Positions 1 to 38,289 of a stretch of 38,289 nucleotides of DNA are shown in pieces (the stretch's first letter is position 1; each line of letters opens with the position of its first letter). The DNA lies in assembly GCA_017882505.1 (NCBI GenBank), contig JADGPJ010000018.1, forward strand, positions 1 to 38,289. Direction: 5' to 3'. The stretch is from Solirubrobacterales bacterium. GTDB taxonomy: Bacteria; Actinomycetota; Thermoleophilia; Solirubrobacterales; 70-9. The position numbers and the translations under genes were made by a program. The notes under the pieces are model-generated. The model had not been told where the DNA came from, made no database searches, and saw only the letters and a program-made list of their open reading frames with translations.

Positions 1-392
1 GCGAACCGCTTGACGAACTCGAGCGCGGTGTCGCAGACCTCGCGCCAGCCGCTGTCGATCGTCAGCGCGTGGCCGCGGTTCGGGATCTCCTTGATCTCGG
101 TCACGCCCTCGTTCCGCTTCTGTTTCTTGAAGGAGGCGTTGGTGATCGCCCACGGCACCGTGTGATCCTTCTCGCCGGAGATGATCAGCAGCGGCCCGCG
201 GTCGGGGTTCTTGCTGTTTACCTTGGCCTCGGTCCAGGGGTTGAGGTTGGCGGTCGCGGCCTGGAACAGCGGCGCCCCGGCCGCCGGCACGGCGAACTCG
301 TTGTATATCTCTCCTTTGTGCGACCAGCCCTTCCGGGGCAAAGCCGTCGAACGCTTGCGTAAATCGGTGGAACATTCCCTCCGCGGCTCAAA
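1..392 (-). pseudogene. 5'-truncated alpha/beta-hydrolase (C-terminal part)
   Basis: The minus frame reads as the C-terminal third of an alpha/beta-hydrolase: an FAVPAAGAPLFQAA cap-type segment, then LLIISGEKDHTVP (strand plus the loop carrying the acid Asp) and IPNRGHALTID (the catalytic His loop). Recognisable similarity begins near position 315. Upstream the frame stays open only to a TAG at 393-395, through residues that do not look like the family, and no ATG or GTG is available. The half that would carry the nucleophile Ser elbow is missing, so no active enzyme is expected. The 3' end lies beyond the window. The bases around 300-460 are clearly AT-richer than the rest, which fits a rearrangement junction. 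Family assignment is from motifs; the loss of function is inferred. Confidence 0.72.
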
Positions 393-459
393 CTACCAAC
401 TTCTCCCAATTCATAAACCCGGGAATACATAGAAAAGATCGCCTTAACAGGCGCGGGAA

Positions 460-1149
460 TCAGGTCTCGAGCATCGAGAGGCGCGCTCGCTCACGCTCGG
501 CCGCGGCGCCGTCGGCGCCGAGGAACGGCAGCGTGATCCAGAACATCAGGTCCGGCAGGCGGCTGGGTAGTCGCGCCGCGGCGCCGTGCAGGATCTCGCT
601 GTAGAGCAGCTCGTTGACTCCCCCCGCCAGCGAGAGCGAGGTGATCCCCGGCAGCTCGACCGAGGTCTCGGCTCGCCCGGACTCGAGGAAGCCGGTGAAC
701 TGGCGCAGGGCGGCGTCGCGCCGCGCCAGCGCTTTCGGCCCCGCGGCCAGCACCTCGACGATCGCGAAACGGGCCTCGTCGGGGTGCTCGGCGAGGTGCT
801 CCAGCAGCGCCCCCAGCCCGGCCGCGATCCGCTCCGCCCAGGGAGCGCCCTGCCTCGACTCGAAGCCGTTGGCGGTGTCGCCGAGGAGGTTGGCGAGCAG
901 CGCGTCGTAGGTGGCGAGGAAGCAGTCCTCCTTGCTGTCGAAGAGTTCGTAGAAGGTCTTGCGCGAGACCCCGGCGACGCCGATCACGTCGACCACCCGC
1001 GTCTCCGGGTAACCCCGCTCGGAGACGACCTCGATCATCCCCTGGTGGATGCGGTTGCGCTGGGATTCGGTCACCGCCTCCCGTGGCAGGCCGTGTCTGC
1101 CGCGGGGCAGCCGCTCACTCAAGTTGGCGGCGCGTCTGCTGGAAGCCAC
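460..1149 (-). CDS. TetR/AcrR-family transcriptional regulator
   Basis: This 229-residue protein has a TetR-type DNA-binding domain: a first helix with IHQGMIEVVSERGYPETRV, then the helix-turn-helix VIGVAGVSRKTFYELFDSKEDCF at about residues 54-76. The C-terminal two thirds is a helical ligand-binding and dimerisation domain with no residues that reveal the ligand. The start used is GTG at 1149; an arginine-rich leader of about 28 residues precedes the domain, common in TetR proteins of this group. Its nearest neighbour downstream is the truncated hydrolase, a possible former target. It is separated from purA by a short gap and probably has its own promoter. Family is certain; target unknown. 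Confidence 0.9.
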   Translation of the reverse strand: MASSRRAANLSERLPRGRHGLPREAVTESQRNRIHQGMIEVVSERGYPETRVVDVIGVAGVSRKTFYELFDSKEDCFLATYDALLANLLGDTANGFESRQGAPWAERIAAGLGALLEHLAEHPDEARFAIVEVLAAGPKALARRDAALRQFTGFLESGRAETSVELPGITSLSLAGGVNELLYSEILHGAAARLPSRLPDLMFWITLPFLGADGAAAERERARLSMLET

Positions 1150-1188
1150 GTCCAGACTGTAGTGCAGAGGTGAAGGTGCGAAGCGGGG

Positions 1189-2592
<1,404 letters not shown>

Positions 2593-3336
2593 CTAGGCGG
2601 CTTTGCGGTACTTGCCGTAGCGCCGGTCGTCGCCGTGCACGGCGACCTCGTCGCAGATCTGGTTTAGGCGGGAGACCGTCCGCGGGCCAATCTGCTCCTC
2701 CAGCTCTTCGTGTCCGAGGTTGGTCGTGATCAGCACCGAGCGCTGGGTCTCGTAGCGCTCGTTGACCAGGGCGTAGAGCTGCTCGAGCACCCAGTCGGAG
2801 CGTTTCTCGGCGCCGAGGTCATCGATGTGGAGCAGGTCGACCGAGGTCAGGCGCTCGAAGAAGGAGAGGTAGGAGTCGCCGCCCGGTTCGGAATCGTAGG
2901 TGCGCCGGATCCGCGCCAGCAGTTTCGGCAGCGAATAGATGGCAACGGTCTTGCCGGCTTCGAGCGCCGCCTTGGAGATCAGCATCGCCAGCGTCGTCTT
3001 GCCGGTGCCGGTATCTCCGAACAGCCACAGACCGCGGCCTTCCTCGAGCCGTTCGTCGAGGTTCTCGACGAACGCCCGCACCTCGGAGACCGCTCCCTTC
3101 GTCTGCAGGTCCCGCGCCATGTCGGAGACCGGGGGGCGATCGAAGGAGACGCCGCGGTAGCGCGGCGGGATCACCGAGGAGATGCCGCGGCTCTTGCCGC
3201 GGTTGAGGCGCTCGGCGCGGCACTCGCAGGGCCGCGCCACGTCTTCGGGCCCGAGGATCCAGCCGGAGCCGTCGCAGACGCCGAGCGGGCAGGGCCCGCT
3301 GCTGTGGAACGGTTCGCTGCGAGCTATCGCCGGCAT
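2593..3336 (-). CDS. DnaC/IstB-like AAA+ helicase loader
   Basis: This 247-residue protein has an N-terminal Cys cluster (Cys16, Cys21, Cys37, Cys39), probably a zinc site. An AAA+ core follows: Walker A GDTGTGKT at 107-114, Walker B LLHIDD at 168-173, and a sensor-1 segment VLITTNL. This is the DnaC/DnaI/IstB ATPase family. Its start overlaps the dnaB stop by one base (TGATG), so the two are translationally coupled, and the likely role is loading or regulating DnaB at origins or restarted forks. IstB proteins of IS21 transposons share this core, but no transposase partner is present and the dnaB context argues for a housekeeping role. Confidence 0.88.
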   Translation of the reverse strand: MPAIARSEPFHSSGPCPLGVCDGSGWILGPEDVARPCECRAERLNRGKSRGISSVIPPRYRGVSFDRPPVSDMARDLQTKGAVSEVRAFVENLDERLEEGRGLWLFGDTGTGKTTLAMLISKAALEAGKTVAIYSLPKLLARIRRTYDSEPGGDSYLSFFERLTSVDLLHIDDLGAEKRSDWVLEQLYALVNERYETQRSVLITTNLGHEELEEQIGPRTVSRLNQICDEVAVHGDDRRYGKYRKAA

Positions 3337-4760
3337 CAGAAGTCAGGTCCCGCGACGGCGGCGTCCTCGAGCGGCGGGCCTTCGCCGACGGGCTGCTCGA
3401 TCGGCGCTTCCTGGCCGGAGTGGTCGGCGAATTTGGGGAAGCGGTCGAGGAAGACCAGCGAGCGGGTCCCGATCGGGCCGTTCCTGTGCTTGGCGATGAT
3501 CAGGTCGGCGAGGCCGTCGGGCTCCTCGTCGGGATCGCGGTAGTAGTCGGCCCGGTAGAGGAAGGCGACGACGTCGGCGTCCTGCTCGATCTGGCCCGAC
3601 TCACGCAGGTCGGAGAGCTGGGGCTTGGGCGGCGTCCGCTGCTCGGGAGCTCGGGAGAGCTGGGAGATCGCGACCACCGGGACCTCCAGCTCGCGGGCGA
3701 GGATCTTCAGCCCACGGCTGATCTGGCCGACCTGCTCGACCCGGTTGGCGCGGTGGTCGTCGGAGCGCATCAGCTGCATGTAGTCGAGGATGATCAGGCC
3801 GAGCCCGCCGCGGTCCTGTTCCTGGGCGTGCAGGCGCCGCGCCTTGGCCCGCAGGTCGAGGATGCCGAGGTCGGAGGAGTCGTCGAACCAGAGCGGCGCC
3901 TCCTCGAGTTCGTTGCAGGCCCGCACCACCTTCGGCCAGTCGCGGGCGGAGACCTGGCCCTTGCGCAGCTTGTCGCCGGAGATCCGCGCCCGGCAGGCGA
4001 TGAAGCGCTGGGCAAGCTCGACCTCGGACATCTCGAGCGAGAAGAAGGCGACCGGCTTGTTGCGCTTGACGGCGACGTTTTCGGCGATGTTGGCGACCAG
4101 GGCGCTCTTGCCCATCGCCGGCCGGGCGGCGACGATGATCAGGTTGCCGGGCTGGAAGCCGCCGGTGATCGCGTCGATGTCGCGGAAGCCCGAAGGGGTG
4201 CCGGTCATTTCGATCTCGCCGGTGGAGAGCTTCTCGAGCCGGTCCACCTCGTCGTGGAGGATCTCCGAGAGCAGCCGGAAGTCGCTGGCCTGCTCTCTGT
4301 GGGCGACGTCGAAGAGCAGCTTCTCGGCCCGCTCGGAGAGTTCGCGCGGTTCGCCGGCCCGGTCGTTGACCCAGCCCTGGATCTCCTGGCCAGCGCCGAG
4401 CAGGCGCCGCAGCAGCGAGTTCTGCTGGACGATCTCCGCGTAGTGCTTGGCGTTGCCGGCCGCTGGGACCTTCGCCGCCAGCTCGGAGACGTAGTGCTTG
4501 CCGCCCGCCTGGTCGATCATGTTGCGCTGGGTCAGCGCCTCGCTGACGCTGAGCTCGTCGACCGGCTTCGACTCCGCGTAGAGGTCGTGGGCGGCTTCGA
4601 AGATCGCCCGGTGGCGGTCGAGGTAGAAGTCCGCCGCGTTGAGCTTGACCTCGTCGATGACCCGGGTCAGCGCCGGCTCGGCGACCAGCATCGCCCCCAG
4701 GACGGACTCCTCCGCCTCGATGTTCTGCGGCGGTACGTGGGTGGCTGGAGGTTGGGGCAT
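3336..4760 (-). CDS. dnaB: Replicative DNA helicase DnaB
   Basis: This 474-residue protein has normal DnaB length and no intein. The N-terminal domain (about 1-150) begins with the typical PPQNIEAEESVLGAML. A linker follows, then the RecA-like ATPase domain with Walker A ARPAMGKSA at 212-220, SLEMSEVELAQR, Walker B LIILDYMQLM at about 323-331, and QLSRAPEQR, the motif that carries the arginine finger region. It forms the hexameric ring that unwinds DNA ahead of the replisome. The ATG at 4760 fits the family N-terminus. It lies downstream of rplI and a membrane-protein gene and is coupled to the loader gene by a one-base overlap. Confidence 0.97.
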   Translation of the reverse strand: MPQPPATHVPPQNIEAEESVLGAMLVAEPALTRVIDEVKLNAADFYLDRHRAIFEAAHDLYAESKPVDELSVSEALTQRNMIDQAGGKHYVSELAAKVPAAGNAKHYAEIVQQNSLLRRLLGAGQEIQGWVNDRAGEPRELSERAEKLLFDVAHREQASDFRLLSEILHDEVDRLEKLSTGEIEMTGTPSGFRDIDAITGGFQPGNLIIVAARPAMGKSALVANIAENVAVKRNKPVAFFSLEMSEVELAQRFIACRARISGDKLRKGQVSARDWPKVVRACNELEEAPLWFDDSSDLGILDLRAKARRLHAQEQDRGGLGLIILDYMQLMRSDDHRANRVEQVGQISRGLKILARELEVPVVAISQLSRAPEQRTPPKPQLSDLRESGQIEQDADVVAFLYRADYYRDPDEEPDGLADLIIAKHRNGPIGTRSLVFLDRFPKFADHSGQEAPIEQPVGEGPPLEDAAVAGPDF

Positions 4761-4859
4761 CGGTGACAGTTAAGGCCCCGCTCCGGCGGATCCGGCGCGG
4801 AAACCCCAGGGGCTCCCAAGCAAACCAAAGCCCGGGTGCCGGCAAGTCACCCTTCCGTG

Positions 4860-4881
4860 CAATTCCCGTGAAAAGGAATTG
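4860..4881. repeat. Small hairpin before dnaB
   Basis: A perfect 7-bp inverted repeat, CAATTCC and GGAATTG, encloses 8 bases. It lies between the stop of the membrane-protein gene (4891) and the start of dnaB (4760). On the minus-strand transcript there is no T-run after it, so it is a poor intrinsic terminator. It may be an mRNA stability or processing element. The short string TTCCTTTT-CACG resembles the arm of the 52-bp palindromic elements at 29178 and 36380, but too little is shared to claim kinship. Confidence 0.45.
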
Positions 4882-4890
4882 ACGCTTTCG

Positions 4891-5628
4891 TTACGCCAAT
4901 GCGCCAGCTCCGGCGGAGAGATGATCGGTGGCGGGTGGGATCAGGCCCTCCTCCTCCTGCTGGCGCTCGCCGCGGCGCAGCATTCGCTGGGTGAGGATGG
5001 CGATGCTGAGGATCGCGGTGGCGCCGAGGCTGAGCTGGACGCTGAGCAGGCCCTCGCGGGTCCAGTAGACGTCGCGGAGGTCGAGCAGCAGCGCCGCCTC
5101 GTCGAAGGTGAGGCCGATGCCGGCACCCATCGGCAGCGCCAGGCGCTGCTCGAGCTCGTCGTCGTCGGTCAGCAGGGCGGCGGTGCCGGAGGCGAAGGCG
5201 ATCAGGATCCCGGGGACGAAGTGGTGGATGTGGCGGCCGCGGATGCTGACCTCGCCGACGCGCAACCAGCGCTTCCGCAGCCCCCAGGTTGAGAGCCGCA
5301 CAAAGGCGAAGGAGCCGAGGAATCCGGCCAGGAGGTTGAAGAGGACCGTCTCGCTGCGCGGCGCGGCCGTGTAGCCGCGGACGGCGACGCCGACGGTGTC
5401 GATCGCCGCCGTCGGGGCGGCTTCGATCAGGACCTCGGGATTGCGGCTTTCGCGCTCGTGCGAGCGGCGCCGCAGCATTCGGCCGAACTGGTCGACCAGC
5501 ACCGCGCCGCTGCCGGCGATTGCGACGACGGCGAGCCCGACCGTCGCCCGCTCCGAGCGTGCCCAGCCGATCCGCGCCCGCGCCCTCGCGCGGCGGCGGA
5601 TCCGGGTCGGAAGTCTCAGAGAAGCCAC
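4891..5628 (-). CDS. Five-helix membrane protein with HIHHF motif, unknown function
   Basis: The product has 245 residues. A basic N-terminus (about ten Arg in the first 27 residues) suggests a cytoplasmic end. Hydrophobic segments lie at about 30-48, 94-115, 136-153, 164-183 and 194-213. Just before the third is a His-rich HIHHFVPG motif (133-140), and the fourth contains LTFDEAALLL followed by DVYW. The His and acidic residues near the membrane could bind a metal; that is speculation. I do not recognise a characterised family. It sits between rplI and dnaB in the same direction. GTG at 5628 is the start; an alternative internal start would lose the basic leader. Confidence 0.75.
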   Translation of the reverse strand: MASLRLPTRIRRRARARARIGWARSERATVGLAVVAIAGSGAVLVDQFGRMLRRRSHERESRNPEVLIEAAPTAAIDTVGVAVRGYTAAPRSETVLFNLLAGFLGSFAFVRLSTWGLRKRWLRVGEVSIRGRHIHHFVPGILIAFASGTAALLTDDDELEQRLALPMGAGIGLTFDEAALLLDLRDVYWTREGLLSVQLSLGATAILSIAILTQRMLRRGERQQEEEGLIPPATDHLSAGAGALA

Positions 5629-5646
5629 TGGCTACTGAGCCTACCC

Positions 5647-5670
5647 CGGCACCCCCGGGGGGAGGTGCCG
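5647..5670 (-). terminator. Possible terminator hairpin after rplI
   Basis: CGGCACC and GGTGCCG form a perfect 7-bp stem around a C/G-rich centre that can pair further. It lies about 60 bases past the rplI stop on the minus-strand transcript and just before the membrane-protein gene. There is no T-tract, as is common in GC-rich Actinomycetota hairpins, so full termination is uncertain. Confidence 0.45.
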
Positions 5671-5729
5671 AGAACGAACACCTCGCCCGCAGGCGCCTTG
5701 CCCCGGGCCACGCCCACCCGGTCTACGGG

Positions 5730-6182
5730 CTACTTCTCCTCGGAGATGATCGTCTTGACCGAGGCGACGGTGTCGTCGGCCAGCTCGATCTCGACCATGA
5801 AGGTGCCCAGTTCGCGCAGCGGCTGCTCGAGCCGGACCTTGCGGCGGTCGATTCTCAGGTCGCGGGCGTCGCGGAGCGCGTCGACGATCTCCTTGGCGCC
5901 GACCGAGCCGAACAGCTTGCCATCCTCGCCCGCCCGCTGGTGGATCGTGATCACGGTCTTCGAGAGCAGGCCGGCTGCCTCGGCTTCACGCTCGGCCCGC
6001 GCTTTCTCGGCCTTTTCGAAGACCTCGCGGCGACGCTGAGCTTCCTCGAGCGCGGCGGCCGTCGCCGGCTGGGCCAGCTTGCGGGGGATCAGGTAGTTGC
6101 GGAGGTAGCCGGGGGTGACGTCGATCGCCTGGCCGCGCTGGCCGAGTGACTCGACGTCCTCGAGCAGGATGGCCTGTGCCAT
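5730..6182 (-). CDS. rplI: 50S ribosomal protein L9
   Basis: The protein has 150 residues, normal for L9. The N-terminal rRNA-binding domain reads [20 protein letters not shown], followed by VTPGYLRNYLIPRKLA with the conserved GYLRNYLIP signature. A long charged connecting helix (about 45-75) and the C-terminal domain with KLFGSVGAKEI follow. L9 bridges the large subunit near L1 and helps maintain reading frame. Its ATG shares one base with the rpsR stop at 6182, so rpsR and rplI are translationally coupled. The context rpsF-ssb-rpsR-rplI is a classic bacterial order. Confidence 0.97.
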   Translation of the reverse strand: MAQAILLEDVESLGQRGQAIDVTPGYLRNYLIPRKLAQPATAAALEEAQRRREVFEKAEKARAEREAEAAGLLSKTVITIHQRAGEDGKLFGSVGAKEIVDALRDARDLRIDRRKVRLEQPLRELGTFMVEIELADDTVASVKTIISEEK

Positions 6183-6445
6183 CAGCGCTCTCCGACGTAG
6201 GGAAGCAGGCCGATCTCGCGCGCCCGCTTCACCGCCACCGAGAGCTGTCGCTGGTGGGCGCGGGAAAGTCCGGTGACGCGACGGCCGCGGGTCTTCCCCT
6301 TGTCGGAGAGGAAGCGGCGCAGGAGGTTGAGGTCCTTGTAATCGATGGTCTCGGCGTTGACGCGCGTGTACTTGCGCGGACGCGACCGGTCGGCGCCGCG
6401 ACGGCCCCGCTTGTTGTCCGAGGAACTCTCTCTTGCTCTAGCCAT
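6182..6445 (-). CDS. rpsR: 30S ribosomal protein S18
   Basis: The protein has 87 residues. After a basic disordered N-terminus come [22 protein letters not shown] and the S18 signature [30 protein letters not shown]. The zinc-ligand cysteines found in some actinobacterial S18 proteins are absent, so this is the zinc-independent form. S18 binds the 30S platform as a heterodimer with S6, encoded two genes upstream. The ATG at 6445 is the only sensible start. Confidence 0.96.
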
Positions 6446-6461
6446 TCGGCGCGGGATGCTA

Positions 6462-6504
6462 CAGACATCAACCAGGGCGCCGCTTGGCGACGCCCTGGTG
6501 TCTG
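6462..6504 (-). terminator. Strong hairpin directly after the ssb stop
   Basis: ACCAGGGCG (6471-6479) and CGCCCTGGT (6491-6499) are a perfect 9-bp inverted repeat, extended by CAGAC and GTCTG at the base. The ssb stop codon lies at 6506-6508, immediately before it on the transcript, and rpsR starts 16 bases after it. No T-run follows. It could be a partial terminator, a processing site that lowers rpsR-rplI relative to ssb, or an S18/S6 autoregulatory site; sequence alone does not decide. Confidence 0.55.
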
Positions 6505-6505
6505 A

Positions 6506-6994
6506 CTAGAACGGGATGTCGTCTTCCGCGCCCCCGCCTCCGCCGGCGCCGGCGGAGGCGCCTTCGAAGTCGGAGGTGTCGGCGGGCACGTCGCTGCTCG
6601 GCGTGAAGCCGCCGCCGTTGCCGTTGCCGCCGCCCGAGCCGTCACGCGAGCCGAGGAACTGGACCGTGTTGGCGACGATCTGGACCGCCTGCCGTTTGCC
6701 GCTGCCGTCTTTGGCCTCCCACTCGCGCCAGTCGAGGCGCCCTTCCACGGCCACCGGGCGGCCCTTGGCAAGGTAGTTGGCGCAGTTCTCGCCCTGCGCA
6801 CCCCAGACGACGACGTCGAAGTAGTTGGGCTTGTCGACCCATTCGCCGCTCTGTCCGTCTTTGCGGCGGCTGTTGACGGCGACGCGAAGCTCGCAGATAG
6901 CCGTCCCGCCCCCGGTGTGCCGCAGCTCGGGATCCCGCGTCAGGTTCCCGGTGATGACCACCACATTCACGTTCGAAGCTGCCAAGGCACTCAC
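6506..6994 (-). CDS. ssb: Single-stranded DNA-binding protein
   Basis: An OB fold occupies about residues 8-118: NVVVITGNLTRDPELRHT, a loop with AICELRVAVNSR, NYFDVVVWGAQGENCANYL, and GRPVAVEGRLDWREWE. A Gly-rich flexible linker follows, then the acidic tip DDIPF, which recruits partner proteins. SSB coats single-stranded DNA in replication and repair. The listed start is GTG at 6994; the TTG at 6985 has better spacing from the AAAGGGAG-like ribosome-binding site, so the true N-terminus may be three residues shorter. The position between rpsF and rpsR is conserved in bacteria. Confidence 0.95.
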   Translation of the reverse strand: MSALAASNVNVVVITGNLTRDPELRHTGGGTAICELRVAVNSRRKDGQSGEWVDKPNYFDVVVWGAQGENCANYLAKGRPVAVEGRLDWREWEAKDGSGKRQAVQIVANTVQFLGSRDGSGGGNGNGGGFTPSSDVPADTSDFEGASAGAGGGGGAEDDIPF

Positions 6995-7047
6995 TCCCTT
7001 TGAAGTTGCTTTCTGAACTCCAGTCTAAGAGTGGCGGCGGCGCGACT

Positions 7048-7067
7048 TCTCCCCCTCGCCGGGGGGA
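7048..7067. terminator. C/G hairpin between rpsF and ssb
   Basis: A TCCCCC block and a GGGGGGA block form a 6-7 bp stem around a TCGCC loop, in the 100-bp gap after the rpsF stop. It lacks a T-tract. It could attenuate or process the rpsF-ssb transcript. Confidence 0.4.
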
Positions 7068-7096
7068 ACTCCGCAAAGAGCGGCGGCGGAGTGGCG

Positions 7097-7501
7097 CTAC
7101 TCGTCGGAGTCGTCGCGGGAGTCGCCGCGATCGTCGCGGGCTCCGTGGGCGCTGCGCTCGCGCGGCCCGGTGGGGGCGGCGGTCGCGGGCGGGACGATCA
7201 CGGGGGCGCTGGGATCGACCTTGAAGATGCGGAAGCGAAGGACGCCGTCGGCGATCTTCAGGTTGTGGTCGAGCGAGTCGAGCAGCCCGCTCGGTGCCTC
7301 GAAGCGCATCCAGCGGTAGTCGGCCTCGGTGCGCTTGTTGATTTCGTAGGCCATCTTGCGCAGGCCCCAGCTGTTCTCGTGCTTGAGGCTGCCGGAGGCC
7401 TCGATCTGGCCGCGCGCATCCTGCACCAGCCCGTCTCGTGCGGGGGCGTCAAGTTGGGGGTCCAGCATCAGGACCAGCTCGTATTCGCGTGGGGCTGCCA
7501 A
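7097..7501 (-). CDS. rpsF: 30S ribosomal protein S6
   Basis: The protein has 134 residues. The S6 fold is clear: REYELVLMLDPQLD at the N-terminus, the SWGLRKMAYEINKRTEADYRWMRFEAP central strand region, and DHNLKIADGVLRFRIFKV. A 35-residue disordered, charged tail ending in RDDRGDSRDDSDE extends past the core; S6 tails of this kind vary and in some bacteria are modified. S6 pairs with S18 on the small-subunit platform. The start is TTG at 7501 with no visible Shine-Dalgarno site; a TATAGT box close upstream raises the possibility of a nearly leaderless mRNA. It heads the ribosomal/replication cluster. Confidence 0.95.
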   Translation of the reverse strand: MAAPREYELVLMLDPQLDAPARDGLVQDARGQIEASGSLKHENSWGLRKMAYEINKRTEADYRWMRFEAPSGLLDSLDHNLKIADGVLRFRIFKVDPSAPVIVPPATAAPTGPRERSAHGARDDRGDSRDDSDE

Positions 7502-7512
7502 AACGGCGAGGG

Positions 7513-7518
7513 ACTATA
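7513..7518 (-). promoter_or_regulatory. Candidate -10 box for the rpsF cluster
   Basis: On the minus strand TATAGT lies 11 bases before the rpsF TTG. A transcript starting 6-8 bases downstream would have a leader of only a few bases, consistent with the missing ribosome-binding site. No convincing -35 box is seen at 17-base spacing, so this is weak. Confidence 0.33.
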
Positions 7519-7546
7519 GCGGTGGAAATCGCGCGGGTCCGTGCGG

Positions 7547-8047
7547 TTAGTGGGGCGCGAACTCAACCGATCCGTCGTTCGCCGGCGGCGGCGGTTCCGG
7601 TGATGGCGCCGGCGGCGGCTCCGTTTGGGGGGCGGGAGGGGGTGGCGCGGGCGCCGGTGGCGGGCTCGCGGGGACGGGAGGATCGGGCGCCGGCGCCGGC
7701 TTTGGGGGCGCCGTGCGGGCGGCATGGCGCCGGGGAGTGGAGCTGATGACTCCGGACGGCAGTGGGGTCGTCTCGGGAGTCTCTTTCGGGCGCTGCGAAT
7801 GGGGACGCCCCGGGCGCCGCTTCGGCCGTGGTACCGCTTTGGCTGGCAGGGCGGCTTTCGGCTGGGGGCGCGGCGCCTGGCCTGCCTCCGGCCGAATTGC
7901 CCGGCGCGGCAAGCCGATGTCGGCGGCGAGCGGCGGCGGCTCGGGCGGCCTCAGCAGCCCCGGCAGGATCTGCAGCGCCAGCAGCCCGCCGACGGCGGTC
8001 GCCGCGACCCTGCCCAAGGCTCCCCACCGAATCCGGATCCCACCCAC
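7547..8047 (-). CDS. Proline-rich single-pass membrane protein, unknown function
   Basis: The product has 166 residues. A short N-terminus is followed by one hydrophobic helix (about 13-32, RVAATAVGGLLALQILPGLL). The remaining 130 residues are disordered and rich in Pro, Ala and Arg, with runs of PPAPAPPPPAP type near the C-terminus. This layout suits a TonB-like, wall-spanning or scaffold protein; no catalytic domain is visible. GTG at 8047 is the start. It is co-directional between the GT20 gene and rpsF. Low-complexity coding makes the exact function unpredictable; that it is a gene is supported by the helix at the right place and the clean frame. Confidence 0.55.
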   Translation of the reverse strand: MGGIRIRWGALGRVAATAVGGLLALQILPGLLRPPEPPPLAADIGLPRRAIRPEAGQAPRPQPKAALPAKAVPRPKRRPGRPHSQRPKETPETTPLPSGVISSTPRRHAARTAPPKPAPAPDPPVPASPPPAPAPPPPAPQTEPPPAPSPEPPPPANDGSVEFAPH

Positions 8048-8083
8048 TCCCGCTCAAGGCGCCAGCCGACGGCGATTCGCCCC

Positions 8084-9547
8084 CTAAGCGAGGGACTCGC
8101 GCAACTTCGCGATGTCGCGCGACTGGTCGTCGATCCAGTCGCCCGGATTGCGCGAGAAGATGATCTCCTTCAGCCCCTGGGACCACCGTCGCTTTTCCTC
8201 GGCGGGCATGGTCAGAGCTCGGTAGATCGCGTCGGCCTGCGCCTGGATGTCGAAGGGGTTGACGGTGATGACGAAGTCGTAGAGCTCCTCGTGGGAGCCG
8301 GTGTTCTCGGAGAGCATGAGGACGCCGTCGCGGGTGTTCACCGCCGGCGCCTCCTTGGCGACCAGGTTCATGCCGTCGAAGATCGCGTTGACCATCAGCA
8401 GGTCGAAGTGCTTGTAGCGGGCGACGGCCTCGGGGAAGTTCTCGTAGATCTTGAGGTCGATCGGCATCCAGTCGGTGGTCCCGTGGCGGTGGTTCACGAC
8501 GGCGACCAGGGCCTCGATCCGCTCCAGGTACTCGGCGTACTCCGGCACGTCCTGGCGCGAGGGCTGCAGGTGGGCGACGAAGGTCACCTCTTCGCGGAAC
8601 TCGGGGTGCTGGGAGAGGAAGGTGTCGAAGGCGGTGAAGCCGCGCAGCACGTTCTTCGAGAGGTCGGCGCGGTCGACGCGGATGATCAGGTGCTTGCGGC
8701 GGCGCTCGAGCACCTCGCGCTCGGCTTCGGCCACCTCCGGCGAGTCGGCCGCCCGCTGCAGCCGCTCGGCGTCGATCGAGAGCGGGTAGGCACGGGCGAG
8801 GGTCTTGCGGCCGTCGTAGCGGACCTCCGCGTTGACGTAGTCGACATCGGTGCCGTCGAGCAGTTCGTCGCAGCAGCGGAGGAAGTTGATGCAGTAGGCG
8901 TGGGTGTGGAAGCCGATGATGTCGTTGGCGAGCATCCCCTCGAAGATCGCCTCGCGGATTCGTCGCGGCAGCACTCGCCAGCTGTCGGGCTGGGACCAGG
9001 GGATGTGGACGAAGTGGTGGAGGAAGACGTCGGACCGGCCTTCGCGGATCATCTTCGGCGCCGTGTAGAGGTGATAGTCGTGGAGCATCACCAGCGGCCG
9101 CTCCTGACCGTCGATCTGCTCCAGCACCGCCGCGGCGATGTCGCCGTTGACCGTCTGGTAGCCGAAGTCCCAGGCGTCGAGCTCCTCCTGGCGGATGTCC
9201 GGCGCGTTGGAGAGGTCCCAGAGGTAGTGCTGGATGAACCAGAGGATCGGGTTGGCGATGACGTTGTAGAAGCGGTCGTAGGCCTCGGCGTCGCTGCCGA
9301 CGAGGCGCACCCGGTACTCGATGCCGTCGATCGAGATCTCGACCGGACCGCCCTTCTCCTCGGAGACGGCGACGTCCTCGTCGGTCATCGCCGAGGCGAT
9401 CCAGAGCGCTTCGCGGTGGGAGACGAGACCCGAGAGCGCGGTGACCAGGCCGCCACCGCCGCGGCGCACGGTGCGCTCGCCGGACTCGTCACGCTCGAAC
9501 TGGGCCGGACCCCGATTCGAGACGATGATCAGAGGCGAGGAATCCAC
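8084..9547 (-). CDS. otsA: GT20 glycosyltransferase, trehalose-6-phosphate synthase-like
   Basis: The protein has 487 residues with the GT-B fold of GT20. IIVSNRGP and the GGGGLVTALSG loop correspond to the OtsA nucleotide-sugar loop. LHDYHLY, HHFVHIPW, ANDIIGFHT, and a C-terminal donor loop DGMNLVAKE are present. OtsA makes trehalose 6-phosphate from UDP- or ADP-glucose and glucose 6-phosphate. Two signatures differ from E. coli OtsA: the phosphate-binding RLDYSKG is here RADLSKN (Arg and Lys kept, Gly changed to Asn), and HIPFP is HIPW followed by SQPDSW. The acceptor may therefore differ. No otsB phosphatase is adjacent. GTG at 9547 starts 18 bases after the GT4 gene's stop, indicating an operon. 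Confidence 0.78.
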   Translation of the reverse strand: MDSSPLIIVSNRGPAQFERDESGERTVRRGGGGLVTALSGLVSHREALWIASAMTDEDVAVSEEKGGPVEISIDGIEYRVRLVGSDAEAYDRFYNVIANPILWFIQHYLWDLSNAPDIRQEELDAWDFGYQTVNGDIAAAVLEQIDGQERPLVMLHDYHLYTAPKMIREGRSDVFLHHFVHIPWSQPDSWRVLPRRIREAIFEGMLANDIIGFHTHAYCINFLRCCDELLDGTDVDYVNAEVRYDGRKTLARAYPLSIDAERLQRAADSPEVAEAEREVLERRRKHLIIRVDRADLSKNVLRGFTAFDTFLSQHPEFREEVTFVAHLQPSRQDVPEYAEYLERIEALVAVVNHRHGTTDWMPIDLKIYENFPEAVARYKHFDLLMVNAIFDGMNLVAKEAPAVNTRDGVLMLSENTGSHEELYDFVITVNPFDIQAQADAIYRALTMPAEEKRRWSQGLKEIIFSRNPGDWIDDQSRDIAKLRESLA

Positions 9548-9565
9548 GCCGGAGAGGTTACGCGC

Positions 9566-10801
9566 TCAGGTATCCAGATCCGTCAGCAGCCCGAGCCAGT
9601 CGCGCAGCAGGCGCGGCGAGAGGAACTCTTCGCGGGCGTGTTCCTTGCCCGCCCGGCCGAGGCTCTTTCCCAGGGCCGGGTTTTCGAGGATCTCGAGGCA
9701 GCGCTGGGCGCACTCGGAGGGCGAGTTGACGAGGAAGCCGCTGACCCCGTCCTCGATCTGCAGCGGGATCCCGCCGACGTTGCCGGCGACCGTCGGCCGC
9801 CCCTTCCAGAGCGCCTCGGTGACGGTCAGGCCGAAGCCCTCGCGGATCGACTTCTGCAGGCAGACGTCGGACTGTGACTGGAAGGCGTTGACCTCGATCG
9901 CGCCGACGTTGTTGAGGTTGCTGAGGATCTTGATGTCGAGATCCGCGTCGGCGTATTCGAAGGTCTTCTGGAAGTACTCGCGCCCCTCGGGGTCGTCGGT
10001 CGCCATCGACCCGACCATCGCCAGCTGCACCTCGGGGATCCGCTCGGTCACCTCGCGGTATGCGTCGATGACGCCGATCGGGTCCTTCCAGGGGTCGAAG
10101 CGGGAGACCTGGGTGATCAGCGGCCGGTCGACGTCGATGCCGAACTGGCGGCAGACGAAGGCGGCGTCCTCGGGCGAGAAGGCCATGTTCTTCGGCGAGA
10201 GCGGGTCGATCGCCGGCGGGATGATGTTGACGCCCTTGTGGTCCATCGCGGCCGGGACGTAGGTCGGCAGGTGCCAGACACTGGCGTCGTATTCCTCGAT
10301 CATCGGCAGCAGGCGCTCGATCGGCGCCGGGTTGGGAGTCGAGAGGTCGATGTGGCAGCGCCAGATCCAGCGCTTGCTCTTGGCAAAGGCGCCGCGGCGC
10401 AGGCCGATCGGCTGCGGGTCGTGGACGATCACCGCGTCCCATTCGCCCTGCAGGCCCTCGGCGTTCATCGCGTTGATCTCGTCGAACAGCTCCCACTGCT
10501 CCTCGCTGAGGCTCTCCGGGGCTCCCTGGAGGGAGTTGTGGAGGAGCTTGGTCGCGTTGAAGAACTCCTCTTTGCCGAAGATCACGTGCCAGTGGGCGTC
10601 GATGCCGACGTCCCGCATCAGCGGCACGATCGTGTAGAGGATCTCCGAGACGCCGCCGCCGAAAGCGGTGGCGCTGACGTGCAGGACGCGTTTGCCTTTC
10701 AGCGGCCCGGCCAACTCGCGGATGCGCTCGGTGATCTCTTTTCCGACTATGTGGGTGTAGTCGGTGAGGGACTTCTGGCCGAGGGCGACTTCCTGGAGCA
10801 A
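9566..10801 (-). CDS. treT: GT4 glycosyltransferase, trehalose synthase TreT-like
   Basis: The protein has 411 residues and a GT-B fold of the GT4 family. The N-terminal domain has VLHVSATAFGGGVSEIL, the VIVHDPQP strand and RCHIDLS. The C-terminal domain has QVSRFDPWKDP and the EGFGLTVTEALWKGRP donor-phosphate/E-x7-E motif, then AGNVGGIPLQI. This pattern matches TreT, which makes trehalose directly from NDP-glucose and glucose. Pairing with the GT20 gene suggests a compatible-solute pathway. The start is TTG at 10801 without a clear ribosome-binding site, so the first residues are uncertain. Other GT4 solute synthases share these motifs, so the product could be another disaccharide. Confidence 0.72.
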   Translation of the reverse strand: MLQEVALGQKSLTDYTHIVGKEITERIRELAGPLKGKRVLHVSATAFGGGVSEILYTIVPLMRDVGIDAHWHVIFGKEEFFNATKLLHNSLQGAPESLSEEQWELFDEINAMNAEGLQGEWDAVIVHDPQPIGLRRGAFAKSKRWIWRCHIDLSTPNPAPIERLLPMIEEYDASVWHLPTYVPAAMDHKGVNIIPPAIDPLSPKNMAFSPEDAAFVCRQFGIDVDRPLITQVSRFDPWKDPIGVIDAYREVTERIPEVQLAMVGSMATDDPEGREYFQKTFEYADADLDIKILSNLNNVGAIEVNAFQSQSDVCLQKSIREGFGLTVTEALWKGRPTVAGNVGGIPLQIEDGVSGFLVNSPSECAQRCLEILENPALGKSLGRAGKEHAREEFLSPRLLRDWLGLLTDLDT

Positions 10802-10838
10802 GTCCGAAGTTCTACAGGCCCGGCCGCCGCGGCGACTT

Positions 10839-11969
10839 CTAGCCGGGGGAGACCGTGTCAGGGCGCTTGCCCAAAGTGACCTCGACCTGTTCCTTCCTGC
10901 CCTCGTGGAGGACGGTCAGCGTCACCTTTTCACCGGGCCTCTTGGCGGCGACGAAGCGGGCGAGGTCGTCGGGCTGGACGACGTCATGGCCGTCGACCTG
11001 AAGGATGACGTCGCCGCCGGTCCGGTATTCGCCGGCCTGGAAGTCGAGCTTTTCGTTGCCGCCTTCGAGGCCGGCCTTCTCCGCCGGCCCGCCTGGGACC
11101 ACGGTCGCGAGAAGTCCGCCGAAGGTGGTGTCGAGGCCGAGCTTTTCGGCCAGCTGCGGGTAGAGCGCCTGGCTGGAGACGCCGATGTAGGCGTATTCGG
11201 CGCTGCCGTCTGCCTCGAGCTGGGCGATCGAGCGTTTGATCGCCGAGATCGGCACCGCGAAGCCGACGCCGTCGTTGGCGCCGGAGTTGGTCTCGATCTG
11301 CTGGTTGATCCCGAGAACCCTGGCGCCGCCGTCCAGCAGCGGACCGCCGGAGTTGCCGGGGTTGATCGAGGCGTCGGTCTGGATCGCCCCCTCGATCTGG
11401 AATTCGGTCAGGGATTTGACCGAGCGATTGGCGGCGGAGACGACGCCGACCGAGAGCGACGACTGTTCCCCGAACGGGCTGCCGATCGCCGCCACGGGCT
11501 CCCCGACGATGATGTCGCTGTCGCTCCCCAGCTGCAGCGGATGCAGTTTGAGGCTGTCCGGCCTGACCTTGAGCAGGGCGACGTCGGCGAACGGGTCGAA
11601 GCCGACGATTTCGGCCGGGACGACGTTGCGGTCGGGGAACTCGACGAAGACTTCCCTGGCCGGCACGCGCCTGCCGCTCGATTCGTCGGTGACGACGTGG
11701 GCGTTGGTGACGATGTTGCCTTCGGTGTTGAGGACGAAGCCCGAGCCCTCGGCGGCGCCGCCGGCGAAGATCGAGCGGATCGTGACCACGCCCGGGAGCG
11801 CTTCGCGGTAGACCCTGGCGGCGTCGAAGCCGCTGGCGGCGGTCTCGACGATGACCCGGGGCTTGGCGTCGGCGGGAGCCTGGGTGCCGGAGCTGTTGCC
11901 GCCGGAGCCGCAGCCGGCGAGCAGGGCAAGGCAGAGCAGCAGGGCGGCGAGCGCCGCACGCCGTCTCAC
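10839..11969 (-). CDS. HtrA/DegP-type serine protease, lipoprotein, with PDZ domain
   Basis: The protein has 376 residues. The signal sequence ends in a lipobox LLAGC with Cys20 as lipidation site, so the enzyme is probably anchored on the outer face of the membrane. The trypsin-like domain shows the triad His91 (TNAHVV), Asp129 (DVALLKV) and Ser207 (GNSGGP). A PDZ domain covers about residues 265-365 with GDVILQVDGHDV. HtrA proteases degrade or remodel misfolded envelope proteins. The GTG start overlaps the sensor kinase stop by four bases (GTGA), so it is the third gene of a regulator-kinase-protease operon. Confidence 0.93.
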   Translation of the reverse strand: MRRRAALAALLLCLALLAGCGSGGNSSGTQAPADAKPRVIVETAASGFDAARVYREALPGVVTIRSIFAGGAAEGSGFVLNTEGNIVTNAHVVTDESSGRRVPAREVFVEFPDRNVVPAEIVGFDPFADVALLKVRPDSLKLHPLQLGSDSDIIVGEPVAAIGSPFGEQSSLSVGVVSAANRSVKSLTEFQIEGAIQTDASINPGNSGGPLLDGGARVLGINQQIETNSGANDGVGFAVPISAIKRSIAQLEADGSAEYAYIGVSSQALYPQLAEKLGLDTTFGGLLATVVPGGPAEKAGLEGGNEKLDFQAGEYRTGGDVILQVDGHDVVQPDDLARFVAAKRPGEKVTLTVLHEGRKEQVEVTLGKRPDTVSPG

Positions 11970-13036
11970 GCGGCGTTCCTGGCGGGAGCTCGGGTCGGGT
12001 GCGGGTCGGCCGCCTCGCGGGCGGGCGGCAGGTCCAGGGTGAAGGCGGTGAAGCGGCGGCTGGAGCTGATCGTGATCCGCCCGTCCATCCGCTGCGCGAG
12101 CTCGCGGGCGATCGCCAGGCCGAGACCGGAGCCGCCGGCCGTATCGGCGGTGTAGAAGCGCTCGAATATCCGGCTCTGGACGCGCTGGGGGATGCCCGAC
12201 CCCTCGTCGGAGACGATCAGCTCGGCGCGGCGGTTGGCGGAATAAGTGGTCACGGTCACCTTGGTGCCCTCGGGAGTGTGGGTGAGGGCGTTGTCGAGCA
12301 GGATACGGATGATCTGTCGCACGCGGTCGGGGTCGCCGCGGGCGATCGCCGGTTGCTCGGGGGTCCGCAGCTCGAGGCGGGAACCGCGCAGTTCGGCACG
12401 GGCGCCGAACTCGCGCGTGACCTCGCGGGCGAGGGCGCTGAGGTCGACGCTGCGGGCGTGCATCACGATCGCCCCGGCGTCAAGTTGAGAGAGGTCGAGG
12501 AGGTCGGCGGTGAGCTTGGTCAGGCGCTCGATCTGCTGGCGCATGGTGCGGACGAATTCGGCCCGCTCCGCGGGGCTGGGGTCCTCCTCTTCGAGCAGCT
12601 CGACAAAGCCGCCGAGGCTGAAGATCGGCGTCCGCAGCTCGTGTGAGGCATTGGCGATGAACTGCTTGCGGGCGCTGTCGAGCTCGGCCAGGCGCCGCTG
12701 CATCTCGTTGAAGGTGCGGGCGAGCGGGGCGAGCTGGCCCGCCGAGGCGACCGGGATCGTCGTTTCGAAGTTCCCGTCGGCGACTTTCCGTGCGGCCTCC
12801 TGGAGCTGGCGGACGTTGCTGACGGTCATCTGGGCGTAGTAGAGGCCGAGGATGGTGGCGATCGCGGCCGCGATCAGGCCGCCGATCACGATCTCGAGCT
12901 TGACCGAGGAGAGGCCGCTGGCGCCGCCGGCGATCGTCACCGCGTAGAGGTAGATGACGAGAACCGTCCCGAGGCAGATGCCCACCGCGACGACGGTGAT
13001 CCGGCTGCCCAGGTTGTTGAGCCTGAGGCGGCGCAT
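11966..13036 (-). CDS. HAMP-domain sensor histidine kinase
   Basis: The protein has 356 residues. Two transmembrane helices lie at about 11-35 and 48-69, separated by only about a dozen residues, so there is almost no extracellular sensor domain. A HAMP linker (about 70-120) leads to the dimerisation domain with phospho-acceptor His132 in NASHELRTPI. The ATPase domain has an N box (LLDNALTHTPEG), a G1 box (DEGSGIP) and a G2 box (GGSGLGLAIA). With so little outside the membrane, it probably senses the membrane itself or a partner protein. It follows the response regulator by 17 bases and overlaps htrA by four, suggesting an envelope-stress system. Confidence 0.94.
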   Translation of the reverse strand: MRRLRLNNLGSRITVVAVGICLGTVLVIYLYAVTIAGGASGLSSVKLEIVIGGLIAAAIATILGLYYAQMTVSNVRQLQEAARKVADGNFETTIPVASAGQLAPLARTFNEMQRRLAELDSARKQFIANASHELRTPIFSLGGFVELLEEEDPSPAERAEFVRTMRQQIERLTKLTADLLDLSQLDAGAIVMHARSVDLSALAREVTREFGARAELRGSRLELRTPEQPAIARGDPDRVRQIIRILLDNALTHTPEGTKVTVTTYSANRRAELIVSDEGSGIPQRVQSRIFERFYTADTAGGSGLGLAIARELAQRMDGRITISSSRRFTAFTLDLPPAREAADPHPTRAPARNAA

Positions 13037-13053
13037 TCAGGGCCTCACCCCGC

Positions 13054-13749
13054 CTACTCCTTGAACCGGTAGCCGACGCCGCGGACCGTGAACAGGAACT
13101 CCGGCTGCTTGGGGTCCTGCTCCAGCTTCTCGCGCAGGTGGCGGATGTGGACGTCGACCGTGCGCGGGTCGCGGTACTCGGAGTCGCCCCAGACGTGCTC
13201 GAGCAGCGTCTCGCGCGCGAGCACGCGACCGGGCGAGCGCGCGAGCGCGCCGAGGATCTCGAACTCGACGTAGGTGACCCGGATCTCCTCCTCCTGCAGC
13301 GTCACCATGCGACGGCCGAAGTCGATCGTCAGGTCGCTGCTTTCAATCGACTCCTCCTCGGCGACCTCGCCGCCCATCCGCGAGCGGCGCAGCGCCGCTT
13401 TGACCCGGGAGCGGAACTCGCGCATCGAGAACGGCTTGGTGATGTAGTCGTCGGCACCGACCTCGAGCCCGGCGACCTTGTCGGTCTCGCTGCCTTTTGC
13501 GGTCAGCATGATGATCGGAACCTGGCTGCGGGAGCGCAGCTGGCGGCAGACCTCGACCCCGTCGAGCCGGGGCAGCATCAGGTCGAGGATGACCAGATCG
13601 AAGCGTCCCTCATCGAATCGTTGCAGGGCTTCACTACCGTCGAGAGCCGAGGTGACGTGATAGCCGTCCTTGCGAAGGGGATAGCTCAACAACGTCTGTA
13701 TCGACTGCTCGTCGTCGACGAGGAGTATGCGGGCCGACCCATTAGCCAC
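13054..13749 (-). CDS. OmpR/PhoB-family response regulator
   Basis: The protein has 231 residues. The receiver domain (about 7-118) has acidic pocket Asp12-Asp13, phospho-acceptor Asp56 in VILDLMLP, and Lys105 in TKPFS. The C-terminal winged helix (about 135-230) has EFEILGALARSPGRVLARETLLEHVWG and RTVDVHIRHLREKLE. It is the partner of the kinase just downstream and most likely controls its own operon including htrA. The start is GTG at 13749. The upstream 87 bases are shared with the divergent small FlgM-like gene. Confidence 0.95.
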   Translation of the reverse strand: MANGSARILLVDDEQSIQTLLSYPLRKDGYHVTSALDGSEALQRFDEGRFDLVILDLMLPRLDGVEVCRQLRSRSQVPIIMLTAKGSETDKVAGLEVGADDYITKPFSMREFRSRVKAALRRSRMGGEVAEEESIESSDLTIDFGRRMVTLQEEEIRVTYVEFEILGALARSPGRVLARETLLEHVWGDSEYRDPRTVDVHIRHLREKLEQDPKQPEFLFTVRGVGYRFKE

Positions 13750-13836
13750 TACTCAAGAGTAATCGGGTCACAGGGTTGGACGCATGTGCGATACCGAGAA
13801 CTAATGATCTCCGAGACGGAGCCGATAAAGAGGTCA

Positions 13837-14019
13837 ATGCAGCCACAGGAACTGAAAAGCCTCGTCGAGTCCGGCCACTACAAGCCAGATCCCTCACGGG
13901 TCGCCCTGGCGATGTTGAGCCGGCGCGGCGTGAGGGAGCTGCTGGTCGCGGGCCGCTCGGTCAAGGACCGAACTGGTCGAAACCGCTCGTCCTCAGCAGC
14001 GCCCCCCCAGGCAGCCTGA
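13837..14019 (+). CDS. Small FlgM-like anti-sigma factor domain protein
   Basis: This 60-residue frame has the motif [19 protein letters not shown], which resembles the C-terminal sigma-28-binding helix region of FlgM (usually I-x-x-G-x-Y, then VA-x-x-ML), followed by SRRGVRELL. The family link is by pattern only. AAAGAGG lies three bases before the ATG; an upstream in-frame ATG at 13804 would add 11 residues. It diverges from the response regulator. Its last 59 bases run antisense into the 3' end of thiL, so its C-terminal 20 residues are probably not functional. No flagellar genes are in view. It may act on another sigma factor. Confidence 0.55.
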
Positions 14020-14947
14020 TCTCGACCCCTTTGCCGGCGATGACCTCGCCGACCGGCGTCAGCGTCGTTTCTCCGCCTTCGCCGATTGCGGCGGCCGCAA
14101 TGCCGAGCTGCTCCGGCGGCAGCGCCGCCAGCAGCTCGTAGTCCTCGCCACCGGATGCGGCGAGCTCGAGCGGATCGCGGCCGACCGCGGCGGCCACCTC
14201 GGCGACGCCCTCGGCAATCGGCAGAGCGGTGGCGTCGATGCGCAGGCAGGCGCCGCTCTGGACGGCGAGGTGGGCCGCGTCGCCGCCGAGGCCGTCGCTG
14301 AGGTCGATCATCGCCCGCGCTCCCGCGCTCGCCAGGGCCCTTCCCGCCGCCAGCCTCGGGACCGGCTCGAGCTGGCGGCGACGAAGTCGCTCCGCCGTCG
14401 CTGCTGGCACGGCCGCGGCCAGCCGCGGGCTCTCCAGCAGCAGCAGGCCGGCGACGGCGGCGCCGAGCTCGCCGGTCAGGACCAGAGCGTCGCCGGGCCG
14501 GGCGCCGTCGCGGCCAACCAGCAGCTCCGGCGTGGCGGCGTGCCCGACGACGGTCACGGCCAGGCTCAGCGCCGGCGCTCGGGTGACGTCGCCGCCGGCC
14601 AGAGTCGTGCCGGTCTCCACGGCGAGGGCGATGATCCCGTCGACCAGCTCGAGGCAATCCTGCTCGCCAAGGTCCGGTGGCACCCCGAGGACGACGTAGG
14701 CCTCGCCGGCCTCGGCTCCCATCGCCGCGAGGTCGGAGAGGGCGGTGGCAAGAGCCTTGTGACCGATCTGGACCAGCGTGGCCTGGTCGCGGTGGAAGTG
14801 GACGCCGTCGACGACGGCGTCGACGGAGGTTGCGGTGGCGCCGCCGGGGACGGTGACCGCGGCGTCGTCGCCACTGCCCACCCGGATCCTCGGGCCGGGC
14901 GCGGGAAGACGCTCACGCAGCTTCGCCAGCAGCTCGAACTCGCCCAT
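13961..14947 (-). CDS. thiL: Thiamine-monophosphate kinase
   Basis: ThiL phosphorylates thiamine monophosphate to the active diphosphate cofactor. The 328-residue product starts [15 protein letters not shown] at ATG 14947, the normal family N-terminus; the open frame continues upstream to 15529 but that stretch does not resemble Thi[12 protein letters not shown] and the metal-binding DAVVDGVHF segments are present, followed by [43 protein letters not shown] and the C-terminal [17 protein letters not shown] and [10 protein letters not shown]. It is transcribed away from the flippase-like gene at 15038, leaving about 90 bases for both promoters. Confidence 0.95.
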
Positions 14948-15037
14948 GGGTTGACTATCCCAAACCCGTTGGCCGGGGCACGGAGCAGGGGGTGGCGGCC
15001 TGTTCGGCTCTGGCCACGTCATTAAGGTGCGACGAAC

Positions 15038-16108
15038 GTGGAGCGCCGCCAACCACTTCTGCACCGGATCGGTGAGGCCGGGGCGCGGTTCGGATCGCGA
15101 CCGCCGCGCAGCCGCCGGGTCCGTCTCGCTCTCCAGATCGGCCTCGCCGTGGTCATCTTCGGCTTCCTGGTTCTCACCGTCATCAACCAGTGGTCGGAGA
15201 TCAAGAGCGAAGGCGTGCATTTCCACGTCGTCTGGCTGATCCCGGCGATGGTCATCCTGCCGGTCTTCTACGTGCTCAGTGCGCTCGGCTGGGACTTCAC
15301 CCTCCGCTTCCTCGGCTACAGGATCGGGTTCGGCCGCGCCCAGGTCGCCTGGGGGCAGCCGATGCTGGCGCGCTATGTCCCGGGCAGCGTCCTCTATGTG
15401 CTCGGACGGGTGCTGCTCTCGGAGCGAGCCGGGGTGCCGCGCCGGATCACGATCGCCAGCATCGTCTACGAACAGGCGATCTCCGCCACCTCGGCGATCG
15501 TCGTCGCCGCCTACTTCATCATCAACCACCCCGATCTACAGGGACAGCCGGAGCGCTGGGCGGTGCTGTTGCTGATCCCGGCGGCGATCACGCTGCTGCA
15601 TCCGCGGGTCTTCGGCCCACTGGCCAACCGGGCGCTGAAGGCCTTCGGACGCGAGCCGCTGCCGGGGGTCATCTCGCTCCGCGGCGTGCTTGCCCTGCTC
15701 GTCTTCTACTCGCTCAACTGGGTCGTGGTCGCCTTCGGCATCTACTGCGTGGCGCGCTCGGTCACCTACATCCCCTTCAACGACATCCTCCTGGTCGGTT
15801 CCGCGCAGGCGATCGGCTACTTCGCGGCGCTGGTCACCCTCGTCGCCCCGGCCGGCCTCGGCGTTCGCGACGCCGCCTTCGCCTGGGCGGTGAAGGCGGC
15901 GGTTCCCGGCAGGAGCTTCGCGGTCGGATCGCTGATCGCGATCGCCGTTCGCGGCGTGATGACCGTGGGGGAACTGCTCTACGTCGGCGCGGTGACGATC
16001 CTCGGCCGGCGCGAGGGCTGGAGCATCCCGACCGGGATCCTGCATCCGTCGCCGGAGGAGCAGCAGGCGGGGCCGGATACCGGGGGCCCCTCGCCCGAGA
16101 TTCTTTAG
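15038..16108 (+). CDS. Lysylphosphatidylglycerol-synthase-TM/flippase-like membrane protein
   Basis: The protein has 356 residues with about eight membrane segments, starting with [20 protein letters not shown] (about 30-50). [23 protein letters not shown] and [16 protein letters not shown] are hallmark segments of the family that includes the membrane half of MprF and related putative lipid-carrier flippases. No aminoacyl-transferase domain follows, so it is probably a lipid translocator or accessory for a lipid-linked sugar. The C-terminus ends in a hydrophilic tail. The ATG at 15038 is not the only possibility, since upstream in-frame starts are not excluded. It converges on the GT87-like gene. 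Confidence 0.85.
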
Positions 16109-16255
16109 CGGGGGCGGGGAGAGGGCGGCCCCCCCTCCCTCGCTTGCTCGCTGGGACGGGGGAGCCGTCCGAGATTCGCGGTGGGCGAGAAGCGGAAGAC
16201 GTTCGGAGGGGGTCCCGCCCTCTCCTCACGAGGCCGCTCAGAGGCTCGGGCGAGG
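16089..16255. repeat. Nested long inverted-repeat structure
   Basis: Four inverted pairs nest inside each other. CCTCGCCCGAG (16089-16099) pairs with 16245-16255; GGAGAGGGCGG (16118-16128) with 16215-16225; CCCCCTCC (16131-16138) with 16205-16212; and GGACGG (16154-16159) with CCGTCC (16165-16170) at the tip. All are perfect. The outer left arm overlaps the last codons of the flippase-like gene. It fills the first half of the convergent gap and could act as a two-way terminator, a structured RNA or a decayed palindromic mobile element. Confidence 0.7.
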
Positions 16256-16295
16256 GTCTCCGGGGCGGCCCGAAGCTCGCTTGGGACGGGTTGAG

Positions 16296-16332
16296 GTCGT
16301 AGTTGTTGTCGGTATCCGGAGGCAATTACGAC
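16296..16332. repeat. 37-bp palindrome, copy 1
   Basis: The ends GTCGTA and TACGAC are inverted, and the left arm GTCGTAGTTG pairs imperfectly with CAATTACGAC. The centre holds CGGTATCCGG. It is identical at 30 of 37 positions to the copy at 16358. The location in a convergent gap and the symmetry suit a protein-binding site or the remnant of a palindromic repeat family. Confidence 0.65.
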
Positions 16333-16357
16333 ATCGATTGCGACCAGTGCTGCCGAT

Positions 16358-16394
16358 GTCGTACTTCTTGCCGGTATGCGGAAACAACTACGAC
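16358..16394. repeat. 37-bp palindrome, copy 2
   Basis: Same orientation and length as the copy at 16296, with 25 bases between them. GTCGTACTTC and CAACTACGAC are the ends; GTAT is the loop. The stem can form about 13 of 16 pairs. The rest of the convergent gap (16256-16295 and 16395-16413) shows nothing recognisable. Confidence 0.65.
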
Positions 16395-16413
16395 CGCGAT
16401 GTTCGTGCCGCGG

Positions 16414-17553
16414 TCAGAGGGGGATGCGGGCGCCCAGTTGGAAGGCGGTGAGGGCGAGGATCAGGAGCTGGAGGGGGCGGTCGCGGGAGATGGCGGCCAG
16501 GGGGAGGGGCCAGATCAGGTACCAGGGGAGGAGCCAGGAGGTGGCCAGGAGGAGGCCGAAGGCGGCCCAGGCGGCGGCGCGGACCCAGTCGCCTCCGCGC
16601 CAGGTCCAGGCGAGGAGGTAGGAGAGGGCGGCGGCGTAGACGGCCAGGGCGGCGATTCGAAGCGGGTCAGGACCCAGACCGGTGATGCGGCCGAGCGTGG
16701 TGGGGATGCTGAGGTGGCTGGTTCGCCCCTGGTTCTCCCCCGCCAGTTCGAGCGCGTTCAGCCAATCCCAGCCGAAGGCGAGGTAAGCCGCCGCGCCGAT
16801 CCCCACCGCCGCCACCGCGACCCCGAGCAGCAGGCGGTTGACGGGTCTCGAGTACCTCCCGTTCGAGGTGGGAAGGCCCGTCGACGGTGGTCTAAGGGTG
16901 GCGAGGAGGGCGAAGGGGGCGATGAAGGCGGCTGAGACCTTGACGGCAATCGCGGCTACCAGGGCGGCTCCGCCCGAAACCTCGCGGCCGCTGAGGATGG
17001 CGGCGACGCCGAGCATCGCCAGCAGCATCGTCAGACCGTCGTTGTGGGCGCCGCCGACGACGTGGACCAGGACCAGCGGGTTGAGGGCGACGAAGACGGC
17101 GGCGCGCAGCGGCTCGACCCCGCGCCAGGCGGCGAGCCGGGAGACGATTGCCGCCAGCCCGAGGACCGAGAGCGCCGCGACCGCCTTCAGGACGGCGACC
17201 GCGGCGTCCACCGGCAGCCACGCCAGGGGATAGGTCGCGAGCGTGAACAGCGGCCCGTAGGCGCTGCGGGCGTCGATCCAGGTGACGCCGGCGAAGGCCG
17301 GATCGGAGGGAACGGCGTCAGGCCGGGTGACGTAGGGGTCGAGGCCGTGGACGACGCCGAGCCGGGCGTAGTCGACGTAGCTGAAGACGTCGTGGGAGAG
17401 CAGGACCGGGGCCAAGGCGAAGGCGCCGACGAGGACGACGATCGCCGCCCAGACGACGCGCCCGCCCAGCGCCGGAGCGGCGCCGAGGAAGCCGAGGTAG
17501 GCGGCGAAGCCGGCCCAGATCAGGCCGTAGGCGAGCCCGGGGTCGATGCTCAG
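16414..17553 (-). CDS. GT87-like polyprenol-linked glycosyltransferase, probable CTG start
   Basis: This is a multi-spanning membrane glycosyltransferase of the GT-C type. An early VLLSHDVFSYVDYARLG loop carries the acidic residue expected on the outer face; further helices, the VHVVGGAHNDGL segment and a C-terminal LLPWYLIWPLPL region fit GT87-like mannosyltransferases that use lipid-linked sugar donors. The first conventional start (TTG 17415) would remove a convincing first helix (YGLIWAGFAAYLGFLG). That helix is in frame back to CTG at 17551-17553, directly after the TAG of the PBP gene, so I place the start there, giving 379 residues. The role is probably sugar transfer to a wall polymer or lipid. 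Confidence 0.7.
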   Translation of the reverse strand: MSIDPGLAYGLIWAGFAAYLGFLGAAPALGGRVVWAAIVVLVGAFALAPVLLSHDVFSYVDYARLGVVHGLDPYVTRPDAVPSDPAFAGVTWIDARSAYGPLFTLATYPLAWLPVDAAVAVLKAVAALSVLGLAAIVSRLAAWRGVEPLRAAVFVALNPLVLVHVVGGAHNDGLTMLLAMLGVAAILSGREVSGGAALVAAIAVKVSAAFIAPFALLATLRPPSTGLPTSNGRYSRPVNRLLLGVAVAAVGIGAAAYLAFGWDWLNALELAGENQGRTSHLSIPTTLGRITGLGPDPLRIAALAVYAAALSYLLAWTWRGGDWVRAAAWAAFGLLLATSWLLPWYLIWPLPLAAISRDRPLQLLILALTAFQLGARIPL

Positions 17554-19671
17554 CTACCCACTGCCGGCGGATTCGCCACCGCCGACGCCGCTTTGGTGCG
17601 GCTCCGGCAGCGGTGGAGGAAGCGGAGCCGGTTCCTGACCCGCCCCCGGGGCGTAGGCGTTGGGGTCGTAGCCCCCGACCGCTTCGGTTCCCGGCGGCGG
17701 CGCCCCGCCGCCGCTCCCCGAATGATCGCGTGGATTGGACCGGGTGAACTGGCCGAAGAAAGGCGCCCAGCTGATCGGCTGGGCCGGCGGGCTGAATTCC
17801 TCGCAGGGGACGCCGCCTTCGGAGTAGACCGAGTTCCAGATTTCCGCCGGGAAGGTGCCGCCGAAGACGATGATCCCGTGCACGCTCGACATCGAGATTT
17901 CGTTCGATTCCGGGTAACCCACCCAGACCGCCGTCGCCAGGTTGGGCTGGTAGCCGGAGAACCAGGCGTCGGTGTATTCGTCGGTGGTCCCGGTCTTGCC
18001 GGCCTGGCCCACGCAGCCGGTGTAGGCGGCGGTGCCGGTGCCTTCGGTGATGTTGTCGTGGAGCAGTCGGGTCACCTCGTAGGCGACCGCTTCGGGCAGC
18101 ACCCGTTTCGGGTCGGGCCGTTCGGGCCGGTCGACGTGGCCGTTGGGGAAGACGACCTTGTCGATCGCGACCGGGTTGTGGTGGATGCCACCGGAGGCGA
18201 GCGTCGCGTAGGCGTCCGACAGCTCCAGCGGCGAGACGCCGAGTCGCAGGCCGCCGATGCCCTCGGCCGGGATCCCGTCGAGCCTCGTCGTGATTCCCAT
18301 CGACTTCGCCGTCTGCGCCACGGCCGCCGGCCCGACGTCGAGGTCGAGCTGGGCGAAGACGGTGTTGTCGGAGGTCACCGTCGCCTGCTTCAGGTTGATC
18401 GTCCCCTGGTAGCCGAGGTCGGCGGTGTGGACTTCCCAGTGGCCCCATTGGGGCAGGTTGAGGTCGAGCGGTTTCGAGGTGTAGTAGGTCGAGTAGGGGT
18501 CGATTCCCTGCTTGATCGCGGTGGTGAGGACGAAGGCCTTGAAGGCCGAGCCGGGCTGGCGGTGGCCCTGGGCGGCGAGGTTGAACTGGCTCTGGGCGTA
18601 GTGGGTGCTCGAGACCATCGCCCTGATGTCGCCGTTGCGGGGGTCGATCGAGACCAGCGCCGATGCCGGGTCGGTCGAGTAGGGCAGGGTCGAGCGCATC
18701 GCCTCGAGGCCGACCCGCTGCAGGCCCGGATCGATCGTCGTGTGGACGTCGAGTCCGCCGCGGCGCACCGTGTTGACTCCGTAGTCCTCGATCAGCTTGT
18801 TCTCGACGTAGTCGAAGAAGTAGGGCTGGCGATGTTTGAAATAGCTGTCGGAGACGTTCACCCCGAGCCCGCTGCCCTCGGCCGCCCTGGCGCGCTCGTG
18901 GCTGACGAAGCCGAGCTTGTCCATCTTCCGCAGCACCTCGTTGCGCCGCGCCTTGGCCAGGCCGGGGTTGAGGATCGGGTTGTATTCGGAGGGCGCCTGG
19001 GGCAGCCCGGCGAGCAGCGCCGCCTGCGCCAGGTTCAGCTTCCAGACCGGCTTCGAGAAGAAGATCTTCGCGGCCGCCCCGACCCCGATCGCGGTGCTGC
19101 CTTCGATCGTCCCGTAGGAGGCGATGTTGAGGTAGGAGCCGAGGATTTCCTGCGGGCTGTGCCGTTCGACGTACTCTTCGGCCAGCTTCGCCTCGATGAT
19201 CTTGCGTTCGAGGTTGCGCTCCGGGTTCTGGATGCAGAGGTTGCGAACCAGCTGCTGGGTGATCGTCGATCCGCCCTCGACCGCTTCGCCGGCTTCGAAG
19301 TCCTTGATCCCGGCACGGACGATGCCCTCGGGGTCGACGCCGCCGTGTTCGTAGAAGCGCTGGTCCTCGATCGCCACCGTCGCCAGCTGCAGGCTCCTGG
19401 GGACGCGCTTGATTCCGACCGGGGTGCGGGCTTCGCCGGAGTCGATCACTCCCAGCTTGCTGCCGTCGGCGGCGTAGACGGTCGAGTTGCCGCCGCGGTC
19501 GATCGGCCGGCAGCTGGAGAGCGGGGGCGCGTCGGCGGCCACGCCGAGCACCCAGGAGGTGATGGCGATGCCGGCGATCGCGACAAGGACGACGACGCCG
19601 CCGAAAACCAACAGCAGCTTGGTGCCGATGCCTCCCCGGCGTCGCTGACGTCGCCGCGTGCGCTGCGTCAT
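17554..19671 (-). CDS. Class A penicillin-binding protein (PBP1A type)
   Basis: The protein has 705 residues. A basic cytoplasmic leader and one membrane anchor (about 17-43) precede the GT51 domain with catalytic Glu102 in EDQRFYEHGGVD, GGSTITQQLVRN and the EYVERHSPQEILGSYLN segment. The transpeptidase domain has Ser375 and Lys378 (SAFK), SDN at 434-436 and KTG at 559-561. It polymerises glycan strands and cross-links peptides on the outer face of the membrane. A Pro/Gly-rich tail ends the protein. The downstream glycosyltransferase continues in the same frame after the TAG. Confidence 0.96.
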   Translation of the reverse strand: MTQRTRRRQRRRGGIGTKLLLVFGGVVVLVAIAGIAITSWVLGVAADAPPLSSCRPIDRGGNSTVYAADGSKLGVIDSGEARTPVGIKRVPRSLQLATVAIEDQRFYEHGGVDPEGIVRAGIKDFEAGEAVEGGSTITQQLVRNLCIQNPERNLERKIIEAKLAEEYVERHSPQEILGSYLNIASYGTIEGSTAIGVGAAAKIFFSKPVWKLNLAQAALLAGLPQAPSEYNPILNPGLAKARRNEVLRKMDKLGFVSHERARAAEGSGLGVNVSDSYFKHRQPYFFDYVENKLIEDYGVNTVRRGGLDVHTTIDPGLQRVGLEAMRSTLPYSTDPASALVSIDPRNGDIRAMVSSTHYAQSQFNLAAQGHRQPGSAFKAFVLTTAIKQGIDPYSTYYTSKPLDLNLPQWGHWEVHTADLGYQGTINLKQATVTSDNTVFAQLDLDVGPAAVAQTAKSMGITTRLDGIPAEGIGGLRLGVSPLELSDAYATLASGGIHHNPVAIDKVVFPNGHVDRPERPDPKRVLPEAVAYEVTRLLHDNITEGTGTAAYTGCVGQAGKTGTTDEYTDAWFSGYQPNLATAVWVGYPESNEISMSSVHGIIVFGGTFPAEIWNSVYSEGGVPCEEFSPPAQPISWAPFFGQFTRSNPRDHSGSGGGAPPPGTEAVGGYDPNAYAPGAGQEPAPLPPPLPEPHQSGVGGGESAGSG

Positions 19672-19702
19672 CGATCCAGAGGGTACTTCGCTTTCGCGGT
19701 GC

Positions 19703-20119
19703 TCAGGCCTGAGTGTCGTCCGTCGAGTGGTTGTGGACGATGCCCTCGACCAGGAGCTGGTTCGGAATCACGATCGAGGTGCCGTCGCCGGGATCGACGT
19801 AGGTGTAGGAGAGGGTGATGTCGGTCACCCTGCCGTCGTTTTCTTCGAAGCTGACTCGATCGCCGATCCGGAACGGCTGGGAGATCGCCAGCTGAACGCC
19901 GGCGACCATGTTGGCGATCGTGTGCTGGGCGGCGAAGCCGACGATCAGGCCGAGTACCGCCGTCGAGGCGAGGATCCCGGTGGCGAGCCGCTTCAGCTCG
20001 GTGAACTGACTCAGCGCGATCGCGGCGATGACGAGGAAGACCGCCAGGAAGAGCAGGCGGCGGAGGAACCGCAGGCGGGTTTTGGTCGAGCGGGAGACCT
20101 GTGAAACTGCCGGCGACAT
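19703..20119 (-). CDS. Minimal MscS-family mechanosensitive channel
   Basis: The product has 138 residues from ATG 20119. One N-terminal helix (LRRLLFLAVFLVIAAIALSQF) is followed by the pore helix ILASTAVLGLIVGFAAQHTIANMVAGVQLAI, then the beta domain with RIGDRVSFEENDGRVTDITLSYTYVD and IPNQLLVEGIVHNHS. These are the MscS TM3 and beta-domain hallmarks. The protein stops there, without the C-terminal alpha/beta cage, making it about half the usual length. It may be a natural mini-channel or a shortened gene. Its start codon overlaps that of the divergent CPBP gene; TTG at 20128 is an alternative start. Confidence 0.85.
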   Translation of the reverse strand: MSPAVSQVSRSTKTRLRFLRRLLFLAVFLVIAAIALSQFTELKRLATGILASTAVLGLIVGFAAQHTIANMVAGVQLAISQPFRIGDRVSFEENDGRVTDITLSYTYVDPGDGTSIVIPNQLLVEGIVHNHSTDDTQA

Positions 20120-20825
20120 GGAGGCCAACCTAGCTGTGGAGGGCGTCGAGCAGCGTCCGACTTCCTTCCCCTACTCGAACTGGGGCCCGCTCGCCGCCGT
20201 GCTCGGGGTGATCCTCGCGCTCGGGGCCGGTGTGGTGATCGGCGTTCCGGGCGTGCTCCTCGGCCACAAGGCGAACGGGGACCTGACCACCTTCGGCAAC
20301 GTCTTCGTCCAGGCCGCGACCGCGCTCGGGTTCCTGCTGGTGCCGATGGCGATCGCCTCCTGGCGCGGGGCGTCGTCGCTGGGGGAGGTGCTGGCCCGCC
20401 TTGGGGTGCGCCGCTTCAAGCCCTCGGCGGCGAAGTGGATGGCGGCGGCGGTCGGCGCCTACCTGCTCTTCGCCACCCTCTACTCGCTGCTGATCGTCCA
20501 GCCCCACCAGAAGGACATCGCCGAAGGGTTCGGGACGATCCCGGTGCAGATCCTGCTGATCGTGATCGTGGCGCCGGTCAGCGAGGAGGTCTGCTTCCGG
20601 GGGATGCTGTTCGGCGGCCTGCGGGAGAAGCTGCCGCGGCTCGGGGCGGCGCTGCTCAGCGGCCTCGTCTTCGGCGGCCTGCACGCCCTCACCGGCGTCA
20701 CCGCGGTGCCGCCGTTGATCGCCTTTGGCTTCATCCTCGCCCTGCTCTACGAGAAGACCGGCTCGATCCTGCCGGGGATCCTCCTGCACATGCTGAACAA
20801 CTCCGTCGCCCTGCTGGGTCAGTAG
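20118..20825 (+). CDS. CPBP-family intramembrane metalloprotease
   Basis: The product has 235 residues from ATG 20118. About six membrane segments, including WGPLAAVLGVILALGAGVVIG and WMAAAVGAYLLFATLYSLLIV, lead to the catalytic motifs: Glu156-Glu157 and Arg161 in SEEVCFRG, His in FGGLHAL, and HMLNN at the C-terminus. This is the CAAX-protease/bacteriocin-processing (Abi) family. Substrates of bacterial members are mostly unknown; prenylated or small membrane peptides are typical. The ATG overlaps the MscS start on the other strand; GTG at 20136 is an alternative with no overlap. The open frame upstream is antisense to the channel gene. Confidence 0.9.
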   Translation: MEANLAVEGVEQRPTSFPYSNWGPLAAVLGVILALGAGVVIGVPGVLLGHKANGDLTTFGNVFVQAATALGFLLVPMAIASWRGASSLGEVLARLGVRRFKPSAAKWMAAAVGAYLLFATLYSLLIVQPHQKDIAEGFGTIPVQILLIVIVAPVSEEVCFRGMLFGGLREKLPRLGAALLSGLVFGGLHALTGVTAVPPLIAFGFILALLYEKTGSILPGILLHMLNNSVALLGQ

Positions 20826-20835
20826 GATTCCGCCG

Positions 20836-21801
20836 GTGAATCGTCGCGTCGCGTCCTTTCTCGCCGTCGCCGGCCTGCTGCTCGTACCCGCTTCCGCCGC
20901 CGCTGCGCCGAAGGCGGAAAAGGAAATCCCGGCGGTCCCGAACGCCACCGTCAAGATCGAAGTCGGCGGCCTCCACGGCGGCAGCGCCCCGATCTGGGGC
21001 ACGGTGCCGGTCAGCGGGACGATCTCCCCGTTCGCACCGGGCCAGCAGGTCGAAGTCACCTACTACCTCAACGGCCACCGCCTGGTCAGCCGCAGGGTCG
21101 CGGTCAGCAAGGGCAGCGGCGACACCGGCACCTTCAGCGACAGCGTCATCCTCCGCGAGGACGGCAAGTACGCGGTCAGCGCCCGCCACGCCGCGACCAA
21201 GGCGCTCGGAGCCGACACCACCGTGCGCAAGAGCTGGCGGGTCAGCTTCCCCTCGCTGCACCCGGGCGAATGCGGCAAGGTCGTCAAGGGCTTCAAAGAC
21301 GAGATGGCGAAGATGGGCTACGTCTCCGGCGGCGGCTCCTGCTTCAACGGCCGCCTCGGCCGCGAGGTGCTCGCCTACCGCAAAGTCAACGGCATGAACC
21401 GCAGCCAGAAGGCCGGCGCCGGGCTGGTCAAAAGCGTCTTCGGCGGCCGCGGCGGCTACCGCGCCAAGTACCCCAGCGCCGGCGAACACGCCGAGGTCTC
21501 GCTCGACAAGCAGGTCCTGGTCCTGCTCAAAGGCGACAGGCCGTTTGCGATCTACCCGGTTTCGACCGGCAAGCCCTCGACGCCAACGATCACCGGGCAC
21601 TACAGCTTCTATCGCCAGGAACCGGGCTACAACGCCGAGGGCATGTACTACTCGTTCTACTGGCACAACGGCTACGCGGTCCACGGCTACCACGAAGTCC
21701 CCAACTACGCCGCCAGTCACGGCTGCGTGCGGACCTTCATCGCCGACCAGCCGCGGATCTACGAACAGTTGCACTACGGCGACAGCCTCTTCGTCTTTTA
21801 G
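20836..21801 (+). CDS. Secreted L,D-transpeptidase (YkuD family)
   Basis: The protein has 321 residues from GTG 20836. A signal peptide (about 1-24, ending near ASAAAA) leads to a beta-rich Ig-like region (about 35-135). A peptidoglycan-binding-like helical segment follows (about 145-195; GKVVKGFKDEMAKMGYVSGG, CFNGRLGREVLAYRKVNGM). The YkuD domain (about 215-321) has VHGYHEVPN and the catalytic HGC in ASHGCVR (His295, Cys297). It would form 3-3 cross-links in peptidoglycan or attach proteins to it. It follows the CPBP gene by 10 bases in the same direction. Confidence 0.92.
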   Translation: MNRRVASFLAVAGLLLVPASAAAAPKAEKEIPAVPNATVKIEVGGLHGGSAPIWGTVPVSGTISPFAPGQQVEVTYYLNGHRLVSRRVAVSKGSGDTGTFSDSVILREDGKYAVSARHAATKALGADTTVRKSWRVSFPSLHPGECGKVVKGFKDEMAKMGYVSGGGSCFNGRLGREVLAYRKVNGMNRSQKAGAGLVKSVFGGRGGYRAKYPSAGEHAEVSLDKQVLVLLKGDRPFAIYPVSTGKPSTPTITGHYSFYRQEPGYNAEGMYYSFYWHNGYAVHGYHEVPNYAASHGCVRTFIADQPRIYEQLHYGDSLFVF

Positions 21802-21868
21802 ACAACGGGAGAATTTCACTCCAGGGGACTAGGGTCGGGAAGGCGGAAGCTGGAACGGGAGGACCGGG

Positions 21869-22792
21869 ATGAAGGTCTTTGTGGCCGGGGCTTCCGGGGC
21901 GATCGGGAGGCCGCTGGTGCGGCAGTTGGTCGCGGCTGGGCACGAGGTGACGGGGATGACCAGACGCGAGGAGCGGGCCGGGGAGATCCGGGCGGCGGGT
22001 GCGAAGGCGGTCGTCTGCGACGTCTACGACCCCGATGGCCTGCGCGCCGCGGTGGCTGACGCCGCGCCCGACACCGTCGTGCACGCGCTGACCGCGCTGC
22101 CCGCCCGCTACGACCCGAAGAGCGACTACCTGGCGGCGACCAACCGGATCCGGGTCGAGGGGACCCGCAACCTGATCGCCGCGGCCGGGGCGGCCGGGGC
22201 GCGGCGCTTCGTCGCCGAGAGCATCGCCTTCATCTACGCCCCGCAGGGGAGCTGGGTCAAGGACGAGGAGGCGCCGGTCCTGGCCGGGATCCCGGGGAGC
22301 TTTGGCGCCGCGCTGACGGCCGTGGCCGACCTCGAGCGCCAGGTCGCCGCCGTGGACGGGATCGTCCTCCGCTTCGGCTGGCTCTACGGGCCCGGCACCT
22401 ACTACGACCGCGGCGGTCAGCAGGCCGAGGAAGCGATGAGGCGACGGATCCCGATCGTCGGCAAGGGCACCGGCACCTTTTCCTTCGTCCACGTCGACGA
22501 CGCGGCGGCGGCGACCGTGGCCGCGGTCGAGCGGGGCGACCCCGGCGTCTACAACGTCGTCGACGACGAGCCGGCGCCGTTGCGGGAGTGGATGCCGGTC
22601 TACGCCGAGGCCCTTGGCGTCAAGGGCCCGCGCCGGGTCCCGGTCTGGCTCGCGCGCCTCGTCGCCGGCTCGGCCGCGGCCGACGCGGCGCTGCAGATGC
22701 GAGGAGCGTCCAACGCCAAGGCCAAGCGCGAGCTCGGTTGGCAACCCGCCCACGCGAGCTGGCGCCAGGGCTTCCGCGACTCGCCCGCCTGA
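21869..22792 (+). CDS. NAD(P)-dependent epimerase/reductase, SDR superfamily
   Basis: The protein has 307 residues. The Rossmann motif GASGAIG (8-14) binds the cofactor; VVHALTALP is the strand-4 region. It belongs to the atypical or extended SDR group (NAD-dependent epimerase/dehydratase). The usual YxxxK is not obvious: the corresponding region reads AESIAFIYAPQGSWVKDEEAP, so Tyr is present but the Lys spacing is longer. FSFVHVDDAAAATVAAVERGDPGVYNVVDDEP is typical of the C-terminal part. The start ATG has a good GGAGG ribosome-binding site six bases away. The substrate cannot be predicted. Confidence 0.85.
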   Translation: MKVFVAGASGAIGRPLVRQLVAAGHEVTGMTRREERAGEIRAAGAKAVVCDVYDPDGLRAAVADAAPDTVVHALTALPARYDPKSDYLAATNRIRVEGTRNLIAAAGAAGARRFVAESIAFIYAPQGSWVKDEEAPVLAGIPGSFGAALTAVADLERQVAAVDGIVLRFGWLYGPGTYYDRGGQQAEEAMRRRIPIVGKGTGTFSFVHVDDAAAATVAAVERGDPGVYNVVDDEPAPLREWMPVYAEALGVKGPRRVPVWLARLVAGSAAADAALQMRGASNAKAKRELGWQPAHASWRQGFRDSPA

Positions 22793-22864
22793 GTCGCACC
22801 GGGCTCCTGCAGGCCCGACCCGCCGTGCGGTGTCCGAGGCGCACTGGACATAGGATTGCTCGCC

Positions 22865-23431
22865 GTGACCGACCTCGACGCCGCCAAGCAGACGCTGCTC
22901 GCCGAGCTTCGCGAGCACTCGCTGATTCTCGGTGAGGTCACCCTTTCGAGTGGCGCCAAGGCCCAGTACTACGTCGACGCGCGGCGAGCCCTGATGCGCC
23001 CGGCCGGTTTTCGCGCTGCCGGTGAGCTGATCGCAGCGGTTGCCGGTGAGGTCGGCGCCGAGGCCGTCGGCGGCCCAGCCACGGCGGCGATCCCGCCCGC
23101 CTGCGCCGCGATCGCGGTTCCGGCCGGCGCCGACCTCCTCGCCTTCTTCGTCCGCGGCGAGCGCAAGGAGCACGGTCTGCAGCGCTGGGTCGAGGGCCCG
23201 GTCTCGCCGGGGATGCGCTGCCTCGTCGTCGAGGACACGGTGACCACCGGCGGCTCGACCGCGAAGGCGATCGGGCGGATCCAGGAGGAGGGGCTGACGG
23301 TGGCCGGCGTCGCCGCCGTCGTCGACCGCCTGGCCGGCGGCGGCGAGAAGATCGAAGCGGCGGCGCGGGCGCCCTACCGCGCGCTGGTCACGATCGACGA
23401 GATCTACCCGGACCGCCCGGACCGCGGCTGA
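22865..23431 (+). CDS. pyrE: Orotate phosphoribosyltransferase
   Basis: PyrE transfers ribose 5-phosphate from PRPP to orotate, giving OMP in pyrimidine synthesis. The product has 188 residues. It shows LSSGAKAQYYVDARRALM, the flexible catalytic loop with VRGERKEHG, and the PRPP-binding motif VVEDTVTTGGSTAKAI. GTG 22865 is preferred because AGGA lies nine bases upstream; the TTG at 22856 directly abuts that AGGA and would be poorly placed. pyrE is 14 bases before the YceH-family gene and probably cotranscribed with it. Confidence 0.94.
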   Translation: MTDLDAAKQTLLAELREHSLILGEVTLSSGAKAQYYVDARRALMRPAGFRAAGELIAAVAGEVGAEAVGGPATAAIPPACAAIAVPAGADLLAFFVRGERKEHGLQRWVEGPVSPGMRCLVVEDTVTTGGSTAKAIGRIQEEGLTVAGVAAVVDRLAGGGEKIEAAARAPYRALVTIDEIYPDRPDRG

Positions 23432-23444
23432 GGGGATTCCGGCA

Positions 23445-24119
23445 GTGGAGCCCGATGCCGTCGAGATCCGCGTTGTCGGCTGTCTGATCGAGAAGCAGCG
23501 GACCACTCCCGACGCCTACCCGCTCTCGCTGAACTCGCTGCGGCTGGCCTGCAACCAGTCGACCAACCGCGATCCCGTCGTCGCGTACGACGAGGCGACC
23601 GTCAGCGATGCCCTGCGCCGGCTCGCCCTGCGCGGCTGGACCCGCCTTGCCAGCGGCGCCGGCAGCCGCGCCCGCAAGTACCGCCACCTGCTGCCCGAGG
23701 CGCTCGACCTCGACTCCGCCGAGGTCTCGTTGCTGGCGGTGCTGATGCTGCGCGGCCCGCAGACGCCGGGCGAGCTGAAGCAGCGGGCCGAGCGCCTGCA
23801 CGGCTTCGCCGACCTCGCCGCGGTGCAGCATACGCTCGACGGGCTGATCGCGCGGGGTCACGTCGCTCGCCGGGAGCGGCGGCCGGGCCAGAACGAGCAG
23901 CGCTACTCGCAGCTGCTCGGCGGCGAGGAGCCGGCGCCTTCCGCCGCCGAGCCTCCCGCGCGGGAAGACGCCGCGGTCGGAGGGCTCGCCGTGCCGGACG
24001 AGAGCGAACTGCCGGCCGACGACGAGCGCCTCGCCCGCCTCGAACGCGAGCTGATCGCGCTGCGCGGCGAGCTGGCGAGCCTGCGGGAAGCCCTCGGCGA
24101 GACTCCGGACGACGCTTAG
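23445..24119 (+). CDS. YceH/DUF480-family protein
   Basis: The protein has 224 residues from GTG 23445, with AGGGGA eight bases upstream. The N-terminus has EIRVVGCLIEKQRTTPDAYPLSLNSL and ACNQSTNRDPV, the signature of the YceH family, followed by two tandem winged-helix domains (VSDALRRLALRGWTRL and VQHTLDGLIARGHVARRER). The C-terminus is an acidic linker plus a coiled-coil LARLERELIALRGELASLREAL (about 195-218). The family's biochemical role is not established; the fold suggests DNA or protein binding. It directly follows pyrE. Confidence 0.9.
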   Translation: MEPDAVEIRVVGCLIEKQRTTPDAYPLSLNSLRLACNQSTNRDPVVAYDEATVSDALRRLALRGWTRLASGAGSRARKYRHLLPEALDLDSAEVSLLAVLMLRGPQTPGELKQRAERLHGFADLAAVQHTLDGLIARGHVARRERRPGQNEQRYSQLLGGEEPAPSAAEPPAREDAAVGGLAVPDESELPADDERLARLERELIALRGELASLREALGETPDDA

Positions 24120-24125
24120 CCGCGG

Positions 24126-25898
24126 CTAGCGGAGGCCAAAGGTGTGAGTCCGCCGCCCGCCGGGGATGGAGGCGATCAGCTGCGTCCTCAGCTGGCCGTG
24201 CGCTCGCAGCAGCGCCCGCCCGCCGGCGCTGAGCGGGATCACGAAGGCGTGGGAGTGCCTGCCGCTGAGCTGGAAGGGGCGGCGCCCCAGCGGGCGGGTG
24301 ACGACCCGGGTACGCGGCGGCCGTCCGTGTCCGCTGCGCACGGCCTGCTTGAAGCGGGTGCGCAGCGCCAACTGGCCAGGACAGGCGGTTCCGGCAGGCC
24401 ATTCGCAGGCGATCCGGACCCGGACCCCGGTGGAGGTCGCCCGCAGGTGGGAGAGGGTTATCGCGACCGGGATCGTGGTTGCCCTGCAACCGAGCAGGCG
24501 GTCCGCGCCCGGCGCGATGCCGATCGCGTAGACGCAGATCGGCTGCAGGCCCGACTTCACGGTCGGGATGCTGACGTCGAAGCCGTGGCGGGTCCCCGCT
24601 TCGGGGTACTTGGCCGCGACGTCGGGCCGCGCCTTGGTCGCGATCGGGCCGAGTTCGTACTCGAGCGCACCCGCGGTGCCTTCGCGGCCGCCGACGAAGA
24701 GGCGGATGCCGAGGGGCGCCGTCGGGGCATTCGGATCGAAGGCCCAGCCCTTGACTCGGACCTGGCCCGGCTGCGGCGAGCCGGTCAGGTCGAGGTAGCC
24801 GATCGGGTCTTCTTCGCCCGCCAGCGTCGCGCTACCGACCGTCGCTCCGTCGACGTAGTCGTTGTCGATGTTGATCGTCTGGCCGCCGTAGGTCTCGTCG
24901 TGGCCGCCGTGGTACTGGTGGATCCGCTGGTGAAGCGCCCAGGCGTTGGCGGGGACGACGGAGTCGGAGGTGCTCTGCTGGTCATTCCAGTTGGCGATCC
25001 AGAGGTCGTCGGGCTCGAGGTAGCCGCTGCCCAGCCGGCCGGCGAGGTCGACGATGCCCGAGGCGCTGCTGCTGTAGACGCCGGAGACGTAGCCGAGCGA
25101 GTGCAGCTTGCTGGTCCAGGCTTCGAGAAAGGCGAGGGTCGCGGAGCTGGCGCTGGAGCCGGGCGTGTAGGACTCCATGTCGAAGTAGATCGGGCTGCCG
25201 GGGCCGATCGCGACGGCGCTGGCCTGGGCGACCGCGTCGACGGCCGCCGCGATTCCCTGGGCGGTCGCCTGACCGGAGGTCAGCTTGGCGCAGCTGCTGC
25301 AGCTGCTGGTCGGCGCCTGCAGGCCGACGTAGGTCGGGATCAGGTGCCAGCCGGCGGCGGTCTGGGCTGCGACCCAGGAGGAGGTCAGGTTCGGCTGTGA
25401 GCAGGCCCGGTTGGCGCCGCCGATGTAGACGCCGATCGCGCGGTAGGGAGACGATTCCCAGGCCACCATCGTGGGCGATGAGGGAGTGCTGCAGGCATCG
25501 AAGCCGAGGCCGGTGAAGACGCTGCCCCCGGCCGAGGCCGAGGCGACCTTCCGCGGCGCCGTCCGCAGCGCCGAGCGCTTCGCGGCCCGAGCGGAGTCCG
25601 GTTCGACCAGGATCGCGCGCCGCCTCCCGACGGCCGCCTGGGCGGGGCAGCGCTGGTTCGGGGAGGGGGAGCCCAGGTAGACCGCGCGGCGGTCGAGCCG
25701 CACGCACATCCCCGGATGCCGGGAGAGCCGGTAGACCGGCCAGGACGCGGGCACGTGGACGGTCTTGGCACCGAAGTGCAGCTCCCGCGCCGTGGCGCTC
25801 GCGGGCGCGAGCAGGACCTGCCAGGTCGCCAGCAGCGCGATCGCGGCGAGCCCGATCTGGCTGGCCCGCGGGCAGCGTGGATGGCGTCGTCGTTTCAT
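24126..25898 (-). CDS. Secreted DUF1906 (glycoside-hydrolase-like) protein
   Basis: The product has 590 residues from ATG 25898, which has GAGAGG six bases upstream; a longer open frame to 25961 lacks support and reaches the tRNA. A signal peptide (about 12-37; LAAIALLATWQVLLAPASATA) is followed by a basic Ser/Ala-rich region. A DUF1906 (Rv2525c-like, GH25-like barrel) domain of about 215 residues starts at GLGFDACSTPS and has acidic residues in YFDMESYTPG and a late INIDNDYVDG. About 200 further residues form beta-rich segments (GQVRVKGWAFDPNAPTAPLGIRLFV; a repeat-like wall-associated module). It probably acts on or binds the cell wall; enzymatic activity in this family is unproven. Confidence 0.85.
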   Translation of the reverse strand: MKRRRHPRCPRASQIGLAAIALLATWQVLLAPASATARELHFGAKTVHVPASWPVYRLSRHPGMCVRLDRRAVYLGSPSPNQRCPAQAAVGRRRAILVEPDSARAAKRSALRTAPRKVASASAGGSVFTGLGFDACSTPSSPTMVAWESSPYRAIGVYIGGANRACSQPNLTSSWVAAQTAAGWHLIPTYVGLQAPTSSCSSCAKLTSGQATAQGIAAAVDAVAQASAVAIGPGSPIYFDMESYTPGSSASSATLAFLEAWTSKLHSLGYVSGVYSSSASGIVDLAGRLGSGYLEPDDLWIANWNDQQSTSDSVVPANAWALHQRIHQYHGGHDETYGGQTINIDNDYVDGATVGSATLAGEEDPIGYLDLTGSPQPGQVRVKGWAFDPNAPTAPLGIRLFVGGREGTAGALEYELGPIATKARPDVAAKYPEAGTRHGFDVSIPTVKSGLQPICVYAIGIAPGADRLLGCRATTIPVAITLSHLRATSTGVRVRIACEWPAGTACPGQLALRTRFKQAVRSGHGRPPRTRVVTRPLGRRPFQLSGRHSHAFVIPLSAGGRALLRAHGQLRTQLIASIPGGRRTHTFGLR

Positions 25899-25960
25899 CA
25901 ATGGCCTCTCGCTACAACGGGCCCGGGCCCCGGAAGTTGCACCCCACGCCCGGCGAGTCA

Positions 25961-26034
25961 TGCCCCGAGCAGGATTCGAACCTGCGGCCTATCCCTTAGG
26001 AGGGGATCGCTCTATCCAGCTGAGCTATCGGGGC
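25961..26034 (-). tRNA. tRNA-Arg (anticodon CCT)
   Basis: The 74-nt cloverleaf includes the discriminator base. Acceptor GCCCCGA pairs with TCGGGGC; the D arm is GCTC-AGCTGGATA-GAGC; the anticodon loop CTCCTAA gives anticodon CCT, reading AGG; the T arm GCAGG-TTCGAAT-CCTGC is intact. CCA is not encoded. AGG is a rare codon in such GC-rich genomes. The 3' end is a typical integration site type, but no integrase or attachment repeat is near. Confidence 0.97.
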
Positions 26035-26172
26035 TGGCGGGGCGGATTTTCTCTCAGATGCGGTTTTCGTGCGGGAGTCGGTGCTTTCAGCGGGCCACGC
26101 GCGACACCTTGATCGGCAGGATTACGTGCATGAGCCGAACCCAGCTACTGGACGTGTCCGGCACCCAGGTTA

Positions 26173-26185
26173 ATGTGGTGCACAT
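26173..26185. promoter_or_regulatory. Candidate operator at the antitoxin start
   Basis: ATGTG-GTG-CACAT is a perfect 5-bp inverted repeat with 3-base centre, overlapping the first codon of the antitoxin gene. Ribbon-helix-helix antitoxins repress their own operon through such short palindromes. TTAATG just upstream could be part of a -10 box, which would make the mRNA leaderless. The length is short, so chance is possible. Confidence 0.4.
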
Positions 26186-26414
26186 GTCCAAGATGATCCA
26201 GGTGAGAAACGTCCCTGACGAGATGCACCGAGCCCTGAAGACGAGCGCGGCGGCGGAGGGGATCTCGCTCTCCGACTACATCAAGCGCGAACTCGGCGGG
26301 GTCACCGCGAAGGCCAGCCTCGAGGAGATCGACGCGCGTATCCGTGCCCGCGGGCCCTCCAAGGTCAAGCGGGAGACCATCATCAGGATCCTGCGGGAGA
26401 GTCGGGGCGACTGA
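26184..26414 (+). CDS. FitA/VapB-type ribbon-helix-helix antitoxin
   Basis: The product has 76 residues from ATG 26184, starting MSKMIQVRNVPDEMHRALK, the standard FitA-like N-terminus (beta strand plus helix), then AAAEGISLSDYIKREL (second helix). The C-terminal half, LEEIDARIRARGPSKV, is the toxin-wrapping part. An in-frame ATG at 26130 would add 18 residues not typical of the family. The antitoxin neutralises the PIN toxin and represses transcription. The toxin gene overlaps it by one base (TGATG). Confidence 0.88.
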   Translation: MSKMIQVRNVPDEMHRALKTSAAAEGISLSDYIKRELGGVTAKASLEEIDARIRARGPSKVKRETIIRILRESRGD

Positions 26415-26815
26415 TGAAGGTGCTCGACGCCTCGGTCCTGGTCGAGTACCTGACGGACGGTGAGCAGGCGGAGTCCTCGCGGCGCCGAATCGCGGCGAGC
26501 CCGGGCTGGCTCTGGGCGCCCCACCTGGTCGACGCCGAGGTCGGGCACGCGCTGCGGAGCGTGGTTCGCGCCGGGGAGCTCTCCGCCAAGGCCGCCCGGG
26601 CCGCCCTCGTCGACCTGATGGAGATGCGGCTGCAGCGGGTCTCCCACCATCTCCTCGCCGAGCGGGCCTGGGAGCTGCGCGAGAACGTCAGCTTCTACGA
26701 CGCGCTCTACGTCGCCCTGGCCGAGCAGCTCGAAGTGCCGCTCGTGACCCTCGACTCGCGGCTCGCCAAGGCGCCGGGAGTGCGGGCCGAGATCGAGCTG
26801 GTTCAGGCAGCGTAG
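26414..26815 (+). CDS. VapC/FitB-type PIN-domain toxin
   Basis: The protein has 133 residues. The PIN nuclease acidic residues are all present: Asp5 (MKVLDASVLVE), Glu42 (VDAEVGHAL), Asp96 (SFYDALYVALAE) and Asp114 (VTLDSRLA). VapC toxins cut specific RNAs, often tRNA or rRNA, when the antitoxin is degraded. Nothing suggests inactivation. It is coupled to the antitoxin by a one-base overlap, and its 3' end overlaps the convergent gene at 26803 by 13 bases. The pair lies 150 bases from tRNA-Arg. Confidence 0.92.
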   Translation: MKVLDASVLVEYLTDGEQAESSRRRIAASPGWLWAPHLVDAEVGHALRSVVRAGELSAKAARAALVDLMEMRLQRVSHHLLAERAWELRENVSFYDALYVALAEQLEVPLVTLDSRLAKAPGVRAEIELVQAA

Positions 26816-27432
26816 AGGCTCTCGGAGGCGAGCTCGAGGGCCCGGCGGCTCCAGAGCTTCACTTCCATGAAGACCTCGTCGCCGTAGCCCTCGAGCGCGT
26901 CAAGGGCGATCAGCGTGAAGCGGTCCTGGGAGATCTCTTCCTGGTCGACCGTCTCGGCGTCGAGCTCGGCGGTGGCGGCGACGGCGCCGCGGACGAGGGG
27001 CCGGCCCCAGACCAGGGTGACGGCACCGGCACGTCCGTTCTCACCTCGCCAGCGTCCGATCACGTCGTCGTTGAGGTCGATTCGCCAGTCCGCGTTGTCC
27101 TCGGCGAGGACGTCGGTGAAGTCAGCCTTGGCGGCGAAGTCGGAGGGCTCGCCGCCGGCGGGTTGCACGTAGGAGACGTGGCCGAACAACTCCAGCGTTC
27201 CCTCCTCGCTCTCGCTGCGGGCCGAGCAGGGGACCCAGACCCGGCCGCCCCAGGCGCGCTCGGGGAACCAGTCGAGCTCCGCCGGCAGCTCGACACCGGC
27301 GGGAAGGTCGTCAACCGCTTTGACGGCGGCGGCAAAGGCCTCCCTCAAGCGCTCCGAGAAGCGGCCGTGCGGGATCCCCTCCTGCGTGGTGTCGGCGATG
27401 AAGTGCGGGATCGGTCGTGGGTTCGGCGGCAC
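26803..27432 (-). CDS. Conserved-looking hypothetical protein
   Basis: The product has 209 residues with no signal peptide or membrane helix. It starts PIPHFIADTTQEGIPHGRFSERLREAF; the middle is acidic and beta-rich with GHVSYVQP, WRIDLNDDVIGRWRGENGR and AVTLVWGRPLVRGA; it ends RFTLIALDALEGYGDEVFMEVKLWSRRALELA. I do not recognise the family. The even spread of charged residues and codon use like that of neighbours support a real gene. It converges on vapC with a 13-base overlap. Confidence 0.65.
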   Translation of the reverse strand: MPPNPRPIPHFIADTTQEGIPHGRFSERLREAFAAAVKAVDDLPAGVELPAELDWFPERAWGGRVWVPCSARSESEEGTLELFGHVSYVQPAGGEPSDFAAKADFTDVLAEDNADWRIDLNDDVIGRWRGENGRAGAVTLVWGRPLVRGAVAATAELDAETVDQEEISQDRFTLIALDALEGYGDEVFMEVKLWSRRALELASESLYAA

Positions 27433-27455
27433 GCCCGGACCCTACACGGGCCTGC

Positions 27456-28220
27456 TCAGGCCGGTTCGAGGTCGCTCGCCGAACCGAGGCTCCACGGCTC
27501 ACGCAGCAGGGCCGTGGCGACGATGGCGCCGAGGACGCAGCAGGCGGCACCGAGCAGGAACGCCACTTCGTAGGCGGAGGTGAGGGCCGCGAGCGAGCCG
27601 GAGCCGGACGCCAGCAGGGCGTTGGTATGGGAGGTCGCCAACGTCGTCAGGGCGGCGAGGCCGAGGGTCCCGCCGGCCAAGCGCGAGGTGTTGACGATGC
27701 CGGAGGCGAGGCCGCTTTCGCCTGTGGGGACGCCTCTGACCGCGACGATCGTCGCCGGCACCAGCGAGCAGCCGACTCCCAGCGTCGCCAGGACCCCACC
27801 GGGCAGCACGTCGCTGAGGTAGGAGCCGCCGGGGCTGATTCCCGCGAGCAGCGCCAGCCCGGTGGCGGCGGTGAGCATCCCGAAGGCGAGGACCGGCCTG
27901 ACCACGAAGCGGGCGACCAGGCGCGGCGCCAGGGTGGAGGAGGCGATCAGCCCCAGCGTCATCGGCAGGAAGGAGAGACCGGCTTCGAGCGCGTCCTGGT
28001 GCAGCACCTGCTGCAGGTAGAGGGAGAGGAAGAACCACATTGCAGCGATGCCGGCGAAGAGCAGGGCGACGACGATGTTGGCGGCGGGCAGCAGTGGCAT
28101 CCGGAACACCCGTAGGGGGACCAGCGGGCCGCGGGCGATCCGGCCCTCGACGAGGACGAAGAGACCGAGGATCGCGGCGGCGACGGCGAGCGGCACCAGG
28201 ACTCCGGGCGAGCCGCGGCG
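27456..28220 (-). pseudogene. 5'-truncated DHA2-type MFS transporter
   Basis: The remaining part holds about seven membrane helices from VLVPLAVAAAILGLFVLVEGR to the C-terminus, including PLVPLRVFR, ANIVVALLFAGIAAMWFFLSLYLQQ and the SGLASGIVNTSRLAGGTLGLA segment. These are the second half of a 14-helix EmrB/QacA-type drug exporter. The first half is absent. The open frame continues to 28286, but that part is antisense to the ArsR remnant and does not resemble a transporter. A transporter with half its helices and no native start is unlikely to work. It ends 23 bases past the start of the gene at 26803-27432. Confidence 0.82.
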
Positions 28221-28406
28221 CTGCGGCAGCTTCGGACTTGACGTCAGCAAGTCGACCCTGACCCACCACTTCCGCGTCCTCCGCATGCGGGGGTGATCGA
28301 GCGCCAGGTGCAGGGCACCGCCCGCCTCAACTCCTTGCGCCGCGAGGGCCTCGACGCCCGCTTCCCCGGCCTGCTCGACGCGGTGCTCGAAGCCGTCTCC
28401 GCTTAG
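28219..28406 (+). pseudogene. ArsR-family regulator remnant, truncated and frameshifted
   Basis: The first frame reads CGSFGLDVSKSTLTHHFRVLR, the recognition helix region of an ArsR winged helix, and then hits TGA at 28294. From 28293 a second frame continues VIERQVQGTARLNSLRREG and DARFPGLLDAVLEAVSA to TAG at 28404-28406, the normal C-terminus. A net one-base loss near 28285-28292 explains the shift. The N-terminal helices are missing at the junction with the MFS remnant. It ends one base before the convergent galT stop. Confidence 0.75.
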
Positions 28407-28407
28407 T

Positions 28408-29484
28408 TCAGAGGCATTCCCGCAGGTCCGACGCGGCGCGCTCCGGCGGGTAGATGTTGATGTCGACGCCGGTGCCGAGCTCGAAGCCGGCCTTGGTCGT
28501 CAGCCGCGGCGCGATGTCGACGTGCCAGTGGAACGGCTCGGCGCCGCGGGGAGCGGTGCGGACCCAGAGGTTCAGCTCCGGCCGACCGTCGAAGCGGGCG
28601 GCCAGCACCCGCATCGCGGTGCGGATCATCGCCGCGCCGCCCCCGTCCTCGGAGAAGCTGCCGTTCTGCTGACGTGGGACGACCCGCAGCTCGAACGGCG
28701 AGCGCGAGGCCCAGGGGCAGATCAGCGCCGCCTCGTCGTCGATCGCGACGAGGCGCTCGCGGCGGCGAACCTCCTCGACGAGGACGTCGCTGAGAAGGCC
28801 GCCGCCGGCAGTGCGTTCGCCGTAGGCCCCCGCCCGCTCGCGCTCGCGGGCGACCGCCGCCGGCACGAAGGGAAGCGCGTAGAGCTGGGCGTGGCTGTGC
28901 TCGAGCGAAGCCCCGGCACCGCCGCCCTCGTTGACGATCACCTGCACGTAGGAGGCCTCGGGATGGGCTCGCATCCGCTCGCGCCAGGTGGCGACGGCGG
29001 CGGCGAACTGCTCCTCGTCGAGCTCCGCCATCGCCGTCACGTGCTGCGGCGAGTTGATCAGCACCTCGTGCGCGCCGGTGGCCTGACGCGAGGAGAAGAG
29101 GTCCGGTTCGCCGGCCCGCCGCGAGGCCAGCAGCGGGTCGCCGCTGCTGGCGAAGGCGCCCGCTTCGGCCCCAGTTCCATCGCGCGGTTCCTTTTGCACG
29201 TCATTGGTGTCTAAGGAACCACGCGGTGGGGATCCCAGCGCCGGAAAGAGGTTCGGCACGACCCGGGTCTCCCAGCCGGGGCTGTCGGCCGGGCCGCCGC
29301 CGGGACGCAGCGCGTAGAGCTCGGGCGGGGTCCGGTCCTCGCGTCCCTCGCAGAAGGGACAGTTCTCGGGACCCTTCGGCTCGCTGGTCGGCGCCGAGAA
29401 GTTGTCCGGACGGTCGGCCCGACCCGGGGCGAGGATCGTCCTCAGCCCGCTCAGCTGATCGATTCGTATCTCGGGGGCGCTCAG
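28408..29484 (-). CDS. galT: Galactose-1-phosphate uridylyltransferase-like protein, probable CTG start
   Basis: GalT exchanges UMP between UDP-glucose and galactose 1-phosphate (Leloir pathway). The N-terminal part [22 protein letters not shown] and the zinc pair CPFC are in frame upstream of the first conventional start (GTG 29259), back to CTG at 29482-29484. I place the start there: 358 residues, overlapping the SPFH stop as CTGA. Further motifs are [18 protein letters not shown], and the catalytic-type SLEHSHAQL with a second FHWHVDIAP. Between VPNLFPAL and the next conserved segment, about 17 residues come from a palindromic element. Whether it is galactose-specific is not settled; relatives act on other sugar phosphates. 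Confidence 0.82.
29178..29229. repeat. 52-bp palindromic element inside galT
   Basis: The arms CGCGCGGTTCCTT and AAGGAACCACGCG are inverted with one mismatch; a smaller CAC/GTG pair lies inside. It matches the element at 36380-36431 at 42 of 52 positions, with the arms nearly identical and the centre diverged. The galT frame runs through it without a stop, coding approximately [15 protein letters not shown]. Confidence 0.85.
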
Positions 29485-30323
29485 GACCGGGAGGGGGGAA
29501 GGTCGTCTGGCAGCGGCGGCTCGGGGGGAGCCGGCGGGCGAGGGCGGGCCGGTGGCGTCGGCGCGGCGCCGCCCTGGCTACGGCCGATGAAGGCCTCGAG
29601 CAGGTCCATCGGCAGCGGAAAGACGACGGTCGTGCTCTGGTTGCTGCCGATTTCCAACAGCGTCTGCAGGTAGCGGAGCTGCAGCGAAGCCGGGTTGGTG
29701 CTGATGATGTCGGCGGCGTCGGTGAGCTTCTGTGCGGCTTGGAACTCGCCCTCGGAGTTGATGATCTTGGCCCGTCGCTCGCGCTCGGCCTCGGCCTGGC
29801 GGGCGATCGCGCGCTGCATCTGTTCGGGGATCTCGACGTCCTTGATCTCGACCGCGGTCACCTTCACCCCCCAGGGCTCGGTCGACTCGTCGATGATCGT
29901 CTGCAGCTCCTCGTTGAGCCGCTCGCGCTCGGAGAGCAGCTGGTCGAATTCGGCCTTGCCGAGCACCGAGCGCAGCGCCGTCTGCGAGATCTGCGAGGTG
30001 GCGAGGAGGAAGTTTTCGACCTCGGTGATCGCCTTGCGCGGGTCGATCACGCGGAAGTAGGCGACCGCGTTGACGCCAGCGGGGACGTTGTCGCGGGTGA
30101 TCACCTCCTGCGGCGGGATGTTGAGGGTGACGGTCCGCAGGTCGACGCTGACCATCCGGTCGACGAACGGAATCAGCAGGATCAGCCCCGGCCCCTTCTG
30201 GGCGATCAGGCGTCCGAGACGGAAGATCACGCCGCGTTCGTACTCGCGCAGGATCCGCACCGAGGAAGCCAGGACGACGAAGAGAATCGCGAGCACCGCG
30301 ACCAATGCGATCAGTGCTGCCAT
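29481..30323 (-). CDS. SPFH-domain (stomatin/QmcA-like) membrane protein
   Basis: The protein has 280 residues. One N-terminal helix ([21 protein letters not shown]) is followed by the SPFH/Band-7 domain with [55 protein letters not shown] and [33 protein letters not shown] helical [26 protein letters not shown] coiled coil leads to a Pro-rich tail. Such proteins form large ring-like membrane assemblies. The start ATG immediately follows the nfeD stop (TAGATG). The NfeD-SPFH pair is a known conserved partnership. Confidence 0.95.
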
Positions 30324-30782
30324 CTAGTTCGCTTCCTCCTCGGTTGCGCTCACCGGCGTCACCACCAGCGTCAGTCCGTCGACCGACTCGACCCTGACTC
30401 TATCTCCAAGCGTGGCCCGGCCCTCGCCATCGCGGAGGCGGGCGTGCCAGATCGCCCCGTTGATGAACACCTTGCCCTCCGGGTCGAGGTTGGATCGAGC
30501 CTCGGCGATCGCTCCCTTCATCTCCTCGTAGCCGGTGCGGACCGGCTCGTTGCGTTGGGCGGCAAGCGCTTTGCGTCCGGCGAGTAGAACCAGCACCCCG
30601 AGCAGCACCGCGACGGCGACGATCACGACCACAGGCAGGCTGTGGCCTTCGTGGCGGTAGATCAGCCCGGCGCCGATGAGGGCGGCGATGCCGAGGATCC
30701 CGAGGATGCCGCTCGGGACATGCGCCTCGGCGACGAAGAGGACCAAGGCAACGATGACGAGGAGCACGATCGTCGCGGTCAT
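30324..30782 (-). CDS. NfeD-like membrane protein
   Basis: The product has 152 residues from ATG 30782, 8 bases after the tlpA-like stop. Membrane helices lie at about 3-22, 26-43 and 50-68 (VVVIVAVAVLLGVLVLLAG). The C-terminal OB-fold domain has GKVFINGAIWHARL and GDRVRVESVDGLTLVVTP, the NfeD hallmark. It lacks the N-terminal protease domain of long NfeD proteins. It acts with the SPFH protein encoded next to it. An open frame to 30818 overlaps the previous gene and is not needed. Confidence 0.92.
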   Translation of the reverse strand: MTATIVLLVIVALVLFVAEAHVPSGILGILGIAALIGAGLIYRHEGHSLPVVVIVAVAVLLGVLVLLAGRKALAAQRNEPVRTGYEEMKGAIAEARSNLDPEGKVFINGAIWHARLRDGEGRATLGDRVRVESVDGLTLVVTPVSATEEEAN

Positions 30783-30789
30783 CGGTACA

Positions 30790-31368
30790 TCATGACCCCA
30801 ACGCGTAGCGGCGAACATCGGCTTCGAGTTCGGAGTCGTGCGCGTAGGGGCCCTGTTTGAGGTAGACGAGCTTGCCGGCGCTGTCGTAGAAGGCGGTGTC
30901 GGGCAGCCCGAGGCTCGCCCCGAGAGATTCGGCGGTCTTGCCGTCGGGGTCGGTGTAGCTGGGGTAGGGCACCGGCGCCTCTTCGAGGAAGGTGGAGGCG
31001 GCGGCGTCGGAGTCCCGCGAGTTGATGCCGACGAAGGCGACCCGTTTCCCGTAGCGGGCCGAGAGCTTCTGCAGGACCGGGAACTCGAAGCGGCATGGCC
31101 CGCACCACGAGGCCCAGACGTTGGCGACGATCGGGTAGCCCTTGAGCGCGGCGATCCGCTTTTCGTAGACGTCGGTGCCGCCTCCGATCAGCTTGCCGGC
31201 CTGCGCGTGCAGCGCCGCCAGCGGCGCTGGCGAGCCGGCCAGGGCGCGCTCGTAGTCGGGGTGCTGACCGCCGTAGTCGCCGCCGGAGGAGTTGCCGCAG
31301 CCGGCGCCAAAGAGGGCCACCAACGCCACCGCTGCGAGCGCGATGCCAAGAGTTCGTCGCGTGGTCAT
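30790..31368 (-). CDS. TlpA-like thiol-disulfide oxidoreductase, lipoprotein
   Basis: The protein has 192 residues. The signal sequence ends in GAGC, a lipobox with Cys at about residue 24, so it is probably membrane-anchored outside. The thioredoxin fold has the active-site WASWCGPC motif, followed by FEFPVLQKLSARYGKRVAFVGINSRD. This is the TlpA/ResA group, which reduces disulfides in exported proteins such as apocytochromes. It heads the tlpA-nfeD-SPFH-galT operon and is divergent from the helicase gene. Confidence 0.9.
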   Translation of the reverse strand: MTTRRTLGIALAAVALVALFGAGCGNSSGGDYGGQHPDYERALAGSPAPLAALHAQAGKLIGGGTDVYEKRIAALKGYPIVANVWASWCGPCRFEFPVLQKLSARYGKRVAFVGINSRDSDAAASTFLEEAPVPYPSYTDPDGKTAESLGASLGLPDTAFYDSAGKLVYLKQGPYAHDSELEADVRRYALGS

Positions 31369-31380
31369 CCGATCCGTGTT

Positions 31381-31387
31381 TACAATA
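31381..31387. promoter_or_regulatory. Candidate -10 region in the divergent gap
   Basis: The only AT-rich patch in this gap, TACAATA, can be read as TACAAT on the plus strand or TATTGT on the minus strand, where it lies about 14 bases before the tlpA-like ATG. No clear -35 box accompanies either reading. Confidence 0.25.
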
Positions 31388-31521
31388 CGTACGTTCGGCC
31401 CGTGGGTATGCGGGCAGCTGAGAACGTCGGGGGGACGGGAATCGTGCCTCCGGCAGCCTCGTTCACTCGCCTCCAGCCGTACGTCTCGTGCTCGGTGGAG
31501 GCAGACACACAGAAGCCTTCT

Positions 31522-34215
31522 ATGGCCAAGACCAGCGATGTTGCCGCGGTAGCGGCAGTTCCATCAAGCGCCGATATCGAGCGCGCGGCGGCGTTCGCCC
31601 GCGAGCCGTTCCTGCTCGACGGCGAGGGACCGGAGGCGCTGGCGCCGGGGACCGCCCGCCGCCGCGCCCTCGACGCGGCGCTGAGCGAGATCGAGGCCGG
31701 GGCCGAGTACCCGTCGATCGAGTGGCGCCGCGACTTCTCGCTGCTGCTGGGGCTGGAGCGTTTCCTCGCCGACGAACCGCCGAAGTTGCGCGACGGGGCC
31801 GAACTCAATCCCCACCAGGTCGATGCCCTCTCGGGCACCCTGGCCGAGCTGATGGCCCAGCAACAGGTGATCACCGAGGACGAGCGTCGCAACGACTCGG
31901 CCGCGGCCGAGCTCGAGGAGGAGCCCGCCGAGGACGATTCCGAGCCGAGCTCAGACTCCGGCCCCGACCTCGACGACGATGCGGATCTCGACGAGGATGC
32001 GGACCTCGACGAGGACGACGAAGACCTCGAGGATGAGGAGGAGGACGAGGAGCTCGCCGCCGACGAGGAGCCGCGCGACTGGGAGGAGACCGCCGAAGAG
32101 GACGAGGACGTGGTCGAGGACGCGCCCGAGGACCCCGGCGCCGCCCGCCGCTTCTGGTTCGAGCACGCAACCGGCGCCGGCAAGACCGTCGCCGCCGTCG
32201 GCTTCATCGAGGCGACCAAGACCGGCGGCGTGCTGATCCTCACCCACCGCCGCAACCTCGTCGACCAGTTCATCGGCGAGATCGCCGACCGCGGCTACAA
32301 GGAGCGGCTGCGGCCGCCGCTGCTCGACGGTCGCGACGACCCCGACGGCGCGATCACGGTCGAGACCTACCAGTGGTTCGTCCGCAACCACAAGAAGGTC
32401 TCCGACGCCTACGCGGTCGTGATCTGCGACGAGGCCCACACCGCGCTGGGCGAGAAAACCAGCGCCTGCATCCGTGCCTGGGACGGGCCCGTCTTCATCG
32501 GTATGACCGCGACCGGGGCGCTGATCGCCCGCCACGTCGCCGACCTCTTCCCGACCCAGACTTCGCGCTTCGACCTCGCCCAGGCGGCTCGCCGCGGCGT
32601 CATCTCGCCGCTGCGCTGCCTCCGTATCCCGCCCGGCCCGGGGGTGCGGACGATCGCCAAGGTGCCGCTGCGAAAAGGCGAGGTCGACCAGGACTTCGAT
32701 CAGGAGGAGCTGGCGGCCCTGCTCGACCAGGAGCCCTTCAACGTCGCCATCGCCGACCTCTACCGCTCGCGCTTCCGCAAAGTGCCCGGCGTCCTCTACA
32801 CGGCCGGGGTCCAGCACGCGAAGAACGTCGCCAAGGCCTTCCGCAACGCCGGCATCAACGCCCAGGCCGTCTCAGGTGAGACCCCGAAGCGCGAACTGGC
32901 CGAGATCCTCGCCGGTTTCGAGCGCGGCGACGTCGACGTCCTCTGCAACGCGATGCTGCTGGCCGAGGGCTGGAACTCGCCGCGGGCGACGATCTGCATG
33001 CACCTGGCGCCGACCGCCTCGCGGCGGATCTACCAGCAGCGGGTGGGTCGCGTAACCCGGCGGGCGCCGGGCAAGGAGGCGGGCCTGGTGATCGACTTCG
33101 TCCACCCGGCGACCACCCACGACGAGACGATCATCACCCTCCACAGCCTGCTCGATCGCGACGTCTACCGCGGCGGCGCGATCGTCGTCGGACCGGTGCG
33201 GCGCGGGCGCGGGCGCAAGGTCCGGGTCGAGCGGCGGATCGTGCCGGTCTCCGACGTCGAGGAGAAGCGGATGGAGGTGCTCGAACGGGAGATCTGGCGG
33301 ATCGCGGTCGAGAACCTCGACTACCCCGAGCAGCACGCCTGGGCTGCACTGGCCGGGGCGCGGGTCAGCACCCAGGGCTGGCGCCGGGCGCGGGCGATGC
33401 TCCAGAACGACAAATCCAAAGAGCTGCGCCGTCGCTTCCTGCTGACCTGCGTGCAGCGCAACCGCAATTCGCAGCTGCGACTGAAAGCGCTCGGGGAGAT
33501 CGCCGACCTCGGCGACTCCGACGCCTTCGACGACGCGATCGACATCGTCGGCACCTGGAGCCGCGAGGACAAACGGGCCGGGACCAAGACGCTGCTGCAG
33601 GCGCTGATCGACAAGCGGATCGGCCGCCGCGACCAGGCTCAGGCATGGGTCTGGCGCCTCGCCTCCTACACTCGCGAACTGCACGAGGAGTACGCCGTGC
33701 AGCGCTGGCCGGAGACGAAGCGACTGCTGGGGCTGCTGGTCAACTCCTCCGGCCGCGCCCACGGCCGCAACGCCAGGCGGCTGGTCCATGCCGCCCGCAA
33801 ACAGGATCGCAGGCTGGCGGTATCGATCCTCGCCGCCGCCGTCTCCCACACTCCCGAGGGCGAGGAGGTGCTGCGCGGCGCCCGGATGCGGATGGCGCGG
33901 AAACCGTCCGGGGTCGCCCGCGAGCTGCTGCGGAACTTCCCCAAAGGCGGCAAACGCCGTCGCAAACGCGGCAAGCGGAACGGGGGGCAGGGCGAGAACG
34001 GAGGCGCGCCCGAGGGCGACGGCGAGCAGCAGCAGAACGGCGAGCAGAAGCCGCGCGCGAAGAAACCGAGGAAGCGCCGCAAATCCGGCGCCAGGGCGAA
34101 AGCGGAGTCAGGAGCGGGTGAGGTGGACCTCGCCGGCGCCGACGGAGATTCTCTCGCCGCCGGGGGCGATGACGAGAAGGTAGCCGCGGTCGTCGACGCC
34201 GTCGGCGACGCCTGA
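31522..34215 (+). CDS. SF2 DEAD/DEAH helicase with acidic insert and basic tail
   Basis: The product has 897 residues from ATG 31522. The core reads NPHQVDAL (96-103, Q-motif-like), Walker A ATGAGKT (216-222), DEAH (303-306), MTATG (328-332), and motif VI QQRVGRVTRR. Between the Q-like motif and Walker A lies a roughly 90-residue block (about 118-206) made mostly of Asp and Glu, which is unusual in position. After the core come helical repeat-like segments, then a Lys/Arg-rich tail (KGGKRRRKRGKR, KKPRKRRK). The type III restriction/UvrB-like motor fold is clear; the substrate is not. The last 36 codons are antisense to birA. Confidence 0.85.
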   Translation: MAKTSDVAAVAAVPSSADIERAAAFAREPFLLDGEGPEALAPGTARRRALDAALSEIEAGAEYPSIEWRRDFSLLLGLERFLADEPPKLRDGAELNPHQVDALSGTLAELMAQQQVITEDERRNDSAAAELEEEPAEDDSEPSSDSGPDLDDDADLDEDADLDEDDEDLEDEEEDEELAADEEPRDWEETAEEDEDVVEDAPEDPGAARRFWFEHATGAGKTVAAVGFIEATKTGGVLILTHRRNLVDQFIGEIADRGYKERLRPPLLDGRDDPDGAITVETYQWFVRNHKKVSDAYAVVICDEAHTALGEKTSACIRAWDGPVFIGMTATGALIARHVADLFPTQTSRFDLAQAARRGVISPLRCLRIPPGPGVRTIAKVPLRKGEVDQDFDQEELAALLDQEPFNVAIADLYRSRFRKVPGVLYTAGVQHAKNVAKAFRNAGINAQAVSGETPKRELAEILAGFERGDVDVLCNAMLLAEGWNSPRATICMHLAPTASRRIYQQRVGRVTRRAPGKEAGLVIDFVHPATTHDETIITLHSLLDRDVYRGGAIVVGPVRRGRGRKVRVERRIVPVSDVEEKRMEVLEREIWRIAVENLDYPEQHAWAALAGARVSTQGWRRARAMLQNDKSKELRRRFLLTCVQRNRNSQLRLKALGEIADLGDSDAFDDAIDIVGTWSREDKRAGTKTLLQALIDKRIGRRDQAQAWVWRLASYTRELHEEYAVQRWPETKRLLGLLVNSSGRAHGRNARRLVHAARKQDRRLAVSILAAAVSHTPEGEEVLRGARMRMARKPSGVARELLRNFPKGGKRRRKRGKRNGGQGENGGAPEGDGEQQQNGEQKPRAKKPRKRRKSGARAKAESGAGEVDLAGADGDSLAAGGDDEKVAAVVDAVGDA

Positions 34216-34806
34216 GCCTCCGTCCCAGCTGACCTGCCGGCCACGCAGGGCGTCGCGCTGTCGCCAGCCGGCGAGCACCTCTTCCTGGTCGGCGTCGAGC
34301 CAGCTCGCGAGGTGACGGTTCAGCGCCGCGGTCGCCAGGTCGGCCTTCGCCGCGGCCAGCGAAACGGCAGTCTCGCGCAGCCGCGGAGGGAACTCGTCAG
34401 GGGCGATCGCGAGGTTGAGTCCGACCCCGATCACCGCCCAGCCGTCCTGCGGCCGGGCTTCGATCAGGACGCCGGCCAGCTTGCGGCCGCCGACCTGGAC
34501 GTCGTTGGGCCACTTGACCCCACACTCGACTCCGCTCTCCAGCTCCTCGGCCGCTTCGCAGACCGCGAGTGGCACCGCCAGCGGCAGCAGCATGTGACGC
34601 GGGTCGAGCGGGCGCACGAGGGCCGAGTAGAGCAGCGCCTTGCCGGCCGGGGCGGTCCAGGTCCGGCCCTGGCGGCCGCGCCCCTCCGTCTGCTCCGCGG
34701 CCGTGACCACGGTCCCATGCGGGGCGCCGACGGCAGCGAGCTCGCGAGCGCGGGCGTTCGTCGAGTCGGTGCGCGTGTAGTGCCTATGAGGCGTGCCGAA
34801 GCTCAT
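34108..34806 (-). CDS. birA: Biotin-[acetyl-CoA carboxylase] ligase
   Basis: BirA activates biotin with ATP and attaches it to carboxylase carrier proteins. The 232-residue product has TDSTNARARELA, the adenylate loop GRGRQGRTW, the KWPNDVQVGGRKLAGVLIEA segment and GVGLNLA. The C-terminal small domain runs to GEVHLTRS at 34108. The N-terminal winged-helix repressor domain is absent, so it is monofunctional. The C-terminus is family-like to the end, which shows that the overlapping helicase tail, not birA, is the intruder. It follows cobA-hemD in the same direction after 67 bases. Confidence 0.94.
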   Translation of the reverse strand: MSFGTPHRHYTRTDSTNARARELAAVGAPHGTVVTAAEQTEGRGRQGRTWTAPAGKALLYSALVRPLDPRHMLLPLAVPLAVCEAAEELESGVECGVKWPNDVQVGGRKLAGVLIEARPQDGWAVIGVGLNLAIAPDEFPPRLRETAVSLAAAKADLATAALNRHLASWLDADQEEVLAGWRQRDALRGRQVSWDGGSGVADGVDDRGYLLVIAPGGERISVGAGEVHLTRS

Positions 34807-34873
34807 CGTGCCGCGCCGCGGTTGCCACTTGTCGCCCGCAGGGCTACAAACGACGACCGCGCGGCGAGGCCGG

Positions 34874-36382
34874 TCATCGTTTGGCGGCGTCGTCCAGCAG
34901 CGCCGCGAGCAGGCCGTCGATGTCGTGGCGGCCGGCCTCGACGTCGACCTCGAGGCCGGCGGCGCGGGCGGCGTCGCTCGTCACCGGGCCGATCGAGACG
35001 ACGCGGGCGCCCTTGGGGAAACGGTCGCCCAGGGCCTCGGTCAGGTTGGTCACGGTCGATGAGGAGGTGAAGGTGACGTAGTCGGCGTCCTGCGCCGCCT
35101 CGATCGCCTCGGCGCCGGGCTCCTCGCGGACCGTCTCGTAGAGGGCGAGGACGTCGACCTCGGCGCCGCGCTCACGCAGCGCCTCGGGGAGTACCTCGCG
35201 GGCCTCGGCGGCGCGGGCGACGAGGACGCGCCGGCCCTCGACCTCGACCGTGGCCAGGGCTTCGACCAGGGCCTCGGCGACGAAGTGCTCGGGGACGACA
35301 TCGGCGGCGATCCCGTACTCGGCGAGGGCGCGGGCGGTTCCCGGACCGATCGCGGCGACGGTGGCGCCGGCGAGGGAGCGGGCGTCGGCGCCGGCTTCGG
35401 CCAGCGCCTCGAAGAGCAGGCGGACGCCGTTGGGGCTGGTCAGGCAGAGGAGCGAGTACTCGCCGATCGAGGCCGCGGCCGCGCGCACCTCGGGTGAGCC
35501 GACTCGGGACTCGATCCGGATCGCCGGCAGCTCGACGACCTCGGCGCCGAGGTCGCGCAGCGCCGCCGCGAAGCCGCTGGCCTGGGCGCGGGCCCTGGTG
35601 ACGATCACCCGTAGCCCGTGCAGGGGGCGCCGCTCAAGCCAGGCGAGTTGATGGCGGCGCGCCGCGACCGGGCCGACGACGATCAACGCCGGGGCGCCGA
35701 CCTGCTCCCGCTCGACCGCCGCGGCGATTGTTCCCAGGGTCGCCTCGACCGTGCGCTGGCCGACCATGGTGCCGCGTTCGACCGCGGCGGCCGGCTGCTC
35801 GGGGTCGCGCCCGCCCTCGATCAGCGCCGTCGCGTTCTCGGCCAGCCGTTTGACCCCCATGTAGAAGACGAGGGTGCCGGGGAAGGCGGCGAGCGCATCC
35901 CAGTCGAGCGCGGTCTCGGTCTTGGTCGGGTCCTCGTGGCCGGTGACGAAGGCGACGGCGGAGGCGTCGTCGCGGTGGGTGACGGGGATGCCGGCGTAGG
36001 CGGTGGCGGCGACGCCGGCGGTCACCCCCGGCACGACCTCGAACTCGACTCCCGCCGCCCGCAGCGCTTCGCCCTCCTCGCCGCCGCGGCCGAAGACGAA
36101 CGGGTCGCCGCCCTTCAGCCGGACGACGCTGCGCCCGGCCAGGGCGGCCTCGACCAACCGCTTGCCGATCTCCTCCTGCGGCACCGACGGTATGCCGGGA
36201 TGCTTGCCGACGTAGACCAGCTCCGCGCCCTGCCGCGCTCCCGACAGCGCCCCCGGCGGAATCAGGCGGTCGTAGAAGACCACGTCGGCGCTCGCGATCA
36301 GCGCCAGCGACCGCGCCGTCATCAACCCGGGATCCCCCGGCCCCGCCCCGACCAGGTAAACGACCCCACCCCGAATCGTCAT
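34874..36382 (-). CDS. cobA-hemD: Fused uroporphyrinogen-III methyltransferase / uroporphyrinogen-III synthase
   Basis: The protein has 502 residues. Residues 1 to about 245 are the SAM-dependent methyltransferase (SUMT): VYLVGAGPGDPGLMTARSL, VRLKGGDPFVFGRGGEE, and VVPGVTAGVAATAYAGIPVTHR. Residues about 250-502 are the HemD synthase: VIVTRARAQASGFAAALRDLGAEVVELPAI and YVTFTSSSTVTNLTEAL. HemD closes hydroxymethylbilane to uroporphyrinogen III; CobA methylates it to precorrin-2 for sirohaem and cobalamin. The fusion is common in Actinomycetota. The ATG, and an AAGGAA ribosome-binding site 8 bases before it, lie at the edge of the 52-bp element. Confidence 0.95.
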   Translation of the reverse strand: MTIRGGVVYLVGAGPGDPGLMTARSLALIASADVVFYDRLIPPGALSGARQGAELVYVGKHPGIPSVPQEEIGKRLVEAALAGRSVVRLKGGDPFVFGRGGEEGEALRAAGVEFEVVPGVTAGVAATAYAGIPVTHRDDASAVAFVTGHEDPTKTETALDWDALAAFPGTLVFYMGVKRLAENATALIEGGRDPEQPAAAVERGTMVGQRTVEATLGTIAAAVEREQVGAPALIVVGPVAARRHQLAWLERRPLHGLRVIVTRARAQASGFAAALRDLGAEVVELPAIRIESRVGSPEVRAAAASIGEYSLLCLTSPNGVRLLFEALAEAGADARSLAGATVAAIGPGTARALAEYGIAADVVPEHFVAEALVEALATVEVEGRRVLVARAAEAREVLPEALRERGAEVDVLALYETVREEPGAEAIEAAQDADYVTFTSSSTVTNLTEALGDRFPKGARVVSIGPVTSDAARAAGLEVDVEAGRHDIDGLLAALLDDAAKR

Positions 36383-36431
36383 CGCGCGGTTCCTTTTCCA
36401 CGAAATGCGTAACTAAGGAACCGCGCGACGG
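36380..36431. repeat. 52-bp palindromic element between hemC and cobA-hemD
   Basis: The arms CGCGCGGTTCCTT and AAGGAACCGCGCG are a perfect 13-bp inverted repeat. GTCAT flanks the 48-bp core (36383-36430) on both sides, at 36378-36382 and 36431-36435. The left GTCAT contains the cobA start codon, the right one the hemC stop codon. It matches the copy in galT at 42 of 52 positions. Confidence 0.9.
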
Positions 36432-37313
36432 TCATGCCGGACCTCCGAGCGCCTCGGCGCTGGCGAGGATCTCGCGGGCGCCGGCGCTGAGCAGGCGCTT
36501 GGCGAGGAGGACGCCGGCGGCGGCGGCATCGGCGGCATCGGCCTCGACGCGGTCGCGCAGCCACTCGCTTCCGTCCGGGAGGCCGACGAAGGCCTCGATC
36601 CTCAGGCGCTCGCCATCGACCCGCGCGTGGACGCCGATCGGGCTGGCGCAGGTCGCTTCCAGCAGCGCCACCGCCGCTCGCTCGGCGGTCAGCTCGCGCA
36701 GCGCCCTGGCGTCCCCGCACCTCGCCGCGACGCCTGCCGTCGTGACGTCGCCGGCGCGGACCTGCAGCGCCAGCGCGCCCTGGCCGGCGGCGGGGACCAT
36801 CTGCTCGGCCGGGATCGCGAAGCCGATCTCGCCGGCGCGGCCGAGCCGGCGCAGGCCGGCGGCGGCGAGGACGATCGCGTCGAGGTGTCCCTGCTCGAGC
36901 TTGCGCAGGCGGGTGTCGACGTTGCCGTGCAGCTCCTCGACCCGAAGGTCCGGGCGCGCCGCCAGCAGCTGCGCGCGGCGGCGCAGGCTCGCGGTCCCGA
37001 CCCGGGCTTCCTCGGGAACGTCGTCGAGGGAGGCGCCGACTCCGATCCAGACGTCGGCCGGATCCTCGCGCGCGGGAACCGCGACGATCTCAAGCCCCGC
37101 CGGCATCTCCCCCGGAAGGTCCTTCGCCGAGTGGACGCCGAGCTCGGCCTCCTCCGCCAGCAGCGCCCGCTCGACGCCGCGGACGAAGCGCGACTTGTCG
37201 CCAGGCTCGCCGCCGGAGGACGCCTCGACGAGCTCCGCGCCGCCGAGGAGGTCCGCGACCCATTTGGCCTGGGTCAACGCCAGAGTGCTGCCGCGGGTGG
37301 CGATCCGAATCAT
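36432..37313 (-). CDS. hemC: Porphobilinogen deaminase (hydroxymethylbilane synthase)
   Basis: HemC polymerises four porphobilinogens into hydroxymethylbilane. The 293-residue product has IATRGSTLALTQA, HSAKDLP with catalytic Asp65, GTASLRRRAQLLAARPDL, HGNVDTRL, and Cys222 in ATCASPIGVHA, which anchors the dipyrromethane cofactor. The length is slightly short, mainly in the C-terminal domain. ATG 37313 matches the family start. It lies between hemA and cobA-hemD, with inverted repeats on both sides. A hairpin arm ends seven bases before the start codon and could affect its translation. Confidence 0.96.
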   Translation of the reverse strand: MIRIATRGSTLALTQAKWVADLLGGAELVEASSGGEPGDKSRFVRGVERALLAEEAELGVHSAKDLPGEMPAGLEIVAVPAREDPADVWIGVGASLDDVPEEARVGTASLRRRAQLLAARPDLRVEELHGNVDTRLRKLEQGHLDAIVLAAAGLRRLGRAGEIGFAIPAEQMVPAAGQGALALQVRAGDVTTAGVAARCGDARALRELTAERAAVALLEATCASPIGVHARVDGERLRIEAFVGLPDGSEWLRDRVEADAADAAAAGVLLAKRLLSAGAREILASAEALGGPA

Positions 37314-37319
37314 CAGGTT

Positions 37320-37425
37320 TCGAGAGGGGACGTGACCAAGCAGATCAAGGACGCAGGGAGCGTGGTGTGCTCTGCACGCGAGCGACTGAGGACGCCGATA
37401 TGCGCCGTGTCACGTCCCCTCTCGA
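37320..37425. repeat. 17-bp perfect inverted repeat spanning the hemA-hemC gap
   Basis: TCGAGAGGGGACGTGAC (37320-37336) and its exact inverse (37409-37425) enclose 72 bases. The right arm codes for the last residues and the stop of hemA. Inside, GCGTG and CACGC can form a second, smaller stem. On the minus-strand transcript the closing arm ends seven bases before the hemC ATG. It could be a hairpin attenuator, a processing site or a small mobile element. Confidence 0.85.
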
Positions 37426-38289
37426 CGGCGCAGCTCGGTGACGTTGGAGCTGGCGTCGGCCTCGGGCTCGGTGCCGATGTCGAGGCCGAACAGCTCGCGC
37501 AGGGCGCTGACGAAGTAGTAGGCGTCGTCGTTACCGGCGGCGCGGCGCATCCGCACGGTCGGCTCGTGCAGGAGCCGGGAGGCGATCGCCTTCGCCATCG
37601 CCTCCATCCGCTCGCGGTCGGCCTCGCCGAGGCCCTCCCAGCGGTTCTCGTTCTCCGCCATCACCCGACGCACGATCTCGTCGCCGCGCTCGCGCAAGGC
37701 GGAGATCGTCGGCACGACCTCGAGCGAGGCGAGCCAGCGCTTGAAGCGATCCAGCTCGGCCTCGATGATCCGCTCCGCCCGGCGCGACTCGGCCTCGCGA
37801 CCGCTGGCGTTGCGTTCGACGATCTGCTGCACGTCGTCGATGTCGTGGACGCTGACCCCGGGGATCTCGCGGCAGTCGGGCTCGATGTCGCGCGGAACGG
37901 CGAGGTCGATCGCCAGCAGCGGCCGGTCCTGGCGGTCCTTCATCACCTGTTCGAGGCCGTCGCGCTCGACGATGTGGTGGGGGGAGTTGGTCGCTGAGAC
38001 GACGATGTCGGCCGCCTCCAGCTGCTCCGGCAGCTCCTCGAAACGGACCGCGCTGCCCTCGAAGCGCTGGGCGAGCCCGATCGCGCGGTCGTAGTGGCGG
38101 TTGGCGACGAAGACCGTGTTGACGCCGCGGGCGACCAGGGCGCGGGCGACCAGCTCGGCGGTCTCGCCGGCCCCGACCGTCAGCACCCGGCGGTCGGAGA
38201 GGTCGCCGAGGGCGCGGCGAGCGAGCTCGACCGCGACCGAGGGGATCGAGATGCCCTTCTCGCTGATCCCGGTCTCCTGCCGCGCCCGC
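37410..38289 (-). CDS. hemA: Glutamyl-tRNA reductase (partial, 5' end outside window)
   Basis: HemA reduces glutamyl-tRNA to glutamate semialdehyde, the first step of C5 tetrapyrrole synthesis. The visible part starts in RARQETGISEKGISIPSVAVELAR, then the NADPH-binding domain with VLTVGAGETAELVARAL and VFVANRHYDRAIGLAQRF, DIVVSATNSPHHIV, and LLAIDLAVPRDIEP. The dimerisation domain runs to the end. The N-terminal catalytic domain with the active Cys lies beyond the window. The frame stays open to the window edge, so an internal start should not be chosen. The last codons belong to the inverted repeat. Confidence 0.95.
   Translation of the reverse strand, partial: RARQETGISEKGISIPSVAVELARRALGDLSDRRVLTVGAGETAELVARALVARGVNTVFVANRHYDRAIGLAQRFEGSAVRFEELPEQLEAADIVVSATNSPHHIVERDGLEQVMKDRQDRPLLAIDLAVPRDIEPDCREIPGVSVHDIDDVQQIVERNASGREAESRRAERIIEAELDRFKRWLASLEVVPTISALRERGDEIVRRVMAENENRWEGLGEADRERMEAMAKAIASRLLHEPTVRMRRAAGNDDAYYFVSALRELFGLDIGTEPEADASSNVTELRRREGT

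Follow-up and report, generated by a model that had tools for sequence, protein, structure and literature searches.

The window, the whole stretch of 38,289 nucleotides analysed here from a Solirubrobacterales genome, carries hemC and a cobA-hemD fusion gene on the minus strand, with a palindromic element between them (Table 1). In the following, G000 denotes the genome under study, G001 and higher numbers its relatives, and L numbers the sites of the element. Both genes were named by NCBIfam models; the HemD part of the fusion reached 126.5 bits with the uroporphyrinogen-III synthase model NF004593, which is under the cut-off of 275. The hemC stop codon TGA occupies positions 36434-36432 and the cobA-hemD start codon ATG positions 36382-36380, leaving a gap of 49 nt from stop to start. 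The inverted repeat in this gap has perfect arms of 14 bp and a loop of 19 nt. A sequence-only reading of this DNA had described a 48-bp core between two GTCAT repeats, one with the hemC TGA and the other with the cobA ATG, and exactly this arrangement was found. Its statement that both genes are intact also held, given the TGA on one side, the ATG on the other, and codons past the cobA start that align with those of relatives (MTIR in G000, MSIR in G006). Due to this alignment, the stop and the start look native. On the coding strand, AAGGA (36395-36391) is located 8 nt upstream of the cobA ATG. No match at E<=1 was obtained with 4227 Rfam models between 36000 and 36800, and no terminator-like site was found between 36200 and 36600.

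Table 1. Positions of genes and repeat features in the window
Feature	Position	Strand	Evidence
cobA-hemD fusion (uroporphyrinogen-III methyltransferase / synthase)	34874..36382	-	TIGR01469, 292.8 bits, cut-off 185
hemC, hydroxymethylbilane synthase	36432..37313	-	TIGR00212, 259 bits, cut-off 164
Palindromic repeat copy of the R1 family (model positions 1-61)	36375..36435	-	R1 covariance model, 68.5 bits (-) and 66.9 bits (+); copy included among the 24 rows used to build R1
Perfect inverted repeat, left arm	36382..36395		sequence
Perfect inverted repeat, right arm	36415..36428		sequence
GTCAT direct repeat 1 (ATGAC on the coding strand; contains the cobA ATG)	36378..36382		sequence
GTCAT direct repeat 2 (contains the hemC TGA)	36431..36435		sequence
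AAGGA within the element, putative ribosome-binding site	36391..36395	-	sequence; paired in the predicted hairpin; function putative
Second copy, in frame inside a galT-like gene (gene on the minus strand, stop at 28408)	29173..29233	+	R1, 70.8 bits

The element belongs to a genus-restricted repeat family

A 91-bp query from the junction gave 52 matches at E<=10 in its own genome, many of which were copies of the element. With R1, a covariance model built from 24 aligned G000 copies (alignment A1), the search for further copies that had been proposed from the sequence returned at least 28 places in G000, each at full length and matched on both strands; this number is a lower bound, as 150 of 540 first-look candidates were scored. 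The element is about 55-61 bp long, carries terminal inverted repeats as expected of a MITE, and forms a near-perfect hairpin; in the family as a whole, the stem is long and encloses a variable inner loop of 5 nt. Its core has a fixed length of 41 bp in the aligned copies and reads CGYGGTTCCTT, a variable part (CACG-N5-CGTG in most copies) and AAGGAACCRCG, while weaker conservation extends beyond the core as far as CRTCS (left) and SGRTGG (right). Four pairs of elements in G000 are spaced 70-71 bp apart from start to start, and one of these, the L019 pair, is common to G000 and G001. The arms vary by species, with CGCGG or CGTGG in G000 and CGCTG in G009 and G010. Compensatory changes within the family did not exceed those in shuffled columns, and selection on the hairpin is therefore without support from this comparison.

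The R1 search covered 38 of 100 relatives and yielded matches at E<=0.01 in all 11 relatives of the same genus, compared with 0 of 27 relatives from other genera of the family. The matches were weak in G003 (best E 8.8e-4) and G004 (0.0037); R1 was trained on G000 copies alone and gives only rough E-values. When named genomes were scanned for an element-like pattern, scattered unrelated genomes matched as well. No description of such repeats in Solirubrobacter or Thermoleophilia was found in the literature searched, among the matches listed. The palindrome family is new and so far genus-restricted, and the kind of element is already known.

Empty and filled sites at the hemC-cobA junction

Thirty loci, from G000 and 29 relatives, were examined at the hemC-cobA junction, including 8 readable relatives of the genus; G001 and G004, which end inside hemC, and the G011 locus were left out. 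Four of these 8 genus relatives, G002 with ATGA and G003, G006 and G009 with GTGA, have the 4-base overlap without an insert, and an RTGA overlap is also present outside the genus in G021, G026 and G029. The empty sites anticipated by the sequence-only reading do therefore exist, and R1 had no match in any of these seven overlap loci. The other relatives outside the genus show different arrangements, with longer spacers in G019 and G031, and other spacers outside the genus were not counted as empty sites. In a tree of hemC-cobA, many branches of which are weak, the overlap occurs in separate clades (G002 together with G009, and G003 and G006 inside another group) and is therefore the older state.

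G000 and G010 are weakly supported sisters in this tree (86/93) and may share one insertion at the junction. The 41-nt copy found there in G010 belongs to its own version of the element, being identical at 34 of 41 positions to each of two other G010 copies, and scores only 16 bits with R1. In G010, hemC reads open through the copy and then ends in an ATGA overlap again. G005 and G007 carry an unrelated palindrome with GGGCCGAAAA arms at the same junction. This palindrome is itself a family: six genomes of the genus contain between 29 and 91 exact matches to its pattern and G010 contains one, and no exact match occurs in G000, G001, G002, G004 and G009. Since this family is unrelated to the G000 element, at least two unrelated palindromes have entered the hemC-cobA junction. 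The spacer of G008 is 20 nt longer, with no evident palindrome. Since even the nearest relatives that could be read have no more than about 76-81% of HemC residues in common with G000, the borders of the insertion cannot be read to the exact base.

Direct repeats flanking the element

The two GTCAT repeats had been interpreted as a 5-bp target-site duplication expected to recur at other copies. Direct repeats of at least 5 in the 20-nt flanks were present at 10 of 28 copies in G000, where shuffled pairings gave 8.06 (10 was reached in 124 of 500), and at 16 of 35 copies in G001, where they gave 9.13 (5 of 500). G000 thus has no excess over shuffles and G001 a mild one; neither genome has a common offset, and the spans scatter from 41 to 70 bp. 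A fixed-place target-site duplication as a family trait was rejected on the basis of these shuffled flank pairs from 28 G000 and 35 G001 copies, and the 5-bp duplication could not be upheld as a feature of the family. The usual end of the element itself is CGRTG; in 14 of 28 G000 copies and 21 of 35 G001 copies, at least one side has RTG at a distance of exactly 2 nt from the core. Since the hemC stop dictates TGA, the cobA start dictates ATG, and RTG is usual at the element end, the 5-bp repeat is weaker than it looks. From its letters, the ATGAC repeat at hemC-cobA can be explained by the element end plus the stop required by hemC.

Genomic placement and other junctions

According to a home-made gene finder, from which all placement classes were taken, 11 of the 28 G000 copies lie between co-directional genes, 9 between convergent genes, 7 in coding sequence and 1 between divergent genes. 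The 35 G001 copies were distributed as 15 co-directional, 10 convergent, 3 in coding sequence, 2 divergent and 5 at contig edges. Some copies fit tightly into convergent gaps, namely L026 (4 and 5 nt from the neighbours), L097 (4 and 7) and L112 (8 and 8). The idea that the element generally provides a portable ribosome-binding site and start codon was rejected: 10 of 63 copies had a coding-like start no more than 20 nt away from the core, compared with 20% of 4000 random positions in a loose control that also counts internal starts of real ORFs. The CGATG end serves as the predicted start in single G000 copies, which are the hemC-cobA copy, L013 and L021.

For 18 G000 sites, four relatives were searched with the flanking sequences. 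Nine of the sites could be aligned to a relative without the element, one (the L019 pair) to G001, and eight remained unaligned, while four further sites aligned with G001. In total, alignments to one or more relatives spanned the insertion point at 14 sites. At 9 of these, the element was absent from at least one relative; the other 5 were compared with G001 only, where the element is present too. No R1 match was found in the empty loci of the aligned G000 sites. For G001, 18 sites were prepared, 7 queried and 6 aligned. Several filled/empty pairs, L015, L016 and L018 among them, differ by more than a simple insertion.

The junction L012 lies between a polyprenyl synthetase gene and the xseB-like gene that precedes it, the latter named from its sequence only. 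G002 and G010 have an overlap of 4 nt (TTGA) between these genes, and G001 has one of 17 nt. The genes are split in G000, where the element separates TGA from GTG, and in G009, where a variant palindrome separates TGA from ATG. At L013, which involves ABC transporter genes, a palindrome-like insert in G009 was recognized by eye. In G001, the element separates a gene that we take to be hemL-like, judging from its C-terminus, from the next gene. The same pair has a TTGA overlap in G010 and neither element nor overlap in G000, so that the change at this site could run either way. A junction that overlaps in relatives and is split by the element, in line with the sequence-only reading, is thus also seen at L012 and at the hemL-like site of G001 in addition to hemC-cobA, although such sites are a minority of copies. 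Likewise, insertion at an RTGA-type stop/start, which characterizes MIRUs, was found at three junctions that overlap in relatives and at a minority of copies overall.

Other copies are located within genes. The galT-like gene of the window (Pfam GalP_UDP_transf, 54.1 bits) has a reading frame that stays open through the element. R1 matched 2 of 13 galT loci, those of G000 and G002. The corresponding loop comprises 31-32 residues with the element and 21-28 residues without it in nine loci, yet loops without the element are equally long in G004 and G026 (31 and 32 residues); G001 and G010 have no usable galT loop. An MMPL protein gene is also among those with in-frame copies. Two copies, L017 in a gene for glycine cleavage P protein and L021 in one for hydantoinase A, sit close to the 3' end of their gene and are read through, and L021 of G000 finishes in an ATGA overlap with the next gene.

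Predicted hairpin and coupling of hemC and cobA

The predicted RNA fold of the coding strand was 4.44 sd below the mean of 200 shuffles, none of which was as low. The predicted stem of 16 bp starts 1 nt past the hemC TGA and has the cobA ATG as its last three bases; every base of AAGGAACCGCGCGATG is predicted to find its partner in the 5' arm. To mimic coverage by a ribosome, the fold was repeated without the segment that runs from the end of hemC to the midpoint of the 5' arm. It weakened from -34.3 to -15.9 kcal/mol, no better than shuffles, and AAGGA remained paired in a residual short stem. This change fits hairpin-gated coupling only in part, as judged by the RNA-unfolding model of PMC12548453. 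That model covers spaced gene pairs, for example rpmI-rplT at +52 nt (PMC12548453), compared with the +49 nt of hemC-cobA.

The sequence-only reading had assumed that translational coupling was lost and that the element supplied a new ribosome-binding site. The AAGGA in the 3' arm may indeed now serve cobA. A ribosome ending hemC would open the stem, and cobA would then be translated mainly on this occasion. Because AAGGA and ATG are both paired in the predicted hairpin and the 5' arm lies 1 nt past the hemC stop, we expect from the fold that coupling was changed in type rather than lost, and the assumed loss is doubtful. PMC12548453 reports one screen in which structure right after the upstream stop correlated with less coupling, and this favours the earlier view of lost coupling.

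Discussion

We consider it highly probable that the element between hemC and cobA is a genus-restricted, non-autonomous and probably selfish palindromic repeat that was moved in trans and inserted at an ancestral 4-base overlap of the two genes. The insertion into this overlap would have left TGA on one side and ATG on the other. From the dispersed copies and their presence or absence between relatives we infer that the element moves; it would probably do so in trans, as a selfish repeat. Copies would persist where the neighbours stay intact, which is the case between convergent or co-directional genes, in frame, and at stop/start overlaps. The sole mobilising candidate tested was Y1_Tnp (RAYT; PF01797), which had no match in G000 and 10 genus relatives, with a control that was positive in 5 of 14 known genomes and a completeness of 93% for G000. 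RAYT mobilisation is thus unsupported as far as PF01797 goes.

The flanking ATGAC on both sides, the intact native stop and start codons, and the mild excess of direct repeats in G001 would all suit a target-site-duplicating MITE, in which a 48-bp core was inserted with a 5-bp duplication. Yet G000 shows no such excess, the repeats have no common offset, and at hemC-cobA the repeat overlaps the usual end of the element, with RTG at the position given above in half of the G000 copies and 21 of 35 in G001; we therefore regard this version of the insertion as rather unlikely. Still less probable is a hairpin that does not move and is under selection at gene ends, as a REP-like stabiliser of mRNA 3' ends or a bidirectional terminator. 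The strong predicted fold, the tight convergent fits such as L026, L097 and L112, and a REP-like placement (20 of 28 G000 copies between co-directional or convergent genes, 1 divergent) speak for such a function. However, there is no terminator-like site near the hemC-cobA copy, 7 of 28 copies, the one in galT included, fall within predicted coding sequence, and 9 of 14 aligned sites are empty in at least one relative.

Selection at hemC-cobA in several species for a device that regulates the haem/sirohaem branch point would account for the occurrence of a palindrome at this junction in 4 of 9 readable genus genomes (G000 included) from two unrelated families, and another split involves the hemL-like gene. 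The same repeats are found at many unrelated genes, though, the bare overlap persists in 4 of the 9 genomes, and the sisters G000 and G010 (86/93) may share one insertion, so we judge this explanation to be highly improbable. Insertion of a probably selfish repeat at an ancestral overlap thus remains our preferred reading.

The family resembles several known systems. MIRUs are oriented, non-palindromic elements of 77-101 bp, and the original paper on them is that of Supply and others, 1997. The family described here differs from this description as a near-perfect palindrome of 55-61 bp. In mycobacteria, MIRUs appear to be mobile; their insertions are placed at start codons with a spacing of -4 and hardly affect the gene (PMC12548453). 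Similar to them, read-through copies ending in an ATGA overlap exist here, in G010 hemC and in L021 of G000; unlike them, the element leaves a gap and not an overlap at hemC-cobA, L012 and the hemL-like site of G001. Rickettsia palindromic elements (RPE), of 105-146 bp, reside in frame within conserved protein genes according to PMC2229807. The in-frame copies in galT and the MMPL protein gene, among others, are comparable, whereas the present family is shorter than the RPE described there and belongs to another phylum.

REPs of the GTAG/CGTC super-families are short palindromes, often dimers mostly 20-100 bp apart, and are found mainly between convergent and co-directional genes and sometimes inside genes (PMC3733652). 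The intergenic placement and the four G000 pairs 70-71 bp apart agree with this. In contrast to REPs, GTAG occurs within 8 nt of the core in 0 of 28 copies (G000) and 0 of 35 (G001), and CGTC in 4 of 28 and 6 of 35; the tag variants TGTC and CCTC are likewise confined to a minority of copies. Unlike GTAG-type REPs, the 11 genus genomes have no Y1 transposase match with PF01797. With MITEs the family shares the short length, the inverted repeats, the variable presence and the lack of room for a gene, but it differs by the absence of a fixed-place target-site duplication across the G000 and G001 copies, and no parent transposon emerged among the matches to the 91-bp query. The claim of a new kind of operon-editing element can therefore not be maintained, since MIRUs already insert at such junctions (PMC12548453) and REPs are known beside and inside genes (PMC3733652). 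We file the element as a new family of a known kind, which mismatches the tags, the enzyme and the duplication of the named kinds tested, yet works like them.

The hemC-cobA junction provides a before/after case in which a small repeat turns overlapping genes into separated ones. Within one genus, this single junction exists without an insert, with a copy that is read through, and with inserted palindromes of unrelated families, and a stop/start overlap can open in one step with neither gene broken. A more far-reaching proposal is that the palindrome acts as a portable coupling switch, with hairpin-gated coupling replacing termination-reinitiation at the RTGA overlap. The predicted fold, with the hemC stop 1 nt ahead of the 5' arm and with AAGGA and the cobA ATG fully paired in the 3' arm, would suit such a switch, which we nevertheless consider rather unlikely. 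If true, overlap splitting would be a recurrent, structure-keeping route of operon evolution, taken by at least two unrelated families at one overlap. The genus offers natural filled/empty pairs for measuring the role of such an overlap in expression.

Palindromes and palindrome-like stretches at shared sites

The junction between hemC and cobA, which holds the element in the source genome, is in two relatives of the same genus (G005 and G007) the site of a second palindrome family, and palindromes with its arms occur with 29-91 exact matches in six genomes of the genus. Longer hemC-cobA spacers were also seen outside the genus, in G019 (L036) and G031 (L041), both belonging to another genus of the family.

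Location of the second palindrome family at hemC-cobA junctions
Arms	Genome:contig	Locus
GGGCCGAAAA/TTTTCGGCCC	G005:C24	L039
GGGCCGAAAA/TTTTCGGCCC	G007:C318	L043

At the ABC transporter genes, the junction occupied by the element in the source genome (L013) carries in the same-genus relative G009 an insert that, judged by eye, resembles a palindrome (GTTCCTTT...AAAAGGAAC; L133), and the covariance model of the element (R1) gave no match to this insert. In G026, from outside the genus, the galT loop (L218) is about as long as the element-holding loop of the source genome and is coded, by eye, by a different palindrome-like stretch.

Neighbouring repeats and distant matches

Some element copies are adjoined by a repeat of ~80-110 bp (right flank of L022; L103, L104 and other places in G001), for which many matches were found in G001. 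A further repeat, comprising CTCCCCGCAGTTCG and its neighbours, flanks three G001 element copies (L099, L113, L117). A pattern scan with GGTTCCTT..AAGGAACC returned seven matches in the unrelated Ruminococcaceae bacterium YRB3002 (L168, L180, L189-L193), which perhaps represent an unrelated hairpin family.
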